Source: Myxococcus stipitatus DSM 14675
Lineage (GTDB): Bacteria > Myxococcota > Myxococcia > Myxococcales > Myxococcaceae
DNA length: 64,000 nucleotides
Assembly (NCBI RefSeq): GCF_000331735.1
Contig: NC_020126.1
Coordinates: forward strand, 4,092,001-4,156,000
Direction of reading: 5' to 3'
The stretch's first letter is position 1. Every line of letters begins with the position of its first letter. Below the pieces are notes generated by a model. It made no database searches and was not told the origin of the DNA. It worked only from the letters and a program-made list of their open reading frames with translations. Shown here piece by piece: positions 1 through 64,000 of this stretch. The position numbers and the translations under genes were made by a program.

Positions 1-49
1 ACTTGCTGATTCCTTCCGTCCTTGTCGGTGTACTTCCGCTGTCTCACGC

Positions 50-277
50 TCATGAGTGCTTCTCCTTGAGCGCAGGACCGCCTTGACCCACGGGCGAACC
101 TACCAGGACTGCGCGGAGAATTCGGAGGGTCCTCCCGATGCGGACGACCCCCGGCACCTGTCCGAGCCGAATGGCCTCGTAGAGCGTCTTCCGATTCACG
201 CGCAGTAACGCTGCGGCCTCGTCCACGGTGAGAAACGAGGGGGTGTCTTCCTGGCTCTGGGGTGTGGTCTCGGTCAT
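50..277 (-). CDS. Excisionase-like helix-turn-helix DNA-binding protein
   Basis: A 75-residue protein with a MerR-like winged helix of the helix_turn_helix_17/excisionase type at about residues 15-55: the stretch LTVDEAAALLRVNRKTLY, then a short loop and VVRIGRTLRI, is the classical pattern. Such proteins act as recombination directionality factors or small regulators and sit next to the integrase. It is the last gene of the leftward early operon and the RuvC-like gene ends two bases upstream. The first ~50 bases of the window hold no recognisable gene, and the integrase expected beside an excisionase should lie further left. A general regulator role cannot be excluded. Confidence 0.75.
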   Translation of the reverse strand: MTETTPQSQEDTPSFLTVDEAAALLRVNRKTLYEAIRLGQVPGVVRIGRTLRILRAVLVGSPVGQGGPALKEKHS

Positions 278-279
278 GG

Positions 280-861
280 CTATCTCGGGAAGACCTTCCG
301 GGGCGTGAGGCGACCGAGGGCGTGAAGCCCAATGCCGATGGCGTCCCAGACGTTGTGGTGGAGGGCGGAAGAGGAGGGCAGTTCGACGCGCAGGTGTTCG
401 GAGGCATCGAGGCGCTGTTTGATGCGCTCGATGAACGCGTCCGCGTCCAGCGTGCCCTTCCAGTCTCGCGGGTGGACAGACCGACGAGTCGCGACGTTGG
501 GCAGGTAGCCACCGAGCATGCCCACGACGCCCGAGAGCTGGATGAGGTCGTTCTGGTCGCCCTTCTGGTGCGCGGCGGCGTAGACGCGAGGCATCTCGAT
601 GATGAGCTGGTAGGACTCATCGCCCAGGCGAGGCTGGAGCCATCCGCGAACCGCCAGGGCCATGGAGGCCCACGAGGACGGGGACAGCTCTCCTCCTTGG
701 GGCTCGGGGTTCTTCGGCAAGCCCGCGGCCAGGAGCGTTGCGCTTCCGCCACCCGGCACATCGAACAAGGCGACACCGCAATGCCGGAGGCCGGGGTCTA
801 TGGAGACGAGCTTCGCAGCGCGGTGCTCGGAGGGACCTTCAGGACGGGGACATGTGCTCAC
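280..861 (-). CDS. RuvC-like Holliday-junction resolvase/nuclease
   Basis: 193 residues with an RNase H-like fold signature: SIDPGLRHCG (Asp22) on strand 1, LIIEMPRVY (acidic Glu) after the core, and HHNVWDAIGIG with a C-terminal Asp. These match the acidic tetrad of RuvC-type resolvases, which cut branched DNA during phage recombination and before packaging. The start is a GTG preceded by AGGAGAGG; a copy of the 14-bp phage motif lies 11 nt upstream. It sits between the DNA polymerase and excisionase-like genes in the replication operon. Family-level identification is good, but the exact substrate (Holliday junction or other branched DNA) is inferred. Confidence 0.75.
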   Translation of the reverse strand: MSTCPRPEGPSEHRAAKLVSIDPGLRHCGVALFDVPGGGSATLLAAGLPKNPEPQGGELSPSSWASMALAVRGWLQPRLGDESYQLIIEMPRVYAAAHQKGDQNDLIQLSGVVGMLGGYLPNVATRRSVHPRDWKGTLDADAFIERIKQRLDASEHLRVELPSSSALHHNVWDAIGIGLHALGRLTPRKVFPR

Positions 862-871
862 ACCTCTCCTG

Positions 872-885
872 ATGGGGACACTTTC
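872..885 (-). promoter_or_regulatory. Phage 14-bp motif, copy 1 (upstream of RuvC-like gene)
   Basis: On the minus strand this reads GAAAGTGTCCCCAT, 11 nt before the GTG start at 861 and directly followed by the ribosome binding site AGGAGAGG. It is one of seven copies in the prophage. The function (promoter, operator or leader element) is unknown. Confidence 0.6.
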
Positions 886-894
886 CGAGACTGG

Positions 895-2904
895 TCACGC
901 CGCCTTCGTGTCGGGCTCCCAGACCACCAGCCGCCCACTGGAGTCGCGCACCGTGGCCGCGTCCTTCGAGAGAACCCGCGACAGGGCAGGCTCGGCTTCG
1001 ATGGCGCCCGCCAGGTCCGGCGTCACTTCTCGCATGGCTTGCCTCATGATTTCGGACATGCGCTCGGCGGAGTCGTGGAGCCGGTTGGGGCAGTCCGCGC
1101 GCAGCTCCGCTACCAACTCGTCATGCACCATGAGGACAAGGCGCGAGCCCCAGAGTGGTGAGCGGCGGTCCGCGTACATCTCCCGCGACACGCGCCAAGT
1201 GGCCAGCTTCGCACCCACGGCACCGAGGCCCTGGAAAGGGGTGTTGAGCCACTGGGTATAGCTGCAACCGCCACGGAGGATGTTGGCGCCCGGAATCATG
1301 GCGTCCACGAGCTGACCGTTGCGCGTAAGGGCACTGGCCTGGCCGAAGAGGGCGCGCTGCTCGGGCCACGCATCCAGCCACCGGTTGCCGTAGTGGCGTG
1401 ACACCTCGACGCACGCGGCGCAGACCATCTTCACCTTGCCCTGGACGCGCACGGGAACGCGCTCCACTCCGCACGTCTCCGCGACCTTGGCCAACAGGCA
1501 GAACCGGACACCGTCCTTGGCGCGTGCCTGGTACGCCATGCCGCCAGCTCCGAGGCCGCCGCCCTTGCCGAAGTTGAAGATTTTGGCGAGCGAGCGGAAG
1601 GCGGTGGCCGTGGGCTCCTTGGCCTTCACGCGCGGCAGGAGGTCTTCGTAGTTCTCCCCCAGGAACGTGGCTGCCGCCGAGGTGTGGACGTCTTCCTTGG
1701 CCAGTAGCGCATCGGCCATCCGCGAGTAGCCCACGTCCCAGATGGCTCGCTGGGCCATGGTGCGCAGCTCGAGGCCGCCGTAGTCCACGGAGCAGAACAC
1801 GTAGCCGGAGCGGGCCTCATGGCACTCACGCACGCCCCCTCGTTGCGGGAGCTGTTGGTAGTCGCTGGAGACGCGTGTCGTGGACACGAGCACGTTGAAG
1901 CGCGGGTTGAGGGGCGTGGTGGTCCCTGCCTCCAGCTTGTCCAGGTAGGTGGAGCGGTACTTGTCCACCTTGCCGGACTTGCCCAGTTCCTCAAGCAGCG
2001 CATCGCCCGAATCCAGGAGGGTATCCCTGTCGGTGGCCACCTGCCCCTCGGGGAAGCGAGGCGAGGGAGGGGTGACAGGTGGCGTGTCGTTGTAGGCGGT
2101 GGTGACAAGCTGGGCGAGGCGCTTTGCGTCCTTTGATCCGCTGGCGCGGAAGATACCGGCATCCCGGAAGCGAGCGCGGTTGGCTTGCCAGTCCTTCTCG
2201 ACACGGTTGCGCAGATCCTCGACGCGACCGGCATGTGTGCGCAGGCCCCAGATTGAGGCGAAGTGGAGCGCGAGGGCGGCGCGGACCTGGTCCGCTTCGG
2301 CGTGGAGGTTGCCGCCATTGGCGACACTGGCTGCAGCCCGTACTTGGGACAGGTGGACGTCCAGCGTGTAGCAAGCGTCGCGCAGCGGGTACTTCACGGC
2401 GCCCTCGGGCCACTGCTCCAGCGGCACGCCATCCAGCTCTCCGTACCGAAGACGCCAAGAGTCGGGGGCGTACTTGTCGGCGGAGATGTCGAGGCCAAGG
2501 TGGCGCTTCACCAGGAGGGCCAGCGGGTAGCGGGCCCCTTCATCGTCACCGAGTGGGCGGCCCGTCTCCGGGTCCACGCCATGGAGACCCCGGGCAATGT
2601 CCAGAAGGGCCTCGCGGATGGCCACGTCATGGAAGCGGCCCGCCTCGGCGGCGGCGAACACGTCGTCCACCAGTCGCGGGTCATCCGCGCACATGACGCC
2701 TAGGTCGTAAGCGAGATTGGCTCCCGTCAGGTGAACGCCCGGTGAGCGGAGGGCTTCGCGGAACCACGTGCGTGCCTGGGCGGGGGAGAGAAGCCGCTCA
2801 CTGCCAGGGGCTTCCTGGGCGATGGACGCGCAGACGAGCGGCGGCGCAAGCAGTCCAGGCTGAATCGGATAGGTCTCGGTGTCGAAGCTGAAGAGGACGG
2901 GCAC
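895..2904 (-). CDS. Phage family A DNA polymerase with 3'-5' exonuclease domain
   Basis: 669 residues. The N-terminal third is a DEDD-type proofreading exonuclease: FSFDTE (Asp8, Glu10), a central NLAYDLGVM with Asp, and YPLRDACYTLD. The polymerase part carries motif A (VDYGGLELR, equivalent to DYSQIELR), motif B (RSLAKIFNFGKG, R-x3-K-x3-F) and motif C (LMVHDELV). No 5'-3' nuclease domain is present, as usual for phage PolA enzymes. The start is GTG. A Cys-containing insert (about residues 465-500) between motifs B and C may bind zinc. It should replicate phage DNA together with the primase-helicase at 10816-13116. Confidence 0.93.
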   Translation of the reverse strand: MPVLFSFDTETYPIQPGLLAPPLVCASIAQEAPGSERLLSPAQARTWFREALRSPGVHLTGANLAYDLGVMCADDPRLVDDVFAAAEAGRFHDVAIREALLDIARGLHGVDPETGRPLGDDEGARYPLALLVKRHLGLDISADKYAPDSWRLRYGELDGVPLEQWPEGAVKYPLRDACYTLDVHLSQVRAAASVANGGNLHAEADQVRAALALHFASIWGLRTHAGRVEDLRNRVEKDWQANRARFRDAGIFRASGSKDAKRLAQLVTTAYNDTPPVTPPSPRFPEGQVATDRDTLLDSGDALLEELGKSGKVDKYRSTYLDKLEAGTTTPLNPRFNVLVSTTRVSSDYQQLPQRGGVRECHEARSGYVFCSVDYGGLELRTMAQRAIWDVGYSRMADALLAKEDVHTSAAATFLGENYEDLLPRVKAKEPTATAFRSLAKIFNFGKGGGLGAGGMAYQARAKDGVRFCLLAKVAETCGVERVPVRVQGKVKMVCAACVEVSRHYGNRWLDAWPEQRALFGQASALTRNGQLVDAMIPGANILRGGCSYTQWLNTPFQGLGAVGAKLATWRVSREMYADRRSPLWGSRLVLMVHDELVAELRADCPNRLHDSAERMSEIMRQAMREVTPDLAGAIEAEPALSRVLSKDAATVRDSSGRLVVWEPDTKAA

Positions 2905-2989
2905 AACACCGAAAGGCCCGTGACGTGGGCCAGCCGGGCGCCCCTTGAGAGAGCGCCAAGAGGTTGCAGAGGGTGGAGTGGGGCAGCCG

Positions 2990-3532
2990 TCAGGCCAGGG
3001 CGTCAGTGAGCGGCGGGAGCTTCGCGGTGGCGCGCTTGGACTCGATGGCGGCCAGCTCCGCGTCCGTGGGGCTCACGTTGCTCCAGCGGTAGCCCTCGAT
3101 GACCTTGCCGGGGCGTCCGTCCTTCTCCGGGAGCGTCTTGGGGAAGACCTCGCAGTCCACGAGGAGGAAGGCTCCGGCCTGCTTCGCCTCGGTGAACTTG
3201 GCGATGAATCCGGGCGTGACTTCGTGCTCCTCGGCACCAGCAAGGGCCATGAGGAAAGCCTTGAAGCGCCCGCCTCCGTTCTTCTTCGTGTCGGAGAGGT
3301 TCTCCACGTAGCTGGTGACGAGGCCGGGCCGCGTGGGCTCGGTAGCCTGGGTCCTCTCGGACGTCACCACCTTCACTTCAGCAATGGCAGACAGGCCCTT
3401 GAAGCCGTCCTTGGTGCGGATTGACTGGACCTCCAGGCGGTAGCGTCCTGACCTGAGGTACTGTGCGCCGACGGCGGCCTGGGCGGTGGCGATGCGTGCA
3501 TATGCGGCGTTGCTCATGTCCCGTGTTCCCAT
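2990..3532 (-). CDS. Conserved phage protein, possibly ssDNA-binding
   Basis: A 180-residue soluble protein with alternating strands (YRLEVQSIRTKDGFKG, IAEVKVVTSE, FLLVDCEVF) and a Lys-rich middle, consistent with an OB-like or DUF669-like phage replication protein. The position immediately upstream of the DNA polymerase gene in the operon supports a DNA-binding accessory role, but no diagnostic motif is visible, so function is inference from context. The start could be 3532 or the internal ATG at 3517. A copy of the 14-bp phage motif lies 42 nt upstream of the longer start. Confidence 0.55.
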   Translation of the reverse strand: MGTRDMSNAAYARIATAQAAVGAQYLRSGRYRLEVQSIRTKDGFKGLSAIAEVKVVTSERTQATEPTRPGLVTSYVENLSDTKKNGGGRFKAFLMALAGAEEHEVTPGFIAKFTEAKQAGAFLLVDCEVFPKTLPEKDGRPGKVIEGYRWSNVSPTDAELAAIESKRATAKLPPLTDALA

Positions 3533-3573
3533 TCGAGTCGTGGGGCGTCGTAAGGACGTCCTCGTCTTCTCTT

Positions 3574-3587
3574 ATGGGGACGCTTTC
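3574..3587 (-). promoter_or_regulatory. Phage 14-bp motif, copy 2
   Basis: On the minus strand it reads GAAAGCGTCCCCAT, a perfect consensus copy, 42 nt before the start of the gene ending at 2990. It marks the point where the phage operon resumes after the inserted three-gene cassette at 3677-6513. Confidence 0.6.
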
Positions 3588-3676
3588 TGGGAGCGGACCA
3601 CAGGCTTTATGGGTCACAGTGAACCAGCGCCCCAAAGTATGTGTCATATCGGCTATAGGGGCAAGCGCAGCCGAGG

Positions 3677-4360
3677 CTACGTCAACGTGGCGGATAGCGA
3701 CGCTCGAAGTATGAGGAGCGCCTTGGGCGAGAATCCGGAATGAACCACAGCCTTGCCTTCATTGGTGACTTCGCAATGATAGTTTTCACCCCCAAGGCTG
3801 CATGAAAACTCTGCGCGATCCATGGTGATTGAGTGTGGCTTTGAGAAAGCAGATATGTGGCGCCTGATGTCCGATGTCCCCGAGAGTTCAATTCTGGCTG
3901 AAACAGAATTGGAGAGTGTGAGATCGGAAAGGCGTGCCGAGATAACGACGATATTGTCGATCTCGGTTTCGAGTTTTGAAATCCAGTCAGAAACTCGCGC
4001 ACGAGCAGGTTCAATATAGATCGCCCCTCCAGAATACTCCCATAGTCGCTCAAGGAATGCCCTGGAAGTACGGAGAGGGTTGATGAGTTCGATGGCAGGG
4101 GTTGTTGTGCCAATGCGAAAATAAGTTTGTCTGTATTCGGTGCGCCGGAATTCTTGAGTTTGACCGAAAGGGTCTTCAATGGACTCGATAGATTCGACCC
4201 TTTCTATGAACGTACCTTCAAGTAAGTCACGACGTACGTGGCGCATTTTGAACCCAGATTCACCTCCTGGACCGAATGGCGATCCAAGCATTCTCTCGCC
4301 CAGCCTCTTGATGAGGGGCATGTCAATGTTTGAGATAAGCCATCGAACGCGTGTCCCCAT
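3677..4360 (-). CDS. Unknown protein, third gene of an inserted three-gene cassette
   Basis: About 227 residues if translation starts at the ATG at 4360, which lies one base after the TAG of the previous gene (stop 4362) and so is translationally coupled; a longer start at 4396 would overlap that gene by 35 nt. I recognise no family. It looks soluble and mixed alpha/beta, with segments such as VRWLISNID, FIERVESIESIED and RQTYFRIGTTTPAIELINP. Base composition is visibly AT-richer than the phage genes on both sides. The context says it works with the two upstream genes, perhaps as a sensor or immunity component. No function can be assigned from sequence. Confidence 0.6.
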   Translation of the reverse strand: MGTRVRWLISNIDMPLIKRLGERMLGSPFGPGGESGFKMRHVRRDLLEGTFIERVESIESIEDPFGQTQEFRRTEYRQTYFRIGTTTPAIELINPLRTSRAFLERLWEYSGGAIYIEPARARVSDWISKLETEIDNIVVISARLSDLTLSNSVSARIELSGTSDIRRHISAFSKPHSITMDRAEFSCSLGGENYHCEVTNEGKAVVHSGFSPKALLILRASLSATLT

Positions 4361-4361
4361 G

Positions 4362-5531
4362 CTAAGCTCGTGATCCAGCTGCGGCTGGAGCGGCAAGAGC
4401 TTCCGTTCTTGCTGTTGCTGTCGAAGTAATCATGCGTAGCGCTACTCGTGCGGCCTCCTCTATGAGAAGTGACAATTCTCCCTTGTCGCTTTCCTTTATG
4501 GGGGTGATAGTCTTCTTCCAATAGCCATCCTTTCGCGGCTCGCGTGTGCCCTTGAGCGCGTATCTGAAGTTGGTTGCGCTTTGAGGGTTTCCGAACTCGG
4601 CTTCGAAGATGATCTGCTGCGGCGCGCCTTTCTCTCGCTCTACAATCCAAACGGCGTGGCTGATGAAGAATTCGTCGTGCGTCAAGTCCTGGTAATGTTT
4701 TGTCTGCAAGAGATTCTCCCCCTTGATCCAGGATTTGACTACGCCCGTCATTTTGATGTCTTCACGGGTTCTTACTCGCTCGATGCCTTCGGGTGGCTCG
4801 TCGGAGTTTCTTTCATCATCTGGATTTGTTCCAAGTTTATCCACGCTGACGTCGGTGACGTTTGAGAGTTTGTAGCCTCGCACCTGTTTCATGAGGGCAA
4901 GAAAGAAGGCGGTGCGATCCTGTGGAGAGCGAATGCCAGAGAGTTCAATGCGAGCTTGTTCTACCTTGTTGCCAGTTTTCTTTTCAATTGCGGTAGATAT
5001 TGCGGAAACTATCTCCTCGGCTTTCTTGTTGGCCTCGTGCCGGATATGTAGTCCGTCGTCTTTAGTCTCGACGTGGATTACCAGTTTTCGTTCGCGTCGT
5101 TGCTCAAGTCTGCTGCGCGCAGGGTCTGGTACCTCCGAGTAGGTGACTTCGACAGAGATTGCGTTCGGCGATTGTGTGATTCGATATGCCTCGCTCCCGT
5201 CTTCTTGTCGTGTGTTTGAAATGTGGTTCAGGATATTGGAGAGCTGGGGGGTGGTGATTTTGGATGTGAGTACTGAGCTTGTGGTTTTCTCTGTTCTATC
5301 GGTGGTGTGGATTAGGTCGTAGAGTTTCGAGAGATTCGGCCAGTCAAATGTTAGGCTGGAGATGAAGTCGGCAAGCTCGTCGTATGAATCTACATGGGAG
5401 AGGAAGACTCCTCGCGAGCGAGCTAGTTCAAGCAATTCGCGCTTGGTTACGGTCTTTTGATGGTTCTGCAGGAGGTCGTAGATGTCTTTGTCGTCTGCGT
5501 AGTAAAGCGAGTTCTTGGCGAATCTAGTCAT
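4362..5531 (-). CDS. Unknown protein, second gene of the inserted cassette
   Basis: 389 residues, no recognised domain. The N-terminal ~100 residues look helical (NSLYYADDKDIYDLLQNHQ, TKRELLELARSRGVFLSH), possibly a winged-helix-like unit. The central part (about 130-250) alternates strands and charged helices; the C-terminal part contains FFISHAVWIVERE and IIFEAEFGNPQSA. It overlaps the upstream gene by 8 nt (5524-5531) and is followed at once by the third gene, so the three are one transcription unit. Composition is AT-richer than the flanking replication genes. The arrangement, a nuclease-like gene followed by a larger unknown partner, resembles two-gene antiphage systems such as GAPS4, but homology is not established. 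Confidence 0.65.
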   Translation of the reverse strand: MTRFAKNSLYYADDKDIYDLLQNHQKTVTKRELLELARSRGVFLSHVDSYDELADFISSLTFDWPNLSKLYDLIHTTDRTEKTTSSVLTSKITTPQLSNILNHISNTRQEDGSEAYRITQSPNAISVEVTYSEVPDPARSRLEQRRERKLVIHVETKDDGLHIRHEANKKAEEIVSAISTAIEKKTGNKVEQARIELSGIRSPQDRTAFFLALMKQVRGYKLSNVTDVSVDKLGTNPDDERNSDEPPEGIERVRTREDIKMTGVVKSWIKGENLLQTKHYQDLTHDEFFISHAVWIVEREKGAPQQIIFEAEFGNPQSATNFRYALKGTREPRKDGYWKKTITPIKESDKGELSLLIEEAARVALRMITSTATARTEALAAPAAAGSRA

Positions 5532-6513
5532 CGGACATCCCGATTTGAAGTGCGCTGAATTGAGCTACTATCGTGTTGGGCTTCTCGAACTTTATCTGGG
5601 AGAGCAGGGAGTGGATGTGAGTGCCCATGGGGATTCCGTAGGCGTATGTTTCGACTGCTGCCTTGCAGATGCTGTTGGCTCCGAGAACGGCATTGGGAAG
5701 CCTGAGGTGTATCTCCGTGTCCTCGTCGATCAATTGATAGCGAAATAGGTAGTCGAAGATGTACTTGAATTCGTCGACACTCTCTCCTCGTCCGCGACCA
5801 TAGATGACGAGCCCCTTTGTCTTGTCTGCTGGTTGGGGGCGCTTGAAGGTGTAGACCTGCCAGGGGGCTGTGAAGGCTTGGATGGTGAGTGCTGATGTAT
5901 GCTGTATGCGGGCTCTTCTTCGGATTAGATGTGGGTAGAAGAAGAGGCATTCGTTCGGATGTGTAAACAGTCCATCGAACGCTAGGTTTTTCATGTCGTG
6001 AACTAGGTTTAGCGCGTGGTTAATGTCGCTGGGGCCAAAGACAAAGATTTTGAGTTCAGGGGCTATGTCAATGGAGCGTTGCTCAATGCCCTGTAGAACG
6101 GCCTCGAATTCGGATTCGTACTCGTTGTCGTGGTTGTAGATGAATAGCAGCCCGATGGTTGTGGCGGGAACTCCTTCGGGTATGTACTTGCTCTGCCAGT
6201 CGGCGCTCCTTCGAGCGCAATCTGTGGATTTCGATAGATCGTTGATTGCCTCAATGATCTTGTATTTGGTGATGGTGTTCTTTCCGTAGCTCTTGAGGTC
6301 TGTGTTGATGAAGATCGTCTGGTTGCTGTATGGGTCTTCGTAGCGATAGACGACGTCGGATGGATGGGTTCCTCGGCCTTTGGTAGTTTGGTGCTCTGGG
6401 GTGACGCATTGCCAATCTACGTTGTGAGGAGGGATGGTCCTCCATCCAAGAGGAGTGAAGATCTCTTTGGAGATCTTTTCAGCCATCCTTTGTGTGTTGA
6501 CATTCTCCCCCAT
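5524..6513 (-). CDS. PD-(D/E)XK-like protein, first gene of the inserted cassette
   Basis: 329 residues. The N-terminal region carries a pattern compatible with the PD-(D/E)XK nuclease fold: a conserved-looking helix with Glu17 (KISKEIF), then HPSDVVYRY with Asp53, then IFINTDLKSYG giving Asp72-x-Lys74, followed by a helix starting ITKYKIIEAI. The rest has strands such as ATTIGLLFIYNHDN and LKIFVFGPSD and no signature I recognise. It leads a three-gene minus-strand cassette between the helicase-like gene (ends 6649) and the gene at 2990-3532. The ~135-nt gap 6514-6648 must hold its promoter. Defence or toxin-type DNase is the favoured role, by inference only. Confidence 0.65.
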   Translation of the reverse strand: MGENVNTQRMAEKISKEIFTPLGWRTIPPHNVDWQCVTPEHQTTKGRGTHPSDVVYRYEDPYSNQTIFINTDLKSYGKNTITKYKIIEAINDLSKSTDCARRSADWQSKYIPEGVPATTIGLLFIYNHDNEYESEFEAVLQGIEQRSIDIAPELKIFVFGPSDINHALNLVHDMKNLAFDGLFTHPNECLFFYPHLIRRRARIQHTSALTIQAFTAPWQVYTFKRPQPADKTKGLVIYGRGRGESVDEFKYIFDYLFRYQLIDEDTEIHLRLPNAVLGANSICKAAVETYAYGIPMGTHIHSLLSQIKFEKPNTIVAQFSALQIGMSDD

Positions 6514-6648
6514 GGTTCTGCCTTCCTCCTGTTGGTTTTCGGCGCAAAAGAGCTAGGCCGAACAACCGAGATGCGTGTTCAGGAGGCAACTGTAGTGGCG
6601 TCCCCTAGGGGGGTCTAGGAAGGAGTCGTCAGTGGGCTGGGGCCTTTC

Positions 6649-8502
6649 TTACCCGGCGCAGTCGATTGGGGGTTGATCTGATCTTGCCATGAGTATTTTC
6701 TGGGACTGACCATCGGTTTGTTGAATGAACCGCGCTCGTTCAAGAGCCGTGCCGAACGCGGCGGCGTAGTCCTGCGAATGCAGGCACACCTCCACCTCGA
6801 CAACCTGTGCCTGCTGACCTGGCCGATGCGTGCGCGCAAGGAGTTGCTCCCATGCGGCGCCGTCCGAGGGCGGCGTCACCACGAGGTTTCGAGAGAACTG
6901 CTGGAGGTTCTTCCCCGTGGCGTGTGCCTTGATGCTCGCCACGATGGAGCGCCTCCCTGTCTCCCGGAGGATGTCCTCGGACGCGACCGTGCCCCCGCCG
7001 TAGAACGGCACGCCTGCTTCCTTGGCGATGCGTTCCCCCAGCTCCGGATACTCGACCCAGACGATTCCCACGCGTGAGCGCGCCCACTCCGCCGCGTCCT
7101 TCACCAGAAAATCCGACACCCAAACGGCCTGGGGCTCGGGCTGCACGGCTGCATGAATCTCCGTCCACTCCGGCCACGTTGCCGCATGCCACACGGGTTT
7201 GTCCCCTTCGTAGGGCGGCGACATGTGCGCGCGGAGGGCTGCCTTGGTGAGCAGCCCCGGTGAGTCCAGGTGCTCGCGGCGCTTGCCCTTGAGTTCCTCC
7301 CACACCTCCTTGTTCCATGCCTTGCGCCGCGCGAACCACTGCTCAATCAGCTCGTGCGGCTCGCCTCGTGGATAGCGCCAGCGATGATAGAAGCCCGCTG
7401 AGAGCTGCCGCGCGCACGCCACAGCTTGGAGCTGCTCCTGGAATTGCTCTCCGTCCGGACGCTCGCCCGCGTGCGCCAGCTCGATGAGCGCGAAGAGCTG
7501 CGCGGGCACGGGGCCTACCTTCCGCTCTCGGATGATGAGCGGCTTGTCCAGGGCGCTCTCTTCGGTGGCCACCACTCCGGACGTGGCGTTGCGGCGGCGC
7601 TGGAAGCCCTCTCGGACGTGCTCTCCCGGCTCGCACAGTCGCTCAAGTGCCCCGGGTAGAGCCACCACCTTGCCCGGGTCCAGGGCTGTCCCCCATTCCT
7701 CCACGACGTGGTGCGCGAGCGGCAATGGAGAGCCCTCGCCCAGCGCCAGCCGCGACAGGTGCGCGTAGTCCTTGATGCTCTTGGACGCGAAGGTGCCGGA
7801 CAAAGCCACCAGCCGCGTCCGTGGATGCTTCTCGAAGTAACGGAGGAAGCGGCCGGTGCGTGACGCCTTCGGGTCCTTGAGGTTGTGGGCTTCGTTGAGG
7901 ATGACCAGGTCTGGGCGAATACGCTCCAGGAGGTCCGTGGCCTCCTGGCTGGAGAGCTTGTTGTACGTGACGACGTGCAGGACGGGCAGACCCACGCGGA
8001 ACCACCGGCCACCCGCGAGGTTCGGCAACTTCCAGTGCGCGCCGTAGTAGCCCCACTCGGACTCGAACTGGGGCAAGAGGCTAGCGGGAATGAAGAGGAC
8101 GGCCACTCGACAGCCCGGCATCACCATGGGCATGAGGAGGGTGGTCAGCTCCTTCCCGTGGCCGGTGCCGATGGGCCCGAGGAGTCCACCGACGCGCGAG
8201 GCTTCGAGGAGAGCCTGGGCCTGGACCCGGCGCAATCGCAACGGGCACGGACGCGGTGGGGACATGCTCGCGCAGTTGCACTGTGGGGACGGCGAGCGGA
8301 GCGCGGCCTCGAGCGCCTCGACATCCGCCGCCGTGTACGACGCGGCTAAGTCTCGCCGTGGCAACGCGAGGATGCGGCCGAGGTCCGCCGAGTAGCCCAC
8401 CGGAGAGCGCCCATAGACCTGAGCTGTTGTCAGGGGCGGCGGACCCGGTTGGCTCGGCGGGACAATGGAGGGCGTGACGCCTAGACGTTCAAGCAGCCGC
8501 AT
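6649..8502 (-). CDS. SNF2/DEAD-like phage helicase with altered ATPase motifs
   Basis: 617 residues laid out as a superfamily 2 helicase of the phage SNF2-like group. Motif I is GPIGTGHGKEL (Lys117), where Ser/Thr normally follows the Lys; motif II reads ILNEAHNL (203-206), with Asn in place of the first Asp of DEAH; motif III-like VALSGTF follows. The C-terminal lobe has IVASIKAHATGKNLQQF and motif VI LLARTHRPGQ, both well preserved. The family unwinds or remodels DNA during phage replication. The two departures in motifs I and II could lower or abolish ATP hydrolysis. It is in the replication operon, 11 nt downstream of the RecB/Cas4-like nuclease gene. Confidence 0.8.
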   Translation of the reverse strand: MRLLERLGVTPSIVPPSQPGPPPLTTAQVYGRSPVGYSADLGRILALPRRDLAASYTAADVEALEAALRSPSPQCNCASMSPPRPCPLRLRRVQAQALLEASRVGGLLGPIGTGHGKELTTLLMPMVMPGCRVAVLFIPASLLPQFESEWGYYGAHWKLPNLAGGRWFRVGLPVLHVVTYNKLSSQEATDLLERIRPDLVILNEAHNLKDPKASRTGRFLRYFEKHPRTRLVALSGTFASKSIKDYAHLSRLALGEGSPLPLAHHVVEEWGTALDPGKVVALPGALERLCEPGEHVREGFQRRRNATSGVVATEESALDKPLIIRERKVGPVPAQLFALIELAHAGERPDGEQFQEQLQAVACARQLSAGFYHRWRYPRGEPHELIEQWFARRKAWNKEVWEELKGKRREHLDSPGLLTKAALRAHMSPPYEGDKPVWHAATWPEWTEIHAAVQPEPQAVWVSDFLVKDAAEWARSRVGIVWVEYPELGERIAKEAGVPFYGGGTVASEDILRETGRRSIVASIKAHATGKNLQQFSRNLVVTPPSDGAAWEQLLARTHRPGQQAQVVEVEVCLHSQDYAAAFGTALERARFIQQTDGQSQKILMARSDQPPIDCAG

Positions 8503-8513
8503 CCCAGCCCCGG

Positions 8514-9962
8514 TCAGCGAGCACCGCGCACGAAGTCACCCGGCCCGCACAGGGGCTCCAGAGCTTCCACTGCGATTTGCAGGAGCTCCGAGTGGGCAAG
8601 GCCAAGGGCCGCATACGCGCCCGGGGCGGGAGGCGTGCTGCGGATGGCCATGGCCAACGCGCCCTTCCACTTGCCGAACCCTAGCGCGCTCTCCGCCCCT
8701 GCGAATCGCAGGTCCTCGACGCCTCCGGCCTCGCTAACCTGGGACGCCACGTTGGACACGTACTCCGCGAGGGAGGCGGCGGGCATGTTGGGGACGCAGT
8801 CCACGAACAGGCGCAGGCGCTCGCTCTGGAGGCTCGTGGCCATCGGGACGATGGTCGGGGACTCTTGGTGATCGCCGGGCGCGGCGGGGGCCTTGGGCTT
8901 GCGACCACGCCGCTTCGGCGCGCCATCCGTGGAGATGGTGGGCGAAGCGACAGGGGCATCCGGGGGCAGCACGGCGGCCACTTCGGCACCCGGGCAGGAC
9001 ACATGCAGCACGTCCCCCGAGCGGAGCTTGCTCGTGTTCTCCGGCGTGAGCGTCGCGCCGCACCTGTCGCACGTCCCAAGGGACTCGGCGGGGGCGGCGG
9101 AAGGGGGCGGGGCGAGCGGGAGTTGCGCGGCGGTGTCGGGGGCCTGGTTCTTGAGGATGAGGCGATTCATCAGGGACACGGTGGGACCTCCTGAAAGGCA
9201 CTTCTCTTTGAAGGGGCACCCGCCGAACTTCTCGCAGGCACCGAAGTTGGGAGGCGCGTCCGCGCTGCGCGTGGCTCGGGCCACTTCGCGCATGCGGCGC
9301 ACCATGGGGACAACCTTCTCTGTCCATTCGTGCGTGACGTGCTCGGTGCTCGTCCTGGCGAGGACGCTCTCTGCACGTCGCGCGCCGCGCGTCTGGAAGT
9401 AGAGGTGCTCCAGCTCCAGCACGCGGACACTAGGGAATCGCTCAACTGAGAGAGCTGCCCAGACGCCGTAGCCCACCATCTGCAAGCCGGCCTCGGTGCT
9501 CGCGTCCACCAACTGCGCGGGCGTGGCCCCGTAGCGAGCCACGTGGGACGAGAACTTGTGGTCCGTGACGCGCAGCACTCCATCCGCGAGTCGACGCGGG
9601 TTGATGAGGTCGATGTGCCCGATGAAAGGGACTCCATCCGCCGACAGGGGAGAGGGCGTGCCGAAGGACTCCTCAACCAGAAGGTCCGAGCCCGGCGTCG
9701 GAAGCAGATGATGGCCAGCGCGCGCGATGTCGCCGAGGACGTCTTCTCCCGTGCGTAGGTAGTGCTCCAGTTGTGCGTGCCCCTTGATGCCCAGGGCTTG
9801 CGCCTTGGATTCAGGCTCGGGCAGTCGCAACACCTTCGCGAAGTACCAGCTGCGCTGACACAGGCTGAATTGCTTCAGCTGCAAGATGGAGAGGAAGTTG
9901 ATAGCACCCCCGTCCACCGCACGGCGGCGGGGTGCCTCGAGCTGCGCGGCATCAGCCTCCAT
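8514..9962 (-). CDS. RecB/Cas4-like PD-(D/E)XK exonuclease with Fe-S cysteines
   Basis: About 482 residues from the ATG at 9962, which overlaps the methyltransferase stop by 11 nt; an in-frame start at 10025 lies deep inside that gene and is less likely. The nuclease core shows GIKGHAQLEHY (His), PFIGHIDLIN (Asp), LRVTDHKFSS (Asp-x-Lys) and the helix LQMVGYGVWA (Gln/Tyr), the RecB/Cas4 signature. CEKFGGCPFKEKC supplies cysteines typical of the 4Fe-4S cluster in AddB and Cas4 enzymes. A second CxxC pair (TCDRCGATL) and a basic linker KRRGRKPK occur in the C-terminal half, which looks disordered and may bind DNA. Likely a phage recombination exonuclease. Confidence 0.82.
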   Translation of the reverse strand: MEADAAQLEAPRRRAVDGGAINFLSILQLKQFSLCQRSWYFAKVLRLPEPESKAQALGIKGHAQLEHYLRTGEDVLGDIARAGHHLLPTPGSDLLVEESFGTPSPLSADGVPFIGHIDLINPRRLADGVLRVTDHKFSSHVARYGATPAQLVDASTEAGLQMVGYGVWAALSVERFPSVRVLELEHLYFQTRGARRAESVLARTSTEHVTHEWTEKVVPMVRRMREVARATRSADAPPNFGACEKFGGCPFKEKCLSGGPTVSLMNRLILKNQAPDTAAQLPLAPPPSAAPAESLGTCDRCGATLTPENTSKLRSGDVLHVSCPGAEVAAVLPPDAPVASPTISTDGAPKRRGRKPKAPAAPGDHQESPTIVPMATSLQSERLRLFVDCVPNMPAASLAEYVSNVASQVSEAGGVEDLRFAGAESALGFGKWKGALAMAIRSTPPAPGAYAALGLAHSELLQIAVEALEPLCGPGDFVRGAR

Positions 9963-10809
9963 GGTTCGCCTCCGCCGAGACGAGGGTCTGCCGAGCAATC
10001 TCGACGTAGGGGGCGTGTTGCTCAATTCCGACGACGGAGCGCCCGGCTTTCAGCGCCGCGGCCCCTACGGTGCCCGAGCCGAAGAACGGGTCCAGGATGA
10101 TGTCTCCCTGTCGAGTGATGTAGCGCACCCACCAGTCACAGAGGACCTCGGGAGTTGCCGCACCGTGGCCCTTGGCGCCGCCACTGGAAACGCTGTTGGA
10201 GTTGGGAATCGGCAAGAGGTTGTATGGGGTGACGCCACCGCGCTCCGCGACGGTGTCGGCAATTCTCCCCGCCCGGACGGACAGCCCAGAGGGAGACACG
10301 CGGAGAGCTCGGTTGGCGTGCTTGACCCGAGCCATGGCCTCGGAGGGCGTCCACAGGACGGCATCCTGGTTTCGGTAGCACGTGGGCGCACCGAGCCAGA
10401 CGCACGCCTTTACCGAGGGACGCATGAGCCCATTCTTTCGCTGGCAACTCCCCGTGGGTGGGGTGCTGACGTTCCACCACCAGACGTCTTGGACGAGGTT
10501 CCACTCCCGAGACGTCCAGGCCATGAACTCGAAGAGCCATGGCCGCATGCGCCCCACGTGCTCGCTGTTGGGCTGCAAGATGAAGACGGCGGAGCCCGAT
10601 GGCTTGAGCACCCGCCGCACCTGGCCAACGACAGCGCGCATGAGCTCGTGCCAGTCGGGCTCCGATAGCCGCCCGTACTCGCGGTTGATTTCCGCGTAGG
10701 GCGGGTCGGTGATGATGGCGTCGACGCTTCCCGAGGGAAGCGACGCCATCACCTCGACGCAGTTGCCGGAGAACAGCGTGGCGTGGTGGGTGTCGTGAAC
10801 AGGCTTCAC
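9952..10809 (-). CDS. DNA methyltransferase (N4/N6 class, DPPY)
   Basis: 285 residues with motif IV TDPPY near the N terminus (about residue 35) and motif I ILDPFFGSGTVG near the C terminus, the beta-class order of N4-cytosine/N6-adenine methyltransferases. The middle holds the target recognition region (WWWNVSTPPTG, CVWLGAPTCY). No restriction endonuclease gene is adjacent, so it is probably an orphan phage methylase that protects phage DNA or marks replicated DNA. It overlaps the downstream nuclease gene by 11 nt and lies 6 nt from the primase-helicase gene upstream, as part of one operon. The target sequence cannot be read from the protein. Confidence 0.9.
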   Translation of the reverse strand: MKPVHDTHHATLFSGNCVEVMASLPSGSVDAIITDPPYAEINREYGRLSEPDWHELMRAVVGQVRRVLKPSGSAVFILQPNSEHVGRMRPWLFEFMAWTSREWNLVQDVWWWNVSTPPTGSCQRKNGLMRPSVKACVWLGAPTCYRNQDAVLWTPSEAMARVKHANRALRVSPSGLSVRAGRIADTVAERGGVTPYNLLPIPNSNSVSSGGAKGHGAATPEVLCDWWVRYITRQGDIILDPFFGSGTVGAAALKAGRSVVGIEQHAPYVEIARQTLVSAEANHGG

Positions 10810-10815
10810 CTCCCC

Positions 10816-13116
10816 TCAATGGGGGCGGTGGCCAGCGGTGGCGGGCTTTTCCTCCGGTGCGTTGCGCAGCGCCTCGGGAACAACCCAGACACGGCGGCGC
10901 ACTCCAGACACGCACTGAATCCGGTTTCGGAAGCCCAAGTCTCTCAGGACGCTGGCAATCTCCCTGTCTGTCGCCGCGTTGAGCTGCCCCTTCGGGACAC
11001 CGAGGGCCTCCTCCGCCACCTGGAGCAGCGGGACTTCTGCCGGACGCCGCGCCGGGGACATCCGCGTGAGCCACTGGACGATGGCGTCCCTCTTTCCGTC
11101 GTTGGGCGTCTCGCTGCGCTCCTTGGCCTGGGCCTCGGCGCGCTCGGCCTGGTCCTCGGTGAGCCACCATTGCTCGCCCTGGTGGAAGCGCACCACGGCT
11201 TCCGCCCAGAGCTGGGCGCGGTCCTGCTTCAGTGCCGCGATGTCGATAGAGGTGCAGCGCACCGGCCACCAGCGGCGGTAACCACTGGGGTCATTGCGGA
11301 GGTACTCCTCGCTGTTGGTGGTGCCCACGAGGACGCAGCGGCGCGGCGTGCGCACCGTCACTCGGCCATAAGGGGGCCGGTAGATGTCCTCGTTACGCGA
11401 AACGTAGGCCTTGAGGGCCTGGACGTCGGCGGCGCGCCGCACCGTCTCCAGTTCGGCCATCTCCTGAACCCAGAACTGAGAGGCGAGCGCAGCCGAGTCC
11501 TTGTTGCCGATGTCGAGTGGCGCATCGCTGAACCACTCACCCGCGAGGATGCGGAAGGCGGTGGACTTCTGGAGGCCTTGGGGGCCTTCGAGGATGAGCA
11601 CCGTGTCCACCTTGCATCCCGGACGCAGTGCGCGGGCCACGGCGCTGATGAGCCATTTGGGGCCGATGGTGCGGAGGTGCTCGGTGTCACCTGTCGCGCC
11701 GAGGTAACGCTCCAAGAAGGTGTCGATTCGCGGCTTACCGTCCCAGACAAGCCCCTCCAGGTAATCGCGCAGCGGGTCATAGGCGTTCTGCCTTGCGACA
11801 ATCCGCAAGACTTCGCGAACATGAGAGGGTTTGGGGTTGAGGCCGAGGCGGCCGTATTCGCTGTTTTGGAACCAGACCGCGATTTCGCTGTCCAGCTCGT
11901 CTGGGCGGACATCCGCACGCAGAGGGCTGCCCGACAGCTCGAGCTCCTTCGTCACCTCGTTGAAGCGCAGCGCTCCTCGCCACTCGGGCGCATGGAGGAG
12001 GACGGTGTAGATGTTCGCCTCGAGGTTGCGCAGCCGCGTCTCCTCCCGCGTCTCGTAGGTGACGAGCTGCTTCATCCATTCATCTGGGTCCGCTTGTCCC
12101 TCGTCGGTGGGCGTCAGTTCCGAGGTGGAGGTGATGGCGCGGGTTGAGATGCCAAGGCGCTCCCAGAGTGCCTGGTGCTCGACGAGGCGCTTTGCATCGC
12201 GCTCCGTCTTCCGGACTCGTGCGCGGTGCAGCTTCTTCAGTGCTTCGGAGATGAGGTGCTCGGTGCCTTGCTCCCAGTCCGTTGCGGCGTAGCAAGGCCG
12301 CAGGAGCTCGACAATGGCCGCGTCCGGCGTGTCAGTGGGCAGGCAGAAGGCCACCGTGCTCATGAGTTGCTGGAGTGTGGTGTCCTGGCTCCCTCGTGGC
12401 GCGAGGGGCTGACCGCGAAGCACGCGACCAATGAGCGCCTTGTTCTCAGGACGCGCGTGGCGTCGCAGCAGCGAGCCGAGGTGGTGCTGGTCCGTGGTGG
12501 TAGAGGCCGCGTCCATGGGCGCGGACGGCGCCGAGGGGGAGGCGGTGACGGGCAGTCCCGCGCGTGCGGAGGCCAGCAACTCGTCGACGTCGAGAGGGCG
12601 TCCATCGGTGCTCTCCGCGAAGGGCTCGGCGCCTTCGGGGGCGTCTGGCAGGTAGTAGAGGCGTGACAGGTCCTTCGTCGCGGGGTCAGCGGGGACGCGC
12701 AGCAAGGCGAGGGCGGCGGTGCGCACTGCGGGCCACTCGCGAGGCAGCACGGGCCTGCTCAACGGCATGATGAGGCGAAGGCAGTAGTCAGGGGGCCGAT
12801 GGCTGTGGGTGGAGTGAAGGGCGAAGGCGTAGCCACCTCGCTCCAGCTCATCGAGAGGGGCGAGTTGTTCGGCGGTGAGGTGGTCCAGGTCGAAGACGGC
12901 CAGCGTCACCGCGCGGACGTTCTCGTTGCGCCGTCTCTCGGAGATGTCGACAGGGCTCCACGCGGGCCCATTCTTGGCGGGGCATCGGCTGGGGCAGGGA
13001 GACTGAGGGCACTGGCTTCGGCGGTGAGTGGTGAAGAGGGCGCGCAGCTGCGGCCAGGTGACATCCTCGACACGCGGCACGTTGTCTTGCGCGGACTCGT
13101 AGAAGGCGACTCTCAT
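10816..13116 (-). CDS. Primase-helicase (PrimPol-like N terminus, VirE-like ATPase)
   Basis: 766 residues. The N-terminal ~190 residues resemble an archaeo-eukaryotic primase/PrimPol domain (LAVFDLDHL, FALHSTHSHRP, LRLIMPLSRPV, KDLSRLYYLP). The C-terminal half is a VirE/superfamily 3-like ATPase: Walker A EGPQGLQKST, Walker B WVQEMAEL, then RPPYGRVTVRTPRRC, sensor LVGTTNSEEYL and an arginine finger region GYRRWWPVRC. Such fusions initiate phage replication by opening the origin and priming it. It is the first gene of the leftward operon. Motif copy 3 lies 81 nt upstream and the palindromic hub begins just beyond, so the origin or early promoter is probably there. Confidence 0.87.
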   Translation of the reverse strand: MRVAFYESAQDNVPRVEDVTWPQLRALFTTHRRSQCPQSPCPSRCPAKNGPAWSPVDISERRRNENVRAVTLAVFDLDHLTAEQLAPLDELERGGYAFALHSTHSHRPPDYCLRLIMPLSRPVLPREWPAVRTAALALLRVPADPATKDLSRLYYLPDAPEGAEPFAESTDGRPLDVDELLASARAGLPVTASPSAPSAPMDAASTTTDQHHLGSLLRRHARPENKALIGRVLRGQPLAPRGSQDTTLQQLMSTVAFCLPTDTPDAAIVELLRPCYAATDWEQGTEHLISEALKKLHRARVRKTERDAKRLVEHQALWERLGISTRAITSTSELTPTDEGQADPDEWMKQLVTYETREETRLRNLEANIYTVLLHAPEWRGALRFNEVTKELELSGSPLRADVRPDELDSEIAVWFQNSEYGRLGLNPKPSHVREVLRIVARQNAYDPLRDYLEGLVWDGKPRIDTFLERYLGATGDTEHLRTIGPKWLISAVARALRPGCKVDTVLILEGPQGLQKSTAFRILAGEWFSDAPLDIGNKDSAALASQFWVQEMAELETVRRAADVQALKAYVSRNEDIYRPPYGRVTVRTPRRCVLVGTTNSEEYLRNDPSGYRRWWPVRCTSIDIAALKQDRAQLWAEAVVRFHQGEQWWLTEDQAERAEAQAKERSETPNDGKRDAIVQWLTRMSPARRPAEVPLLQVAEEALGVPKGQLNAATDREIASVLRDLGFRNRIQCVSGVRRRVWVVPEALRNAPEEKPATAGHRPH

Positions 13117-13196
13117 GGTTGAAGTGTCCTTTCGTGGAGGTGTGAAGCGTGCCGCCGTGGCGCTGCGCGGACGTCATGGGGCCTCCCTCCAGGTGT

Positions 13197-13210
13197 ATGG
13201 GGGCGCTTTC
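13197..13210 (-). promoter_or_regulatory. Phage 14-bp motif, copy 3 (upstream of primase-helicase)
   Basis: On the minus strand this reads GAAAGCGCCCCCAT, one mismatch from the commonest form, 81 nt before the ATG at 13116. It is the farthest of the six start-facing copies from its gene. Confidence 0.55.
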
Positions 13211-13281
13211 GTGCATGTTTCAGAAATTGGCGTGCGTGCGTGAAGTGCCGACACACATGCACCACACGAACGGCTCCATTT

Positions 13282-13297
13282 CCTATAGCTCTATAGG
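13282..13297. repeat. Inverted repeat CCTATAG-CT-CTATAGG
   Basis: Perfect 7-bp arms (CCTATAG / CTATAGG) separated by CT, an operator-like site in the divergent control region, two bases from the next palindrome. A dimeric repressor or antirepressor could bind here. Confidence 0.6.
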
Positions 13298-13299
13298 GG

Positions 13300-13313
13300 G
13301 TACGCGCGCGTAC
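13300..13313. repeat. Perfect 14-bp palindrome GTACGCGCGCGTAC
   Basis: Fully self-complementary, GC-alternating, adjacent to the 16-bp inverted repeat. It is a candidate operator or replication-origin element; function unknown. Confidence 0.55.
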
Positions 13314-13327
13314 GCGCGGCTACTAGT

Positions 13328-13359
13328 CTTCTCTTTCTCTCTATGAAGAGAAGGAGAAG
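13328..13359. repeat. Hairpin with 13-bp purine/pyrimidine arms
   Basis: CTTCTCTTTCTCT pairs with AGAGAAGGAGAAG (one G-T pair) around the loop CTATGA. No U-run follows, so it is not an obvious terminator. It may be an operator, an RNA processing site or an origin structure. Confidence 0.45.
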
Positions 13360-13457
13360 TGGTGTGATGAGTGTGTGGTGGTTGGGCTTGCTCTGGTGGG
13401 GCCAGTCCATGCCGCTAGCCAAGCATTCGGTGGTTTCTGTTTCATGAGCCACGCGCG

Positions 13458-13471
13458 GAATGTGTCCCCAT
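13458..13471 (+). promoter_or_regulatory. Phage 14-bp motif, copy 4
   Basis: Reads GAATGTGTCCCCAT followed by TGAAGAAGG, the same extension seen in copy 7. It points toward the sigma factor gene, but its start is 285 nt away, so the served start is uncertain; this is the one copy without a close downstream gene. Confidence 0.5.
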
Positions 13472-13755
13472 TGAAGAAGGCGATGGCACTCCGCACCGCA
13501 ATGCCCCTCTGTCGCGCACCTCTTGTCAGTTCCGCCATGTTCCATGCGTCGCGCGGCGCTGGCTTCGCTTCGCCATTGAGCGACGGAGCCCGGCAGCCCG
13601 GGATGTCGATGTCTTATTCTTGCTTGTCGAGAGTCTGCCTTCGGTGAATCCCTCTTCGCGTTTGGTGAAATGGCAGATGTCTTGCTCTGTCTCGTGTTTT
13701 CACTTGTGTCATCGGCATGGCTTCTCGCGCCTGTCTCAAGTCGAAGGGGGAATCA

Positions 13756-14559
13756 ATGCAGTGCCGTGGTAGTCGCCCGTCGCAGCCGACCGAGGGAAGC
13801 CGCAGCGTCAAGGACGGTCGCACGCTGAAGCAGTCTCAGATGAGGGATGTCCCATCCACGCTGGCGCTCGAGGTGGAGGGGTTGGCGCTGGAGATTCTTC
13901 GGCTCAACGAAGAGGGCTCGCGCTTCTCAGCACGGCGTCTGTCGGATGAGCTGCTGCGGCGCATGGCACCTGCGCTTCGCGTGCTGGCGCGGCGCTTCGC
14001 GAAGTCGCGCGGCACGTTGGGCGAGAATGACCTCGTCCAGGTCGCGAGCATCGAAGTCTTCAAGGCCCTGGGGACGTACCTGCCGGAGAAGAAGGGCGGC
14101 CAGAGCTTCCTGTCCTGGTCAACGTGGCGTGCGCGGCGCGCCCTGAAAGAGCATGTCCGGCTTCAGGCTGCGGACGTGCGTCCCTCGGATGCTGCCCAGC
14201 GGGGCCGAACCCGGAGCCGCACGGTGGTTGCGCCCGTCGAGGTCATCAGCCGGGACAGGCCCGAGGAGGCGCTTTCGGGGTCCGTGACGGAATCCCATGA
14301 CGCGGCGTTGGCCATGGAATTCATGACGGTGGAGGAGCTGCTCTCCACGTGCGAACAGGTGGCGCGGCTGTACTATGCGCTGGCCGACATGGAGCCCGTG
14401 CTGCGCGAGCTGGTGTGCCGGGTCCATGGCCTGGGGCGCACGCGGCAAAGCATCCGCGATGTTGCCAGCGAGTGGGGTGTTCCGCGGTGGCGTCTCGATG
14501 CACTGCTGGCGCGTGCCCGCAGTCTCCTGCGCCGCAAGTTGGCGGAGAGGGGGAGCTGA
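13756..14559 (+). CDS. Phage-encoded sigma-70-like factor
   Basis: 267 residues from the ATG at 13756, chosen because GAAGGGGG precedes it at good spacing; an upstream in-frame ATG at 13717 lacks a clear site. A region 2-like helix bundle is visible (LARRFAKSRGTLGEND, LVQVASIEVFKALGTYLP, FLSWSTWRARRALKEHV). A region 4-like helix-turn-helix lies near the C terminus (SIRDVASEWGVPRWRLDAL, then ARARSLLRRKLAE). It should redirect host RNA polymerase to phage late promoters. As first gene of the rightward arm, overlapping the next gene, it is a natural candidate to read the repeated 14-bp motif. That link is inference. Confidence 0.75.
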   Translation: MQCRGSRPSQPTEGSRSVKDGRTLKQSQMRDVPSTLALEVEGLALEILRLNEEGSRFSARRLSDELLRRMAPALRVLARRFAKSRGTLGENDLVQVASIEVFKALGTYLPEKKGGQSFLSWSTWRARRALKEHVRLQAADVRPSDAAQRGRTRSRTVVAPVEVISRDRPEEALSGSVTESHDAALAMEFMTVEELLSTCEQVARLYYALADMEPVLRELVCRVHGLGRTRQSIRDVASEWGVPRWRLDALLARARSLLRRKLAERGS

Positions 14560-14867
14560 TGCCGGTGCTCGTCTCCAGACAGGGCGGGCTGTGCGCGGCG
14601 TGTGGCGCGCCCATCTTGGAGGGCGAGCGCATCGTCTACACGCTGGAGACAGGAGCGCGTCACCTCGCGTGCGAGGACAGGTCACCGGAGCTGCGTCGCA
14701 ACCGGTACGCGGCCCGGTGCGCCCTCTGTGGCTTCCTGGTGCGCAAGGGGCGCGGGAGGCTGGACGTCACTGAAACGTGCGAGGACGGGGCCTTCTCGCG
14801 CGTCTGGCGGGTGTGCTGCTCGGACCTCATGGCCTGCAACGAGCGGCTGGCTCGGGTGGCTCGGTGA
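14559..14867 (+). CDS. Small zinc-binding phage protein
   Basis: 102 residues starting at the ATG that overlaps the sigma factor stop as TGATG, so the two are coupled. It carries paired cysteines: LCAACG near the N terminus, an isolated Cys in HLACED, CALCGF in the middle, and CCSDLMAC near the end, suggesting two zinc knuckles. The family is not recognised. The position just before the packaging genes and after a sigma factor suggests a small late regulator or an HNH-like accessory, but no His-Asn-His motif is visible. Confidence 0.6.
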   Translation: MPVLVSRQGGLCAACGAPILEGERIVYTLETGARHLACEDRSPELRRNRYAARCALCGFLVRKGRGRLDVTETCEDGAFSRVWRVCCSDLMACNERLARVAR

Positions 14868-15063
14868 GATCTTGTCCTACATGTAAAAACCTGTGGCTGG
14901 ACTTAGCGAGCCCCCCGGGTCCGGATTTTGGGCGCGGGCCCAATTCCTGTCTTGCTCGGCGGACCCCCACACTCGAAAAATCTTCTGAAAATCGCCAGGG
15001 CCCCCCGATGTGTCGGGCGTGACGCGACGAAATTACGCGCATCCGCCCCCATTCCCTTGAGGA
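14868..15063 (+). other. Non-coding gap before terminase; possible packaging site
   Basis: About 196 bp without a gene, C/G-run rich, immediately upstream of the small terminase, where cos or pac sites normally lie. CCGCCCCCAT 20-odd bases before the TerS start resembles the 3' half of the 14-bp motif. There is no direct evidence for a packaging site. Confidence 0.3.
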
Positions 15064-15510
15064 ATGGCACCTCCCTCCAAGCTGACCCCTGAGTTGCAGG
15101 CCGAAATCTGCGGCCACCTTGAGCGCGGCCTCTTCCGTCGCGCTGTGGCGGGCCTTGTCGGCATCAATGAACAGACTCTCTCGCGGTGGTTTCACCGGGG
15201 CGCGAACGAGAAGCGCGGCGCGTACCGAGACTTCCACCTCGCGGTCAGCGCATCGGAAGCGAGGTTCATGCAGTCCGCCACGGACATGCTCATGTCTGCG
15301 GCCTCGCACAACCCCAAGCACGTCCAGTGGCTCCTCTCGCGCCGCTTCCCAGAGCTCTACGGCCGAAGGGACAACGTCGAGGTGCAGGCACCCGAGGACA
15401 AGGCCGCCGATGAGCGAGCCCTGCGCGAGCTGCTGATGGACAGGCTTGGGCGCTTCCTCCCGGACGATGCCGGGGCATCTCCGAGCGACGGGGGCGACGA
15501 TGCACTGTGA
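15064..15510 (+). CDS. Terminase small subunit
   Basis: 148 residues with an N-terminal helix-turn-helix (AEICGHLERGLFRRAVAGLVGINEQTLSRWFHRG) followed by a helical oligomerisation region and an acidic tail, as in small terminases that recognise the phage packaging site. It directly precedes and overlaps the large subunit gene by 11 nt, which fixes the assignment. Length is normal for the family. The start ATG follows CTTGAGGA. Confidence 0.85.
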   Translation: MAPPSKLTPELQAEICGHLERGLFRRAVAGLVGINEQTLSRWFHRGANEKRGAYRDFHLAVSASEARFMQSATDMLMSAASHNPKHVQWLLSRRFPELYGRRDNVEVQAPEDKAADERALRELLMDRLGRFLPDDAGASPSDGGDDAL

Positions 15511-16915
15511 GCCCCGGCGTTCGCGCTTCTCGGTGCTGGTGGACCAGCTCTCCCCGGATGAGTCCCCGGCCTCCTTCCTGGTGAAACAGGCGCGTACTCG
15601 CCAGGGCCTCGCGCGTCTCTTCGGGCGGCTGACGCATCCCGAGGTTGAGACGCTCGTTCACGACCTGGACTTCTGGGCGCGTCGCGAACAGATGCCGCCA
15701 GTCGCATTCGCCACGTGCTTCATCATGGCGGGCCGGGGCTTTGGAAAGACCTGGTCGGGCGCTCGGTGGGTGATTCAGAAGGCCCGCGAGGCCAAGACGA
15801 TTGGCGCCCTCATCGGCCCAACTGCTGCGGATGTTCGCGACACCATGATTCGTGGCTCCAGCGGCATCCTCGCCCTGTCGCCCCCGTGGTTCATGCCGGT
15901 GTACGAGCCCAGCAAGCGGCGCGTGACGTGGCCCAACGGCGTCTATGCCATCTGCTACTCGGCGGATAAGCCGGACCGGTTGCGCGGGCCCAACTGCGGC
16001 TGGGCCTGGGGCGATGAGCCCGCGAGTTGGAAGCATGAAATGGCAGCGCTGGACCAGCTCCCGATGGTTCTGCGCATCGGCACCGCTGCGAATCCGCCCC
16101 AGCTCCTCCTGACGGGAACCCCTCGCCCGTTGCGGAAGCTGGAGGAGCTGCTCTTCTCCGACGCGGAAGCGAAGACCCTCCGGCCCGGGGTGGTGCTGCG
16201 CACGGGCTCGTCACTGGCCAACCGCGCCAACCTGGCGCCGAGTGCCGTGGCCACCATGCGCGCGCTGATGAACACGCGCTGGGGACAACAGGAGGTGCTC
16301 GGCAAGCTGCTGATGGACGTGCCAGGCGCAATCTTCGGCTCGGCGCGGTGGGGCAGGGTGGATGCGGATGTCCATGAGTACGCCCGAGCGCTGGACCGCC
16401 GCATCGTCTCCGTGGACCCTGCGCCCACGAGCGAGACGGGCTCGGACGAGACGGGCATCATCGTCCAGGGAGTGAGAAGCAGTCCGCTCCTTGGGACGGA
16501 CGGCGTGCCGTTGAAGCGTGTCTCCGTGCTCAAGGACGCAAGCCTCCGGGGCTCTCCGCGCGAGTGGGCCGCCGCTGCTATCCGTGAGTACCTGGCCTTC
16601 GGGTGTGACTCCCTGGTGGCCGAGGTGAACTCGGGCGGGGAGATGGTGGAGACGACGATTCAGACCGTGGCCTCGGAGATGGGTGTCCACGTCAACGTGA
16701 AGCCGGTGCGCGCCCGCGAGGCGAAGAGCAAACGTGCCGAGCCTGTGAGCGCGTTGGCCGAGACGGGGCGCATTGAGTTGGTGGGCACTTTCCCCAAGCT
16801 CGAGCTCCAGTTGTCCAAATTCTCGGGCGTCAACGGTCGCCGCGATGACCGCGTGGATGCCCTGCTGTGGGGCGTTCACGAGTTGGTGTTCGCGGATTCC
16901 TTCTTCTGTCTGTGA
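15500..16915 (+). CDS. Terminase large subunit
   Basis: 471 residues from the ATG at 15500, which overlaps the TerS stop. The ATPase domain has Walker A AGRGFGKTWSGA and Walker B WAWGDEPASW with the catalytic Glu, then the coupling motif LLTGTPRP. The RNase H-like nuclease domain shows IVSVDPAPT, SLVAEVNSGG and DDRVDALLW with the expected acidic residues. The protein pumps DNA into proheads and cuts concatemers. Both catalytic centres look intact, so the packaging motor should work. Confidence 0.95.
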   Translation: MHCEPRRSRFSVLVDQLSPDESPASFLVKQARTRQGLARLFGRLTHPEVETLVHDLDFWARREQMPPVAFATCFIMAGRGFGKTWSGARWVIQKAREAKTIGALIGPTAADVRDTMIRGSSGILALSPPWFMPVYEPSKRRVTWPNGVYAICYSADKPDRLRGPNCGWAWGDEPASWKHEMAALDQLPMVLRIGTAANPPQLLLTGTPRPLRKLEELLFSDAEAKTLRPGVVLRTGSSLANRANLAPSAVATMRALMNTRWGQQEVLGKLLMDVPGAIFGSARWGRVDADVHEYARALDRRIVSVDPAPTSETGSDETGIIVQGVRSSPLLGTDGVPLKRVSVLKDASLRGSPREWAAAAIREYLAFGCDSLVAEVNSGGEMVETTIQTVASEMGVHVNVKPVRAREAKSKRAEPVSALAETGRIELVGTFPKLELQLSKFSGVNGRRDDRVDALLWGVHELVFADSFFCL

Positions 16916-16923
16916 GGGTGGCG

Positions 16924-18207
16924 ATGGGCTTCTGGGACCGGATGAAGGCGGCGGTGGGTCGCGAGCCGCGCAAGGGGACAGGGCTGGAGCTGGCGCGCTG
17001 GCAACAGGCGCCGCCGCGTCGGGGAACGGCGCAGCTCCTCGCCGCATACCGCGAGATGCCGTGGTTGCGCGCATGTGTGGACGTGGTGGCGGACTCGGTG
17101 GCGGGCGTGCAGTGGCGCGTCTATCGCCGCGTGCAGAAGGACGGGCAGCCCGTGAAGGACTACGCGCTGCGAAGCGCCTCGCGCGAGGTACGCGCCGGGC
17201 GGCTGAAGGCGATGCTGGAGGCGGGGGAGGCGCAAGAGGTCCCAGACCATCCCGTCCTCAAGCTGCTCTCGGACCCCAACGACCATCTCACCGGGCGCAG
17301 TGTGACGAAGCTCGTTCAGGTGTACCTGGACTTGGTGGGCGAGGCGTTTCTGGTGCTGGAGCGCGTGGGTGGGGTGCCGGTGGGCTTCTGGCCGGTGCCT
17401 CCGAGCACCGTCACGAGGTTGCCCGCCCTGGACGTGCCCCGCGAGCAACGCATGTACACCGTGACGGTGGGCAAGGTGTCGCGGGAAATTCCGGCCAGCG
17501 ACGTGTTGCATCTGCGCAACCTGGACCCCGAGGACCCGCTGGGGCGCGGCATCGGCCCTGCCTACGCGCTGGGGGATGAGCTGGACACGGACGAGTACGT
17601 GGCTCGGTTCCTCAAGACGTCCTTCTGGAACAACATGCTGCCGCCTGCCATCGCCTCAATTGAGGGCCTGTCGGATGCGAACAGCGCGGGTGCGAGGACT
17701 TTCAAAGAGTCGCTGGCCCGCGAGCACCAGGGCCCAGACAAGGCGGGGAAGCTGCTCATCACCAGTGGGAAGGTGACGTTTGCTCGGCTGGACACGAGCT
17801 TCAAGGACATGCAGCTCGTGGAGTTGCGCCGCTTCCTGATGGACTTCGTGCGGATGACCTTCCGGGTGCCTCCTGAAATCGTGGGAGACATCTCCAGCTC
17901 GAACAAGGCCACGGCCTTCGCGGCGCGGGAGAATCTCGCGGAACAGGCGACGCTTCCACGCATGGAGTTCCTGCGCACCGAGTACCAGATGCGACTGATG
18001 TCTCTGCTGGGCGACGAAGGGGCCATCCTCGACTACGACAGTCCCGTGCCGGCGGACCGCGAGCATCAGCTCCGTGTGATGGGCACGATGCCGGAGGCTT
18101 TCAGCTACGATGAATGGCGCGAGTTGGCGGGACTCCGGCCGGACCCGAGTCGGCAGGGGTACCCTCTTCCGCTGCCGGGCCAGTCTCCACTCGAAGTTGA
18201 GGGGTAA
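16924..18207 (+). CDS. HK97-type portal protein
   Basis: 427 residues starting at the ATG at 16924 after a GAGGG site, 9 nt after the terminase stop. Typical portal features are present: WLRACVDVVADSVAGVQWRVY near the N terminus, DHPVLKLLSDPND, PASDVLHLRNLDPEDPLGRG, and the C-terminal FRVPPEIVGDIS with KATAFAARENL. The protein forms the dodecameric ring through which DNA enters the head. The next phage gene, the protease, is 1.8 kb away because the Pycsar cassette has been inserted between them in reverse orientation. Confidence 0.93.
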   Translation: MGFWDRMKAAVGREPRKGTGLELARWQQAPPRRGTAQLLAAYREMPWLRACVDVVADSVAGVQWRVYRRVQKDGQPVKDYALRSASREVRAGRLKAMLEAGEAQEVPDHPVLKLLSDPNDHLTGRSVTKLVQVYLDLVGEAFLVLERVGGVPVGFWPVPPSTVTRLPALDVPREQRMYTVTVGKVSREIPASDVLHLRNLDPEDPLGRGIGPAYALGDELDTDEYVARFLKTSFWNNMLPPAIASIEGLSDANSAGARTFKESLAREHQGPDKAGKLLITSGKVTFARLDTSFKDMQLVELRRFLMDFVRMTFRVPPEIVGDISSSNKATAFAARENLAEQATLPRMEFLRTEYQMRLMSLLGDEGAILDYDSPVPADREHQLRVMGTMPEAFSYDEWRELAGLRPDPSRQGYPLPLPGQSPLEVEG

Positions 18208-18223
18208 ATTTCGTCCCGAGTGG

Positions 18224-18916
18224 TCATGGCGTCATTTGCCATGAGGACCGATAGACATCGATCTTTCGAGCAGTCCAGTGTCGTTTCTCCCACATGGAAG
18301 TACCATTGGTGATCTTCACCTCACTATGCATCACGTCGTATACGGATGATGTGATCCATGATGTGTAGATTCCCTCACGCAAAGAGCAGAGTTTTGCTGC
18401 GTAATTCGCTGCTCGCCCCACCCAGACAAGGTCATTAGACCCTCGGATGCCAGTTCGAGCTGCAAATAAAGTACTTGTATCTACACCAACTGATTGTCGG
18501 ACCTCGTACGTGCTCGTTGGATACTGTGCCTTGAGTGCTGGATTGATAATCTTAGTTACTGCGTAGTCGATTTTGAGTGCTGCCCTGACGGCCGATGTGT
18601 TTTTGGTGTCTCCAATGAAGACGCCCATTACTCTGTCGCCGTCAAATGCAGTGATTGTTCCGCCCTCGGCCTTGATGATTCTTGATGCGCACACTAGATA
18701 TGTCTTGTATATCTCTGCCGCGAAGGGTGCCTTGTAATCATTTACGAGTTCCGTGGATTCCGCCAAGTCGGCATACAAAACTGTGGCGTCGAGTTCAACA
18801 GCATCGTTTCCTAGTGCAATATCTTCTGGTTCGGGGACCTGTTGCCCAGTTCTCTTCTTCCAGTCAGTCTTAAAGATCGCCACCACTTCGGAATTGAGAT
18901 CGTCTTTCAGTGCCAT
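18224..18916 (-). CDS. pycC: Pycsar-type class III nucleotidyl cyclase
   Basis: 230 residues forming one class III cyclase homology domain. The first metal-binding segment is ATVLYADLAESTEL with Asp50, the second FDGDRVMGVF with Asp94, and the fold continues with SVGVDTSTLFAARTG and VWVGRAANYAAKL. No membrane or sensor domain is attached. Directly upstream, 17 nt away, is a cyclic-nucleotide-binding TIR gene, the layout of Pycsar systems, where the cyclase makes cCMP or cUMP on phage infection and the effector then responds. Which pyrimidine is used cannot be read here. The pair runs against the phage structural genes and is AT-richer, so it is a transferred cargo cassette. Confidence 0.85.
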   Translation of the reverse strand: MALKDDLNSEVVAIFKTDWKKRTGQQVPEPEDIALGNDAVELDATVLYADLAESTELVNDYKAPFAAEIYKTYLVCASRIIKAEGGTITAFDGDRVMGVFIGDTKNTSAVRAALKIDYAVTKIINPALKAQYPTSTYEVRQSVGVDTSTLFAARTGIRGSNDLVWVGRAANYAAKLCSLREGIYTSWITSSVYDVMHSEVKITNGTSMWEKRHWTARKIDVYRSSWQMTP

Positions 18917-18933
18917 TTGAGGGAAGTCCGTGT

Positions 18934-19842
18934 CTATCTCGTGCCAACTCGTTTGATGACGTTTTCGATTTCGGTACAGGCTGGCCCAAGCGCCGCCGAG
19001 AGATCCTTGTCTCCAGGTCTTGCGATATATGTGATTGGGGTAATCCCAAGCAGGTCGCTGGGTATCTTTATCTCAGTGCTTTGTTCTTTGATTATGAATG
19101 CCCTCTCTCTTCCAACGCGCCCCATGAAAAGCCCGAGTTCAAAAACGACATTGTCTCGCGGGGCGTCAAGGAGTTCTTTCCTACTTATGGTGGTGTCATC
19201 CGGCCCGAATACGAAAGCGGCAAAGTCGCATGCGTCCACCTGCTTGATTAAGTCATCAACAGGAACTCCGGAAGGACCAAAAACCCCATTCGTCCAAATG
19301 CGAACGGTTGTGGTGTGCTTTAGGTTTAGCTGTATTTCCTTGGCGATCAAGAGTCCTTCTGTTGACGAGCCTAAGAACATCAGCGGGTGCTCGTTGGGGG
19401 GGCGATAAAAGCTATTTCGCTGTCTGAGTCTTTGAGCCATGACGAGGGCCATGGCGCGCCAGATTCTTGGATGGGCATCAGCCAGTTGATGAAAGTCTGG
19501 CTCTTGTATCTTCATTGCGACTACGGGGTCTTTGGCCTTGACGGTTGCCGCTCTGGGGGCGGACGGATCGATAAGGGCCATTTCCCCGAGAGCTTCGCGT
19601 GAGCCTCTGTCGGCGACGTGGCGGCCATTGATGAAGACAGAGGTTGTTCCCGAGAGAACAAAGAAGATGCTGTTGTCAATATCGTTCTGGGCCATGATTA
19701 CGTCGCCGGCCTTGAACTCAATCAGGCTTCCAATATTGGCGAGGCCCTCGGCAAGCGCAGGATCATGCTGCACGACTGCCTGTTGCATCAGTGCTTCAAT
19801 GAGTATCCGCTTCCCTTTGTCACCCTCATAGCGAGCCTTCAT
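18934..19842 (-). CDS. pycTIR: Pycsar effector: cyclic-nucleotide-binding TIR protein
   Basis: 302 residues from the ATG at 19842; the reading frame is open further upstream but loses protein-like composition. Residues about 25-140 form a CRP-like cyclic nucleotide-binding beta-roll, with the phosphate-binding cassette EALGEMALIDPSAPRAATV (Arg97). Residues about 152-295 are a TIR-like domain of the predicted nucleotide-binding type: MFLGSSTEGLLIA, RIWTNGVFG, PRDNVVFELGLFMGR with the likely catalytic Glu235, and PSDLLGI. Known PycTIR proteins deplete NAD+ when activated by cUMP/cCMP, aborting infection. It is the first gene of the two-gene cassette. Confidence 0.86.
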   Translation of the reverse strand: MKARYEGDKGKRILIEALMQQAVVQHDPALAEGLANIGSLIEFKAGDVIMAQNDIDNSIFFVLSGTTSVFINGRHVADRGSREALGEMALIDPSAPRAATVKAKDPVVAMKIQEPDFHQLADAHPRIWRAMALVMAQRLRQRNSFYRPPNEHPLMFLGSSTEGLLIAKEIQLNLKHTTTVRIWTNGVFGPSGVPVDDLIKQVDACDFAAFVFGPDDTTISRKELLDAPRDNVVFELGLFMGRVGRERAFIIKEQSTEIKIPSDLLGITPITYIARPGDKDLSAALGPACTEIENVIKRVGTR

Positions 19843-19966
19843 TGTTCCCCCATGCGAGGGAGCTAAGCAGCAGGGCAGGCCTCTGGCAAGATGCTGCCAT
19901 TGATGTTCATGGGGTGGGCGTCTCTGGGCATGAATCCTGCAATGACTGCCGCGCGGGCCACTCGCA

Positions 19967-19980
19967 GAAAGAGCCCCCAT
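19967..19980 (+). promoter_or_regulatory. Phage 14-bp motif, copy 5 (upstream of prohead protease)
   Basis: Reads GAAAGAGCCCCCAT, followed by AGAGAGAGGTGA and the start at 19993 (12 nt between). It shares the 5' extension GGGCCACTCGC with copy 6. It restarts phage transcription or translation just after the inverted Pycsar cassette. Confidence 0.6.
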
Positions 19981-19992
19981 AGAGAGAGGTGA

Positions 19993-20661
19993 ATGCCCTG
20001 CCCTCTCGCCAGAGCCCGCCTCTTCACCGTTCAGAAGGACGCCCCGGAGCCCGCCGAGTGCGCGCCGAGGCGTTACACCTTCCGTGCCAATGACGGCGAC
20101 TTCGACCGGTACAACGACCGGTTGAGCGTCCAGGGCTGGATGCTGGACGCATTCAACGCCAACCCCATCGTCCTCTACAACCACGACGACGGTTCCGGTG
20201 GTCTCTTCGGGACAGGCCGCAAGGACGTCCTGCCCATCGGGAAGGGGCGCGCCTACGTCCAGGGCGACGCCCTCCTGGTGGACATCGAGTTCGACCAGGA
20301 AGACGACTTCGCGCGCAAGGTCGAGAGCAAGGTGGCGCGGGGCATACTGAATGCCGTGTCGGTGCGCTACCTCATGCACCGCTACCACGAGAACGAGCGC
20401 GGCGGCTTCGATTGCGAGCAGCAAGAGCTACTCGAAATCTCCGTCGTCACGATTCCAGGCAACCAGCGCGCGGTGCGTGTGAAGGAGCTGGCCGACGAAC
20501 GCGCCGGCTTCATCCAGGACGTAGCCAGGGCGGTGGTGGCTGCCCTCGACGTGCGCGAGCGGAACAAGGCCGCGCCGCCACCCGTCCCCGACGTCAACGC
20601 ACTGGCCAGGCACACGGCCGAGTCCCTCTTGCAGCACCTCACCTTGGAGACGCACCGATGA
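19993..20661 (+). CDS. HK97 family prohead protease
   Basis: 222 residues of peptidase family U35 type: RYTFRANDGDFDRYNDR, IVLYNHDDG with the catalytic His, GILNAVSVRY with the nucleophile Ser, and LLEISVVTIPGN. The protease trims scaffold and capsid during head maturation. It overlaps the capsid gene by ATGA. The C-terminal ~40 residues are Ala/Pro-rich and may be a scaffold extension. It has its own upstream motif copy because the Pycsar cassette separates it from the portal gene. Confidence 0.92.
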   Translation: MPCPLARARLFTVQKDAPEPAECAPRRYTFRANDGDFDRYNDRLSVQGWMLDAFNANPIVLYNHDDGSGGLFGTGRKDVLPIGKGRAYVQGDALLVDIEFDQEDDFARKVESKVARGILNAVSVRYLMHRYHENERGGFDCEQQELLEISVVTIPGNQRAVRVKELADERAGFIQDVARAVVAALDVRERNKAAPPPVPDVNALARHTAESLLQHLTLETHR

Positions 20662-21761
20662 CCCCCGAACAGATGCAGGAAGTGGCGAAGTCCCTGGGGC
20701 CCCTCGTGGCCGCGCAGCTCATGGAGCAGGCCAAGGGCCAGCGTGACGGGCTGGCGAGTCTCCTCGGCGCGAAGTCCAAGCCGGAGGACAGCCAGGCGCC
20801 CAGCATTCTGAAGAACCTGAACCACTTCGGCGCGTACCTGAAGGCAGTGGTGAACGCGGGCCGCAACCCCACGCGCGAGGCGGTGCTGGAGCAGGCCAAG
20901 CGCTTCGGTGGCTCCGACGTCCAGAAGGCGGTGCAGGAGAGCGTCTTCAGCTCGGCGGGCGTGCTGGTGCCGGTGCAGGAGGCAGAAGAGATGATTGAGT
21001 TCCTCCGTCCGGACTCCGTCGTCCTCGCGCTGGGCGCGCGCACGGTGCCCTTCAAGGGGGAGCTGCACTACGGGAAGAAGACCGGAAGCGTCACCTTCAA
21101 GTGGATTGGCGAGGGAGAGAAGGTGGAGAAGTCCCAGCCCTCCCACGGGAAGGTGGTCCTCAAGGCCCACAAGGCCATGCTTCTCGCGGACATCTCGAAC
21201 GACCTGCTGCGCAACCCGAGGGTGGGAGACGCGGGAGTGGCCGAGGACGTCCGCGAAGCGGCGGCGGACGGCATGGACGACTCGGCCATCAACGGTGACG
21301 GGCAGGGCCCCAACCCCAAGGGCGTCCTCGCGCAGCTCGATTCCTCGCACTCGAAGGCTCGGAGTGGGACGAGTGCGAACCACTACATCGCGGACGTGGA
21401 TGGAATGGTGGAGGACGTCCTCAAGGCGAACATCAAGCTGCGGCGCCCCGGCTTCCTGCTGCACCCGACCCGCGAAACGGAGCTGCTCGGTCTGAAGGAT
21501 GGAGGCACCTGGATTTTCCGTGACGAGATGCTCAGTCGGGGCACCTTGCGTGGCTTCCCCTACAAGGCGTCCACGCGGATTGCGCCGAGTCGCATCCTCT
21601 TCGGGACGTGGGACCAACTGCTCTACGGCGTGGACACGGAGTTCGTGCTGTCCGAGCACGACACCCGGGCCGAGTACGACGAGACGACGCTCCGGGGAAT
21701 CTGTCGTGGAGACTTCAAGCTGCGGCACGACAAGGCGTTCTCGGAGCGAAAGGGCTACTGA
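20658..21761 (+). CDS. HK97-fold major capsid protein
   Basis: 367 residues from the ATG at 20658 overlapping the protease stop. The N-terminal ~95 residues are helical and charged, like the scaffolding delta domain removed by the protease. The rest matches HK97 capsid patterns: SSAGVLVPVQEAEEMIEFL, VTFKWIGEGEKVEKSQPS, MLLADISNDLLRN, DDSAINGDGQGPNPKGVL and a C-terminal GVDTEFVLSEHDT. The order portal, protease, capsid is diagnostic for tailed phages of this type. Confidence 0.93.
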   Translation: MTPEQMQEVAKSLGPLVAAQLMEQAKGQRDGLASLLGAKSKPEDSQAPSILKNLNHFGAYLKAVVNAGRNPTREAVLEQAKRFGGSDVQKAVQESVFSSAGVLVPVQEAEEMIEFLRPDSVVLALGARTVPFKGELHYGKKTGSVTFKWIGEGEKVEKSQPSHGKVVLKAHKAMLLADISNDLLRNPRVGDAGVAEDVREAAADGMDDSAINGDGQGPNPKGVLAQLDSSHSKARSGTSANHYIADVDGMVEDVLKANIKLRRPGFLLHPTRETELLGLKDGGTWIFRDEMLSRGTLRGFPYKASTRIAPSRILFGTWDQLLYGVDTEFVLSEHDTRAEYDETTLRGICRGDFKLRHDKAFSERKGY

Positions 21762-21788
21762 GCCCGCGGCCTCACCAGGAGACACGAC

Positions 21789-22232
21789 ATGCACGCGAAC
21801 ACGCAGGACTTCCAAGTCTTCTACAAGGCCGTCGGTGTTGCTGGTGGAGCGCTCACGGCGGGTGGCTCGGGCGATGCCGTCGAGGTGGCGAGCGGCGCAG
21901 TGGATCGCAACGGCTTCGACTCCGCGCAGCTCCTCTTCACGGGGACCACCAATTGCGCGGCGGGCCAGACGCTCAAGGTCACGGTGAAGGTGGCCGAGTC
22001 CGAGGACGGCTCGACGTTCGGCGCGGACGAGACGCTGGCGAATGCCGTGACGGTGGCGGCCGGAGGCGCCGCGCCTCAGAGCTTCTGCTTCCGGGTTGAC
22101 CTGCGCGTCGCCAACCGCGAGCGCTTCCTACGTATGAGGGTGACTCCCGACTTGTCGGCGGCGAGCACGGACACCGCGCAATGGGGCGCGGCCCTGGTGC
22201 TGGGCGGTGCTGACGAGTTCCCCGTGCGGTGA
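21789..22232 (+). CDS. Phage head protein, unknown (possible decoration protein)
   Basis: 147 residues, predicted all-beta, rich in Gly, Ala, Thr and Val, with no charged helices. The position right after the capsid gene suggests a head decoration or stabilisation protein. No family was recognised from sequence; the assignment is by position only. The start ATG follows AGGAGACACGAC. Confidence 0.6.
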   Translation: MHANTQDFQVFYKAVGVAGGALTAGGSGDAVEVASGAVDRNGFDSAQLLFTGTTNCAAGQTLKVTVKVAESEDGSTFGADETLANAVTVAAGGAAPQSFCFRVDLRVANRERFLRMRVTPDLSAASTDTAQWGAALVLGGADEFPVR

Positions 22233-22235
22233 ACC

Positions 22236-22895
22236 ATGGCCTCTCCTGCGGACCTGTGCCTTGCCTCGGTGGTGGCGGACGACTTGGGCATCCCCTTGTC
22301 GCCGCGCGTGGAGTCGCTCGTCACGGCGGCGAGCCGCGCCGTGGCGGGCTACTGCGGCCGAGTCTTCGAGCAGGGCTCGGGACTCGTGGAGTATCCAGCG
22401 GGTTACGAGCGCCCGCTGCTGCTGTTGGAGCGCCCTCCCATCGTGTCCGTGTCTGGAGTCTGGGAGGGCGGCCACCTGGTTCCCTCGGAGGAATACGAGC
22501 TTGCCGGAGGGCTGGCCGCGTCGGGCATGTTGAGACGGAGGCTCGGTGTGTGGCGGTCGACGGTGCGCGCGGGCGGCGGCGTGTCGGGGGTGCTTGGAGA
22601 CTTCGAGGGGCGTGAGGACGGAATCCGCGTCGTCTACGACGGGGGCTATGTGACGCCGGGACAGCGAGCGCTCGACTCTTCCCTGGTCGTGACGCTCCCC
22701 GAGGACGTGCAAGAGGCCGCCGTCCTCACGGCCGTTCAGCTCTATCGCTCGCGTGGAGTGGACGCGATGGTGGCTAGTGAGTCCATCGGGGACTGGAGCG
22801 TCAGCTACTTCGCGGCGAACGCCGAGGGAAAGAGTCCCATCCCAGGGGCCGCGCAGGCCCTCCTCGCGCCCTATGTCCTCTATCGGGTGAGTTGA
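22236..22895 (+). CDS. Head-tail connector protein
   Basis: 219 residues. The N-terminal helix pattern (LCLASVVADDLGIP, LVTAASRAVAGYCGR) and the later PEDVQEAAVLTAVQLYRSR match connector proteins of the HK97 gp6 type, which form the ring under the portal. A beta-rich insertion lies between. The next gene starts at the TGATG overlap, so translation is coupled. Confidence 0.75.
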   Translation: MASPADLCLASVVADDLGIPLSPRVESLVTAASRAVAGYCGRVFEQGSGLVEYPAGYERPLLLLERPPIVSVSGVWEGGHLVPSEEYELAGGLAASGMLRRRLGVWRSTVRAGGGVSGVLGDFEGREDGIRVVYDGGYVTPGQRALDSSLVVTLPEDVQEAAVLTAVQLYRSRGVDAMVASESIGDWSVSYFAANAEGKSPIPGAAQALLAPYVLYRVS

Positions 22896-23218
22896 TGGCT
22901 TCGCCTTCGGACAGGTTCCGTCAGCGCATCTTCTTCGCCCTGGTGCTGGGACGGGACGCGCACGGCAAGCCCTCGGTGGGGCCGGTGTCCTCGGCACGGG
23001 CTCGCGTCCAGCCGAGCCGAAGACTCATCCGTGATGCGAGTGGCAACGAAACGCTTGCTTCCCATGTCATCTACACGGAGGCGCTGCTGGGACTGCAACA
23101 CCGCCTCTGGTTGCCGGGCGAGGACGTGGCCGACTTCAACCGGGCGCGGCGCCCCCTCGGCGTGGACGAACTGGTGGACGGAGATGGAGTGGTGCGTTTC
23201 CGCAAGGTGTGGCTGTGA
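22895..23218 (+). CDS. Head-tail adaptor-like protein
   Basis: 107 residues from the ATG at 22895 (TGATG coupling). It is mostly beta with Arg-rich turns: FRQRIFFALVLGRD, ARARVQPSRRLIRDASGN, LQHRLWLPGEDV. Position between the connector and a tail-terminator-like gene fits a head-closure or adaptor protein. Family not firmly recognised. Confidence 0.6.
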   Translation: MASPSDRFRQRIFFALVLGRDAHGKPSVGPVSSARARVQPSRRLIRDASGNETLASHVIYTEALLGLQHRLWLPGEDVADFNRARRPLGVDELVDGDGVVRFRKVWL

Positions 23219-23643
23219 CGCGAGAACTTGCCGGGGAGCTGGCGGCGGTGCTGGAGGCGGCGGGGTTCGGCTTGGTCCGGTCTCCAGCTTCAGGCGCCAA
23301 CCTCTTCACGGCCCCCATGCCCGAGGTGGATGGCGGTGTGCCGGATAGGGCCGTTGCGCTGGTGGTGACGGGGGGCGCGGGGCCTCTTCCGTACTTGGGG
23401 TTGGGACGCGAGGCGTACCTGTCCCCTGGGTGCCAGGTACGCATTCGCTCGGAACGCGAGGACTTCCAAGGCGGGCAATCTCTCGCGCTCGCCGTCTTCT
23501 CAGTGCTCAATCAGACCCCAGACTTGATGGGCGTTGCCGTTCGTGCCGAGGAGAGCGCCCCGGTGTACCTGGGGACGGACGGAGTGGATCGGCACCGTTG
23601 GGTGCTTAATTTTGGTGTTGGATACGTCTTTCATTTGGGGTGA
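23215..23643 (+). CDS. Tail terminator/minor tail-like protein
   Basis: About 142 residues from GTG 23215, which overlaps the previous stop as GTGA. N-terminal helix LAGELAAVLEAAGFG, then strands (RAVALVVTGGAG, CQVRIRSERED) and a final amphipathic strand RWVLNFGVGYVFHLG: the profile of tail completion/terminator proteins. The HEPN-like gene is inserted directly downstream on the opposite strand, separating it from the next tail gene. Confidence 0.6.
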   Translation: MTRELAGELAAVLEAAGFGLVRSPASGANLFTAPMPEVDGGVPDRAVALVVTGGAGPLPYLGLGREAYLSPGCQVRIRSEREDFQGGQSLALAVFSVLNQTPDLMGVAVRAEESAPVYLGTDGVDRHRWVLNFGVGYVFHLG

Positions 23644-23665
23644 GCATCTAAGATGGCGGCTCGCG

Positions 23666-24379
23666 CTATGCGGGGACCTTGGTGATGAAAAAGCGAACCC
23701 AGTCGATAAAGATATATACTTGCCGGAGTTCGTATTTGTCCCACATGGCGTGAGCTGCTTGATTGCGTAGTGCGAGCTTCGCGGTTATCTCTTTCTGTGT
23801 CGGCAGATCGTAGGCCCCAGCCTTGGCTAGTTCTGCGTTAATTGCCTCTGTTGATTTGTTCTCTCCGTTGTCTTTGAGGAGGGATATGGTGTGCTTTTGT
23901 GCGAGCTGGCGTAGATGTTGCTCAAGGACGCCTGCGGCCACAACGGCGGCTGGGTCCTTGAACCCCTTTTCTGCCAGGTGGTGGGCCATTTCGAGAAAGT
24001 CCGAAAACACATCTCGATGAATCAGTTCGGTTACTGAATTGAGTAGGCCGTGCTCGTATTCGTGGCGAATGCCCCTCAGTGCTCCTGAAAGCTGTTCGCG
24101 GGCGTCGTCGCTGGAGGAGCCATACGTCCCCAGTATCGCGTTCGTCTGCGTCCGGAAGGGAGAGTTGGGCGAAGCGTACCGGGCGATGGCCGATGCGAGC
24201 ATTAGGCATGCTCGTGTAAGGTCTCCTGTGTCTTTCAAGGTCTCCGTTATCAATTCGGGCGCAGTATCCGTCCAAGCGTTTCCTCGAGTGTGGTATGCGT
24301 GTGTTTTTGTGCGAATGTTCTCTGCCTCGCGCAGAGTTCGATCTATGTCTTCTAGAATTGCTTGGGTGTTGGTTGCCAC
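23666..24379 (-). CDS. HEPN-like protein, likely defence cargo
   Basis: 237 residues, almost all alpha-helical. Near the C terminus LALRNQAAHAMWDK gives the HEPN signature Arg205-x4-His210; an upstream RHEYEH (105-110) also fits the spacing. The helix AAVVAAGVLEQHLRQLAQKH is common in HEPN proteins linked to abortive infection. HEPN domains are usually ribonucleases active against cellular RNA or tRNA. It is alone, in reverse orientation between two tail genes, and AT-richer than both, so it is an inserted cargo gene. No antitoxin is adjacent. RNase activity is inferred from the motif only. Confidence 0.65.
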   Translation of the reverse strand: MATNTQAILEDIDRTLREAENIRTKTHAYHTRGNAWTDTAPELITETLKDTGDLTRACLMLASAIARYASPNSPFRTQTNAILGTYGSSSDDAREQLSGALRGIRHEYEHGLLNSVTELIHRDVFSDFLEMAHHLAEKGFKDPAAVVAAGVLEQHLRQLAQKHTISLLKDNGENKSTEAINAELAKAGAYDLPTQKEITAKLALRNQAAHAMWDKYELRQVYIFIDWVRFFITKVPA

Positions 24380-24496
24380 GTCGAGGCTCCTTGGCTGTTC
24401 GCTATTGCCTGGGTCTGGTGACTAATGCTCTCGCCCTGAGAAAGGCTTGTCAACCGCGTTGGACGGCGTTGACGTTGTCTGCCTGGGCCACTCGCG

Positions 24497-24510
24497 GAAA
24501 GCGTCCCCAT
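24497..24510 (+). promoter_or_regulatory. Phage 14-bp motif, copy 6 (upstream of tail gene)
   Basis: Perfect consensus GAAAGCGTCCCCAT, 14 nt before the ATG at 24525, with the 5' extension GGGCCACTCGCG. It restarts the tail operon after the inverted HEPN-like gene. Confidence 0.6.
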
Positions 24511-24524
24511 AAAGAAGTAGTGGG

Positions 24525-24938
24525 ATGCCCGTTCGAGTCAAAGTAGATGTCGTGAAGTTGGCACGTCTGTGCCGCTCACCCTCCGAGGTGCTGCGCGCAC
24601 TGGACGTGCCGTGCCGGGACATTGCGCGCCTCGCCCTCGACTACTCCCTGTTCCTGGTGCCAGTAGGCAAGGATGGGGCTGACGGACACCTGCGCGATAC
24701 GGCCTTCCTCGACGGTCCTCGCTACAACCTCGGGCCTCCCCTCTCCACCACCTGGACTGCGGGCTACTCGCACCCATCCGCCGGTCCCATTCACGAGGGC
24801 TGGCACTGGGGCGAGCAGATTTTCAATCCGCCTTCCCACTTCCTGCGCAAGTCCTTCCGGCGTGCCCGGGGGCGCGCTCGCCGCCGTGTTGCCGCTGTCC
24901 TCGAGGACTTCCTCGCCCGTCGCTTTCCCTCGCACTGA
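24525..24938 (+). CDS. HK97 gp10-like tail component
   Basis: 137 residues. DIARLALDYSLFLVPVGKDGADGHLRD near the middle and the C-terminal basic helix SFRRARGRARRRVAAVLEDFLARR match the HK97 gp10/minor tail protein family, where a conserved VPVDTGxLR-type segment occurs (here LVPVGKDGADGHLR). It directly precedes the tail tube-like gene. Its start is just downstream of motif copy 6. Confidence 0.65.
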   Translation: MPVRVKVDVVKLARLCRSPSEVLRALDVPCRDIARLALDYSLFLVPVGKDGADGHLRDTAFLDGPRYNLGPPLSTTWTAGYSHPSAGPIHEGWHWGEQIFNPPSHFLRKSFRRARGRARRRVAAVLEDFLARRFPSH

Positions 24939-24949
24939 AGGAGACACCC

Positions 24950-25375
24950 ATGGCCCAACCCCGAGAGGCTTTCTTCGACAAGCTCTACATCCGCGCCACG
25001 AACACCGCGCCCACCGAGGTGGACGCGCTGGACGGTGTCACGGAAGCGCCTGTCAACCGCGCCAAGGACACCGTCGACTCCAACTACTTCGGAGGGGACG
25101 GGTACAAGCGCAGCAAGGGCACCCTGAAGTCATTCACCATCCCCCTGTCGGGACACGTCTTCCAGGGGAGCGCTCCCCAGAAGGTTCTCCGCGACTCCTT
25201 CGAGTCCGATGCCACGGTGTTCTTCACAATCATCGAGGACGAGACGGCGCCCCAGGGTAGCCAGGGCTACCGCTACCCCGTGACGGTGACGTCCTACGAA
25301 GAGGGGCGCAGCTCCACGGACGTCGTCACCTTCTCCGCCACCCTCACCGGCCAGGGCGCGCCCGTCGCGGTGTAG
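24950..25375 (+). CDS. Major tail tube-like protein
   Basis: 141 residues, predicted beta-sandwich, beginning AQPREAFFDKLYIRATN and containing SFTIPLSGHVFQGS and YPVTVTSYEEGRSSTDVVTFSATLTGQG. The C-terminal pattern, a strand ending VTFSATLTGQG, is typical of siphophage tail tube proteins. Position just before the tail chaperone genes supports this. The start is preceded by GAAGGAGACACCC. Confidence 0.75.
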   Translation: MAQPREAFFDKLYIRATNTAPTEVDALDGVTEAPVNRAKDTVDSNYFGGDGYKRSKGTLKSFTIPLSGHVFQGSAPQKVLRDSFESDATVFFTIIEDETAPQGSQGYRYPVTVTSYEEGRSSTDVVTFSATLTGQGAPVAV

Positions 25376-25410
25376 CGGGCCTTCGCTTCCACATCTTCGA
25401 GGAGACATCC

Positions 25411-25794
25411 ATGTCCGCACCTGTCATGCACCGAAAGCCCCTTGGCACCCGCCGAGCCCTCCACAAGCGCGTCACCCTGGATGGCGCCGAGTTCGACATC
25501 TGCCGTCCCACGCTGGGCGAGAAGATGGATGTGCTGTCCGCCTCCCGCGCCGCCGGGGAGATGGGCGACAATCGCCAGCCCGTGGATGAAGCGGCGGGGA
25601 TGATGATGATTGCCCGCATCGCCGCGTGTTGCCTGTACTTCCCAGGCACCGCGACGCGCGTCTTCACTGCGGAGGACGTTCCAGCGGTGAAGAACGAGCC
25701 CTGGCTGGAGGAAGTTCAGGGCGAGCTGGCCTTGGCCTTCGCGGGTCCGACGCTGGAGACGGCGAAGGGAAACTCCGAGACCACCCCGAGCTGA
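25411..25794 (+). CDS. Tail assembly chaperone (gpG-like)
   Basis: 127 residues: an N-terminal beta part (RVTLDGAEFDICRPTLGEKM) and helices with Met-rich segment AAGMMMIARIAACCLYF. Located between the tail tube and tape-measure genes, the universal position for the chaperone that coats the tape measure. Near the end the coding sequence passes over G GGA AAC at 25767-25773, in the correct phase for -1 slippage, so this is the unshifted product of a frameshift pair. The start follows GAGGAGACATCC. Confidence 0.8.
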   Translation: MSAPVMHRKPLGTRRALHKRVTLDGAEFDICRPTLGEKMDVLSASRAAGEMGDNRQPVDEAAGMMMIARIAACCLYFPGTATRVFTAEDVPAVKNEPWLEEVQGELALAFAGPTLETAKGNSETTPS

Positions 25795-25988
25795 AGGCCC
25801 TGCATGGGGTGGTGAAGCTGACGGGCCAGTCTCCGGACGCGGTGCGCGGGTGGGCATGGGACGACGTCGTCCACCTGCTGGCCCTCTGCGACATGGAGGC
25901 CGAGGAGCTGCGCGCGGGCCGTCCTCATGTGGGCGCGCGAGCGGGAGCCCCACAGGTGACGGTGTACCGGAAGCGTCCGAAGAGGTGA
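25411..25988 (+). CDS. Frameshifted tail chaperone fusion (gpGT-like)
   Basis: Slippage by -1 at GGGAAAC (25767-25773) leaves the 25411 frame and continues to the stop at 25988, adding about 70 residues (LRDHPELKALHGVVKLTG, WAWDDVVHLLALCDMEAEEL and a basic end VYRKRPKR). The alternative frame has no good start or ribosome binding site of its own near this point. Production of G and G-T chaperones in fixed ratio by this mechanism is established for lambda and many siphophages. The heptamer matches X XXY YYZ exactly in frame; the efficiency cannot be judged. Confidence 0.8.
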
Positions 25989-25991
25989 GGC

Positions 25992-28622
25992 ATGTCTGGC
26001 GGCGGACTCAAAGTAGGTGACCTCTATGTGTCCGTGACGGCCTCCATTGGCGGGGCCATGGCCAATCTGGCCAAGCTGGTGGAGGGCGTGGAGAAGGCCG
26101 CCAAGGAAGTGAAGGAGAAGGCGGGGGACCTCGGGGAGATTGGCGCGGTGGTGGCGGCGGGACTCGCGGGTGCCGTGGCCGCCGCGTCCCAATCCAACAG
26201 CGCCATGGCCGAGGAGGTGGAGCGGATTACCTCGCTGCTCTACACGCTGGCCGCCGACATTGGCGACGCGCTGATGCCGGTGGTGAAGCGTGTGGCCGAT
26301 GGGCTGGAGCGCATGGTGGCCAGCTTCCAGTCCCTCTCGCCCGGGGTGCAGGCCACGGCCCTGGACATGGCTGTCTGGGTGGGCGGCGCGGGACTCGCCC
26401 TGATGGCGATGTCCAAGGTGGCCGGTGGGGTTGAGGCCGTAGCGGCGGGCTTTGGCCTTCTGCTCTCCGCCGTCAACGCGATGAACAAGTCCATGGCCCT
26501 GGCCTCGCTCGCGGGCACCATGGACAAGGTGACGCAGGCCATGGGCGGAATGGTGGCCAGCGCGCCCAACGTGAAAGGCAGCCTCGCGCGCCTGGCCCTG
26601 TCCTTCGGGACGCTGCTGGTGCCGCTCGCCGCCGTGGCTGCCGCCATGACGGGCGTGGTGCTGCTGGCGGGTGCCGTCTACGCGGCCTGGAAGGACTCCA
26701 GCACGGGCCTTGCCGACTTCTTCCGGGACCTTGGGGAGAAGCTGGGGCGGCTGGCCGCGCGCATTGCCGATGCCTTCGCCAGCGCCTTCTCGGCTCTCGG
26801 GGAGTTCCTCCAGCGCGCCGCCGCCTTCATGCTGGAGCGCGTGGCGGCCCTGGTGCGCGGTGTCTCGCGCCTCTTGGAGCCGGTGGCCAGGGCGGCGGGG
26901 CTGAATGAGCTGGCGGACGCCTTCGCGTCGGTGTCCACCCTCACGGGCAAGCAGCTCCTCGACACGTTGGGCCAAGGCGTCCAGGTGCTTTGGATGGGCG
27001 CGAAGGACGTGGCGGGCGTGGTGGGCTCGGCGGTGGCCGATGCCGGGCGGACGCTGGCCGAGGGCGCGGCCTTTGGATTGAGCTCCAGTTCGGACGGAGC
27101 CAAGCGTCTGGGGGCTGACATCGCCCAGGCCCTCATGCTGGACCGCATCACCGAGTCCATGGACGCGCTCGTGGAGCGAATCACCGGCATCTTCTCAGGG
27201 GAAGGAAAGGCGCGCATTCGCCAGCCCACGGACAAGGGGGCGTTGGCAGATGCCGCACGCGAGGAGGCCGCGCGAGAGCGGGAGCTGGCGAACCTCCAGC
27301 GCCAGGCCGCCGAGGAGTCACACCGCGAATTCGTCGCCAGCATTCGCGTGGACGAGGCCGCGGGGGCCGCCTCCTTCGCGCTGATGCGGCGTGAAGCCGA
27401 GGCCCTGGCCGATGCCGCCAAGGACGCGATGCGGAAGGCCAGCGAAGCCATGCAGGCGGCCCGGGAAGCCCTCGTGAATCGCTTCCTCGGCGGCCTGGGG
27501 CAGTTGGCGGACCTCATCAACGCGGGGCTCCAGGGCTTCCAGGCGGGCGGGGCCTACGGGGCGATTATCGCCGTGGTGGCGGAGCTGCTCATGCAGTCCA
27601 AGGGCTTCAAGGATGTCATAGAGGTCACCAACGGCATCATCCAACAGGTGGCGGATGCGCTCGGGACGCTCCTGGAGCCGCTCCAGCCCCTGCTCGGCGC
27701 CATCTCCCTCATCATCGACGCCTTCTTCTCCAGCCTGACGCCCGTCTTCGAGATGCTGGCGAACGCGATTGAGCCGCTGGCGGCACCTCTCGCGCTCATC
27801 GGACAACTGCTGGAGGGGCTCGCGCCTCTCTTCGCGCAGTTGGGCAAGGTGTTCATGTTGATTCATGACCCACTGAGCCAACTGGTGGGCCCGGTGATGA
27901 AGGCCCTGTTTGGCGTGCTGAAGTTCGTGGCCATGGTCATCCTCGCCGTGGCGCGGGCGATTGGCTGGGTCTGGAATCTCATCGTCAGTGCGGTGCAGAA
28001 AGTCATCCGCGCATTGAGCAGCCTTGTCTCGTGGACGGGCTTCGACGGGTTGGCGCGCTTCGCTCGGAGCCTCGACAGCCTGCGGGTGGACACAGACGCC
28101 ATGCGCGAGTCCTTCGACGCGCTGCAAGACATGACGTGGGAGTCGGCCATGGCGCGGGCCGAGGAGGCGGCGCGGGTCCGCGAGCACACGGACGCCGTGA
28201 CGCGCGCCACGGAGGCGATGACCAACGTCCCGTCCGCCTGGAAGCGGGCGCTGCGCACCTTCGAGTCCGAGAATGCGCAGGAAGGGCCCACGCGTCCCCC
28301 GACACGGACGCCACCGAAGAGCACCATGCCCGAGGATGTGGACGTGCCGGACGAGGACGAGCACCGAGCCACGCCCATTCAGAGTGCCGGGGTGCCTCTA
28401 CCTCCGGAGCTGATTGCAGTCATGGACCGGATGTTGCGCATGGTGGGGATGCGCATGAGCGAAGCGGGGCGCCTGGTGCCCATCACCTACAACATTGTCG
28501 GCTACGACATTGACGCGGCCATGGAGCAGACGCGCCGGGACGAGGAACTGCGCCAGCAACGCACGAGCCTTCGCACCAGTGGCAGCCGCATCCGTCCGTC
28601 GTCGCGCTATTCACCCGTCTGA
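25992..28622 (+). CDS. Tape measure protein
   Basis: 876 residues, the longest phage protein here, Ala-rich and helical throughout, with hydrophobic stretches (AAVAAAMTGVVLLAGAVYAAW, FVAMVILAVARAIGWVWNLIV) and a long charged coiled coil (about 405-495). This is the profile of tape measure proteins, which set tail length and help DNA cross the membrane. It begins 4 nt after the frameshift product ends. Its length, modest for a siphophage, predicts a tail of roughly a hundred-odd nanometres by the usual proportionality. Confidence 0.88.
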   Translation: MSGGGLKVGDLYVSVTASIGGAMANLAKLVEGVEKAAKEVKEKAGDLGEIGAVVAAGLAGAVAAASQSNSAMAEEVERITSLLYTLAADIGDALMPVVKRVADGLERMVASFQSLSPGVQATALDMAVWVGGAGLALMAMSKVAGGVEAVAAGFGLLLSAVNAMNKSMALASLAGTMDKVTQAMGGMVASAPNVKGSLARLALSFGTLLVPLAAVAAAMTGVVLLAGAVYAAWKDSSTGLADFFRDLGEKLGRLAARIADAFASAFSALGEFLQRAAAFMLERVAALVRGVSRLLEPVARAAGLNELADAFASVSTLTGKQLLDTLGQGVQVLWMGAKDVAGVVGSAVADAGRTLAEGAAFGLSSSSDGAKRLGADIAQALMLDRITESMDALVERITGIFSGEGKARIRQPTDKGALADAAREEAARERELANLQRQAAEESHREFVASIRVDEAAGAASFALMRREAEALADAAKDAMRKASEAMQAAREALVNRFLGGLGQLADLINAGLQGFQAGGAYGAIIAVVAELLMQSKGFKDVIEVTNGIIQQVADALGTLLEPLQPLLGAISLIIDAFFSSLTPVFEMLANAIEPLAAPLALIGQLLEGLAPLFAQLGKVFMLIHDPLSQLVGPVMKALFGVLKFVAMVILAVARAIGWVWNLIVSAVQKVIRALSSLVSWTGFDGLARFARSLDSLRVDTDAMRESFDALQDMTWESAMARAEEAARVREHTDAVTRATEAMTNVPSAWKRALRTFESENAQEGPTRPPTRTPPKSTMPEDVDVPDEDEHRATPIQSAGVPLPPELIAVMDRMLRMVGMRMSEAGRLVPITYNIVGYDIDAAMEQTRRDEELRQQRTSLRTSGSRIRPSSRYSPV

Positions 28623-28631
28623 GGAGTCCCC

Positions 28632-29465
28632 ATGTCCGCGCTCACCCTCTCAGGGATTCCCTTGCCTGTCCTCGCTGACCGGGGGCTGACGTACACGCCC
28701 ACGTTGCTGGGCGAGCATCGCCGCGCGTTCTCCGGGTGGCTACGCACGAGCGAGCGGCGCGAAGTCATCACCTACGCGGGGAACACGGGCCCGCTGTCCC
28801 AGGAAGAGGCTCGCGCGTACCGGGGACTCCTCAAGGGCGAGGGGCACGTCTGGAACTTCGATGTGGGGATGCGGAGCAACACCTTCCTTCTGCCGAGCGG
28901 CACTGTTGGGACGATGAGTGTCTGGGCGGGAGGGCGGTTTGGCGCGTGTCTGCGCATGTCCGTCAGCTCCAGCATCACGCTTCCCGTGGCGCTCGGGCCG
29001 AGGTGGACGGTTGCCTACTGGTGGAAGCTGGAAGGGACGGCCCACTGGACTCACTTCGTCCACCGCTCGGGTCATCTCATCGCGAGCAACGGCCAGGGTG
29101 ACGCAGTCCCTTCCTCGGAGGGCGCCCTGGTGGTGGACGACGCGGGTGCCTTGCCCGGTGGGGATGTGACGCTGCGAATCCTCCCGCGCTCCGCTGGTGG
29201 CCTCTTCAACCCCAACAACGCGGCCTTGCTGGTGGATGACGTCGTTGTCCTGCCGTGGGTGATGCCGTCCTCGTGGCTGTCGCCCTGGTTCAGTGCGGGC
29301 CAGCCCTTCGGCGCGCCGTACCCATACCACTTGGCCTCGGGCCGCGCGCTGTTCGAGCCGCGTGTGGTGTTGGGGCGGATGGGGCAGGGGAGAGCGGTGC
29401 AGTGGTGGCAGGACGGTGGCTTCGTGCTGGGCCAGGAGTTCGACTTCGAGTTGCAGGAGCGTTGA
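28632..29465 (+). CDS. Distal tail-like structural protein
   Basis: 277 residues, beta-rich, with many Trp and Gly. The N-terminal part (LPVLADRGLTYTPTLLGEHRRAF) followed by a compact beta region, and position between tape measure and tip protein, suits a distal tail or baseplate protein. The middle (about 95-200) resembles a lectin-like jelly roll by strand pattern only. The family is not recognised, so the role is by synteny. Confidence 0.6.
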   Translation: MSALTLSGIPLPVLADRGLTYTPTLLGEHRRAFSGWLRTSERREVITYAGNTGPLSQEEARAYRGLLKGEGHVWNFDVGMRSNTFLLPSGTVGTMSVWAGGRFGACLRMSVSSSITLPVALGPRWTVAYWWKLEGTAHWTHFVHRSGHLIASNGQGDAVPSSEGALVVDDAGALPGGDVTLRILPRSAGGLFNPNNAALLVDDVVVLPWVMPSSWLSPWFSAGQPFGAPYPYHLASGRALFEPRVVLGRMGQGRAVQWWQDGGFVLGQEFDFELQER

Positions 29466-29467
29466 GC

Positions 29468-31867
29468 ATGCGTCCCTTGTCTTCCTTCCAGGCGGCCCTC
29501 CTCACCAGTCCCACCGGCTACTCGACGCACCCGCGTGTCTGGGTGAGGGACTTGAGGGGGACATGGCTCAAGCTCAACTCCCTCCTCGACTCGGACTGGG
29601 TGCTGGGGGTGCGCATCAGCGAGAAGCTGGATGCTCCCGTGGCCGAGGCCGAGGTGACGCTGGCGCGCAGTGGCCCCGGTGGGGCGCGCCTGTCCCTCTC
29701 GCCGTTGGTGGTGCAGTCGCTCATCAACACCACGGGAGGCGCCTTCGCTCCGTTGCTGGCCGAGGCGGCCTACTTCCGCGTCGAGTTGGGGCTGGCGGCG
29801 CTGGGCCAGGTGCCCAAGGAGGAGGACTATTTCGAGGTCTTCCGTGGCCGCATTGACGAGGTGGACCCGGGGGCCGAGGAGCTGAAGGTGGTGGGGCGGG
29901 ACTTGGCCGGGCTCCTCCAGGACACCTTCATCGAGGTGGAGCGCGAGTATGGAGACGACTCCGCGGGCGTCCCGGTGCAGCACATCATCCAGGCCCTCTG
30001 TAACGACAACGGCCTGTCCAGCTTCGGCCTCTACGTGCCGGTGGACCCGCTCTCCCAACGGGGCAAGTACAAGCAGAAGGTGGAGCCGGTGCTGGACGCG
30101 GTGCGTACCCTCGCCCAGCGAATCGGTTGGGACTGCCGGATGAAGTGGCGCCCCGTTGCCGGGGCGTATGCGCTGACGCTCTACGCGCCGGACCGGCTGC
30201 AATCCGCCGAGGAGTGGGCCTATGGCCCGGACGAGTACGGCGAGCCCGACTCCGTGACACGCCAGCTCACGGACATCCGCACGGACGTCGAGGTCGTCTA
30301 CTCGGACAGGGCGGACCTGGACTCCTCGGGCGTGCCCAAGCGCAAGCGCGTCACGGCCAGCAACCCCACGGTGCGCGCGCAGGTGGGGCGGCGGTGGATG
30401 CAGCTCGTGGAAGAGGACACCAGCAATATCGACAGCCGGGCGGAAGCCCAGCGGCTCGCGGACGCGGCGGTGGCGGACCTCTCCGTTTCGCCCCTCACGG
30501 TGGGGCTGACGGTGGACCCTCACCCGGGCCTGGAGCTGGGAGACATGGTGCGGGTGGAACCGGACGGCATCCGTCTGGACACGGCGCAGCTCCTCGCCGT
30601 CCAGGAGATTGAGCACTCCTGCTCCACGGACGGTGTGGCGCGAATGAAGCTGGTGCTGCGCGGTCAGCCCTCGACGTCGGTGCGGGAGTGGCTGGAGCGT
30701 GACGCGCGGCCCGGCATCGCTCCGAGCGCGCCATTCACGGGGCCTGCCGCGCCCCAGGGCGTCAGGGCCATGCCCATCGTCAACGGCTTCACCGTGACGT
30801 GGACGCCCGCTCCGTCCGGCCCTCGCTGGGAAGAGTACGAGCTGCATGTCTCCCGGGACGCGGGCTTCGCGCCTTCTCGGGACACCTTCAAGGAGAGAGG
30901 GAAGCGGACCTCGTTTCAGGTGTCCGACTTGAAGCCGGGCGTGACGTACTTCTGCCGGGTGGTGGGGCGGGACGTGAAGGGCAACGTGGGGGCGCCCTCC
31001 GAGGCGGTGTCCGTCACCTCGGCCTACGTGACGCCCGGCGCGATGTTGCCAGGAGTGGCCTTCGGTGAGTCTCCACCCAACCCGGACTTCGAGGCGTGGA
31101 GCGTGGAGTCCTCGCCTCCCGATGCGTGGGTGATGGGCGAAGGGCTGTGGGGAGGACATGCCCAGGTGACGGAGGACGCCTTCACCGGTAAGCGCGCGGT
31201 GCGGCTGATGGCGAACTACACGCGCCTCGACTCGCAAGCGATGATTGCCCGTCCTGGGGACAGGTACAGCGTGGACGCGCTGGTGAAGTCAATGCAGTTT
31301 GGGGCGAGCCTGACCATTCAACTCGTCTGGCTGGGCGGCGCCTTCAACGTGGTGTCTGTGTCCACCATCAGCGACTTCTTGTCCCCCAGTGAGTGGCGCC
31401 CTGTGAGGGGCATCCAGACGGCTCCGACTGGGACGCGCTACGTGCAGGTGCGCCTTCGCGTGCCCTACGAGCCCGGGACTCCATGGGTCCACGTCGATTC
31501 AGTGCGCCTGGAGCGAGTGGGGGGCATCGTCGAGCGGTGGGCGGCGATTCGCTCGGAGCAAATCACGGACTTGGAGAATGGCTGGACTGCGTGGAACACG
31601 GCCCACTTCCCGTTGGGTTACTACAAAGGCAGCGACAACGAGGTGTCCATGCGTGGCCTGGTGCGCCCGGGGACGGTGGGCTACGTGACGCTCTTTCAAT
31701 TCCCAGTGGGCTATCGGCCCAGTAGCCCGCGCATCTTCCCGATGCCCGCGACGAATGGAATAGCCCAAGGGCACGTCGACCCGGATGGACGGGTGCAGGT
31801 GTACTCAGTACCGGAAGGCGCATTGTGGGTGAGCCTGGACGGGGTGCGGTTCCGCGCCGAGTCCTAG
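29468..31867 (+). CDS. Tail tip/host-specificity-like protein with fibronectin III domain
   Basis: 799 residues from ATG 29468, two bases after the previous stop. The first ~420 residues resemble tail hub proteins (VLGVRISEKLDAPVAEAEVTL, YFEVFRGRIDEVDPGAEELKVVGRD, WDCRMKWRPVAGAYALTLY, LELGDMVRVEPDG). About residues 425-520 form a fibronectin type III repeat (GFTVTWTPAPSGPRWEEYEL, LKPGVTYFCRVVGRDVKGN). The C-terminal ~280 residues are beta-rich with a carbohydrate-binding-like segment and probably contact the host surface. It is the last large tail gene, so it probably determines receptor choice. Confidence 0.8.
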   Translation: MRPLSSFQAALLTSPTGYSTHPRVWVRDLRGTWLKLNSLLDSDWVLGVRISEKLDAPVAEAEVTLARSGPGGARLSLSPLVVQSLINTTGGAFAPLLAEAAYFRVELGLAALGQVPKEEDYFEVFRGRIDEVDPGAEELKVVGRDLAGLLQDTFIEVEREYGDDSAGVPVQHIIQALCNDNGLSSFGLYVPVDPLSQRGKYKQKVEPVLDAVRTLAQRIGWDCRMKWRPVAGAYALTLYAPDRLQSAEEWAYGPDEYGEPDSVTRQLTDIRTDVEVVYSDRADLDSSGVPKRKRVTASNPTVRAQVGRRWMQLVEEDTSNIDSRAEAQRLADAAVADLSVSPLTVGLTVDPHPGLELGDMVRVEPDGIRLDTAQLLAVQEIEHSCSTDGVARMKLVLRGQPSTSVREWLERDARPGIAPSAPFTGPAAPQGVRAMPIVNGFTVTWTPAPSGPRWEEYELHVSRDAGFAPSRDTFKERGKRTSFQVSDLKPGVTYFCRVVGRDVKGNVGAPSEAVSVTSAYVTPGAMLPGVAFGESPPNPDFEAWSVESSPPDAWVMGEGLWGGHAQVTEDAFTGKRAVRLMANYTRLDSQAMIARPGDRYSVDALVKSMQFGASLTIQLVWLGGAFNVVSVSTISDFLSPSEWRPVRGIQTAPTGTRYVQVRLRVPYEPGTPWVHVDSVRLERVGGIVERWAAIRSEQITDLENGWTAWNTAHFPLGYYKGSDNEVSMRGLVRPGTVGYVTLFQFPVGYRPSSPRIFPMPATNGIAQGHVDPDGRVQVYSVPEGALWVSLDGVRFRAES

Positions 31868-31889
31868 CCATCGCCTGTACACTCGCGCG

Positions 31890-32174
31890 ATGCCCGGTTC
31901 CCCAGTCGCTCGCGCCAATCGGAGGCATTTCTGGTTCATCGTCCTCGGTGTGGGCGTGCCAGTAAGCGTGCTCTACTTTCTTGCGTTTGCCGACATCGCT
32001 TCGGTGTGCGTTTGCGGTGATGGACAGCTCCGAAAAATCATCCGAGTCGCCCTGGAGGATAAGGACAAGCTCTGCTCCCGTGCATGCGAAGGCCTCGGGG
32101 GCGGTCATTGGCTGCGGGATGGATTGGTGCCGGAGTTAGAACGCAAGACGAGCTCAGACGCTGGCTTGAAGTGA
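31890..32174 (+). CDS. Small single-pass membrane protein, unknown
   Basis: 94 residues with one transmembrane helix (FWFIVLGVGVPVSVLYFLAFADIA) near the N terminus and a soluble tail with four Cys (VCVCGDG, CSRACEG). No family recognised. It lies between the tip protein and the lysis-like genes and may act at the envelope, for example in superinfection exclusion or lysis timing. Coding status is plausible rather than certain because no strong ribosome binding site is seen. Confidence 0.45.
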   Translation: MPGSPVARANRRHFWFIVLGVGVPVSVLYFLAFADIASVCVCGDGQLRKIIRVALEDKDKLCSRACEGLGGGHWLRDGLVPELERKTSSDAGLK

Positions 32175-32201
32175 CAAAGCAGTGGGCTCGGGCCGCAGCG
32201 A

Positions 32202-32215
32202 GAAAGCGTCCCCAT
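32202..32215 (+). promoter_or_regulatory. Phage 14-bp motif, copy 7 (upstream of holin-like gene)
   Basis: Perfect consensus GAAAGCGTCCCCAT followed by TGAAGAAGGAGAG, as in copy 4. It is 62 nt upstream of the preferred start at 32278 and 28 nt upstream of an alternative ATG at 32244. Confidence 0.6.
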
Positions 32216-32277
32216 TGAAGAAGGAGAGCGGGAGACGTGCGGCATGTCGCCGTGCGCCCCGCGTGAAAGGCTCTCCA

Positions 32278-32780
32278 TGCTTCGTTCTTCGTTCCTTCTG
32301 TCGTGTCTCGTGCTCGCCTCGCCCGCGCTGGCCGCCGAGTCTCCGGGCATACCGGACCCGAGCCGGATTGAGGAGTTCGCGCGGCTGGTCTTCGACGCCG
32401 TGACGTCGCGCAACTGGGCGCTCGTCGCATCCCTCGCCGTGGTGGCGGTGGTGTACGTGCTGCGCCGCTTCGGCGGCACGCGCATCCCGTGGCTTGCCTC
32501 CTCGCGGACGGGGGCGGTGCTGGCCTTGCTGGTGGCCGTAGCGGGCGCTGTGGGCAACGCGCTCCTCGCGGGGACGCCCTTCACCTGGGGCCTTCTGCTC
32601 AAGGCGCTGGGCATCGGCCTGGGCGCCGCGGGTGGTTTCTCCGTGCTGAAGGCGCTCCTCTTCGGTGATGCAGCGGTGAAGAAGGCCGAGGCGGCGGGCG
32701 AGGTGGCTGCTGGGGAGATTGCTGGCAAGGCGGCGGCGGTGGCCGTGCTGGAGCAGCTCCACAAGGGCCGCAAGCCGTGA
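32278..32780 (+). CDS. Holin-like membrane protein
   Basis: 167 residues. A signal-peptide-like start (MLRSSFLLSCLVLASPALAAES) is followed by a helix with ARLVFDAVTSRNWALVASLAVVAVVY, a second hydrophobic segment GAVLALLVAVAGAVGNALLAG and a Gly-rich third one (GIGLGAAGGFSVLKALLFG), then an Ala-rich helix. Three membrane segments in a small late phage protein point to a holin. ATG 32278 is chosen because it begins the signal-like segment and has AAAGG upstream. It overlaps the next gene by GTGA. No endolysin gene is recognisable nearby. Confidence 0.55.
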
Positions 32781-33076
32781 GGTGCCTGGCCCTGGCGCTG
32801 GCCCTGGTGGCATCGGGGCCGGTGCGCGCCGAGGCCGAGGTGCTGGACGTCGCCCGCGCCACCGTGACGCTTCAGGATGGGCGCACGGTGGACGTGGGCG
32901 AGGGGTGCTGGCTGTCCGAGGCGAGGTGCATAGGGACAGCCCGCGAGGTGCGCCGCCTCCAGGCCGAGAACGAGGCCCTTCGTACCCAGGCAGGCGCTGT
33001 GCCGCTGGTGAAGGTGCTCGTGGCGCTCGGCCTGGGCGTGGGGTTGGGCTTTGCGGCGGCACGGCTCGTTCGGTGA
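32777..33076 (+). CDS. Spanin-like small membrane protein
   Basis: 99 residues from a GTG overlapping the holin-like stop. Order: hydrophobic N-terminal segment (LALALALVASGPVRAEA), short beta region, a heptad-like coiled coil (AREVRRLQAENEALRTQ), and a C-terminal transmembrane helix (VKVLVALGLGVGLGFAAARLV). The combination of coiled coil and membrane anchor beside a holin-like gene suggests a lysis accessory or spanin-type protein. Topology is unusual for a classical i-spanin, so confidence is limited. Confidence 0.5.
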   Translation: MRCLALALALVASGPVRAEAEVLDVARATVTLQDGRTVDVGEGCWLSEARCIGTAREVRRLQAENEALRTQAGAVPLVKVLVALGLGVGLGFAAARLVR

Positions 33077-33170
33077 AGGGTTGAGCTTTTAAAGTTCTAG
33101 ATGTGTGGACTTATCCAGTTTGAGTGGGTGAGAATCCTTGGGAGCACTCACGCTTGCTTCCGAGGCCCTC

Positions 33171-34334
33171 ATGCCCACCACGACTGACAGCGGTCGATTC
33201 GTCGCGCAGTCCCACCTCCCGCCACCCGTGACTCCCGACGCGCCCGAACCCCTCTTCACACTGGGCAGCGTTCGGTATGTGGCCGTGCGCGAGTTGACGG
33301 TGATGCCCTCAGGGGAGGTGTTGCTGCTGGCCCATCGCTACGTGCTGGATGAGGACGTGCCGGGCCCGTGCCTCGTGCGGCGCCTCCCCAGTCCGGCCAC
33401 GTACGAGGAGCGGAAGAGGCTCGTTGATGAGATTCAACTGGCCTTCCGCCTCAACCACCCGAGCATCGCCCAGGTGCAACATCTGAAGATTCACCGAGGG
33501 GCCCCCCATGTCGTCATGGAGTGCGTGGATGGTCCCTCCCTGGACACGCTGATGAGCGCAGGTGTGGCACGGGGAAAGCCTGTGTCCGAGGCGCTGGCTC
33601 TCTTCATTGCGGCCGAGGTCGCGGATGCCCTTCACTACGCCCACACGTTGCGCGGGGAGGACAACAGGCCGCTGGGCATCGTCCATCGCGACGTCAACCC
33701 TCGCCACGTCTACTTGGGGAACCACGGTGGCGTGAAGCTGGCCAACTTCGGTGCTGCCTACTCGTTGATGGTGGGGCGTGTCCGCTCACCCGCCAACCTT
33801 GTGCGAGGGGATGTGGCCTATGCCTCGCCCGAGTACGTGGAGCGACAGCCCGTATCCCCGGCATCGGACCTCTTCAGCCTCGGGGTGGTGCTTGTGGAGC
33901 TGCTGACGGGCAAGCACCTCTTCGATGTGGAGGATGTGCCCACGGCTCCGGATGGGATGTCACCCCTCCAGGGTGAACCGTTTCCGTCCCTGCCGTTGAC
34001 GCAGATGCGGGTGTTGCTCTCCCGCTTCGGTCCGGCGGACGTCGAGAGCGTGGTGAAAGAGCTGTCGCCTGACGTGAAGGCCATCCTCCATGCGGCGCTT
34101 CGCGTCGCTCCCGGTGAGCGCTTCGCGACGGCTGCGGACATGGGAGAGGTGCTGCGCGCGGCGTTGACGAAGCGGCACCCTAGCTATGGGCGCCAGGACG
34201 CCCAGCAAGAGATTGCCCGTGTCATCGCGGAGGGGAGCTGCCTCCGGGACATGATGGAGTTTGGTGAGGCAGGCATCTACCCGGAGGGGTTGGACGCTCA
34301 CGAGATCGAGGCGCTCTCGGACGACGAGGACTAG
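33171..34334 (+). CDS. Protein pseudokinase
   Basis: 387 residues from ATG 33171. The fold follows Ser/Thr kinases of myxobacteria: VMECVDGPSLDTLM hinge, VHRDVNPRHVYL catalytic loop (His172, Arg173, Asp174), GDVAYASPEYVERQPVSPASDLFSLGVVLVELLTG. Three activity features are lost: no glycine-rich loop, no VAIK lysine (Arg70/Arg71 near the position), and ANFG (Asn192) instead of DFG. It is therefore probably a pseudokinase acting as scaffold or regulator. It overlaps the convergent Xre gene end by 4 nt and lies upstream of an intact kinase gene. Confidence 0.8.
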   Translation: MPTTTDSGRFVAQSHLPPPVTPDAPEPLFTLGSVRYVAVRELTVMPSGEVLLLAHRYVLDEDVPGPCLVRRLPSPATYEERKRLVDEIQLAFRLNHPSIAQVQHLKIHRGAPHVVMECVDGPSLDTLMSAGVARGKPVSEALALFIAAEVADALHYAHTLRGEDNRPLGIVHRDVNPRHVYLGNHGGVKLANFGAAYSLMVGRVRSPANLVRGDVAYASPEYVERQPVSPASDLFSLGVVLVELLTGKHLFDVEDVPTAPDGMSPLQGEPFPSLPLTQMRVLLSRFGPADVESVVKELSPDVKAILHAALRVAPGERFATAADMGEVLRAALTKRHPSYGRQDAQQEIARVIAEGSCLRDMMEFGEAGIYPEGLDAHEIEALSDDED

Positions 34335-34690
34335 CGAGTCAGAACGGTGGCGACTCGGAGGAGGGCGTCCAACTCCTCTGCGTCCATCTTCCGTGCAAGG
34401 GCCAGGAGGCGGCGCAGCTCCGGGGTTTCGGCTTCGAGGACAGGGGGGCTCGTCGTCTTCTTGCCCCCTCCCTGCGGCACCATTCCCATCAAATCCTGCG
34501 GAGTGAGGCCCAGTGTTGTGGCGAGGCGGTGGAGGACGGGGACACTGGGCAGCACCTTCCCGCGTTCCAGGCGACCGTAGGCGGGTTCCACGAGACCCAC
34601 GCGCTCGGCAACTTCTCCGCGTGTCAGGCCCAGCTTCAACCGCACCTCTCGCGCTCGTGAGCCAATAGTGATTGCCAGGACTTCATTCAT
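34331..34690 (-). CDS. Xre-family transcriptional regulator
   Basis: 119 residues with an N-terminal helix-turn-helix (IGSRAREVRLKLGLTRGEVAERVGLVEPAYGRLERG) of the Xre/Cro type and an extra C-terminal helical region (ELRRLLALARKMDAEELDALL) likely used for dimerisation. It runs opposite to the flanking kinase genes. Within a prophage it could be the lysogenic repressor, but its distance from the divergent hub at 13 kb makes local control of the kinase-toxin genes equally possible. Its divergent spacing to the kinase (229 nt) leaves room for a promoter pair. Confidence 0.85.
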   Translation of the reverse strand: MNEVLAITIGSRAREVRLKLGLTRGEVAERVGLVEPAYGRLERGKVLPSVPVLHRLATTLGLTPQDLMGMVPQGGGKKTTSPPVLEAETPELRRLLALARKMDAEELDALLRVATVLTR

Positions 34691-34919
34691 GGGAGTTCCC
34701 CTTCATGGGTTGGGGGGATGGAAGAGGCTTGGTGCACGCGACCTTCATAGCGGGAGTGGATACCAGACATCCAGCGACTCATAATGAATGTCAGAGGTTC
34801 TCATCTGGAAAAGGGAGCAAAGAGAGGACTCCCTGCTGGGTAGTTCATCTGGTAGGTTCCTCTGCCAGTTGGGAGGGCGCGCACATGAGTGATGGCCGGG
34901 TGACTGGGAGACGGATGCT

Positions 34920-36761
34920 GTGAGGCAGAGAGAGCCTGTCCTCGCTGCGCTTGCGTCCGGTGTCCAGGTGATGGGCTACACGGTGGAGCGGCGCCTGGGG
35001 AGTGGCGGCTTTGGGGCTGTGTACCTCGCACGGTGTGAGGGACAGGCTTACGCGCTGAAGCTGTTGGACCTGGCGCGGGTGGGCGGTCGCGTCGAGCGCG
35101 AGGTGTCCATCCTCTTGCAGTTGAGCCACCCCAACGTGGTGGGCATTCACGGCTTCGGGAAGTGGCCTGTGGTGGCCCCGGAGTTCGGCGTCATCATCAT
35201 GGAGTACGTGGAAGGGCGGCAGTTGGACGTCTGGGCGTCCGAGGAGAACCCTTCCGCGCGGCAGGTAGCGCGCGTCATGCTGGATGTGGCTCGGGCGTTG
35301 GACGGAGCTCATGGAGCAGGGGTTCTGCACCGTGACGTGAAGGAGGCCAACGTCATGGTGCGCACCTCGGATGGTGCGGCCAAGCTGGTGGACTTCGGGG
35401 TGGGGGACTACGTGGGGGCTCCCGGCCTCACGGTGGATGTCCTTCCGCCCGGGACGCCGGAGTACCGCTCACCGGAAGCCTGGAGTTTCTTTCGCAAGAA
35501 TGCCCAGGTGTTGGGGGCAATCTACGCGCCGGGGCCCATGGATGACTTGTGGGCGCTGGGGGTGGCTCTCTATCAACTCCTCACGGGGAGGCCGCCCTTT
35601 GGCGGGGACAACTTCACGCTGGCGGACATCATCATCGCGCAAGAGGTGATGCCTCCGCGTCAGGTGAATGAGCGCGTGCCCTCGGCGCTGAGTGACGTGT
35701 GCATGAGTCTGCTGGAGAAGTCGCCAGCGGCAAGGATGCCGAGTGCCAGGGCCCTCTGTGTGGCGCTGGAGGATGCGCTGCGAGGTGCAGACCCGTCGTG
35801 GGATGTCCCGCTGTGTGATGCGTTCGGGGCAGACACGGCGACGACAGAGGGGGGGCGGGACAGCCTGGACAAGTGGTTGGAAGAGCCGCTGCACAGGCCG
35901 CGACGTGGGAAGAAGCTCCCGCAAGCGGTTCCGGCTATTGGGAAGGAGCAGGCGCCACCTCTAGAGGAACAGGCTCCGTCTCCGCCACGTCCACAGAGGG
36001 CTTCTCGCATTCTCCGAGGCCGAGGCGCGGCTGTCCTCGTGGGCCTCCTGGCGCTTGTCGCGGTGGTAATGGTGTGGACCTGGGGGACGCTGCGCGTTGC
36101 GGGAGCCGTGCCAGCCCGTCAGGAAGTAGCGCGGTCTGGGAGTTCGTCCCAAGCTGTCCAGGCCCCAGCCCCCTCCCCAGGGAAGGAGTCCACCCCTGTG
36201 GCCGTCGCTGCCCCTGCGATGCTTCCCGAGGCTACAACTGTGAAGATGGAGAAGACCGAGACCCCGACGCCACCGAAGCCCACGCGGAAGAGCGCGAGCA
36301 TCATGAGTAGGGCGCTCGTCGCGGTGGCCGCATGCACGGGTTTGGCATGCCCCGGCGTACAAGTGCGTCCGCCGCCACCTCCAGAGCCGTGTCCTGATGG
36401 CGCAGTCGCAGCGATGAAGGATCTGGACATTGGAATCGGAGATAGAGGTCACGCGGTCTTTAGTGGGGTTGGTGGCAAGGTTGTTTCCGTGCGTGACGGT
36501 CCAGTTCGGATGCGGCTGGCGGGCGACTGGGAGGATATGCCGGGGAATACAGTCCTGTCTGGCGAGCTGGTCGTGAGGGACAGAGTCTATGGTCGCCTCA
36601 CTTGGGCCACTCCGCCAAAGGGCAGGGGCTTTCCTGTGTGTTTGGAGGTCTATGAAGATGGTGGTGGTCGCGGGATGCCACGAGAAGGTGGTGACGATTC
36701 CGATTCCAGCGCCAGAATCTTCTCTTCCGCTCGCGTGAAAGCGGTGAGCGAGTTTGAGTGA
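34920..36761 (+). CDS. Transmembrane Ser/Thr protein kinase with C-terminal extracytoplasmic domain
   Basis: 613 residues from GTG 34920 (an ATG at 34971 is the alternative). All kinase motifs are intact: GSGGFG loop (27-32), ALKLLD with Lys47, LHRDVKEANV (His137-Asp139), VDFG with Asp158, and GTPEYRSPEAW. After a Pro-rich linker a transmembrane helix (VLVGLLALVAVVMVWTWG, about 361-378) leads to a second Pro/Thr-rich linker, a hydrophobic Cys-containing segment (AACTGLACPG) and a ~125-residue beta-rich domain. Eukaryotic-like kinases of this design are common in myxobacteria. It overlaps the reading frame before the DUF2381-type gene. Confidence 0.87.
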   Translation: MRQREPVLAALASGVQVMGYTVERRLGSGGFGAVYLARCEGQAYALKLLDLARVGGRVEREVSILLQLSHPNVVGIHGFGKWPVVAPEFGVIIMEYVEGRQLDVWASEENPSARQVARVMLDVARALDGAHGAGVLHRDVKEANVMVRTSDGAAKLVDFGVGDYVGAPGLTVDVLPPGTPEYRSPEAWSFFRKNAQVLGAIYAPGPMDDLWALGVALYQLLTGRPPFGGDNFTLADIIIAQEVMPPRQVNERVPSALSDVCMSLLEKSPAARMPSARALCVALEDALRGADPSWDVPLCDAFGADTATTEGGRDSLDKWLEEPLHRPRRGKKLPQAVPAIGKEQAPPLEEQAPSPPRPQRASRILRGRGAAVLVGLLALVAVVMVWTWGTLRVAGAVPARQEVARSGSSSQAVQAPAPSPGKESTPVAVAAPAMLPEATTVKMEKTETPTPPKPTRKSASIMSRALVAVAACTGLACPGVQVRPPPPPEPCPDGAVAAMKDLDIGIGDRGHAVFSGVGGKVVSVRDGPVRMRLAGDWEDMPGNTVLSGELVVRDRVYGRLTWATPPKGRGFPVCLEVYEDGGGRGMPREGGDDSDSSARIFSSARVKAVSEFE

Positions 36762-36811
36762 CGCATCTTGTGGGCGGGATTGAGAACGTCCAGGGGAGGG
36801 GTGGCGCTAGA

Positions 36812-37726
36812 GTGACTTCCAGCTTGAGAGTCATACTCTTGGGGCTTTTCATTGCGTCTGGCAGTTTGGCTGCGCAGCCCCAGCAATTGGCTACGGCGAT
36901 AGGGGCTCGCCGCATCGAGTTGATGCCTGACTCCGAGGGCACCGTTGCAGAGGTGATGGTAAGCCCCGGACTCTCCACGATGCTCCTTTTCGACTCTCCG
37001 TTGTCGAGAGAAGGGCTTGAGTTAGAGGGACGTGGGCGGTTTGCTCTTGTGGATGTGGGGCATTCAACTATTCGAGTAGTTCCGTCTGCGCAGTTTGGAG
37101 TTGGTGAGTCATTCCAGATGTCAGTGGTATTTCAGGATGGGGCGTCTCCCGTGAGGGCTCGATTCCTCTTGCGCGTCCATCCTGCAAAAGCGGACGTCGT
37201 AGTTGAAGTGTTTCGGGGGAAGAGAACCATCGAGACCTATCAACAAGAGGCGAGAGAAGCTCGTGCGGAGGCCATGCGCTGCCAAGAGGAGAATGTGCGT
37301 CTCCGTGCCGAGCGGGTGATGCCCGGAGGTCTTGCCGGTTTGGTGTCCACTGATGCCATGGATGATGCCGGGGTGCTTGGACGGGTATTGACTAAGTCAG
37401 TCTCGAAAGCCGCTGGGAATGTACTCTTGCTAGAGTACGTCAAGGCGTATCGGGCGGCTCGGCGCGCAGTGTTGGATGTGCGCCTCTTTGCGCCCGATGG
37501 CGTGAAGCCATGGCTGGCGAAAGGCGCTGCCGTCAGGGATAGGACTGGCGAAGATGTGAAGGTGCTGCACATCTGGCAGAGCGCGTCAATTCTGGCGGGT
37601 GAGTCTGGGCGTGTCGTTGTTGAGTTTGAAGTCTCCCAGGAAATGGCCAGTGGGCCTTTCTCGCTAAAGCTATGGGAGGCAGATGGTCCTCGAACCGTGG
37701 CGCTTGGCAACATAGCCCTGCCCTGA
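36812..37726 (+). CDS. DUF2381-family exported protein (SitB-like)
   Basis: 304 residues from GTG 36812, preceded by GGAGGGGTGG and starting a signal peptide (LRVILLGLFIASGSLAAQ); a longer start at 36758 would bury the signal. The body has the pattern of the myxobacterial paralogous family DUF2381/TIGR02268: RRIELMPDSEG, STMLLFDSPLSREGLELEGRGRF, FLLRVHPAKADVVVEVFRG, and the coiled segment EAREARAEAMRCQEEN. Members are often found next to kinases and Sit-type toxins. Here the toxin gene follows 130 nt downstream, so it may help export or deliver it, by analogy with sitBAI loci. That role is inferred. Confidence 0.75.
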   Translation: MTSSLRVILLGLFIASGSLAAQPQQLATAIGARRIELMPDSEGTVAEVMVSPGLSTMLLFDSPLSREGLELEGRGRFALVDVGHSTIRVVPSAQFGVGESFQMSVVFQDGASPVRARFLLRVHPAKADVVVEVFRGKRTIETYQQEAREARAEAMRCQEENVRLRAERVMPGGLAGLVSTDAMDDAGVLGRVLTKSVSKAAGNVLLLEYVKAYRAARRAVLDVRLFAPDGVKPWLAKGAAVRDRTGEDVKVLHIWQSASILAGESGRVVVEFEVSQEMASGPFSLKLWEADGPRTVALGNIALP

Positions 37727-37856
37727 TGCGTTGCGGGGCAATGTCGGCGTGACGCTGTAAGATTCCGCCGAACTGTCTATTCCGCATAGACCTGTCAGAC
37801 GCGAATGCCAGCATGCCCCCGTTTGCCTTCTCCTGAAGGAAGGCAGGGGGTGAGGA

Positions 37857-39431
37857 ATGCGTGCTGGCCTTTGGATGCTTTGCGCTGCCCTCTTTGCCAC
37901 GGGCTGCGCGGGGGTTGACGCGTCCACTCGCAGAACCACCTTCCAGCAACGAGGTGCGGTGCCTGGAGAAGATGGGGCGGACGCCCGAGCGGATGACGAG
38001 AGCGACTCGCAAGGGGAGGCGGAGGAGCCTTCATCCAGGCCCTTACGTTACCGTCACCCGGAGTTGAGGGAAGCGACTCGCGTGGGGCCCGCGCGAAGGC
38101 CGCGAAGTGATGCGTTCGATGCGTTGCTTCGAGCGGCAGGGTTGGAGGAACAGGACTCCCGCCCTGTTGCGGGCAGCTCGCTCACCCCAACCCATGCGGC
38201 GCGGCTGCTGAACGTGCTGCTGCGCAGGGACGTGACGCTGGGGCAGTTCCCGGCCCGTGTCGCAGTGGGCTTCATGCTGCGCGAGGTTCTGGCCACAGGC
38301 GAGGTGTCGCGGGCCGAACTTGTGCGGCGGGTCGAGCGCTTCTCCCACGTCGCGGTGCTCCGACCTGACGGGTGTCTCGCCTGGGTGCTGTCGGGTCGGA
38401 CGCAACAGCGAGTCGGGGAGGTCGAGTGGGAGGACGGAGCCTTCCGCGCGGGCTTGTTCGAGTTGGGCGTCTTCTACTCGGGAAAGGGAGGTGTCTTCCG
38501 GCAACTGAACTCGCGGCTGGAGGAAGTGCGAGGAGGGGCCTACGCGGACGTCCATGACGACGCGGACTACCTGAGTCGTTCACTGGATGGTGCCGAAGAG
38601 GCATTCGTCGGGCTGGCCCTCGCAGTGGGGAAGTTCTTCTCGTCCACCCATGAGGAGAACCTCGAAGCATTCCGACAGATGCCCGCTGCCGTGGTGGCTC
38701 TCATCAAGTCGTCGCCCGAGTACCTGGAGCGATTCCGCTACATGACGCGCGGCGAGCAGATTCAGGCTGTTTCCAGGATGGTGACGAACGTCATTGCCAC
38801 CTGGGGGACCGCATCCACCACGACGCGCACGTTACAAGGGGCCGCGCTGGCCACGGCAGAAGTCCCGGTGCTCTCGGTGTCAGCACAAGGCGCGCTTGCC
38901 CTGGAGCGCGTGGCCGTGCCGGTAGGCCGAACTGCGGCGGTGCTGAGCGGGGGGCCCGGAGCGGCCATCATCCTTCAGCGGGCGGGCACGGAAGCGAAGC
39001 AGGGTGGACCGGCGAAGGAGCCCGGTGAATGGGGCCCGTCCGAGGAGAAGGGCGCGTCTGCGCGTGCCCGGGCCTATCAGGAACAAATCTCGGGCCGTTC
39101 CTACGATGATGCCTACTGGGTCGGAGGCGTTGGGAGGAAGAGCGGTGGGACGAAGTTCGATGGCTTCGAGGATGGAGTGCTACTGGAGGCCAAAGGACCC
39201 GGCTACGCTGAGTTCTTCGAGACCAACTTGACCCCTAAAGGTTGGTTCGAGGCATCAGGAAAGGCCAGGGACCTCGTTGACCAAGCCCTACGACAAATCG
39301 GCAAAGTCAAGGGCAAGGGGATTCCCATCGAGTGGCATATCGCGGAGAAGCATGCAGCCGATGCCATCCGGAAACTCCTCAGGAGCAACAATGCCAGGGA
39401 GATTTCCATCATCCACACTCCCGCGCTCTGA
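37857..39431 (+). CDS. Lipoprotein toxin with C-terminal Tox-REase-5 nuclease (SitA-like)
   Basis: 524 residues with a lipoprotein signal (LCAALFATGC, Cys17). Residues ~40-405 form a long delivery region without recognised catalytic motifs, including the hydrophobic Ala/Val-rich part around 310-375. The last ~115 residues match the Tox-REase-5 restriction-endonuclease fold: SYDDAYWVGG, TKFDGF with Asp, LLEAKGPGY (Glu-x-Lys), then helix ARDLVDQALRQIG and IEWHIAEKHAADAI. Lipoprotein toxins of this architecture are transferred between Myxococcus cells by outer-membrane exchange. The immunity gene follows 13 nt downstream. Start ATG 37857 has GGGGGTGAGGA before it. Confidence 0.85.
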   Translation: MRAGLWMLCAALFATGCAGVDASTRRTTFQQRGAVPGEDGADARADDESDSQGEAEEPSSRPLRYRHPELREATRVGPARRPRSDAFDALLRAAGLEEQDSRPVAGSSLTPTHAARLLNVLLRRDVTLGQFPARVAVGFMLREVLATGEVSRAELVRRVERFSHVAVLRPDGCLAWVLSGRTQQRVGEVEWEDGAFRAGLFELGVFYSGKGGVFRQLNSRLEEVRGGAYADVHDDADYLSRSLDGAEEAFVGLALAVGKFFSSTHEENLEAFRQMPAAVVALIKSSPEYLERFRYMTRGEQIQAVSRMVTNVIATWGTASTTTRTLQGAALATAEVPVLSVSAQGALALERVAVPVGRTAAVLSGGPGAAIILQRAGTEAKQGGPAKEPGEWGPSEEKGASARARAYQEQISGRSYDDAYWVGGVGRKSGGTKFDGFEDGVLLEAKGPGYAEFFETNLTPKGWFEASGKARDLVDQALRQIGKVKGKGIPIEWHIAEKHAADAIRKLLRSNNAREISIIHTPAL

Positions 39432-39443
39432 GCAGAGGACCGC

Positions 39444-40208
39444 GTGACCACCAAGCCCGAGCCCGAGTCCCACCTTGAGACCTACTACGCTGGTGCCTAC
39501 TGGGGCCCGCGTAAAGAGTCTCCCGACGAGTGCGCCCGACGCGGCGTGTCGTTCCTCAATCTAGTGGCCGCATGTGACCCACTCCTTGCGCACTGGAACA
39601 AGATCCCGAAGCCGCGCGGGCGTGGACGTAAGACACCCCTTATGCCTCCTGACCTCGCGACGCTCACTGAGGCGTTCGGGCGCGGAGTCAACCGGGAACC
39701 TGGTGGGCCTGGCATCGAAGACCTAGGTTTGACCGTCGAGGCATACAACGATGGCTCCGGCCAGGACTTCGCGCACTTGCGGATGCACGTTGGGAGCTAT
39801 GCAGAAGGCATGTCCAATGCGTGCGTTCTGTCTCTACCTTCTAAGGGAGAGGGCGCTGAGCGAATCCTGACGGCGCCCGTGCTGACCGAGGTGGTTCGAG
39901 GCATGGTGCTGGCCTGGGAACCTGACTGGGCGGTGGCCATGTCTGAGTCGCACCGGGATATGGACGAAAAAGCCGACTCTGTCGATGCGTGGACAGGTTG
40001 GGTGACGTACCTCGCACGTCATCGTGGCACGGTTCCTCCGCTGCCTGCTCCGGTACGCATCGAGCGGGTAGAGGACCGAGGGACGCTCATCATCCTCTCC
40101 CCCGAGCGCTTCACGGTCAGTGACTCCGAACATGTGGCGCTGGCTGCGCGGGTGCGGGAGCTGCTCTACCGGGCGGGACTCTTGAAGCTGCTTCGGTCTC
40201 GACCGTAG
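39444..40208 (+). CDS. Imm52-family immunity protein (SitI-like)
   Basis: 254 residues from GTG 39444. The opening LETYYAGAYWGPRKESPDECARR, SFLNLVAACDPLLAHW, and the end RIERVEDRGTLIILSPERFTVSDSEHV match the Imm52 immunity family, which is known to pair with Tox-REase-5 toxins. It directly follows the toxin gene, so the pair is self-consistent. It should be cytoplasmic and bind the nuclease domain. A strong hairpin 58 nt downstream ends the unit. It is the last gene before the attachment site. Confidence 0.85.
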   Translation: MTTKPEPESHLETYYAGAYWGPRKESPDECARRGVSFLNLVAACDPLLAHWNKIPKPRGRGRKTPLMPPDLATLTEAFGRGVNREPGGPGIEDLGLTVEAYNDGSGQDFAHLRMHVGSYAEGMSNACVLSLPSKGEGAERILTAPVLTEVVRGMVLAWEPDWAVAMSESHRDMDEKADSVDAWTGWVTYLARHRGTVPPLPAPVRIERVEDRGTLIILSPERFTVSDSEHVALAARVRELLYRAGLLKLLRSRP

Positions 40209-40265
40209 GGGCACTCGGCCCCTGTCGTCCGGAGGGTCGGGCCCTTCGCCTATTGCCCCCATATA

Positions 40266-40301
40266 GCCCCTCCCCAGCGGAATCAGGTGGTGGGGAGGGG
40301 C
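40266..40301 (+). terminator. Hairpin downstream of the immunity gene
   Basis: GCCCCTCCCCA and TGGGGAGGGGC form a perfect 11-bp stem around a 14-nt loop. No long U-run follows, but position between the immunity gene and the attachment site suggests a terminator at the phage end. Confidence 0.6.
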
Positions 40302-40386
40302 ACAGGGCGGGACGGCCGCTGACCGAAATCCCCTGTAAAATCGCGGGTCAAGGCGATCCTGGCTCGGGATTGGGTTGCTCGGCACA

Positions 40387-40414
40387 GCGGGTTCGAATCC
40401 CGCCCTGGGCAACC
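40387..40414 (+). other. Prophage attachment site (tRNA 3'-end fragment)
   Basis: GCGGG-TTCGAAT-CCCGC is a complete tRNA T arm, followed by CCTGGGC (3' acceptor strand), discriminator A and ACC. No D arm, anticodon arm or matching 5' acceptor GCCCAGG is found upstream, so this is a tRNA 3' end only. This is what integration into a tRNA gene leaves at the distal end. The identical core should be found at the other prophage end, left of the window, with the intact tRNA. Confidence 0.8.
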
Positions 40415-40420
40415 CGAAAG

Positions 40421-40453
40421 AGCCTCCAAGTCCTAGTGACTTGGGGGCTTTTT
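40421..40453 (+). terminator. Rho-independent terminator of the displaced tRNA
   Basis: AGCCTCCAAG pairs with CTTGGGGGCT (one G-T pair) around a 9-nt loop and is followed by TTTTT. It lies 7 nt after the tRNA fragment and should be the original host terminator of the tRNA gene. Confidence 0.8.
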
Positions 40454-40827
40454 CATTTTCGACGCAGGGCTCGCTGCGCGGCTGTATCGCCGGCGTGCCC
40501 TGGGGCTCGCTGCATCCCGCGTCCTGCTTCGTGTTCGCGACGCTGCGTGCCGTGGCCCGATGTTTCATGCGGACCTGCGACGAGGCTCACGGCCAGCCGC
40601 TTCAGCCGCGAAGTGATGGCTTGAGTCTCGAGCAGGAGGGCGAGTCGACCGCGGCTCGGTGGTGTCCGTGCCTGACAGGGTCGCCTGCGCCACGTGCTGC
40701 ACGACACTTGAGCAGACCGGGCGGGCGCTGCTCGAGTGCCTTGCCCATTCGCCTCTCCAACAGGCTCCCCAGGTGGAGGAGGGCAACTTCTCCTGGGGAG
40801 CTGGGTGGAGGCGCTGGGGCTCCGGGC
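40454..40827 (+). other. Non-coding flank after attachment site
   Basis: About 370 bp with no gene I can support; long open frames cross it on both strands but only as GC-rich shadows. It separates the prophage end from the convergent glycosyltransferase gene. Confidence 0.4.
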
Positions 40828-42498
40828 CTACTCCGGCAGCGGAATGGTGGCGCGCTCCGGCTGCATCGACCCGAGGAGCGGCCGGAGTCGCTCGGCCACG
40901 TCCGAGCGCAGGCTGACCATCATCTGATGGGTGGTTGCGCCCTGGGGCCGCAGGACGTCGTAGCTCTCGTAGGTGGCGTTGAAGTCCCCCTCGAAGCCTG
41001 CCCTGAAGCGCGACAGGTGGAAGAAGCCGGAGTGCACGATGTAGACCGCCGGCCGGACCTGGCGCGCGGTGTAGACGTAGTCCCGTCGGCCATAGATGTC
41101 GCGCAGGGTTCCGTGGTGGGCGAGGTGCTCATCCGTGAGACCCAGGAAGTCGTGGACGTAGGTCTCCGGAAGCTCGATGCCCAGCATGCCGATTCCTTCC
41201 CCCGCCACCACGTCGCCCTGCTGCAGGCCCCCGCGGAGCGCACGGGCGATGATCTCGTAAGCCTTGGCGGGCTGGCCCAGCTCCCATTGCATGTTCGGGA
41301 AGAAGTGGAGCTGCGATGCCCCCACGTAGAGCCCGAAGCTCGCCGCCGCGGCCAACGCAATCCCCGCCACCGGCCGAAGGTTCGCCTTCATCCGCTGGAG
41401 CCTGCCGCCCAGGAAGCCCAGGCCCGCCGCGGCGGGAAACATCATGAAGGGGGCGTACATGGTCAGCAGTCGGAAGTGCAGCATCCAATCTCCCCCCTGG
41501 AGCAGGATGAGGAGCGCGGCACCGATCGCCGTCAGTCCGCCCAGCCAGGCCCAGAGTGCACGGGGCGCGGTGATGAGGCCCAAGACGGACAGGACGACGA
41601 GGAGCGGGTTCGTGAGGAAGAATCCTCGGAGGTAGATCGCACCGAAACGCGCGTTCCAGAGCAGCTCGGGGACGTTCGTGAGGTTGACGGCCTTCGCGGC
41701 CACGCTGTTGGGGAGCGGGTGTCCGTAGAACAGCAGGCGCCAGGCGGTCACGGCGCCGATGATGGCCCCCCACCCGAGGGCCATTCGCAACACATCCTGC
41801 TTGATCCAGCGAAGGTCGTCCGACCGCGCCCGATCCGCCAGGAAACGGAAGATGACGCAGAGCGGGAGCAGCGCGGCGGATTCAGGGCGGGTCGTGAAGA
41901 GGAGTCCTCCCAAGAGGGCGGGGACGAGGGGCTGGCGGCGCGTGAGCACCGCGCCCGCTGTCTCGACCAGAAGCAGGCTGAAGAGCCCCGCCTCGAGTCC
42001 ATTCACGGCATTGACATAGTAGCCAGGGAAGAGGGCGACCAGCAGGGCCGCTCCCCATGCCGCATGCTCGGACACGCCCAGCCTGACGAGGAATCGCCAG
42101 GAGCGCAGCACCGCGGTCGCCGCGAGCGTTCCTCCGAGGATGCTGCAGAAGAGATCCACTCGGATGCCGAGCGCCAAGGGAACGGCCGAGATGAGCGTCC
42201 AGAGGAGGTTGGTGAACCCCTCGACGCGTTCCACCGCGTTGTAGACGAGCCCGTGCCCGTGGAGGAGGTTCCACGCGTGGCGGTAGCTGATGTAGGCGTC
42301 ATCCACGATTTCCTTCGGGGAGAACGCGAGCAGAATCAAAGGAAGGACACACAACGCCGCGCCGCGGGCGAGCGTCATGAGCTGTGCGCCGCGAGCAGGG
42401 GGATGGCTCGCGCCAGGGAGCACCGTCGGAGGTGGCGCGATGTCCTGCTGGGACGAGGGTGGCGCCGCACTGGGCTCGACCGAGGCACCTGTGCTCAT
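40828..42498 (-). CDS. Polytopic membrane glycosyltransferase (GT-C type)
   Basis: 556 residues with about ten transmembrane helices between residues 45 and 390 and a soluble C-terminal part. The first extracytoplasmic loop carries EIVDDAYISYRHAWNLLHGHGLVYN, with the Asp-Asp pair typical of lipid-sugar-dependent GT-C enzymes, followed by VEGFTNLLW; related proteins include AftB-like arabinosyltransferases. It should add a sugar to a cell-surface polymer using a polyprenyl-phosphate donor. Sugar and acceptor cannot be told. It is the first host gene next to the prophage and has no obvious operon partner. Confidence 0.75.
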   Translation of the reverse strand: MSTGASVEPSAAPPSSQQDIAPPPTVLPGASHPPARGAQLMTLARGAALCVLPLILLAFSPKEIVDDAYISYRHAWNLLHGHGLVYNAVERVEGFTNLLWTLISAVPLALGIRVDLFCSILGGTLAATAVLRSWRFLVRLGVSEHAAWGAALLVALFPGYYVNAVNGLEAGLFSLLLVETAGAVLTRRQPLVPALLGGLLFTTRPESAALLPLCVIFRFLADRARSDDLRWIKQDVLRMALGWGAIIGAVTAWRLLFYGHPLPNSVAAKAVNLTNVPELLWNARFGAIYLRGFFLTNPLLVVLSVLGLITAPRALWAWLGGLTAIGAALLILLQGGDWMLHFRLLTMYAPFMMFPAAAGLGFLGGRLQRMKANLRPVAGIALAAAASFGLYVGASQLHFFPNMQWELGQPAKAYEIIARALRGGLQQGDVVAGEGIGMLGIELPETYVHDFLGLTDEHLAHHGTLRDIYGRRDYVYTARQVRPAVYIVHSGFFHLSRFRAGFEGDFNATYESYDVLRPQGATTHQMMVSLRSDVAERLRPLLGSMQPERATIPLPE

Positions 42499-42982
42499 AC
42501 GGAGCCTCGAATCAGGCAGGAGGTTCTGGACGGCGGTGTCCGTGAATGGCCCTCAATGTCCGCGCTGCTTCGCACGGACACTTCGGAAGTGACTGGCATG
42601 CTGCACATCAGTGCTCCCCTTTCGTCGGCGGCAGTATGCCCGGACCGCCTCTGATCGCGTCGGGGTGCTTGTCGGCTGGGCTGGATTTTCCGGGAGCAGC
42701 AGGTGAGGCAGGGAGAAGCGCTCGGCGGTCAGCACGCCTCTCGAGAGGCGCCCACACTGTACGTGTGATGGAATGCCAACTGCGCGGAGGGGCTGTTGGA
42801 CCCTGCGTCCCCGCTTCGGGGCGCTCCTGGATGACTCTCCAGGCGGGCTCGACGGAAGGCGCCACCCAGACCAGGTAGGCGCGCCTTCCGCGAGGAGCTC
42901 TCAATCACGCCCCGCCCACGCAGGGGCTGGGGCTGTACTCAGGGGGACGCGTTGCAGATGCCCCCCTGTGGCGATGGCCGAC
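42499..42982 (-). other. Intergenic stretch without a supported gene
   Basis: About 480 bp between the glycosyltransferase and the lipoprotein gene. I see only short GC-rich shadow frames, no clear hairpin terminator and no repeat. It should hold the promoter of the glycosyltransferase. Confidence 0.4.
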
Positions 42983-43444
42983 CTACGGATTGGGGGTCCA
43001 GCAGGTGAAGACCTCTTCCACATAGTTCGACACGTAGTTGTTGGCGTCGAGGACGCGGAATCGGAAGTACTTGCGATAGTACCTTCCGCCGGTGCGCAGC
43101 CCCTGCGTGCAATAGTCTTGGATTGAGGCGGTGCCATCGCGCCACGTGTTGTTCTCTGGCGCGGGACTCGAGTTGAGATCGTGAGCCCGTTGCCACTGGT
43201 AGCGATACGGAGGCACGCCATTGCTGGCGCTCCCGGAGCAGAAGACCTTGTTGCTCAGGGGATATTCATCTTCGCAAGACATCGTCACCGTCGGTGGGGG
43301 AATCTCGAGTTCGGCTTCCTCCGTGCCGGTTTGAGGCAATCCGCTCTCGTCGGGCATCGGTCCGCCACAGGCACTCAGCAACGACATGGCCGTGACAAGT
43401 ACCGCACCCGCTCGAGTGTGCTTGGTGATGCTTGAAGCCGCCAT
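42983..43444 (-). CDS. Secreted lipoprotein with Ig/PKD-like domain
   Basis: About 153 residues from the ATG at 43444, which has GGAGAG upstream; an ATG at 43456 is four codons longer. A lipoprotein signal ends with MSLLSAC, then a short linker leads to VTMSCEDEYPLSNKVFCSGSASNGVPPYRYQW, a pattern of Ig- or PKD-like beta-sandwiches, with four further Cys-Cys pairing possibilities (TQGLRTGG, EEVFTCW). Function unknown; myxobacteria encode many such surface lipoproteins. It is not in an operon with its neighbours. Confidence 0.7.
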   Translation of the reverse strand: MAASSITKHTRAGAVLVTAMSLLSACGGPMPDESGLPQTGTEEAELEIPPPTVTMSCEDEYPLSNKVFCSGSASNGVPPYRYQWQRAHDLNSSPAPENNTWRDGTASIQDYCTQGLRTGGRYYRKYFRFRVLDANNYVSNYVEEVFTCWTPNP

Positions 43445-43624
43445 GGGGCTCTCCATCGGTTGAGGGGAAGGCGGCCCAGTATCAATTGGATTGCATGAGA
43501 ATCATGGTTTCGAAAACCCGAGTGTCCTGGAGTGGACAGATGCGGCAAGTGTTCGAGCACAGCGAGGGACGGCGACGTCCCAGCCCCTGTTCACACTCGA
43601 GCCAGGGGCTGGAGCTTCATGCGC

Positions 43625-43786
43625 TCAGCAGTCGCGCCAGCAGAACCGCTGGCAAGGGGCATCGGGCTCACAGTCCGAGCAGCAGATGCCGGTCGCCTGC
43701 GTCTCGGGCTCCCTGGTGGTGGACGCGACGGCTGCGGTTGCTCCCAGGACAAAACCAACCAAGGTCATCATCACGAACTTCTTCAT
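43625..43786 (-). CDS. Tiny Cys-rich exported peptide
   Basis: 53 residues starting at ATG 43786, preceded by GGAGGGTGTCAC, an excellent ribosome binding site. An N-terminal signal peptide (MKKFVMMTLVGFVLGATAAVA) precedes a mature part of about 30 residues with six Cys: ICCSDCEPDAPCQRFCW and RDC at the end. The spacing suggests a disulfide-knotted small secreted peptide. It is too short for standard gene callers and lies inside a longer accidental frame. No modification genes are adjacent, so it is not obviously a RiPP precursor. Function unknown. Confidence 0.6.
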   Translation of the reverse strand: MKKFVMMTLVGFVLGATAAVASTTREPETQATGICCSDCEPDAPCQRFCWRDC

Positions 43787-43929
43787 GTGACACCCTCCGT
43801 TCTGACTTCGTTCATGGGCGACGTGAAGCCTCGCCCAGCATGGATTCTGGAGAGCCACTTCCAAGTCTGTCAATTCAGCAGGCGCATGCCGCGATGAGGG
43901 GCATGGGTGCATGATGACCGTCATGCCGG

Positions 43930-44530
43930 GCCTCTCGGGCGACATTGACCTCATGCCCCTCAATCTGTTGCGCCGGCGCGCCCTGCTCGCCGGTTGAAGC
44001 CACTGTCCACACGGATGACGAGAGCGCCGCCGAATCGGGAGCGCCTGCTGCACCGGGGTCGCGGCGGGCTTCTGGATGAGGGACACCGTCCAGTCCGGAG
44101 GCCAGATGCGTGGCCGGTACGTGGGGTCCCGCCGCCAGGCCGAGCCCCCGTCCCGCCAGCGAGGCCAGTCCGCGTGCTGTCCTTGTCGTTCGAGGATGCC
44201 CGACGTGTGGCTTGCGAATGCCAGGATGAGCAACGGGAAGGCGAGTCCGCGCCGTGTCCTGGCGAAGCGGTTGGCCTCGTCCGGCGCCAGGGCGGAGATG
44301 GCCAGGAGCAACACGAGGACGGCGGGGACGTAGAAATTGCGGCCATCGCCCCCACTCGGGAGCACGAGCTGTGTCTTGTCGCCCGAACCGAGTGAACCCA
44401 GCATGCACAAGATCGCGAGCAGGGGGCCGCTCACGGCGAGCAGCCGCACCTGGACCCGCTGCCGGTATTGCATCGCCCAGCTCCACGCGAGCAGAAGGAC
44501 AGCACCTCCTTCCGCGAGGACTGCTGCGCC
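43930..44530 (-). pseudogene. Remnant of a polytopic membrane protein gene
   Basis: The translated segment shows AVLLLAWSWAMQYRQR, LLAVSGPLLAILCMLGS, QLVLPSGGDGRNFYVPAVLVLLLAISAL, FPLLILAFASHTSGI and RIWPPDWTVSL, the C-terminal part of a membrane protein of the glycosyltransferase type. Upstream the frame is closed by TGA near 44550, and no start or N-terminal half is present. The frame then runs on without natural C terminus into the small-peptide gene. This is best read as a 5'-truncated decayed gene. Confidence 0.5.
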
Positions 44531-45153
44531 ACGGCAAGGCGCGGCCGCTCATCACCGCGGACCCCGCGGCGGAGCGCCTCGATGAAGTGATTCAGGCTCG
44601 GTCCATGCGTGCCAATGCATGGCACAAGGGACTGGGACCCGCGCATCGCTCCGGGCGTCCAGGAGGACCGGGTGAACCACACGCCTCGGTGCCCGGATTT
44701 CGAGTCAGACATGAAAAGGATGGCGGGATGCCGCGTCGCGCCAGCGCCAGGTCTGACAGTTCAGGACCCGTGTACGTGTTTTCCTGGGTGTTCAAAGACT
44801 TTCATGGAAATCCTCCAGTCCAACTGTCCCAGTCATCTCTGCCTTTCGCGTCCTGATTGAGAATATCGGGTCGGAACTCACCCGGTAGGTGAGGTGCGCA
44901 CGGAGGAATGGAATGGCAAAATGTGTTGCGCTTGGAAAGTCATTGGAGCTCTTCCATGCATTGTTCGTGAGCCGCTATTATTCGTCCGCGTGGCTTGTGC
45001 TGTTGCAATCCACCAGGGAGGGGGGCCTTGTGAGGACTCGTCAGCTGAGTACAGGTCTGTGCTTGGACGTCAGGCGTCGGAAGTCGAGCAGGGGGCTCAT
45101 GGTGCAATCACCGTGGATGCAGTTGCTCATCCACGAAACCGCGAGGAGGGGAC
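44531..45153 (+). other. Intergenic region upstream of halogenase 1
   Basis: About 620 bp with only short unsupported frames. The last ~20 bp (GCGAGGAGGGGAC) are identical to the same position before halogenase 2, giving both a strong ribosome binding site. The rest differs between the two genes, so separate promoters are likely. Confidence 0.45.
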
Positions 45154-46755
45154 ATGGACACCGCGATTCGTGAAGTGGTGATTCTTGGAGGTGGGACGGC
45201 GGGTTGGATGACCGCTGCGTATCTCCAGAAGGTCTTCGAGGGCACCGTCCAGGTGACGCTCCTGGAGGCAGCCACCATCCCGAGGATCGGGGTGGGGGAA
45301 GCAACGGTTCCCAACCTGCAACGCGTCTTCTTCGACCGGCTGGGCATCCCCGAAGACGAGTGGATGCGCGAGTGCAACGCAGCCTTCAAGACCGCGGTGA
45401 AGTTCGTGAACTGGCGCAAGAAGGAGCCCGGCGCGCCGGACAATCATTTCTACCACGCGTTCGGACTCATCCCGAACGTGGACAACATCCCGCTGTCTCA
45501 CTACTGGGTGCTGCGCAACGAAGGCGGTGAGCGGGTCGACGAGGGGGTGGATTACGCCTGCTACCGCGAGCCGCCGATGATGGACGCGAAGCTGGCACCG
45601 CGCTTCCGGGATGGACGGCCCGCGGTCAACTACGCGTGGCACTTCGACGCGCAGTTGGTGGCGGACTACCTGCGGCGGCTGTCCACGGGGTGGGGCGTGA
45701 AGCACGTCGTGGACGAGCTGTCGTCCGTGGAGAAGACGCCCGACGGCCACATCAAGGCGCTCCACACCCGAGGTGGCCGCGTGCTGGAAGGCGACCTCTT
45801 CGTGGACTGCAGCGGCTTCCGGGGCCTGCTCATCAACCAGGCGATGGAAGAGCCGTTCCTGGACATGAGCGACCACCTGCTGTGCAACAGCGCGGTCGCC
45901 ACGGCCATCAATCACGATGACGCCCGCTTCGGAATCGAGCCCTACACGTCCGCGATTGCGTCGAACCACGGTTGGATGTGGAAGATTCCGATGCTGGGGC
46001 GCTTCGGGACGGGCTACGTCTATTCGAGCGAGTTCTGCTCGCAGGACGAGGCCATCCGAGAGTTCTCGGCGAAGTGGGGGCTGGACCCGGAGAAGACGGC
46101 GTTCAATCGCATCCGCTTCCGCGTGGGCCGCAACCGGCGCGCGTGGGTGAAGAACTGCGTGAGCATCGGGCTGGCGTCGTGCTTCGTGGAGCCGCTGGAG
46201 TCGACGGGCATCTACTTCATCACGGCGTCCATCTACCAGTTGGCGAAGCACTTCCCGGACAAGGGCTTCAACCCGGTGCTGATGGACCGTTTCAACCGAG
46301 AGGTTGAGATGATGTTCGATGACACGAGGGACTTCCTGCAGGCGCACTTCCTCACGTCGTCCCGGGACGACACGGCGTTCTGGCTGGCGAACAAGAACGA
46401 CTTGAAGCTCTCGGACGCGCTGAAGGACAAGCTGGAGACGTGGAAGACGGGCCTCACCGTCAACATGCCGGTGTCGGGCGAAGAGGCGTACTACGGGAAC
46501 TTCGAGACGGAGTTCCGGAACTTCTGGACGAACAGCAGCTACTACTGCGTGTTGTCTGGGATGGGGTGGATGCCGGAGCAACCCCTGACGACGCTGAAGT
46601 ACCGGCCGTCCTCCGTGGCCCACGCGGAGGAGGCCTTCCAGCGCGTCAAGCTCCAGCAGCAGGCCCTGCTCCAGGGCTTGCCCACCAACCATGAGTTCCT
46701 CCAGCGGCTGCACCGCCAGAACGGCATGGACCTGGCGCGTACCGGCACCCGGTGA
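45154..46755 (+). CDS. Flavin-dependent tryptophan-halogenase-type enzyme, copy 1
   Basis: 533 residues, full length. FAD-binding GGGTAGWM lies at 12-19; the catalytic lysine is Lys79 (AAFKTAV), the signature WMWKIP at 274-279, and Glu346 in FVEPLESTG; Lys79 and Glu346 have the same numbers as in PrnA. It should install chlorine or bromine on an aromatic substrate with FADH2 and a separate flavin reductase, which is not visible nearby. Substrate is unknown: the tryptophan label is by family. It is 96.8% identical (17 differences) to copy 2 at 50634-52235. A strong site GAGGAGGGGAC precedes the ATG. Confidence 0.92.
46045..46559 (+). repeat. Near-identical tract shared with halogenase 2 (copy A)
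   Basis: 515 bp matching 51525-52039 (offset 5480) with only two base differences, at 46375 and 46482; 46045-46374 is a perfect 330-bp match. The 5' part of the genes differs at many synonymous sites, which suggests recent gene conversion of this segment. Confidence 0.85.
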
Positions 46756-46766
46756 CAGTGGAACCC

Positions 46767-46796
46767 AGACAGGGGCTCGCTCCAGAGCCCCTGTCT
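46767..46796. terminator. Bidirectional hairpin between convergent genes
   Basis: AGACAGGGGCT and AGCCCCTGTCT form a perfect 11-bp stem with an 8-nt loop between the halogenase 1 stop and the end of the ABC binding protein gene. No strong U-run follows on either side, so strength is uncertain. Confidence 0.65.
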
Positions 46797-47854
46797 CAGT
46801 CCTCCAACAACCAGGGCGCGTACTTCCACGCCGTCTGGTGTTGCGCCTTGTCCGCGAACTGGATGTCCACGAACTCCTCGAAGGCCATCCGCCGGTTCAG
46901 CAGCCCGTGCTCCAGCATCAAGTCCTGTACCAGGTTGAAGTCCGCCTCACGCGGGGCCAGGGGGGTGTACTGCACCCGGTCGATGGGCTCCAACAGCGCG
47001 TGGCGCAGCAGCGCGGGCGGCTGGCTGTAGTAGTAGCGCCCGACGAACTCCGCCGCGTACTCGCGCTCCGCGCGCCCCTGGTCCAACCAGAGCCCCGAGC
47101 GCGCGATGCCATCCACCAGCACCTGCACCGCCTGCGGCCTCCGGCTGATGATGTCGTCGCGCACCACCAGGACACACGACATGTAGTCGGGCCAGTACTC
47201 CTTCGCGTGGAAGAGGACTCGGCCGAAGCCGCCCATCTCCGCCTGTGATGGATAGGGCTCTCCCATGGAGAAGCCGTCCACGGCTCCCGCCGCCAGGGCT
47301 CCCGCCACATCCGGAGGAGACATCTCCACCAGCTTCACCGACGACGGGGGCAGTCCGTGCTCCTTGAGCGCCTTGAGGATGATGAGCCGCTCGTCCGAGA
47401 ACCGGCTCGGGACCGCCACCGTCTTCCCGACCAGGTCAGGCACATGGCGCACGGGTCCGTTCTTGCTCACCACCACGGCGCTGCCGTAGCGATGCCCCAA
47501 GTAGACAATCTTGATGGGTACGCCCTGCGACCGCAGGGCCAAGGCCATGGGCGCCACCAAGAACCCCGCCTGCATCCGATTGGAGATCAGCGCCTCTTTG
47601 ATCTCCGGAAACCCCTGGAACATCTTCGGGATGAACAGCGTGTCGTCCAGGGAGTTGCGGGCGATGTAGTCAGTGACCGGACAGGCCAGGTGTCATGTGA
47701 CTGGGATGTAGGCGACGTTGAGCTTGCGCGTCTCCTCCGTCTTCCACTCGTTGCGCAGCGACGACCAGTCCAGGTTGAGCCACAGGTGCAGGCCGGAGAC
47801 CACCACCAGCCATGCGGTCACAGCCCATGCCACGCGCCTTGTCTGCCCTATCAT
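46796..47854 (-). CDS. ABC importer substrate-binding protein with in-frame TGA at codon 54
   Basis: 352 codons from ATG 47854, which has GGAGGTG before it and starts a membrane-anchor or signal segment (VAWAVTAWLVVVSGLHLWL). The mature part begins KLNVAYIPVT, then TGA (47693-47695), then HLACPVTDYIARNS in the same frame and on to the stop at 46796. Both sides are protein-like and of the NitT/TauT binding protein type (EALISNRMQAGFLVAPMALAL, DGFSMGEPYPSQAE). The TGA falls where relatives, as I recall them, carry Cys (CHLxCPVTD). It is either a nonsense mutation, a sequencing error, or a selenocysteine codon; the gene would be broken in the first two cases. Confidence 0.7.
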
Positions 47855-47879
47855 TGCCCACCTCCAGGACCCTTCGGCT

Positions 47880-48674
47880 TCATTCCTCACGAAAGCCCCA
47901 GCGCACCCAACGCAAGGACTCCATCTTCCGGATTCCCGTGTCCAACAACAGGCCGATTCCCCCAATGAGCAACATCCCCGCCACCACCAGGTCGTAGCGT
48001 TTGCCCGCATTGCGAGCATCCACGATCATGTACCCGAGCCCCGAGTCGACGGCGATCATCTCCGCCGCCACCACCACCTGCCACGACACCCACAGCGCGA
48101 TGCGCAGCCCGACCAGCAACTGCGGCATCGCCGCGGGCAGCAGGACGCGGAAGAAGAGCCGGAGCGGCGAGAGCCCGAAGTTGCGACCCGCGTTCAGATA
48201 GATGGCGGGCACCGTGGCCATCGCCCCCGTGGTGTGCAGGGCCAGCGGCAGGCTCGCCGCGAGGAAGATGAGCGCGACGGCGGCCTTGTCTCCCACGCCA
48301 AAGAAGAGGATGGCGATGGGCACCCAGGCCAAGGGGCTGATGGGCCGAAGGAACTGCACCACCGGCCCGAGCGCGAGAGCCACCATGGGGTAGAGCCCCA
48401 TCCCCATCCCCAACACCAGCCCCACCAGCACGGCCAACCCGAAGCCAAGCCCCACGCGCAGCAGCGAGTCGGCGGCATACCGGAGCAACACCCCACTGCG
48501 CATCAGCTCCAGCATCCCGTCCAGCACTTGCATCGGATGTGGGAACACCTTCGTCCCCGTCGCGCGCACAGCCAGAACCCAGCCCGCCAGCAACAACAGC
48601 AGTGTCACCGCCGGAAGCAGGAGTGACTCGGCGGAGCGTCGCGCGAGGGGGCCCGGGTCAGATGTGGTGGGCAA
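47880..48674 (-). CDS. ABC importer permease (NitT/TauT type), first copy
   Basis: About 264 residues from TTG 48674, which overlaps the ATPase stop by 17 nt; the upstream in-frame codons to 48749 lie in the ATPase gene. Six hydrophobic helices are visible and the coupling-helix EAA motif is partly seen in LRLFFRVLLPAAMPQLLVGLRIAL. The end ARNAGKRYDLVVAGMLLIGGIGLLLDTGIRKME is family-typical. With the second permease it would form the membrane channel of the importer. The next gene, the binding protein, is 25 nt downstream. Confidence 0.85.
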   Translation of the reverse strand: MPTTSDPGPLARRSAESLLLPAVTLLLLLAGWVLAVRATGTKVFPHPMQVLDGMLELMRSGVLLRYAADSLLRVGLGFGLAVLVGLVLGMGMGLYPMVALALGPVVQFLRPISPLAWVPIAILFFGVGDKAAVALIFLAASLPLALHTTGAMATVPAIYLNAGRNFGLSPLRLFFRVLLPAAMPQLLVGLRIALWVSWQVVVAAEMIAVDSGLGYMIVDARNAGKRYDLVVAGMLLIGGIGLLLDTGIRKMESLRWVRWGFREE

Positions 48675-49455
48675 GGCCAATCTCCCCCAACAGGCTGTCC
48701 CGCAGCTCCAGGTAGCGCGCGGAGCTGATGTCCCTGGGGCGCGGAACATCCACCTCCACGATGCGCCGCACCTTCCCGGGCTTCGCCGACATCACCACCA
48801 CCCGGTCCGCCAGCTGCAAAGCCTCCTCGATGTCGTGCGTGACGAAGAGCACCGTCTTGCGCTCCGCCTCCCACAAGCGCAGGAGCTCTGATCGCATCGA
48901 ATGCCGGGTGATGGAGTCGAGCGCCCCGAAGGGCTCATCCAGGTAGAGCACCTCGGGGTTCGCCGCCAGCGCTCGAGCGACCTCCACGCGCTGCTTCATC
49001 CCTCCCGACAGCTCGTGTGGCCAGGCCTGCTCGAAGCCTGTCAGCCCCACCATCTTCACGTAGTGCGCCACCCGCTCGCGCCGCTGTGCCTCGGTCAGCT
49101 TGAACAGCCCGAACGCGATGTTCCCCTCCACCGTCAGCCAGGGGAAGACACCTCGCTCCTGGAAGACGAAGATGCGGCGCGGGTCCGGTCCGCTCACCCG
49201 CTCTCCGCGAAAATGCACCGCGCCGGAGGTGGGCTCGAGGAATCCTCCCACGACGTTGAGCAGCGTGGACTTGCCGCAGCCGGAGGGGCCCAACAGGCAG
49301 ACGAACTCGCCCTCGTACACATCCAGGTTCACCCGCTCCAACACGGTCAGCTCTCGCGTGGGCGTGTTGAAGCGGACGTGGATGTCGCGAATGCTCAGGG
49401 CCACCTGGCGCGCAGACGGCGGTGCCACGGGGACGAGGACGTTGGCGGGCTTCAC
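48658..49455 (-). CDS. ABC importer ATPase (NitT/TauT type)
   Basis: 265 residues with all motifs: Walker A GPSGCGKST (56-64), Q-loop FVFQERGVFPW, signature LSGGMKQR, Walker B VLYLDEPFGALD and switch VTHD. The protein powers uptake of small anions such as nitrate, sulfonates or related compounds. It ends where the first permease begins and lies one base after the second permease's stop. The arrangement permease-ATPase-permease-binding protein forms one minus-strand operon. Confidence 0.93.
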   Translation of the reverse strand: MKPANVLVPVAPPSARQVALSIRDIHVRFNTPTRELTVLERVNLDVYEGEFVCLLGPSGCGKSTLLNVVGGFLEPTSGAVHFRGERVSGPDPRRIFVFQERGVFPWLTVEGNIAFGLFKLTEAQRRERVAHYVKMVGLTGFEQAWPHELSGGMKQRVEVARALAANPEVLYLDEPFGALDSITRHSMRSELLRLWEAERKTVLFVTHDIEEALQLADRVVVMSAKPGKVRRIVEVDVPRPRDISSARYLELRDSLLGEIGLAHHI

Positions 49456-49456
49456 G

Positions 49457-50266
49457 TCAGTTCCTCCCCATCCAGCGGAAGCGGGACGTGGACGAGGAGG
49501 GCGCTGGCGCCGGGAAGCCCCAGCTCAGCGCGGGAATCCGCTCCATCGAGCGCAGGAGCGCATCCAGCCCCAGGCCCACGGCGCCAATCAACACCATGCC
49601 CGCCACCACCAGGTCGTAGCGATTGCCTGCGTTCCTCGCATCCAGGATGAGGAACCCCAGGCCCGAGTTGACAGCCATCATCTCCGCCATCACCACCACC
49701 ATCCACGCCACGCCCAAGGTCTGCCTCAGGCTTGTCAATAATTGCGGCAACAGCGAGGGCCACACGACACGTCTCATCAATCCCAGCGTGGACAGCCCGA
49801 AGTTTCGGCCCGCGTTGAGATGGACGGACAGCACCTTGCGCACCCCCAGGAGGGTGTTGACCATCAGCGGCCCGAAGCAGGCCATGAAGATGATGAAGAT
49901 GGCGGAGAGGTCACCCACCCCACACCAGAGAATGGCCAGGGGCGTCCATGCCAGCGAGCTGATGGGCCGCAGCAACTGGAGCACCGGCCCCAGCGCCCGC
50001 TCGGCCCGAGGCGACCAGCCCAGCCAGATGCCCAACGGGATGGCGATGACCCCCGCCCACAACAGCCCCCACGTCACCCGGAAGAGCGAGGCCACCGTGA
50101 ACCGCACCAGCCGGCCGTCCATCGCCAACTGCCCCAACGACACGACGACCTGCCAGGGCGAGGGCATCAACGGCGCCTTGCCGGCCTGGACCGCGAGCCC
50201 CCACAGGGCCAGCAACACCACGACCACCCCCCCAGGCAATACGCAGCGAGTCATCCGTGGGCCCAT
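49457..50266 (-). CDS. ABC importer permease (NitT/TauT type), second copy
   Basis: 269 residues, first gene of the importer operon. Six transmembrane helices and the segments FRVTWGLLWAGVIAIPLGIWLG, LRPISSLAWTPLAILWCGVGD, MRRVVWPSLLPQLLTSLRQTL (EAA loop) are typical. It is clearly a paralogue of the permease at 47880-48674 (for example HLNAGRNFGLS and DARNAGNRYDLVVAGM shared with small changes), so the channel is probably a heterodimer that arose by duplication. Divergent from halogenase 2 with a 367-bp shared control region. Confidence 0.88.
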   Translation of the reverse strand: MGPRMTRCVLPGGVVVVLLALWGLAVQAGKAPLMPSPWQVVVSLGQLAMDGRLVRFTVASLFRVTWGLLWAGVIAIPLGIWLGWSPRAERALGPVLQLLRPISSLAWTPLAILWCGVGDLSAIFIIFMACFGPLMVNTLLGVRKVLSVHLNAGRNFGLSTLGLMRRVVWPSLLPQLLTSLRQTLGVAWMVVVMAEMMAVNSGLGFLILDARNAGNRYDLVVAGMVLIGAVGLGLDALLRSMERIPALSWGFPAPAPSSSTSRFRWMGRN

Positions 50267-50633
50267 GGCTTGAGCTCGAGTCTCTCCATCGCGGAGTCCG
50301 AGGTGTGACCGCCCCTCGAGGCACTGAAATCAAGACATGTATCGCCGCTGGGTCGAGGGTCGCAGTCCACCCCGTGGCACGCATCGCCCGGCGAAAAGAA
50401 ATGAGAACGCGTGCCCGCTGTGTGAGCACGCTGGACCCTTCCGGTCATTCCGCTCGAACCGCTAAAATGTGTCTCCATGGCTGGCTGACGCGGGCCAAGA
50501 GCGAACAATGTGACTGCCAGTCACTTGAGGACAGGCCCGTATCTCAGGAATAGGAACCAAAGGTTCAGTAGCGAGCACAGGGTCCAATCATCGCGGGCGT
50601 GATTGCACGTCCGCACATGCGCGAGGAGGGGAC
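50267..50633 (+). other. Divergent intergenic region, importer and halogenase 2
   Basis: 367 bp without a gene. It must hold the leftward importer promoter and the rightward halogenase 2 promoter. The only recognisable element is the GCGAGGAGGGGAC ribosome binding site before halogenase 2. I see no strong operator palindrome. Confidence 0.45.
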
Positions 50634-52235
50634 ATGGACACCGCGATTCGTGAAGTGGTGATTCTCGGGGGTGGGACGGCGGGGTGGATGACGGCGGCGT
50701 ACCTTCAGAAGGTCTTCGAGGGGACCGTCCAGGTGACGCTCCTGGAGGCAGCCACCATTCCGCGGATTGGGGTGGGGGAGGCGACGGTCCCCAATCTGCA
50801 ACGCGTCTTCTTCGACCGGCTGGGCATCCCCGAGAACGAGTGGATGCGCGAGTGCAACGCCGCGTTCAAGACGGCGGTGAAGTTCGTCAACTGGCGCAAG
50901 AAGGAGCCGGGGGCGCCGGACAATCACTTCTACCACGCGTTCGGGCTCATCCCGAACGTGGACAACATCCCCCTGTCTCACTACTGGGTGCTGCGCAACG
51001 AGGGGCGGGCAACGCCTGACGAGCAGGTGGATTACGCGTGCTATCGCGAGCCGCCGATGATGGACGCGAAGCTGGCGCCGCGCTTCCGGGATGGACGGCC
51101 CGCGGTGAACTACGCGTGGCACTTCGACGCGCAGTTGGTGGCGGACTACCTGAGGAGGCTCTCGACAGGGTGGGGCGTGAAGCACGTGGTGGACGAGCTG
51201 GCGTCCGTGGAGAAGACGCCGGACGGACACATCAAGGCGCTGCACACGAAGGGAGGTCGGGTGTTGGGAGGAGACCTCTTCGTGGATTGCAGCGGCTTCC
51301 GGGGCCTGCTCATCAACCAGGCGATGGAAGAGCCCTTCCTGGACATGAGCGACCACCTGCTGTGCAACAGCGCGGTGGCGACAGCCATCGAGCATGACGA
51401 CGCGAAGCACGGCATCGAGCCGTACACGTCGGCGATAGCGTCGAAGCACGGGTGGATGTGGAAGATTCCGATGCTGGGGCGCTTCGGGACGGGCTACGTG
51501 TACTCGAGCGAGTTCTGCTCGCAAGACGAGGCCATCCGAGAGTTCTCGGCGAAGTGGGGGCTGGACCCGGAGAAGACGGCGTTCAATCGCATCCGCTTCC
51601 GCGTGGGCCGCAACCGGCGCGCGTGGGTGAAGAACTGCGTGAGCATCGGGCTGGCGTCGTGCTTCGTGGAGCCGCTGGAGTCGACGGGCATCTACTTCAT
51701 CACGGCGTCCATCTACCAGTTGGCGAAGCACTTCCCGGACAAGGGCTTCAACCCGGTGCTGATGGACCGTTTCAACCGAGAGGTTGAGATGATGTTCGAT
51801 GACACGAGGGACTTCCTGCAGGCGCACTTCCTCACGTCGTCCCGGGACGACACGCCGTTCTGGCTGGCGAACAAGAACGACTTGAAGCTCTCGGACGCGC
51901 TGAAGGACAAGCTGGAGACGTGGAAGACGGGCCTCACCGTCAACATGCCGGTGTCGGGCGAGGAGGCGTACTACGGGAACTTCGAGACGGAGTTCCGGAA
52001 CTTCTGGACGAACAGCAGCTACTACTGCGTGTTGTCTGGAATGGGGTGGATGCCGGAGCAGCCGTTGACGACGCTGAAGTACCGGCCGTCGTCGGTGGCG
52101 CACGCGGAGGAGGCGTTCCAGCGCGTGAAGCTCCAGCAGCAGGCGTTGCTCCAGGGCCTGCCCACCAACCACGAGTTCCTCCAGCGGTTGCACCGCAAGA
52201 ACGGCATGGACCTGGCCGCGACGGGCACGGGGTGA
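50634..52235 (+). CDS. Flavin-dependent tryptophan-halogenase-type enzyme, copy 2
   Basis: 533 residues, full length, with GGGTAGWM (12-19), Lys79, WMWKIP (274-279) and Glu346 all intact, so it should be active. Seventeen residues differ from copy 1; five of them cluster in one loop at about residues 125-131 (RATPDEQ instead of GERVDEG), a surface likely to touch the substrate or flavin exchange path. Both copies run rightward with the ABC importer between them on the other strand. No flavin reductase or scaffold synthase gene is in the window next to them. Substrate unknown. Confidence 0.92.
51525..52039 (+). repeat. Near-identical tract shared with halogenase 1 (copy B)
   Basis: Partner of 46045-46559; two base differences in 515 bp, at 51855 and 51962. 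See that entry for the contrast with the diverged 5' part. Confidence 0.85.
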
Positions 52236-52480
52236 GTGCTCGCCTGCTTCACCCCAGTCCCTAGGAATCCGAGAGAGCGCCGTTTCCGCCGGATGTCCGG
52301 CGACTCGGCGCGCGGATTCGTCACGGCGTGCTGCTTCAGGGTCGAATTGGCGCCCGCATCTGGCTATAGAGGCGGAACGAACATTCGTTAAGTTCGTCCG
52401 CCCATCTCGGCCCTGCTGGGAGTAGTCCCCTGAAGCACTCGTACGTCCTGGTCTTCCCCCGCTACACCGTCCACTGGGTC

Positions 52481-53149
52481 GTGATGGGGCTCATCCTCAT
52501 CTACCTGTCTTCGGCGGCGTTGCTGGAGTCCCTCTCCATCTACCTGCTGCCCCACGCCGTGTTGAGGGCCCTGCTGCGCAGTCAGTTCGGGTTCTTCCTC
52601 CTGCTGCTGGGCATTCCCTCCGGGCTCTACATGCTGGGGTGGAGGGGCATCGACTTCTTCCTGTGGGCCTTGTCGCCGCGCTTGCTGGTGGTGGACGCGC
52701 AGGGGCTCCGCTCGGGCAAGACGGCCTTCTCGTGGCGCGACTTGCAGTCGGTGGTTCGCAGGCATGACCAGGACCGGATGGACCTCCGGCACCGCCACGG
52801 GAAGTACCGGCTGCGGATGCATCTGTGGAGCGACGCGGACCACCTCGAGGAGCACGTCACCGAGCGCGTCATCTCGACCTTGCTCCCGCGCGTCCACAAG
52901 CAGGTGGTCGCCGGCGAGGAGGTTGCGTTCGGCCCGCTGACGCTCAGCGAGGACGGGGTGGCGCTCAAGCGAAAGCTGTTCCAGTGGGACGACATCGACA
53001 GCATCCGTCTCCAGGACTCGGATGACAGCGGCCTCGCGTCCCGCACCTTGTTCCTCACCGCCAACGGCCGGCTTCACAAAGTGGACGAGGAGAAGATCGT
53101 CAACGCTCCCGTCCTCCTGGCCTATCTCTCGGCACGCCTCGAGAGCTGA
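52481..53149 (+). CDS. Membrane protein with PH-like domain, unknown
   Basis: 222 residues from GTG 52481 (the open frame extends to about 52430, where SPLKHSYVLVFPRYTVHW could be a true N terminus). Two transmembrane helices (LILIYLSSAALLESLSIYLL, FGFFLLLLGIPSGLYMLGWRG) are followed by a beta-rich region with RLLVVDAQGLRSGKTAFSWRDLQSV and a second similar repeat LTLSEDGVALKRKLFQWDDIDSI. These repeats resemble bacterial PH-like domains. It pairs with the next gene, 31 nt downstream, which has the same layout. Function unknown. Confidence 0.65.
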   Translation: MMGLILIYLSSAALLESLSIYLLPHAVLRALLRSQFGFFLLLLGIPSGLYMLGWRGIDFFLWALSPRLLVVDAQGLRSGKTAFSWRDLQSVVRRHDQDRMDLRHRHGKYRLRMHLWSDADHLEEHVTERVISTLLPRVHKQVVAGEEVAFGPLTLSEDGVALKRKLFQWDDIDSIRLQDSDDSGLASRTLFLTANGRLHKVDEEKIVNAPVLLAYLSARLES

Positions 53150-53179
53150 CTTCTCTTCACCCAACACAGACATCACATC

Positions 53180-53674
53180 ATGGAAATCTATCGCTCTCAG
53201 AAGTCGAAGGCGAAGGCCGAGAAGCCTCACGAGTTCTACTACTCGAAGAACAAGCTCATCGCGGGGACCGTCCTCTGGTCCGTGGTGAGCATGGGCGCCA
53301 TCGCGCTCTCCGTCGTCGCCATCTCCAAGTCGAACGCGGGCTGGCTGGCGGCGGCCATCGCCGCGACGATGGTCTGGATGCTCATCGGCTGCATCCGGGG
53401 CCTCACCAACCTGAACACGCCCGTGCTGGTGATTGGCGCGGACGGCATCCTCTTCCCCGATGGGGTGCTCATTGCCTGGGAGGACATCGAGGAGAACACG
53501 TACCTGAGCCAGTCCTACATGGGCATCCCCACGGGCCGGTTCATCAGCGTCACGACGCGGCTGAAGAAGCCGAAGCGCAAGGCGCTGCGGGTCTTCGCGC
53601 TCGACATGACGAGCGACGAGTACCTGGAGATCTGTGACCGCTACATCCAGCGTCACTACGGAGACGAGGAGTAG
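53180..53674 (+). CDS. Membrane protein with PH-like domain, unknown (second of pair)
   Basis: 164 residues. Two transmembrane helices (LIAGTVLWSVVSMGAIALSVVAI, AAAIAATMVWMLIGCIRG) precede VLVIGADGILFPDGVLIAWEDIEE, the same strand-turn-strand pattern as in its neighbour. The C-terminal part is charged and ends EICDRYIQRHYGDEE. Probably an STM3941-like small membrane protein; no function known. Convergent with the aryl-polyene operon, separated by a hairpin. Confidence 0.65.
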   Translation: MEIYRSQKSKAKAEKPHEFYYSKNKLIAGTVLWSVVSMGAIALSVVAISKSNAGWLAAAIAATMVWMLIGCIRGLTNLNTPVLVIGADGILFPDGVLIAWEDIEENTYLSQSYMGIPTGRFISVTTRLKKPKRKALRVFALDMTSDEYLEICDRYIQRHYGDEE

Positions 53675-53692
53675 TCCCTCGCCAGGTGCCCC

Positions 53693-53728
53693 GGCGGATG
53701 AAGCGGGCCTGGCCTCGCCTCATCCGCC
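53693..53728. terminator. Hairpin between convergent units
   Basis: GGCGGATGA and TCATCCGCC form a perfect 9-bp stem across the gap between the PH-like gene (ends 53674) and the end of the aryl-polyene operon (53746). No U-run, so a bidirectional terminator of uncertain strength. Confidence 0.55.
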
Positions 53729-53745
53729 CGGTGGCGGGCGTGCCG

Positions 53746-54195
53746 CTACTTGGAGCCGCCCTTGGAGACCTTCGCGTAGGTCCCCTTGAGCGCGACACCC
53801 ACGACGAACGAGCCGGCGTGGCACTCGATTTCGGCCGCGTTCTGCAGCTCGTTCTTCTTGTAATAGCTGACGATGTTCACCACGGCGTTGGCGCCGCGCT
53901 TCTTGGCGCTTTCCTGGAGCGAAATCAGCGCCGACAGGGTGGCCCACTTGCAGCCCTCCTCGTCCGACTTGCCCACGCCGTTGGTCTTCTTGTTGGTGGT
54001 CTCCGAGCCCAGCTCCTCCTGGACCGCGGGCGTCTTCGCGCCCGCCAGGTAGAACTTCACCGAGCCGTCCAGCTTGTCCTTGGCCTGCGGCATCTCCAGG
54101 ACGGACTTGAGCGGAATCATGTAGACGGTGTCCCGCGCCAGGGCCGGGCTGGACACGGTGAGCGCGAGCAGCGACAGCAACAGGGGCTTCTTCAT
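53746..54195 (-). CDS. Exported accessory protein of the aryl-polyene operon
   Basis: 149 residues from ATG 54195, with a signal peptide (LLLSLLALTVSSPALA). The mature part contains VYMIPLKSVLEMPQAKDKL, SDEEGCKWATLSALISLQESAKKRGANAVVNIVSYYKK and IECHAGSFVVGVALKGTYAK, matching a small family often mis-annotated as an excinuclease ATPase subunit that occurs in aryl-polyene clusters. Two Cys could form a disulfide. It is the last gene, 11 nt after the ketosynthase stop. A periplasmic or outer-membrane role in pigment placement is inferred. Confidence 0.7.
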   Translation of the reverse strand: MKKPLLLSLLALTVSSPALARDTVYMIPLKSVLEMPQAKDKLDGSVKFYLAGAKTPAVQEELGSETTNKKTNGVGKSDEEGCKWATLSALISLQESAKKRGANAVVNIVSYYKKNELQNAAEIECHAGSFVVGVALKGTYAKVSKGGSK

Positions 54196-54206
54196 TGAGT
54201 GCTCCG

Positions 54207-55445
54207 TCAGTGCCACCGGCGGAAGATCAACGACGTGTTGATGCCGCCGAAGGCGAAGTTGTTGGACATGACGACGTCGGTCTCGATTCTTCGTCCATCG
54301 CCTGTCACGTAGTCCAGCGGGGCGCAGCGAGGGTCCACCGAGGCCGCGTCCAGGTGCAGCGTGGGCGCGAACCAGCCGCTCCGCATCATCTCGATGGTCA
54401 TCCACGCCTCCAGCGCACCGCACGCGCCCAGGGTGTGGCCCATGTAGCTCTTGAGTGACGAGATGGTCATCCGCTCGCCGAACACCTGGTGCGTGGCGGT
54501 GCTCTCCGCGACGTCGCCCGTGTCGGTGGCCGTGCCGTGCGCATTCACATACGCGACGGTGCCCGGCTCCAGCGCCGCGTCCTCCAGCGCCAGCCGCATG
54601 GCCTGCGCCATGGTCTCCGAGTGGGGCTGGGTGATGTGCCGTCCGTCGCTGTTGGTGCCGTAGCCCACCAGCTCCGCGTAGATGCGAGCGCCTCGGGCCC
54701 GGGCGTGCTCCAGCTCCTCCAGCACGAGCGTGCACGCGCCTTCACCCAGCACCAGGCCGTCGCGCTCCGCGTGGAAGGGGCGGGGCGTGAGCTCCGGGGT
54801 GGCGTTGTTCTTCGTGCTGGTGGCGAACAGGGTGTCGAACACCGCGGCGCCCGTGGCGTCCAGCTCCTCGGCGCCTCCGGCGAGCATCGCCACCTGGCGG
54901 CCCATCTTGATGGCCTCGTACGCGTAGCCGATGCCCTGGCTGCCGGAGGTGCACGCGCTCGACGTGGTGATGATGCGGCCGGTGAGGCCGAAGAAGACGC
55001 CGATGTTCACCGCGGCCGTATGGGACATGGACCGCACGTAGGACGTGGCGGTGATGCCCTCGGTCGACTTCGCCATCAGCATCCGGCCGAAGTCGGCGAT
55101 GGCGGGCGGAGAGCCCGTGGACGAGCCATAGGACACGCCCATCTTCCCGCTCGACAGGAGCGGGTCTCCCAGCAGCCCCGCGTCGACGAGCGCGAGCTCA
55201 CTGGCGCGCGTCGCCAGCAGCGCCACCCGGCCCATGCCGCGCATCGTCTTGCGCGAGTACGTCTGCGGCGGCAATTCGAAGGGCGCGGCGGGCGCACCCA
55301 CCTGGGTGTTGAGCCCGTCGTACTGCTTCCAGTCCTCGATGACCTGCACGGCATTGCGCAGCGACTTCAGCCGAGCCTCCACCTGAGGCCAGTCATGGCC
55401 CAGGGGACTCAGGGCACCCACACCCGTGACGACGACCCGCTTCAT
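54207..55445 (-). CDS. Beta-ketoacyl-ACP synthase (FabF-like), aryl-polyene
   Basis: 412 residues from ATG 55445 overlapping the ketoreductase stop (ATGA). The catalytic Cys165 is in TSSACTSGSQG, His303 in NAHGTATDTGD, Lys332 and His337 in SLKSYMGHTLGACG, so it is a full condensing enzyme. In aryl-polyene pathways such enzymes extend the aryl starter by malonyl units. A second ketosynthase, clearly distinct in sequence, is at 56630-57811; related clusters use one extender plus a partner subunit. Confidence 0.92.
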   Translation of the reverse strand: MKRVVVTGVGALSPLGHDWPQVEARLKSLRNAVQVIEDWKQYDGLNTQVGAPAAPFELPPQTYSRKTMRGMGRVALLATRASELALVDAGLLGDPLLSSGKMGVSYGSSTGSPPAIADFGRMLMAKSTEGITATSYVRSMSHTAAVNIGVFFGLTGRIITTSSACTSGSQGIGYAYEAIKMGRQVAMLAGGAEELDATGAAVFDTLFATSTKNNATPELTPRPFHAERDGLVLGEGACTLVLEELEHARARGARIYAELVGYGTNSDGRHITQPHSETMAQAMRLALEDAALEPGTVAYVNAHGTATDTGDVAESTATHQVFGERMTISSLKSYMGHTLGACGALEAWMTIEMMRSGWFAPTLHLDAASVDPRCAPLDYVTGDGRRIETDVVMSNNFAFGGINTSLIFRRWH

Positions 55446-56173
55446 CCGAACAGTCCCCCGTTCACCGAAATGACCTGCCGCGTGACGTAGCCCGCGTCCT
55501 CGCTCATCAGGAAGCTCACCGCGGCGGCGACCTCCTCGGGCTTGCCCATGCGCCGGGCCGGAATCATCTTCAGCGCCTCCTCGACGACGTGGGGCTCCAC
55601 CATCTCCGTGTCGATGAGCCCCGGCGCCACGCAGTTCACCGTGATGCCTCGGCTGGCCAGCTCCACCGCCAGCGCCTTCGTCGCGCCGATGATGCCCGCC
55701 TTCGCCGCGCTGTAGTTCACCTGTCCCCGGTTCCCGATGAGGCCGGACACGGACGCCAGCGTGACGATGCGCCCGGGCTTGCGCCGGCGGACCAGCGGCA
55801 TGCAGAGGGGGTTGAGCACGTTGTAGAACGCGTCCAGGTTGGTGTGGATGACCGCGTCCCAGTCCTCGGCGGGCATGGCGGGGAAGGCGTTGTCCCGGGC
55901 GATGCCCGCGTTGCACACCACGCCGTAGTAGCAGCCGTGCGCCTCCAGGTCCGCGGCCAGGACTCGCTCCGTCTCCGCGCGGTCGGCCACGTCGAAGCGC
56001 AGGACGCGCGAGGCTCGGCCCTGCTCACGGACCTGCGCGGCCACGGCTTCCGCCTCCTCCACCTTCGAGCGGCAGTGCACCACCACGTCGAAGCCATCCT
56101 TCGCCAGCCGCAGGGCGATGGCGCGGCCGATGCCTCGGCTCGAGCCCGTCACCAGTACCGTCTTCTCACTCAT
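55442..56173 (-). CDS. 3-oxoacyl-ACP reductase (FabG-like), aryl-polyene
   Basis: 243 residues, short-chain dehydrogenase fold. The NADPH-binding VTGSSRGIG is at 8-16; the catalytic set is Asn112, Ser141 (ASVSG), Tyr154 and Lys158 (YSAAK). It reduces the beta-keto group after each condensation. It overlaps the dehydratase stop by 8 nt and the downstream ketosynthase start by 4 nt. The assignment is firm; the role in the polyene pathway follows from the operon. Confidence 0.93.
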   Translation of the reverse strand: MSEKTVLVTGSSRGIGRAIALRLAKDGFDVVVHCRSKVEEAEAVAAQVREQGRASRVLRFDVADRAETERVLAADLEAHGCYYGVVCNAGIARDNAFPAMPAEDWDAVIHTNLDAFYNVLNPLCMPLVRRRKPGRIVTLASVSGLIGNRGQVNYSAAKAGIIGATKALAVELASRGITVNCVAPGLIDTEMVEPHVVEEALKMIPARRMGKPEEVAAAVSFLMSEDAGYVTRQVISVNGGLFG

Positions 56174-56630
56174 CCTTGCCCACCTTCGTCACGTCGAACG
56201 AGGCCGGAGGCTGGAACACCGTCAGCGCCGCCGTGGCCACCGTCTCTCCTTCAATCCCCAGGGTGCAGTCGAACTGGCTCATCCCGTTGTCCGTCCAGAA
56301 CTGCCGGCGGACCTCGATGCGCAGGTGCTCGCCGACCTTGAACGTGGGGCGGTGGCACTCGTACTTGCGCGTGCCCAGCAGGAAGCCCAGGGGTTGGGGC
56401 TCGCCGCGCAGCCGCTGTCTCCAGCCCGCGTAGGCCGCGATGGCCTGCGCCATGAACTCGATGCCCACCCAGCCGCCCACGACGCCGGACTCCTGGAACA
56501 GACAGTCCTCGCGAATCGTCACCTCGGCGACGAGGCTCTCCTCGTCCCCCTCCACCGCGCGGTCAATCAGCCGCATGCGGTCGGCGTGGGGGACGATCTC
56601 GGAGATGTCGAAGGTGATGGGCGTGCGCAT
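56166..56630 (-). CDS. Hotdog 3-hydroxyacyl-ACP dehydratase (ApeP-like)
   Basis: 154 residues from ATG 56630, the adenine of which overlaps the ketosynthase stop (TGATG). IVPHADRMRLID with His15 and VGIEFMAQAIAAYAG with Glu58 are the features of the ApeP/FabZ-like dehydratases of aryl-polyene clusters. The enzyme removes water to give the trans double bonds. The longer open frame to 56774 lies inside the ketosynthase gene and is not used. Confidence 0.85.
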   Translation of the reverse strand: MRTPITFDISEIVPHADRMRLIDRAVEGDEESLVAEVTIREDCLFQESGVVGGWVGIEFMAQAIAAYAGWRQRLRGEPQPLGFLLGTRKYECHRPTFKVGEHLRIEVRRQFWTDNGMSQFDCTLGIEGETVATAALTVFQPPASFDVTKVGKDE

Positions 56631-57811
56631 CAGGCCCTTCCCAGCAGCAGCGCGGCATTGCTGCCGCCAAAGGCGAACGAGTTGCTCAGGACATAGCGCG
56701 GGGGCTGGCCCAGCGCCGTCCCGGGCTTCACCAGCGACAGGGCGGGGAGCAATGGGTCCGGCTCGCCATCCCACCAGTGGGGCGGCAGGCGTCCTCGGGC
56801 TTCATCCGTGAGGGTGAGCCAGCACAGCGCGGCCTCCAGCGCTCCCGCCGCGCCCAGCGTGTGGCCGGTGAGCGGCTTCGTGGAGCTGCACGGCACACCG
56901 TCACCCAGCAGCGCCCGCACCGCGCGGCTCTCCATCGCGTCGTTCTGGGGTGTCGCGGTGCCGTGCAGGTTGACGTAGCCCACGTCGCTCGGGGTGATTC
57001 CCGCGCGCTCCAGGGCCGTCCGCATGGCGATGAGGGCGCCTCGGCCTCCCGGCTCGGGGGCGGAGAGGTGGTGGGCGTCCGAGGACTCGCCCCAGCCCGC
57101 GAGGCACACCGGCCCCGGCTCACGGGTCATCAGGAACAGGGCCGCGGCCTCGCCGATGTTGATGCCCTGGCGGTGGACGCTCATCGGGTTGCAGCGCGCG
57201 TCGCTCACCGAGTCGAGCGACGAGAAGCCCGCCACGGTGAAGCGACACAGCGCGTCCGCGCCTCCCGTGATGACCGCGTCGGCCACCCCCATGCGCAGCA
57301 GCCGCGCGGCGGTGGCCAGGGACTTGGCGCTGGAGGAGCACGCGGTGGAGATGACGAGCGAGGGGCCCCGCGTGCCCAGCACGTGGGTCAGCGCCAGGGC
57401 CGGGGAGCCCAACTCCTGCTGCCGCACATCGAAGTGCCCGGGGAGCTGGCCCGAGGCCTCGCGCGCGAGGATGGCGGCTTCACTCTCGCCGATGCCCGAG
57501 GTGCTGGTGCCCAGCACCACGGCCACCCGCTCCGGGCCATGGCGCCGCAGGGCTTCATCCACCGCGGGGCGAATCTGCTCCAGCGCGGTGAGCAGCAGCG
57601 CGTTGTTGCGGCTGCGCAGCGGCACGGGCAGCGCGTCCGTGGAGACGAGCGGCGCGGTGACCTGCCCGACGTGGAGCGGGCGGTCCGCGAAGTCGGGGCT
57701 CGAGGCCACGCCGGTCGGCTGGTCACCGAAGAGGGCCTGGGTGACTTCGCGACGGCCGACGCCCAGGGCGCACACCAGACCCAGGTCGTTCAAGAAGACG
57801 GGCGGAGACAT
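56630..57811 (-). CDS. Beta-ketoacyl-ACP synthase, second copy, aryl-polyene
   Basis: 393 residues. Cys158 lies in ISTACSSSAKSL, His283 in NLHGTATPQND, Lys312 and His317 in TKPLTGHTLGAAG, so all catalytic residues are present. It differs from the ketosynthase at 54207-55445 over most of its length and probably starts or primes chains, or partners with it. The start is 4 nt after the DUF3261 stop. Together with the reductase and dehydratase it completes one cycle of polyene extension. Confidence 0.92.
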   Translation of the reverse strand: MSPPVFLNDLGLVCALGVGRREVTQALFGDQPTGVASSPDFADRPLHVGQVTAPLVSTDALPVPLRSRNNALLLTALEQIRPAVDEALRRHGPERVAVVLGTSTSGIGESEAAILAREASGQLPGHFDVRQQELGSPALALTHVLGTRGPSLVISTACSSSAKSLATAARLLRMGVADAVITGGADALCRFTVAGFSSLDSVSDARCNPMSVHRQGINIGEAAALFLMTREPGPVCLAGWGESSDAHHLSAPEPGGRGALIAMRTALERAGITPSDVGYVNLHGTATPQNDAMESRAVRALLGDGVPCSSTKPLTGHTLGAAGALEAALCWLTLTDEARGRLPPHWWDGEPDPLLPALSLVKPGTALGQPPRYVLSNSFAFGGSNAALLLGRA

Positions 57812-57815
57812 GGGC

Positions 57816-58382
57816 TCATTCCTCCGAGAGGCGTGACTCGATGGTCAGCCGGTAGTGCTCCGCCAGGTTGACCAGCTCCGCGCGGCCCACCCAAGGGGGT
57901 TGGCCAGCATAACGCACGGACAGCCATTCCTTGTCCCCCTGGCGCAGGACGCGCTGTCCCGGGGCGTCCTCCAGCGTCCAGCCCTCGGGCAGCGCCGCAC
58001 GCACCGTGGCGGCCGGCCAGTACACGAGCTGGAGGTCCCGAATCACGGTCCGGGATTGGAACTGCGCGGGCACCCGGGCGTCGCGCTCCTCTTCCAGACG
58101 GGCACCATCCCACTGGAGGGTGATGACCCGCTGGCTCAGCGCGAACCCGGCCAGCCGCACCGCGGAGGCATCTATCTCCACCAGGGCTTCCAGCGAGCGC
58201 GGGCCGCCCGGGTCCATTTCATGCGCGAAGCTCAGCTGTTGCGACAGGCTCACGCTGCCGCCGAAGTCCGACGGCGACAACGCGAGCGACGGCAACGCCA
58301 CCTCCGGCGCCACGGGTCGTGGAGCCGGGGTGGCGCAGGAAGCAAGGCCGAGCAGGGCCAGGCTGACAATCAGGGCGCGCAC
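57816..58382 (-). CDS. DUF3261-like lipoprotein of the aryl-polyene operon
   Basis: 188 residues from GTG 58382, overlapping the flavoprotein gene by 13 nt. A lipoprotein signal (ALIVSLALLGLASCATP) is followed by a beta-rich domain with SVSLSQQLSFAHE, ALVEIDASAVRLAGFALSQRVITLQWDG and QLVYWPAATVRAALPEGW, the DUF3261 pattern found in aryl-polyene clusters. It should sit in the outer membrane and help place the polyene-lipid. The longer upstream frame lies in the flavoprotein gene. Confidence 0.8.
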   Translation of the reverse strand: MRALIVSLALLGLASCATPAPRPVAPEVALPSLALSPSDFGGSVSLSQQLSFAHEMDPGGPRSLEALVEIDASAVRLAGFALSQRVITLQWDGARLEEERDARVPAQFQSRTVIRDLQLVYWPAATVRAALPEGWTLEDAPGQRVLRQGDKEWLSVRYAGQPPWVGRAELVNLAEHYRLTIESRLSEE

Positions 58383-59599
58383 AGCTTCTCGAGCACTCCG
58401 AGCCGACGCTTGCTGTCGGCCACGAAGGGGTTCTCCTTGTCCCACGCGTAGCCCGCGAGGATGGAGGAGATCATCTTGCGAATCTCGGGCGAGGAGTTGG
58501 GGTGGAAGATGACGTCCTGGAAGCCGCCCTCGTACCAGGACTCGACGAAGGTGCGGAACGTGTCCACGCCGGACTTGAGCGGCACCGCGTAGTCGCGCTC
58601 CCAGTCCACCGTCTCGCCCGCGAACGAACGGGCGATGCACCGGGCCGCGAGGCTCGCGGACTTCACGGCGATGGTGACGCCCGAGGAGAACACCGGGTCC
58701 AGGAACTCACCCGCGTTGCCCAGCAGCGCGAAGCCGTTGCCCCACAGGGACTTCACGTTCGCCGCGTAGCCGGTGATGGCGCGCGCGGGCGTGTCCCAGA
58801 CGGCGTCCTTGAGCAGCTTCGTCAGCTCCGGGTCCTCCGCGACGATGGCCTTCAGCCGCTCGGTCTCCGTGCCCTGGAACTGCTCCAGGTACTCGCGCTT
58901 GGCCACCACGCCCAACGAGCAGCGGCCGTTGGAGAAGGGGATGGTCCAGTACCAGACGTGCACGTGCTTGGGGTGCGTGGTGATGCGAATCTTGTTCCGG
59001 TCGAAGGTGCCCGGGGCCACGCGGTCCTCGACGTGGGTGAAGAGCGCGCCGCGCACGGGGAAGTTCGACGGCGTCTCCAGCGAGAGGAGCCGGGGCAGCA
59101 CGCGGCCGAAGCCGCTGGCGTCGAGCAGGAAGCGGGCCTGGACGCGGTACTGCTCACCCTCGGGCGAGCGCACGGTGAGCTCGGGCGTGGCGCCGGAGAC
59201 GTCGACGGACTCGACGGTGTGGCGGAAGCGCAGCGTCGCGCCCTTGCGCTCCGCGGCGAGCGCCAGCACGTGGTCGAAGTGGGCGCGCTGCACCTGGTAC
59301 GTGGTGCCCCAGCCCTGCGTGAACTTCTCGCGGAAGTCGAACTCCGTGTACTTCGTGCCGCGCACGAAGGACGCGCCGTTCTTGTACTGGAAGCCCGCCT
59401 CGACGACGTCCTGCAGCATGCCCGCTTCCTCGATGTACTCCATGCTCTGCGGGAGCAGGCTCTCGCCGATGGAGAAGCGAGGGAACTGCTCACGCTCCAG
59501 GATCAACACCTGACGGCCCTGTTTGCGCAAAAGCCCCGCGGCCACCGAGCCCGACGGACCCGCACCAATGATGACGACTTCGGTCTTCTCTACCTTCAC
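58370..59599 (-). CDS. Halogenase-like FAD-dependent enzyme in the aryl-polyene operon
   Basis: 409 residues from GTG 59599, overlapping the MMPL stop by 4 nt (GTGA). FAD-binding IIGAGPSGSVAAGLL is at 10-24; FQYKNGASF supplies Lys73 at the halogenase lysine position; VWYWTIP gives the signature WxWxIP at 216-221; LGNAGEFLDPVFSSG closes the flavin site. It belongs to the branch that includes phenol/pyrrole-type halogenases and the flavoproteins of xanthomonadin and flexirubin clusters. It may brominate or chlorinate the aryl ring, but some family members act as oxygenases or reductases. Confidence 0.82.
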   Translation of the reverse strand: MKVEKTEVVIIGAGPSGSVAAGLLRKQGRQVLILEREQFPRFSIGESLLPQSMEYIEEAGMLQDVVEAGFQYKNGASFVRGTKYTEFDFREKFTQGWGTTYQVQRAHFDHVLALAAERKGATLRFRHTVESVDVSGATPELTVRSPEGEQYRVQARFLLDASGFGRVLPRLLSLETPSNFPVRGALFTHVEDRVAPGTFDRNKIRITTHPKHVHVWYWTIPFSNGRCSLGVVAKREYLEQFQGTETERLKAIVAEDPELTKLLKDAVWDTPARAITGYAANVKSLWGNGFALLGNAGEFLDPVFSSGVTIAVKSASLAARCIARSFAGETVDWERDYAVPLKSGVDTFRTFVESWYEGGFQDVIFHPNSSPEIRKMISSILAGYAWDKENPFVADSKRRLGVLEKLCAP

Positions 59600-61893
59600 G
59601 ACACGTCCTTGCCCGCGGGCAGTCTGCAGCAGGGGGTCAGCAGCCAGATGGCCACCTCGCCCAGCAGCATGGTCAGTCCAAAGGAGCGCAAGGCCGGAGT
59701 GGCCGAGAGCCCCAGGAGTCCAAAAGAGAGGAGGGTACTCACGCCGGCGAGCGCCACCGCGAGCCATGCGGAGCCCTCTCCAGGGTGCTCCAGCATGAAG
59801 ATTCCGTAGTCCACGCCCATGCCCAAGAGGAGCATCAGGCCCAGGACGCTGAAGAGCTGGAGCGGCTCACCCACCCAGCCGAAGACCGCGAGCGTGAAGA
59901 GCGTGCCCACCACCGTGGGCAGCCACGCGCGCCACGCCTGACGCCGGAAGCGCGTCACCAGCAGGAGCAGCACCGCGACATAGCCCAGGACGATGAGCCC
60001 CCCCATGAGCTCGCGGTAGCGCTCCAGGAGCCCTGAAATCTCCTGCGTCTTGTCCACCCAGCGCACACCCTCGAGTCCTCGCGCGGCCTCGGCCAGGTGC
60101 GGGAGCAGCGACGGGGCATCGAGCCCGCGCAGCATGACGATGCTGAAGTGCTGGTCGCCCATCGCGCCCAGCCACTGCTGCCGGATGGCCGCCGACGCGG
60201 GGCTGGCGAGGAGCTGCTCGGGCGTGAGCACGCCGTCCGCGAAGCGCGCGCGGGTGGGGGCCTCGCCCGTGGCCTCGGCCACCGCCGCCACGGCCTGGGC
60301 CTCCGCTCTCGCGCTCAAGCGGGCATCGGCGCGCTGCTGCTCGGCGCTGGGCAGCCAGTCCGACACGGCGCGGTAGCCCGGGAGCATCCGGTCCGCCACG
60401 AACACGTCCAGCCGCTCCTTGAGCTTCGCCTCGCGCTCCAGCACCTGCTCCGCGTCCTGTCCTCTCACGAGGAAGAACTGCGCGGGGCTGGGCAGTCCCA
60501 GGAGGCGTCCCAGCTCCCGCTGGTCGGCGATGAGGTGGGCCGGAGCACCCTGGAGCTGGCGCACGTCGTCGCGCGTCTTCAGGCGCCACAGGCCGCCCAG
60601 GATGAACAGCGCGAGCACCGCCGTCCCCGTCCACCAGGCGCGCGTGGAGGTGAAGCGGGGCCAGCGCGCCAGCGACGTCGCGAAGCGCTGGGCGAAGGGC
60701 GTCACCGGCAGCGCGCCGGTGTCGAGGTGGGGGAACCAGCACGCCACCGTGAGGAACGCACCGACGAGGCCCGTGGCGGAGAACAGCGCCATCTGCCGCA
60801 GCCCGGGGAAGGGCGCGATGCCCAGCGCCAGATAGGCCACGACGCTGGTGAGCAGCGCCATCACCATGCCCGGCAGCAGGCCCCGCATGAGCGCGCCGCG
60901 CTCGGAGGGCGGCTTGCCCTGGCGCGCGGCGAAGTAGTGGAAGCCGTAGTCCTCCGCCACGCCGACCAGGCTGGAGCCGAAGACGAGCGTGAGCAGGTGG
61001 ACGCGGTCGAAGACCAGGGCGGTGACGCTGATGGCCACCGCGCAGCCAATCACCAGCGAGACACCCACCAGGAGGATGGGGCGCACCGAACGGAAGGTCA
61101 GCCACACGAGCAGCAGCACGGCCGCCATCGACCCGATGCCGATGGTGGACATCTCATTGCTGGCCTGGGACGCGGCGGCCTCCGCGTACAGCGGCACGCC
61201 CGCGACCACCATCCGACTGCCCGGCACCGCCGCCGTCACGGCCGCGCGCGCGCGCTCCACCACGCCGGTGATGCGTCCGTCCGCGCCGAGCGCGAAGGCG
61301 GAGACCTGGCTGTGGAAGGCCAGGAGCACCCACTCCCGCCCCTCACCGGACAGCCACAGCCGTCCATCGCGAGGACGCGCCGTGCTCTCCGCCGCGCGGG
61401 CCGCCCACCAGTCGGGCCACAGGCCCAGCGGGTCCGCCTCCCAGTCCGTCAGCCGAGGACCCGCGGGCTGATAGAGCTTCATGAGCGCGGTGCCCCCCAG
61501 CTCCTCGGCCGTCGCGCGTGTCAGCCATGCGCGCTGCGCGGGCGTGAGCAGCCTGTCGCGATAGGGGCGATACAGCTCCAGCGCCACGTCCAACGAGGAC
61601 GCATCCAGCGCGGAGGGCTTCAGGAGCGACGGGTCTCGCGACAGCTCCTCGCGAGCGACGTCCGCGGCGCGCTGGGCGGCTTCCCAGTCCTTCGCGCCCA
61701 CGAGCAGCACCAGCTCCCGGCTGGCCCCGTCCGCGAGCTTGCGCGTGGCGGCGCCGACCTCGGGCGCCTGCTCATCCTCGGGCAGGAGCGCGAGGACGTC
61801 GGTGTCCAGGCGGGCGGAGAACCAGAACCACACCTGGTGCGCGCCCACGGCGAGCACCACCAGCAACCAGAGGATGGCCCACTTACTTCGCAA
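59596..61893 (-). CDS. MMPL/RND-type exporter of the aryl-polyene pathway
   Basis: 765 residues with an N-terminal helix (LLVVLAVGAHQVWFW), a large periplasmic loop starting LDTDVLALLPEDE, two clusters of transmembrane helices (about 255-430 and 630-750), and the characteristic SSLVGVAEDYGFHYF and GMGVDYGIFML, positions of the proton-relay Asp. Such exporters move finished polyene-lipids across the inner membrane. The downstream LolA-like and DUF3261 proteins would carry them to the outer membrane. It overlaps genes on both sides. Confidence 0.88.
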   Translation of the reverse strand: MRSKWAILWLLVVLAVGAHQVWFWFSARLDTDVLALLPEDEQAPEVGAATRKLADGASRELVLLVGAKDWEAAQRAADVAREELSRDPSLLKPSALDASSLDVALELYRPYRDRLLTPAQRAWLTRATAEELGGTALMKLYQPAGPRLTDWEADPLGLWPDWWAARAAESTARPRDGRLWLSGEGREWVLLAFHSQVSAFALGADGRITGVVERARAAVTAAVPGSRMVVAGVPLYAEAAASQASNEMSTIGIGSMAAVLLLVWLTFRSVRPILLVGVSLVIGCAVAISVTALVFDRVHLLTLVFGSSLVGVAEDYGFHYFAARQGKPPSERGALMRGLLPGMVMALLTSVVAYLALGIAPFPGLRQMALFSATGLVGAFLTVACWFPHLDTGALPVTPFAQRFATSLARWPRFTSTRAWWTGTAVLALFILGGLWRLKTRDDVRQLQGAPAHLIADQRELGRLLGLPSPAQFFLVRGQDAEQVLEREAKLKERLDVFVADRMLPGYRAVSDWLPSAEQQRADARLSARAEAQAVAAVAEATGEAPTRARFADGVLTPEQLLASPASAAIRQQWLGAMGDQHFSIVMLRGLDAPSLLPHLAEAARGLEGVRWVDKTQEISGLLERYRELMGGLIVLGYVAVLLLLVTRFRRQAWRAWLPTVVGTLFTLAVFGWVGEPLQLFSVLGLMLLLGMGVDYGIFMLEHPGEGSAWLAVALAGVSTLLSFGLLGLSATPALRSFGLTMLLGEVAIWLLTPCCRLPAGKDVS

Positions 61894-62491
61894 GGCGCTG
61901 GGCTTCCGTTTCAGAGGGAGAAGGAGCCTGGGCGAGCTTGTCGAACAGGATGACGCTCACGTCGCCGCGCGCCTCCTCCAGTCGGACCTGCCGCACGTAC
62001 TTGTCGCCCTCCAGGTGGATGACGCGGAACACGCGCACCAGGCCCGCGTCCGTCGGCGTGAGGGTCAGCTTCCAGCCCTCCGCGCCCTCCAGCGCGCCCT
62101 GGACGCGGAAGCGCTTGGACAGCGCCGCGACGTCTCCGGACAACAGGGCGAACATCACCTCGTTCACCGCGGCGAGCCCCGGCTCCTTGCTGGCGTCCAG
62201 GTGGTAGGCCGCGGCCCCGGAAGCCTGCTGCGCGCTCAGCGACTTGCGCGTGAGCGTGAGCGTGGACGCGAAGGGCGTCTTCGTGTCCCAGAGGACCCCT
62301 TGCTCGCGGGCCAGGAGGAACACGCCGCGCGAGACGAGGGGCTTCTTGAAGCCCGACACCGTCTTCTTCTGCTCGAAGTCGCCGCGCAAGAGCGGTACAT
62401 CCGCCAGCCGGGCGCGGACCTGCGTCACCACGTCCTGGGCACTGGCCGTCATCCCCGCCAGCAACGTCACGAGCAAGAGCACGCGCTTCAT
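61883..62491 (-). CDS. LolA-like outer-membrane carrier protein
   Basis: 202 residues from ATG 62491, with a signal peptide (VLLLVTLLAGMTASAQ). LRGDFEQKKTVSGFKKPLVSRGVFLLAREQGVLWDTKTPF is the LolA-like start of the barrel, followed by LKLTLTP-like strands and EEARGDVSVILFDKL. Proteins of this type in aryl-polyene clusters are thought to carry lipid cargo through the periplasm. It overlaps the thioesterase stop (ATGA) and the MMPL start by 11 nt. Confidence 0.85.
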   Translation of the reverse strand: MKRVLLLVTLLAGMTASAQDVVTQVRARLADVPLLRGDFEQKKTVSGFKKPLVSRGVFLLAREQGVLWDTKTPFASTLTLTRKSLSAQQASGAAAYHLDASKEPGLAAVNEVMFALLSGDVAALSKRFRVQGALEGAEGWKLTLTPTDAGLVRVFRVIHLEGDKYVRQVRLEEARGDVSVILFDKLAQAPSPSETEAQRLAK

Positions 62492-62907
62492 TCGGGCTTC
62501 ACCCCCAGCCGTTGCCAGAGCACCGGCGGACAGACGTACTGCAGCTCCTTGGTGGCCAACGACACCGCGACCTGGATGGTGTGGGCCTGGTTCACCTTGC
62601 GGCCCGTGGCGGCGTCTCGAACCAGGTAGTCGATTCGCAGCCGGTTCTCCCACTCGGTGATCTCGGCGCGAATCTTCAGCGTCTTCCCGTAGAGCGCGGG
62701 CTGCACGTACTTCAGCCGCATGTCCACCACGGGCCACGCGAAGCCGGACTCCAGCATCTGCGGGTAGTCGTAGTTGAACTTCGCCAGCAGCGCGCAGCGC
62801 GCCAGCTCCAGGTACTTCACGTAGTGCCCATGCCAGACGACCTCCATCAGGTCGATGTCATGGAAGGGCGGCGTCAGCTCGATTTCATGGTGGAGCTCAG
62901 GCTTCAT
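62488..62907 (-). CDS. Hotdog acyl-CoA/ACP thioesterase (YbgC-like)
   Basis: 139 residues from ATG 62907, overlapping the ammonia-lyase stop by 11 nt. FHDIDLMEVVWHGHYVKYLELAR carries the catalytic Asp and the HGHY element of 4-hydroxybenzoyl-CoA thioesterase-like proteins. It should release or proofread acyl chains in the pathway. Length is normal for the family. An upstream in-frame ATG at 62928 would give seven extra residues. Confidence 0.87.
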   Translation of the reverse strand: MKPELHHEIELTPPFHDIDLMEVVWHGHYVKYLELARCALLAKFNYDYPQMLESGFAWPVVDMRLKYVQPALYGKTLKIRAEITEWENRLRIDYLVRDAATGRKVNQAHTIQVAVSLATKELQYVCPPVLWQRLGVKPE

Positions 62908-64000
62908 AGAGCCTCCATTCCCGGGCACGGATGGCGCCCAGCAACACTTGCAGCTCCTTGTCCAAGGCCCGGTCCTCCACCACCAGCGGGATGCGCTGCT
63001 CCAGGTCGGCTTGCATCGAAGCCAGAGACGGCGACAGCCCCGTTTCTTGTGCGATGCGGCGGCGCAGGGTGACTCCCTGTCGCGCGGCGATGAGCATCGC
63101 GGCCACCACCTGCTCGGTGAGCTCCAGCACGCGCAGGCAGTCCCGCGCGGCGATGGTGCCCATGCTCACCTTGTCCTGGTTGTGGCACTCGGTGGAGCGG
63201 GAGAAGACCGACGCGGGCATCGTCTGCTTGAGGGCCTCCGCCGTCCACGCGGAGACGCTGATTTGAACCGCCTTGAGGCCGTGGTTGATGGCCGCGCGCG
63301 GGCCCGTGGACCCGGAGAGGTTGGACGGCAGGCCGTGGTTGTAGCGGGTGTCCACCAGCAGGGCCAACTGCCGGTCCAGCAGGTCCGCCACGTTGGCCAC
63401 CGCGTTCTTCAGGCCGTCCATCGCGAAGGCGATGTGGCCGCCGTAGAAGTGCCCGCCGTGCAGCACCCGCTCGCTGTCCGGGTCGATGAGCGGGTTGTCG
63501 TTCGCGCTGTTGAGCTCGTTCTCGATTTGCGCGCGGAAGAAGGGCAGGGCGTCCTCGAGCACACCCATGACGTGCGGCGCGCAGCGCAGGGAGTAGCGGT
63601 CCTGCAGGCGCTGCTCGTTGCGGCTGGGGCGCTCGCTGGCCAGGTCCTGGCGCAGCCGCGCGGCGACGCGCTGCTGGCCGACATGCGGCTTGAGGGCGAA
63701 GAGCGCCTCGTCGAAGTGGTGCGCGTTGCCCGCGCTCGCCACGACGTTGAAGGCGGTGAGGCGCGTGGCCAGCCGGCTCACGTACTCCGCGCGCTCCCAG
63801 GCCAGGCACGCCAGCGCCGTCATCACCGACGTGCCGTTCATGATGGCCAGGCCTTCCTTCGGCCGCAGCTTCAGGGGCTTCAGCCCGTGCTGGGCCAGCA
63901 CCTCCGCCGCGGGCCGCTTCTCGCCGCGGTGCCAGACCTCGCGCTCGCCGCAGAGCACCGCCGCCACGTAGGACAGGGGCGTCAGGTCTCCGCTGGCGCC
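62897..64000 (-). CDS. Aromatic amino acid ammonia lyase (HAL/TAL type), 5'-partial
   Basis: The gene runs off the right edge; 368 residues are visible. They begin exactly at the MIO motif, GASGDLTPLSYVAA, where Ala-Ser-Gly (63989-63997) forms the electrophilic cofactor. Further signs are LAIMNGTSVMTAL, DRYSLRCAPHVMG, LNSANDNPLID, GGHFYGGHIAFAMD and STECHNQDKVSMG. The enzyme deaminates His, Tyr or Phe; in flexirubin-type clusters a tyrosine ammonia lyase supplies the coumarate starter. The substrate-selecting residues lie before the MIO, outside the window. As first visible gene of the operon it suggests an aryl starter derived from tyrosine. Confidence 0.88.
   Translation of the reverse strand, partial: GASGDLTPLSYVAAVLCGEREVWHRGEKRPAAEVLAQHGLKPLKLRPKEGLAIMNGTSVMTALACLAWERAEYVSRLATRLTAFNVVASAGNAHHFDEALFALKPHVGQQRVAARLRQDLASERPSRNEQRLQDRYSLRCAPHVMGVLEDALPFFRAQIENELNSANDNPLIDPDSERVLHGGHFYGGHIAFAMDGLKNAVANVADLLDRQLALLVDTRYNHGLPSNLSGSTGPRAAINHGLKAVQISVSAWTAEALKQTMPASVFSRSTECHNQDKVSMGTIAARDCLRVLELTEQVVAAMLIAARQGVTLRRRIAQETGLSPSLASMQADLEQRIPLVVEDRALDKELQVLLGAIRAREWRLYEA

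What the first reader, a model, noticed from the sequence alone, without database searches (positions are those of the whole stretch)
46796..47854. In-frame TGA at codon 54 of an ABC binding protein, at a likely Cys position
The frame from ATG 47854 continues through TGA (47693-47695) into HLACPVTDY with protein-like sequence on both sides and no frame change. Relatives, as I recall them, have Cys here (CHLxCPVTD). TGA in place of Cys next to a second Cys four residues later is the pattern of selenoproteins. It could also be a single-base nonsense mutation from TGC/TGT or a sequencing error. A GGTC stretch lies about 14 nt after the TGA, but the surrounding hairpin is weak.
Basis: partly seen in the sequence, partly recalled or inferred. 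Interest (0 to 1): 0.7.

Follow-up and report, generated by a model that had tools for sequence, protein, structure and literature searches.

The report
Selenium-containing ABC transporter binding protein
A soil bacterium's transporter protein carries an in-frame stop codon that almost certainly encodes the rare amino acid selenocysteine, and the same codon sits at the same place in relatives from two bacterial phyla, which points to an unlisted family of selenium proteins that may grip a metal cargo through selenium.

Summary
An in-frame TGA (47693-47695, minus strand) is codon 54 of an otherwise open 352-codon gene for an NMT1/SsuA-type ABC binding protein. It is not an error or a nonsense mutation. 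Of 44 homologues in the tree, from Myxococcota and Acidobacteriota, 17 have TGA at this codon, 25 Cys and 2 Thr. Purifying selection acts on both sides. The genome has selA, selB, selD, tRNA-Sec and a second TGA gene (SelW-like, CGSU); no other tRNA found reads UGA. Selenocysteine is by far the best reading. The weak point is the SECIS: a textbook hairpin 21 nt after the UGA exists only in a distant clade of the family (clear in two members, imperfect in a third); in this gene the expected place is among the least structured of the ORF. The Sec lies in PVT-U-HLACP at the predicted ligand site and aligns with a His of a S. aureus relative solved with zinc bound. In one clade of Cys-type relatives a small heavy-metal-associated-like protein gene follows the binding-protein gene. 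I infer a soft-metal or metal-complex importer. The family fails the SaoX model and is absent from a 2026 table of 119 prokaryotic selenoprotein families.

The parts
46796..47854 (-). Gene of the ABC-transporter substrate-binding protein (352 residues, N-terminal membrane anchor, Sec at residue 54); final stop TGA at 46796-46798
   Evidence: Frame open except codon 54; PF13379 NMT1_2 93.3 bits and PF09084 60.2 bits; AlphaFold2 mean pLDDT 86.4 with helix 2-27 then a binding-protein fold
47693..47695 (-). In-frame TGA, proposed selenocysteine codon (residue 54)
   Evidence: TGA at this codon in 17 of the 44 homologues in the tree; Cys in 25, Thr in 2
47681..47683 (-). TGT codon of Cys58, partner of Sec54 in UHLAC
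   Evidence: C58 is invariant in the 22-row alignment and kept in the two Thr54 homologues L138 and L139
47861..47865 (-). GGAGG, ribosome-binding-like sequence six bases before ATG 47854
   Evidence: read directly
47880..48749 (-). ABC permease 2 (the ORF's true start may lie further downstream)
   Evidence: PF00528 59 bits; conserved order in relatives
48658..49455 (-). ABC ATP-binding protein
   Evidence: PF00005 110 bits; 89.8-95.1% identical in L051-L053, 60-71% in L054-L061
49457..50266 (-). ABC permease 1, first gene of the operon
   Evidence: PF00528 64.6 bits; conserved order in relatives

Best explanation
The gene encodes a membrane-anchored substrate-binding protein of an ABC importer in which UGA codon 54 is read as selenocysteine by the host's SelA/SelB/SelD/tRNA-Sec machinery. 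The Sec (PVT-Sec-His-Leu-Ala-Cys58-Pro) sits in the loop between the first strand and first helix of the mature domain, a ligand-binding loop in this fold. I infer that it, together with Cys58 and His121, Glu199 and Cys227, holds the cargo, most likely a soft metal or metal-containing compound; a Sec54-Cys58 redox pair is the alternative. Shown: conservation of the TGA, Sec/Cys interchange on the tree, presence of the machinery, selection on both sides. Inferred: Sec insertion itself, the ligand role and the ligand.
For: TGA at the same codon in 11 of the 15 Myxococcota genomes with a homologue (195 searched; 3 have Cys, 1 Asp), in 5 of 21 matches from 20 of 396 Acidobacteriota genomes (14 Cys, 2 Thr), and in a Myxococcales MAG (L014). 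Tree of 44 proteins: the Sec label needs 6 changes by parsimony, at least 3 forced by well-supported branches, so Sec and Cys interchange. dN/dS against L037-L039 is 0.025-0.065 after and 0.115-0.2 before the TGA. selA 470 bits, selB 293 bits, 316 with its C-terminal part, selD 386 bits, tRNA-Sec 66 bits. A SelW-like CGSU gene in the same genome also has an in-frame TGA. tRNA-Sec is the only UCA-anticodon tRNA ARAGORN finds at 74 of the 75 tRNA matches and at the tRNA-Sec locus (one match, at 547404, was not called and its anticodon was not read). SelA present in 35 of 35 Myxococcota genomes tested, among them the 11 Sec ones. Distant clade: 7-bp hairpin GGUCACC-AGUUG-GGUGACC 21 nt after the UGA in L136 and L137. 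Metal: best fold match 3un6, titled as zinc-bound, Z 33.8; Sec54 aligns with its His, and H121, E199, C227 with H, E, C. In a 10-row acidobacterial clade of Cys members an HMA-like small protein gene with a CxxC motif follows the binding-protein gene.
Against: No convincing SECIS in this gene: best model-like hairpin -4.4 kcal/mol, rank 213 of 220 positions from the TGA downstream, 322 of 328 over the gene; the SelW-like control gives -16.4, rank 5 of 65, in the same scan. RNAalifold on Sec members shows no conserved structure (z -0.4 to -1.4); the Cys members score no worse (z -1.8 to -2.6). No Rfam match. No protein-level evidence. Three Myxococcota genomes (G073, G074, G146) and three acidobacterial ones (G195-G197) have SelA yet Cys, so Sec is not needed by the family. 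SelA was not sought in the genomes of L128, L129, L135-L137. The HMA-like gene was not found beside any Sec-type member and exceeds Pfam's cut-off in only 1 of 9 copies scanned. Model confidence around residue 54 is only moderate (pLDDT 71 for residues 51-60).
Confidence: 0.9

Rival explanations
1. A nonsense mutation or sequencing error in a Cys codon; the gene is a pseudogene or mis-sequenced.
For: TGA is one substitution from TGC/TGT, and orthologues with Cys exist.
Against: TGA at this codon in 17 of 44 tree members, spread over two phyla; no other stop in the aligned frames of those 17; strong purifying selection downstream; the other operon genes are intact.
Confidence: 0.01
2. UGA is decoded, but as Cys, Trp or another ordinary amino acid, by a suppressor tRNA or by leaky readthrough, without selenium.
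For: No recognisable SECIS in this gene.
Against: The only UCA-anticodon tRNA found is tRNA-Sec (one of 75 matches not called). UGA occurs where relatives have Cys, the usual Sec/Cys pairing. Distant members have a textbook SECIS-like hairpin.
Confidence: 0.06
3. Termination at UGA is used; the functional protein starts at an internal ATG (47623, 275 residues) without the anchor and first strand.
For: A 275-residue ORF starts at ATG 47623.
Against: The upstream 53 codons are under purifying selection between close relatives (dN/dS 0.115-0.2; 0.5-0.9 against distant ones). P51, V52, T53, H55, L56, C58, P59 and V60 are invariant in the 22-row alignment. The short form would lack the anchor and the first strand of the fold.
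Confidence: 0.03
4. It is a selenoprotein, but Sec54 and Cys58 form a redox or covalent-capture pair rather than metal ligands.
For: Sec near a Cys is typical of redox selenoproteins in the catalogue; the site should face the oxidising periplasm.
Against: The spacing is UxxxC, not UxxC; the fold is a binding protein, not thioredoxin-like; in L138 and L139 residue 54 is Thr while C58 stays; the closest structure is titled zinc-bound; HMA-like neighbour gene in one clade.
Confidence: 0.24

Closest known systems
SaoX (NF040735), Sec-containing ABC substrate-binding subunit
   Same: ABC substrate-binding protein of related sequence with a Sec; catalogued in PMC13188914 Table 1 with motif UxP; SaoP and SaoA models also score the operon's permeases and ATPase, below their cut-offs
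   Different: Scores only 61.6 bits against a cut-off of 300; five other Sec members 46-69 bits; motif here is UHLxCP; no MerB-like or thioredoxin-like match among the 39 neighbouring ORFs scanned
Staphylococcus aureus ABC binding protein 3un6, solved with zinc
   Same: Nearest solved structure by sequence (136.6 bits) and by fold (Z 33.8, rmsd 2.4 over 286 residues); same H, E, C at positions 121, 199, 227
   Different: 22% identity; His in place of Sec54, no Cys58; ligand in life not established here
SsuA/TauA/NrtA-type binding proteins (TIGR01728, PF13379)
   Same: Family-level match: PF13379 93 bits, TIGR01728 115.8 bits, below its cut-off of 163.5; permeases and ATPase score with taurine, nitrate and sulfonate models, below cut-offs
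   Different: Those proteins bind oxyanions or sulfonates and are not known to me to carry Sec or the CHLxCP motif (recalled)
SelW-like selenoproteins (PF10262)
   Same: Second in-frame-TGA gene of the same genome, motif CGSU
   Different: Unrelated protein; used here only as a control

Membership tests
Selenoprotein | In-frame UGA conserved and paired with Cys in homologues | tested here: met
   17 Sec, 25 Cys, 2 Thr of 44 rows
Selenoprotein | selA, selB, selC and selD in the genome | tested here: met
   selA also in 35 of 35 Myxococcota genomes tested and in the genome of L014; not tested in the 5 Acidobacteriota Sec genomes
[quoted passage not shown]
   Best -4.4 in the window gene with spacing 13-37 nt allowed, rank 213 of 220. 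7 of 17 Sec members reach -7.5 (L041, L042, L043, L050, L135, L136, L137), but only L136 ranks in its gene's top 5%; background means of -8 to -14 make the threshold weak in these genes. The source says a subset of selenoprotein genes fails the model. SelW-like control: -16.4, rank 5 of 65
Selenoprotein | Selenium present in the protein | not testable with these tools
   needs mass spectrometry or 75Se labelling
ABC substrate-binding protein, NMT1/SsuA type | Family profile and fold | tested here: met
   PF13379 93.3 bits against 24.7; fold matches NrtA, CmpA, TauA and SsuA structures with Z 24.6-32
ABC substrate-binding protein, NMT1/SsuA type | Permease and ATPase genes alongside | tested here: met
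   permease 1, ATPase, permease 2 and binding protein in the window and in 16 of 19 loci; L062-L064 show one permease. Of nine further acidobacterial loci, four have two permeases and five one
SaoX equivalog | NF040735 score over cut-off | tested here: not met
   61.6 against 300 bits; 46-69 bits for five other Sec members
SaoX equivalog | UxP Sec motif | tested here: not met
   motif here is UHLACP; the catalogue gives UxP
Zinc-binding relative 3un6 | Same metal ligands | tested here: inconclusive
   H121, E199 and C227 positions shared, Sec aligns with His; I could not read which residues bind zinc in 3un6

The most novel reading that the evidence does not exclude
A family of ABC importers found in two phyla uses selenocysteine as a metal-cargo ligand, and in Myxococcus SelB inserts Sec at this UGA without a recognisable downstream SECIS hairpin, although distant members still carry a textbook one. 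This would be a natural case of SECIS-poor or non-canonical Sec insertion.
Probability: 0.25. Interest if true: 0.8.

Novelty: new variant of a known kind. Interest (0 to 1): 0.68.

Why it matters
It adds an apparently unlisted Sec-containing binding-protein family in bacteria for which my search listings showed no described selenoprotein. Gene calling that treats UGA as a stop would cut the gene. It suggests that selenium can serve transport, by gripping cargo, as well as redox catalysis. The contrast between a textbook SECIS in distant members and none visible in Myxococcus makes the minimum requirement for bacterial Sec insertion directly testable.

Tried and rejected
A SECIS in the window gene was sought by free folding, a scan of the published bacterial model with per-position background, RNAalifold with column shuffles, and Rfam; none convinced. 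Synonymous-site identity after the TGA in the Sec group was 0.667, 0.715 and 0.437 for codons +1 to +6, +7 to +12 and +13 to +18, against 0.638 for the whole downstream part, so I do not use it.

Flanking tryptophan halogenases were considered as functional partners. Among the 24 loci compared, homologues of the window's halogenases occur beside the operon in the window's clade and in L007; weakly Trp-halogenase-like FAD proteins occur near L057 and L006 (28 and 33 bits), with L058 clustering with L057. I judge the link unproven. FG-GAP/UnbV-ASPIC genes occur near L003 and L142, not followed.

A plasmid origin was tested: no match in 72,556 plasmid records at E 1e-20. No Sec formate dehydrogenase was found (no match over the cut-off and no stop inside the matches). 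L049 (G035) was first listed with a TGA, but that one aligns at query residue 341, near the end; at position 54 it has Asp, so I do not count it as Sec. L015 (Cys; gene in two pieces; no SelA match in its MAG) and L049 were left out of the tree. L009-L011 and L121 were dropped there as duplicates of G073, G127, G126 and G195. Some forks of the tree are open (L128 and L129 are not placed firmly) and L048 has a long branch.

The SaoX paper and a later one by the same group (PMC9879109, PMC12013261) were not held, so the comparison rests on the NCBIfam models and on the review PMC13188914 (abstract, section 5, parts 1 and 2 of section 7 with Table 1, and passages; part 3 of section 7 seen in one passage only). 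For PMC12013277 I only ran a term search, which found none of five terms. Other papers were seen as search listings only.

Full report
Observation. On the minus strand, the frame starting at ATG 47854 runs to the final TGA at 46796-46798 with a single internal TGA at 47693-47695, codon 54. A GGAGG lies six bases before the ATG. The product is an ABC substrate-binding protein of the NMT1/SsuA kind (PF13379, 93.3 bits). It is the last gene of a tight operon: permease 1, ATPase, permease 2, binding protein. The other three genes are open.

Origin. The window lies in a complete 10,350,586-base genome. A genome of the same genus code (G127) holds a contig of the same length as one of Myxococcus sp. 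RHSTA-1-4 (L010), so I take the window to be from Myxococcus. The genome size suggests M. stipitatus to me from memory only.

Not an error, not a pseudogene. Of 195 Myxococcota genomes searched, 15 have a homologue at E 1e-30 or better. At the codon aligned to residue 54, 11 have TGA (identity 43-100%), 3 have Cys and 1 has Asp. Of 396 Acidobacteriota genomes, 20 have a homologue, with 21 matches: 5 TGA, 14 Cys, 2 Thr. Among 14 loci of the named-genome scan, 3 have TGA and 11 Cys; four of these duplicate genomes just counted. Against the three nearest relatives, dN/dS is 0.025-0.065 after the TGA and 0.115-0.2 before it, so both sides look translated and under selection. Upstream values against four more distant relatives rise to 0.5-0.9, as expected of a membrane anchor and linker.

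Sec and Cys interchange. On a maximum-likelihood tree of 44 members (17 Sec, 25 Cys, 2 Thr; the Sec residue entered as X), the Sec label needs 6 changes, with at least 3 forced by well-supported branches. In the 13-row myxobacterial group that holds the window, 11 are Sec and the two Citreicoccus-type genomes are Cys although they have SelA. G146, a longer-branched member of the same family, is also Cys with SelA.

Machinery. The genome has SelA (470 bits), SelB (293 bits, 316 with its C-terminal part), SelD (386 bits) and tRNA-Sec (66 bits over a 47-bit cut-off). It also has a SelW-like gene with an in-frame TGA in a CGSU motif. SelA is present in 35 of 35 Myxococcota genomes tested out of the 195. 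In five further genomes SelA was found in four: that of the Sec-type L014 and three Cys-type ones; the one without it (L015) has Cys. ARAGORN calls a tRNA at 74 of the 75 tRNA matches; the only UCA anticodon is that of tRNA-Sec. The tally of 117 is not a gene count because loci overlap. No Sec formate dehydrogenase was found.

SECIS: the weak point. The published bacterial model (PMC13188914, section 5) asks for an apical loop with an early G, 16-37 nt after the UGA, at -7.5 kcal/mol or lower. In the window gene the best such hairpin reaches -4.4, rank 213 of 220 positions from the TGA downstream and 322 of 328 over the gene, so the site is unusually unstructured. The SelW-like control gives -16.4, rank 5 of 65, in the same scan. 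RNAalifold on Sec members finds no conserved structure, and Cys members score no worse; Rfam gives no match. Seven of 17 Sec members reach -7.5, but these genes reach it by chance at most positions. In a distant clade the picture is different: L136 and L137 have the stem GGUCACC/GGUGACC with loop AGUUG, 21 nt after the UGA (-17.4, rank 10 of 220; -15.7, rank 48 of 220), and L050 has the same hairpin with one mismatch (-9.6, rank 150 of 220). The loop fits the model (G second, followed by U). The family therefore contains members that look textbook, while the Myxococcus members either use a cryptic or non-canonical signal or need little of one.

Site. P51, V52, T53, residue 54, H55, L56, C58, P59 and V60 are invariant in the 22-row alignment; in five further acidobacterial members (L123-L127) H55 is Gln. 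The AlphaFold2 model (Cys for Sec, mean pLDDT 86.4, but 71 for residues 51-60) is a membrane helix followed by a binding-protein fold; residue 54 lies in the loop after strand 45-49, and Cys58 at the start of helix 57-68. Nearest by sequence and fold is the S. aureus binding protein 3un6, titled as zinc-bound (Z 33.8). Sec54 aligns with its His, and His121, Glu199 and Cys227 (invariant in the 22 rows) align with His, Glu and Cys. Other matches include NrtA, CmpA, TauA and SsuA, whose ligands sit between the lobes (established knowledge).

A metal neighbour. In the acidobacterial clade of ten Cys-type rows (L003, L004, L006, L007, L016, L123-L127; support 100/99) a small gene follows the binding-protein gene on the same strand (in L007 behind a second, partial copy; in L016 the frame has a stop). 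It starts with a twin-arginine-like M-x-RR-x-F and carries (T/S)C(I/V)TCA. Of nine copies scanned, eight match Pfam's heavy-metal-associated domain PF00403 at E 0.1 or better (14.4-26.5 bits), one of them over the curated cut-off of 24.8; L125 shows no HMA match. No homologue was found in the window or in the Sec-type loci. This neighbour, with the zinc-bound relative and the soft Sec/Cys ligands, is why I infer a soft-metal or metal-compound cargo. A redox or covalent-capture pair remains the main alternative. No other neighbour recurs widely.

Known or new. A 2026 review (PMC13188914; abstract, section 5 and parts 1-2 of section 7 read) lists 119 Sec families. The transporter binding subunits I saw in its Table 1 are SaoX (UxP), SaoB (CUxxT) and BtuF (CxxU). 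This family scores 46-69 bits against the SaoX cut-off of 300 and has another motif, so it is not SaoX, though it may work in a similar kind of system. Paper searches with ABC transporter, Sao, NMT1, Myxococcus, myxobacteria or Acidobacteria terms listed no description of it; the library lacks most subscription papers and two by the group that described SaoX. RefSeq annotation was not checked.

Verdict. It appears to be an unlisted Sec family of ABC binding proteins found in two phyla, probably for a metal cargo, with an unexplained lack of a visible SECIS in Myxococcus.

Noticed in passing
45154-46755 (+) and 50634-52235 (+): Two tryptophan halogenases, 93% identical over 1602 bases, flank the ABC operon in the same orientation with the operon reversed between them; the first matches the Thal/RebH class. 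The same arrangement is seen in L051 and L052; in L053 one copy is split into two pieces.
   Followed up: partly
L007:6751-9390: In an acidobacterial MAG a tryptophan halogenase follows the binding-protein gene, with a second partial copy of that gene and then the HMA-like gene behind it: the halogenase seems to have been inserted with a local duplication.
   Followed up: partly
L069 (genome 9474889-9475095, minus): SelW-like gene (PF10262) with in-frame TGA in a CGSU motif: a second candidate selenoprotein of this genome.
   Followed up: partly
L011: Record titled Comamonas sp. KCTC 72670 holds a contig of the same length as one in G126, a genome placed in the window's own genus, so the title looks wrong.
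   Followed up: no
L138, L139: Homologues with Thr at residue 54 but Cys58 kept (PVITNLACPL); one genome (G548) has both this form and a Sec form.
   Followed up: no
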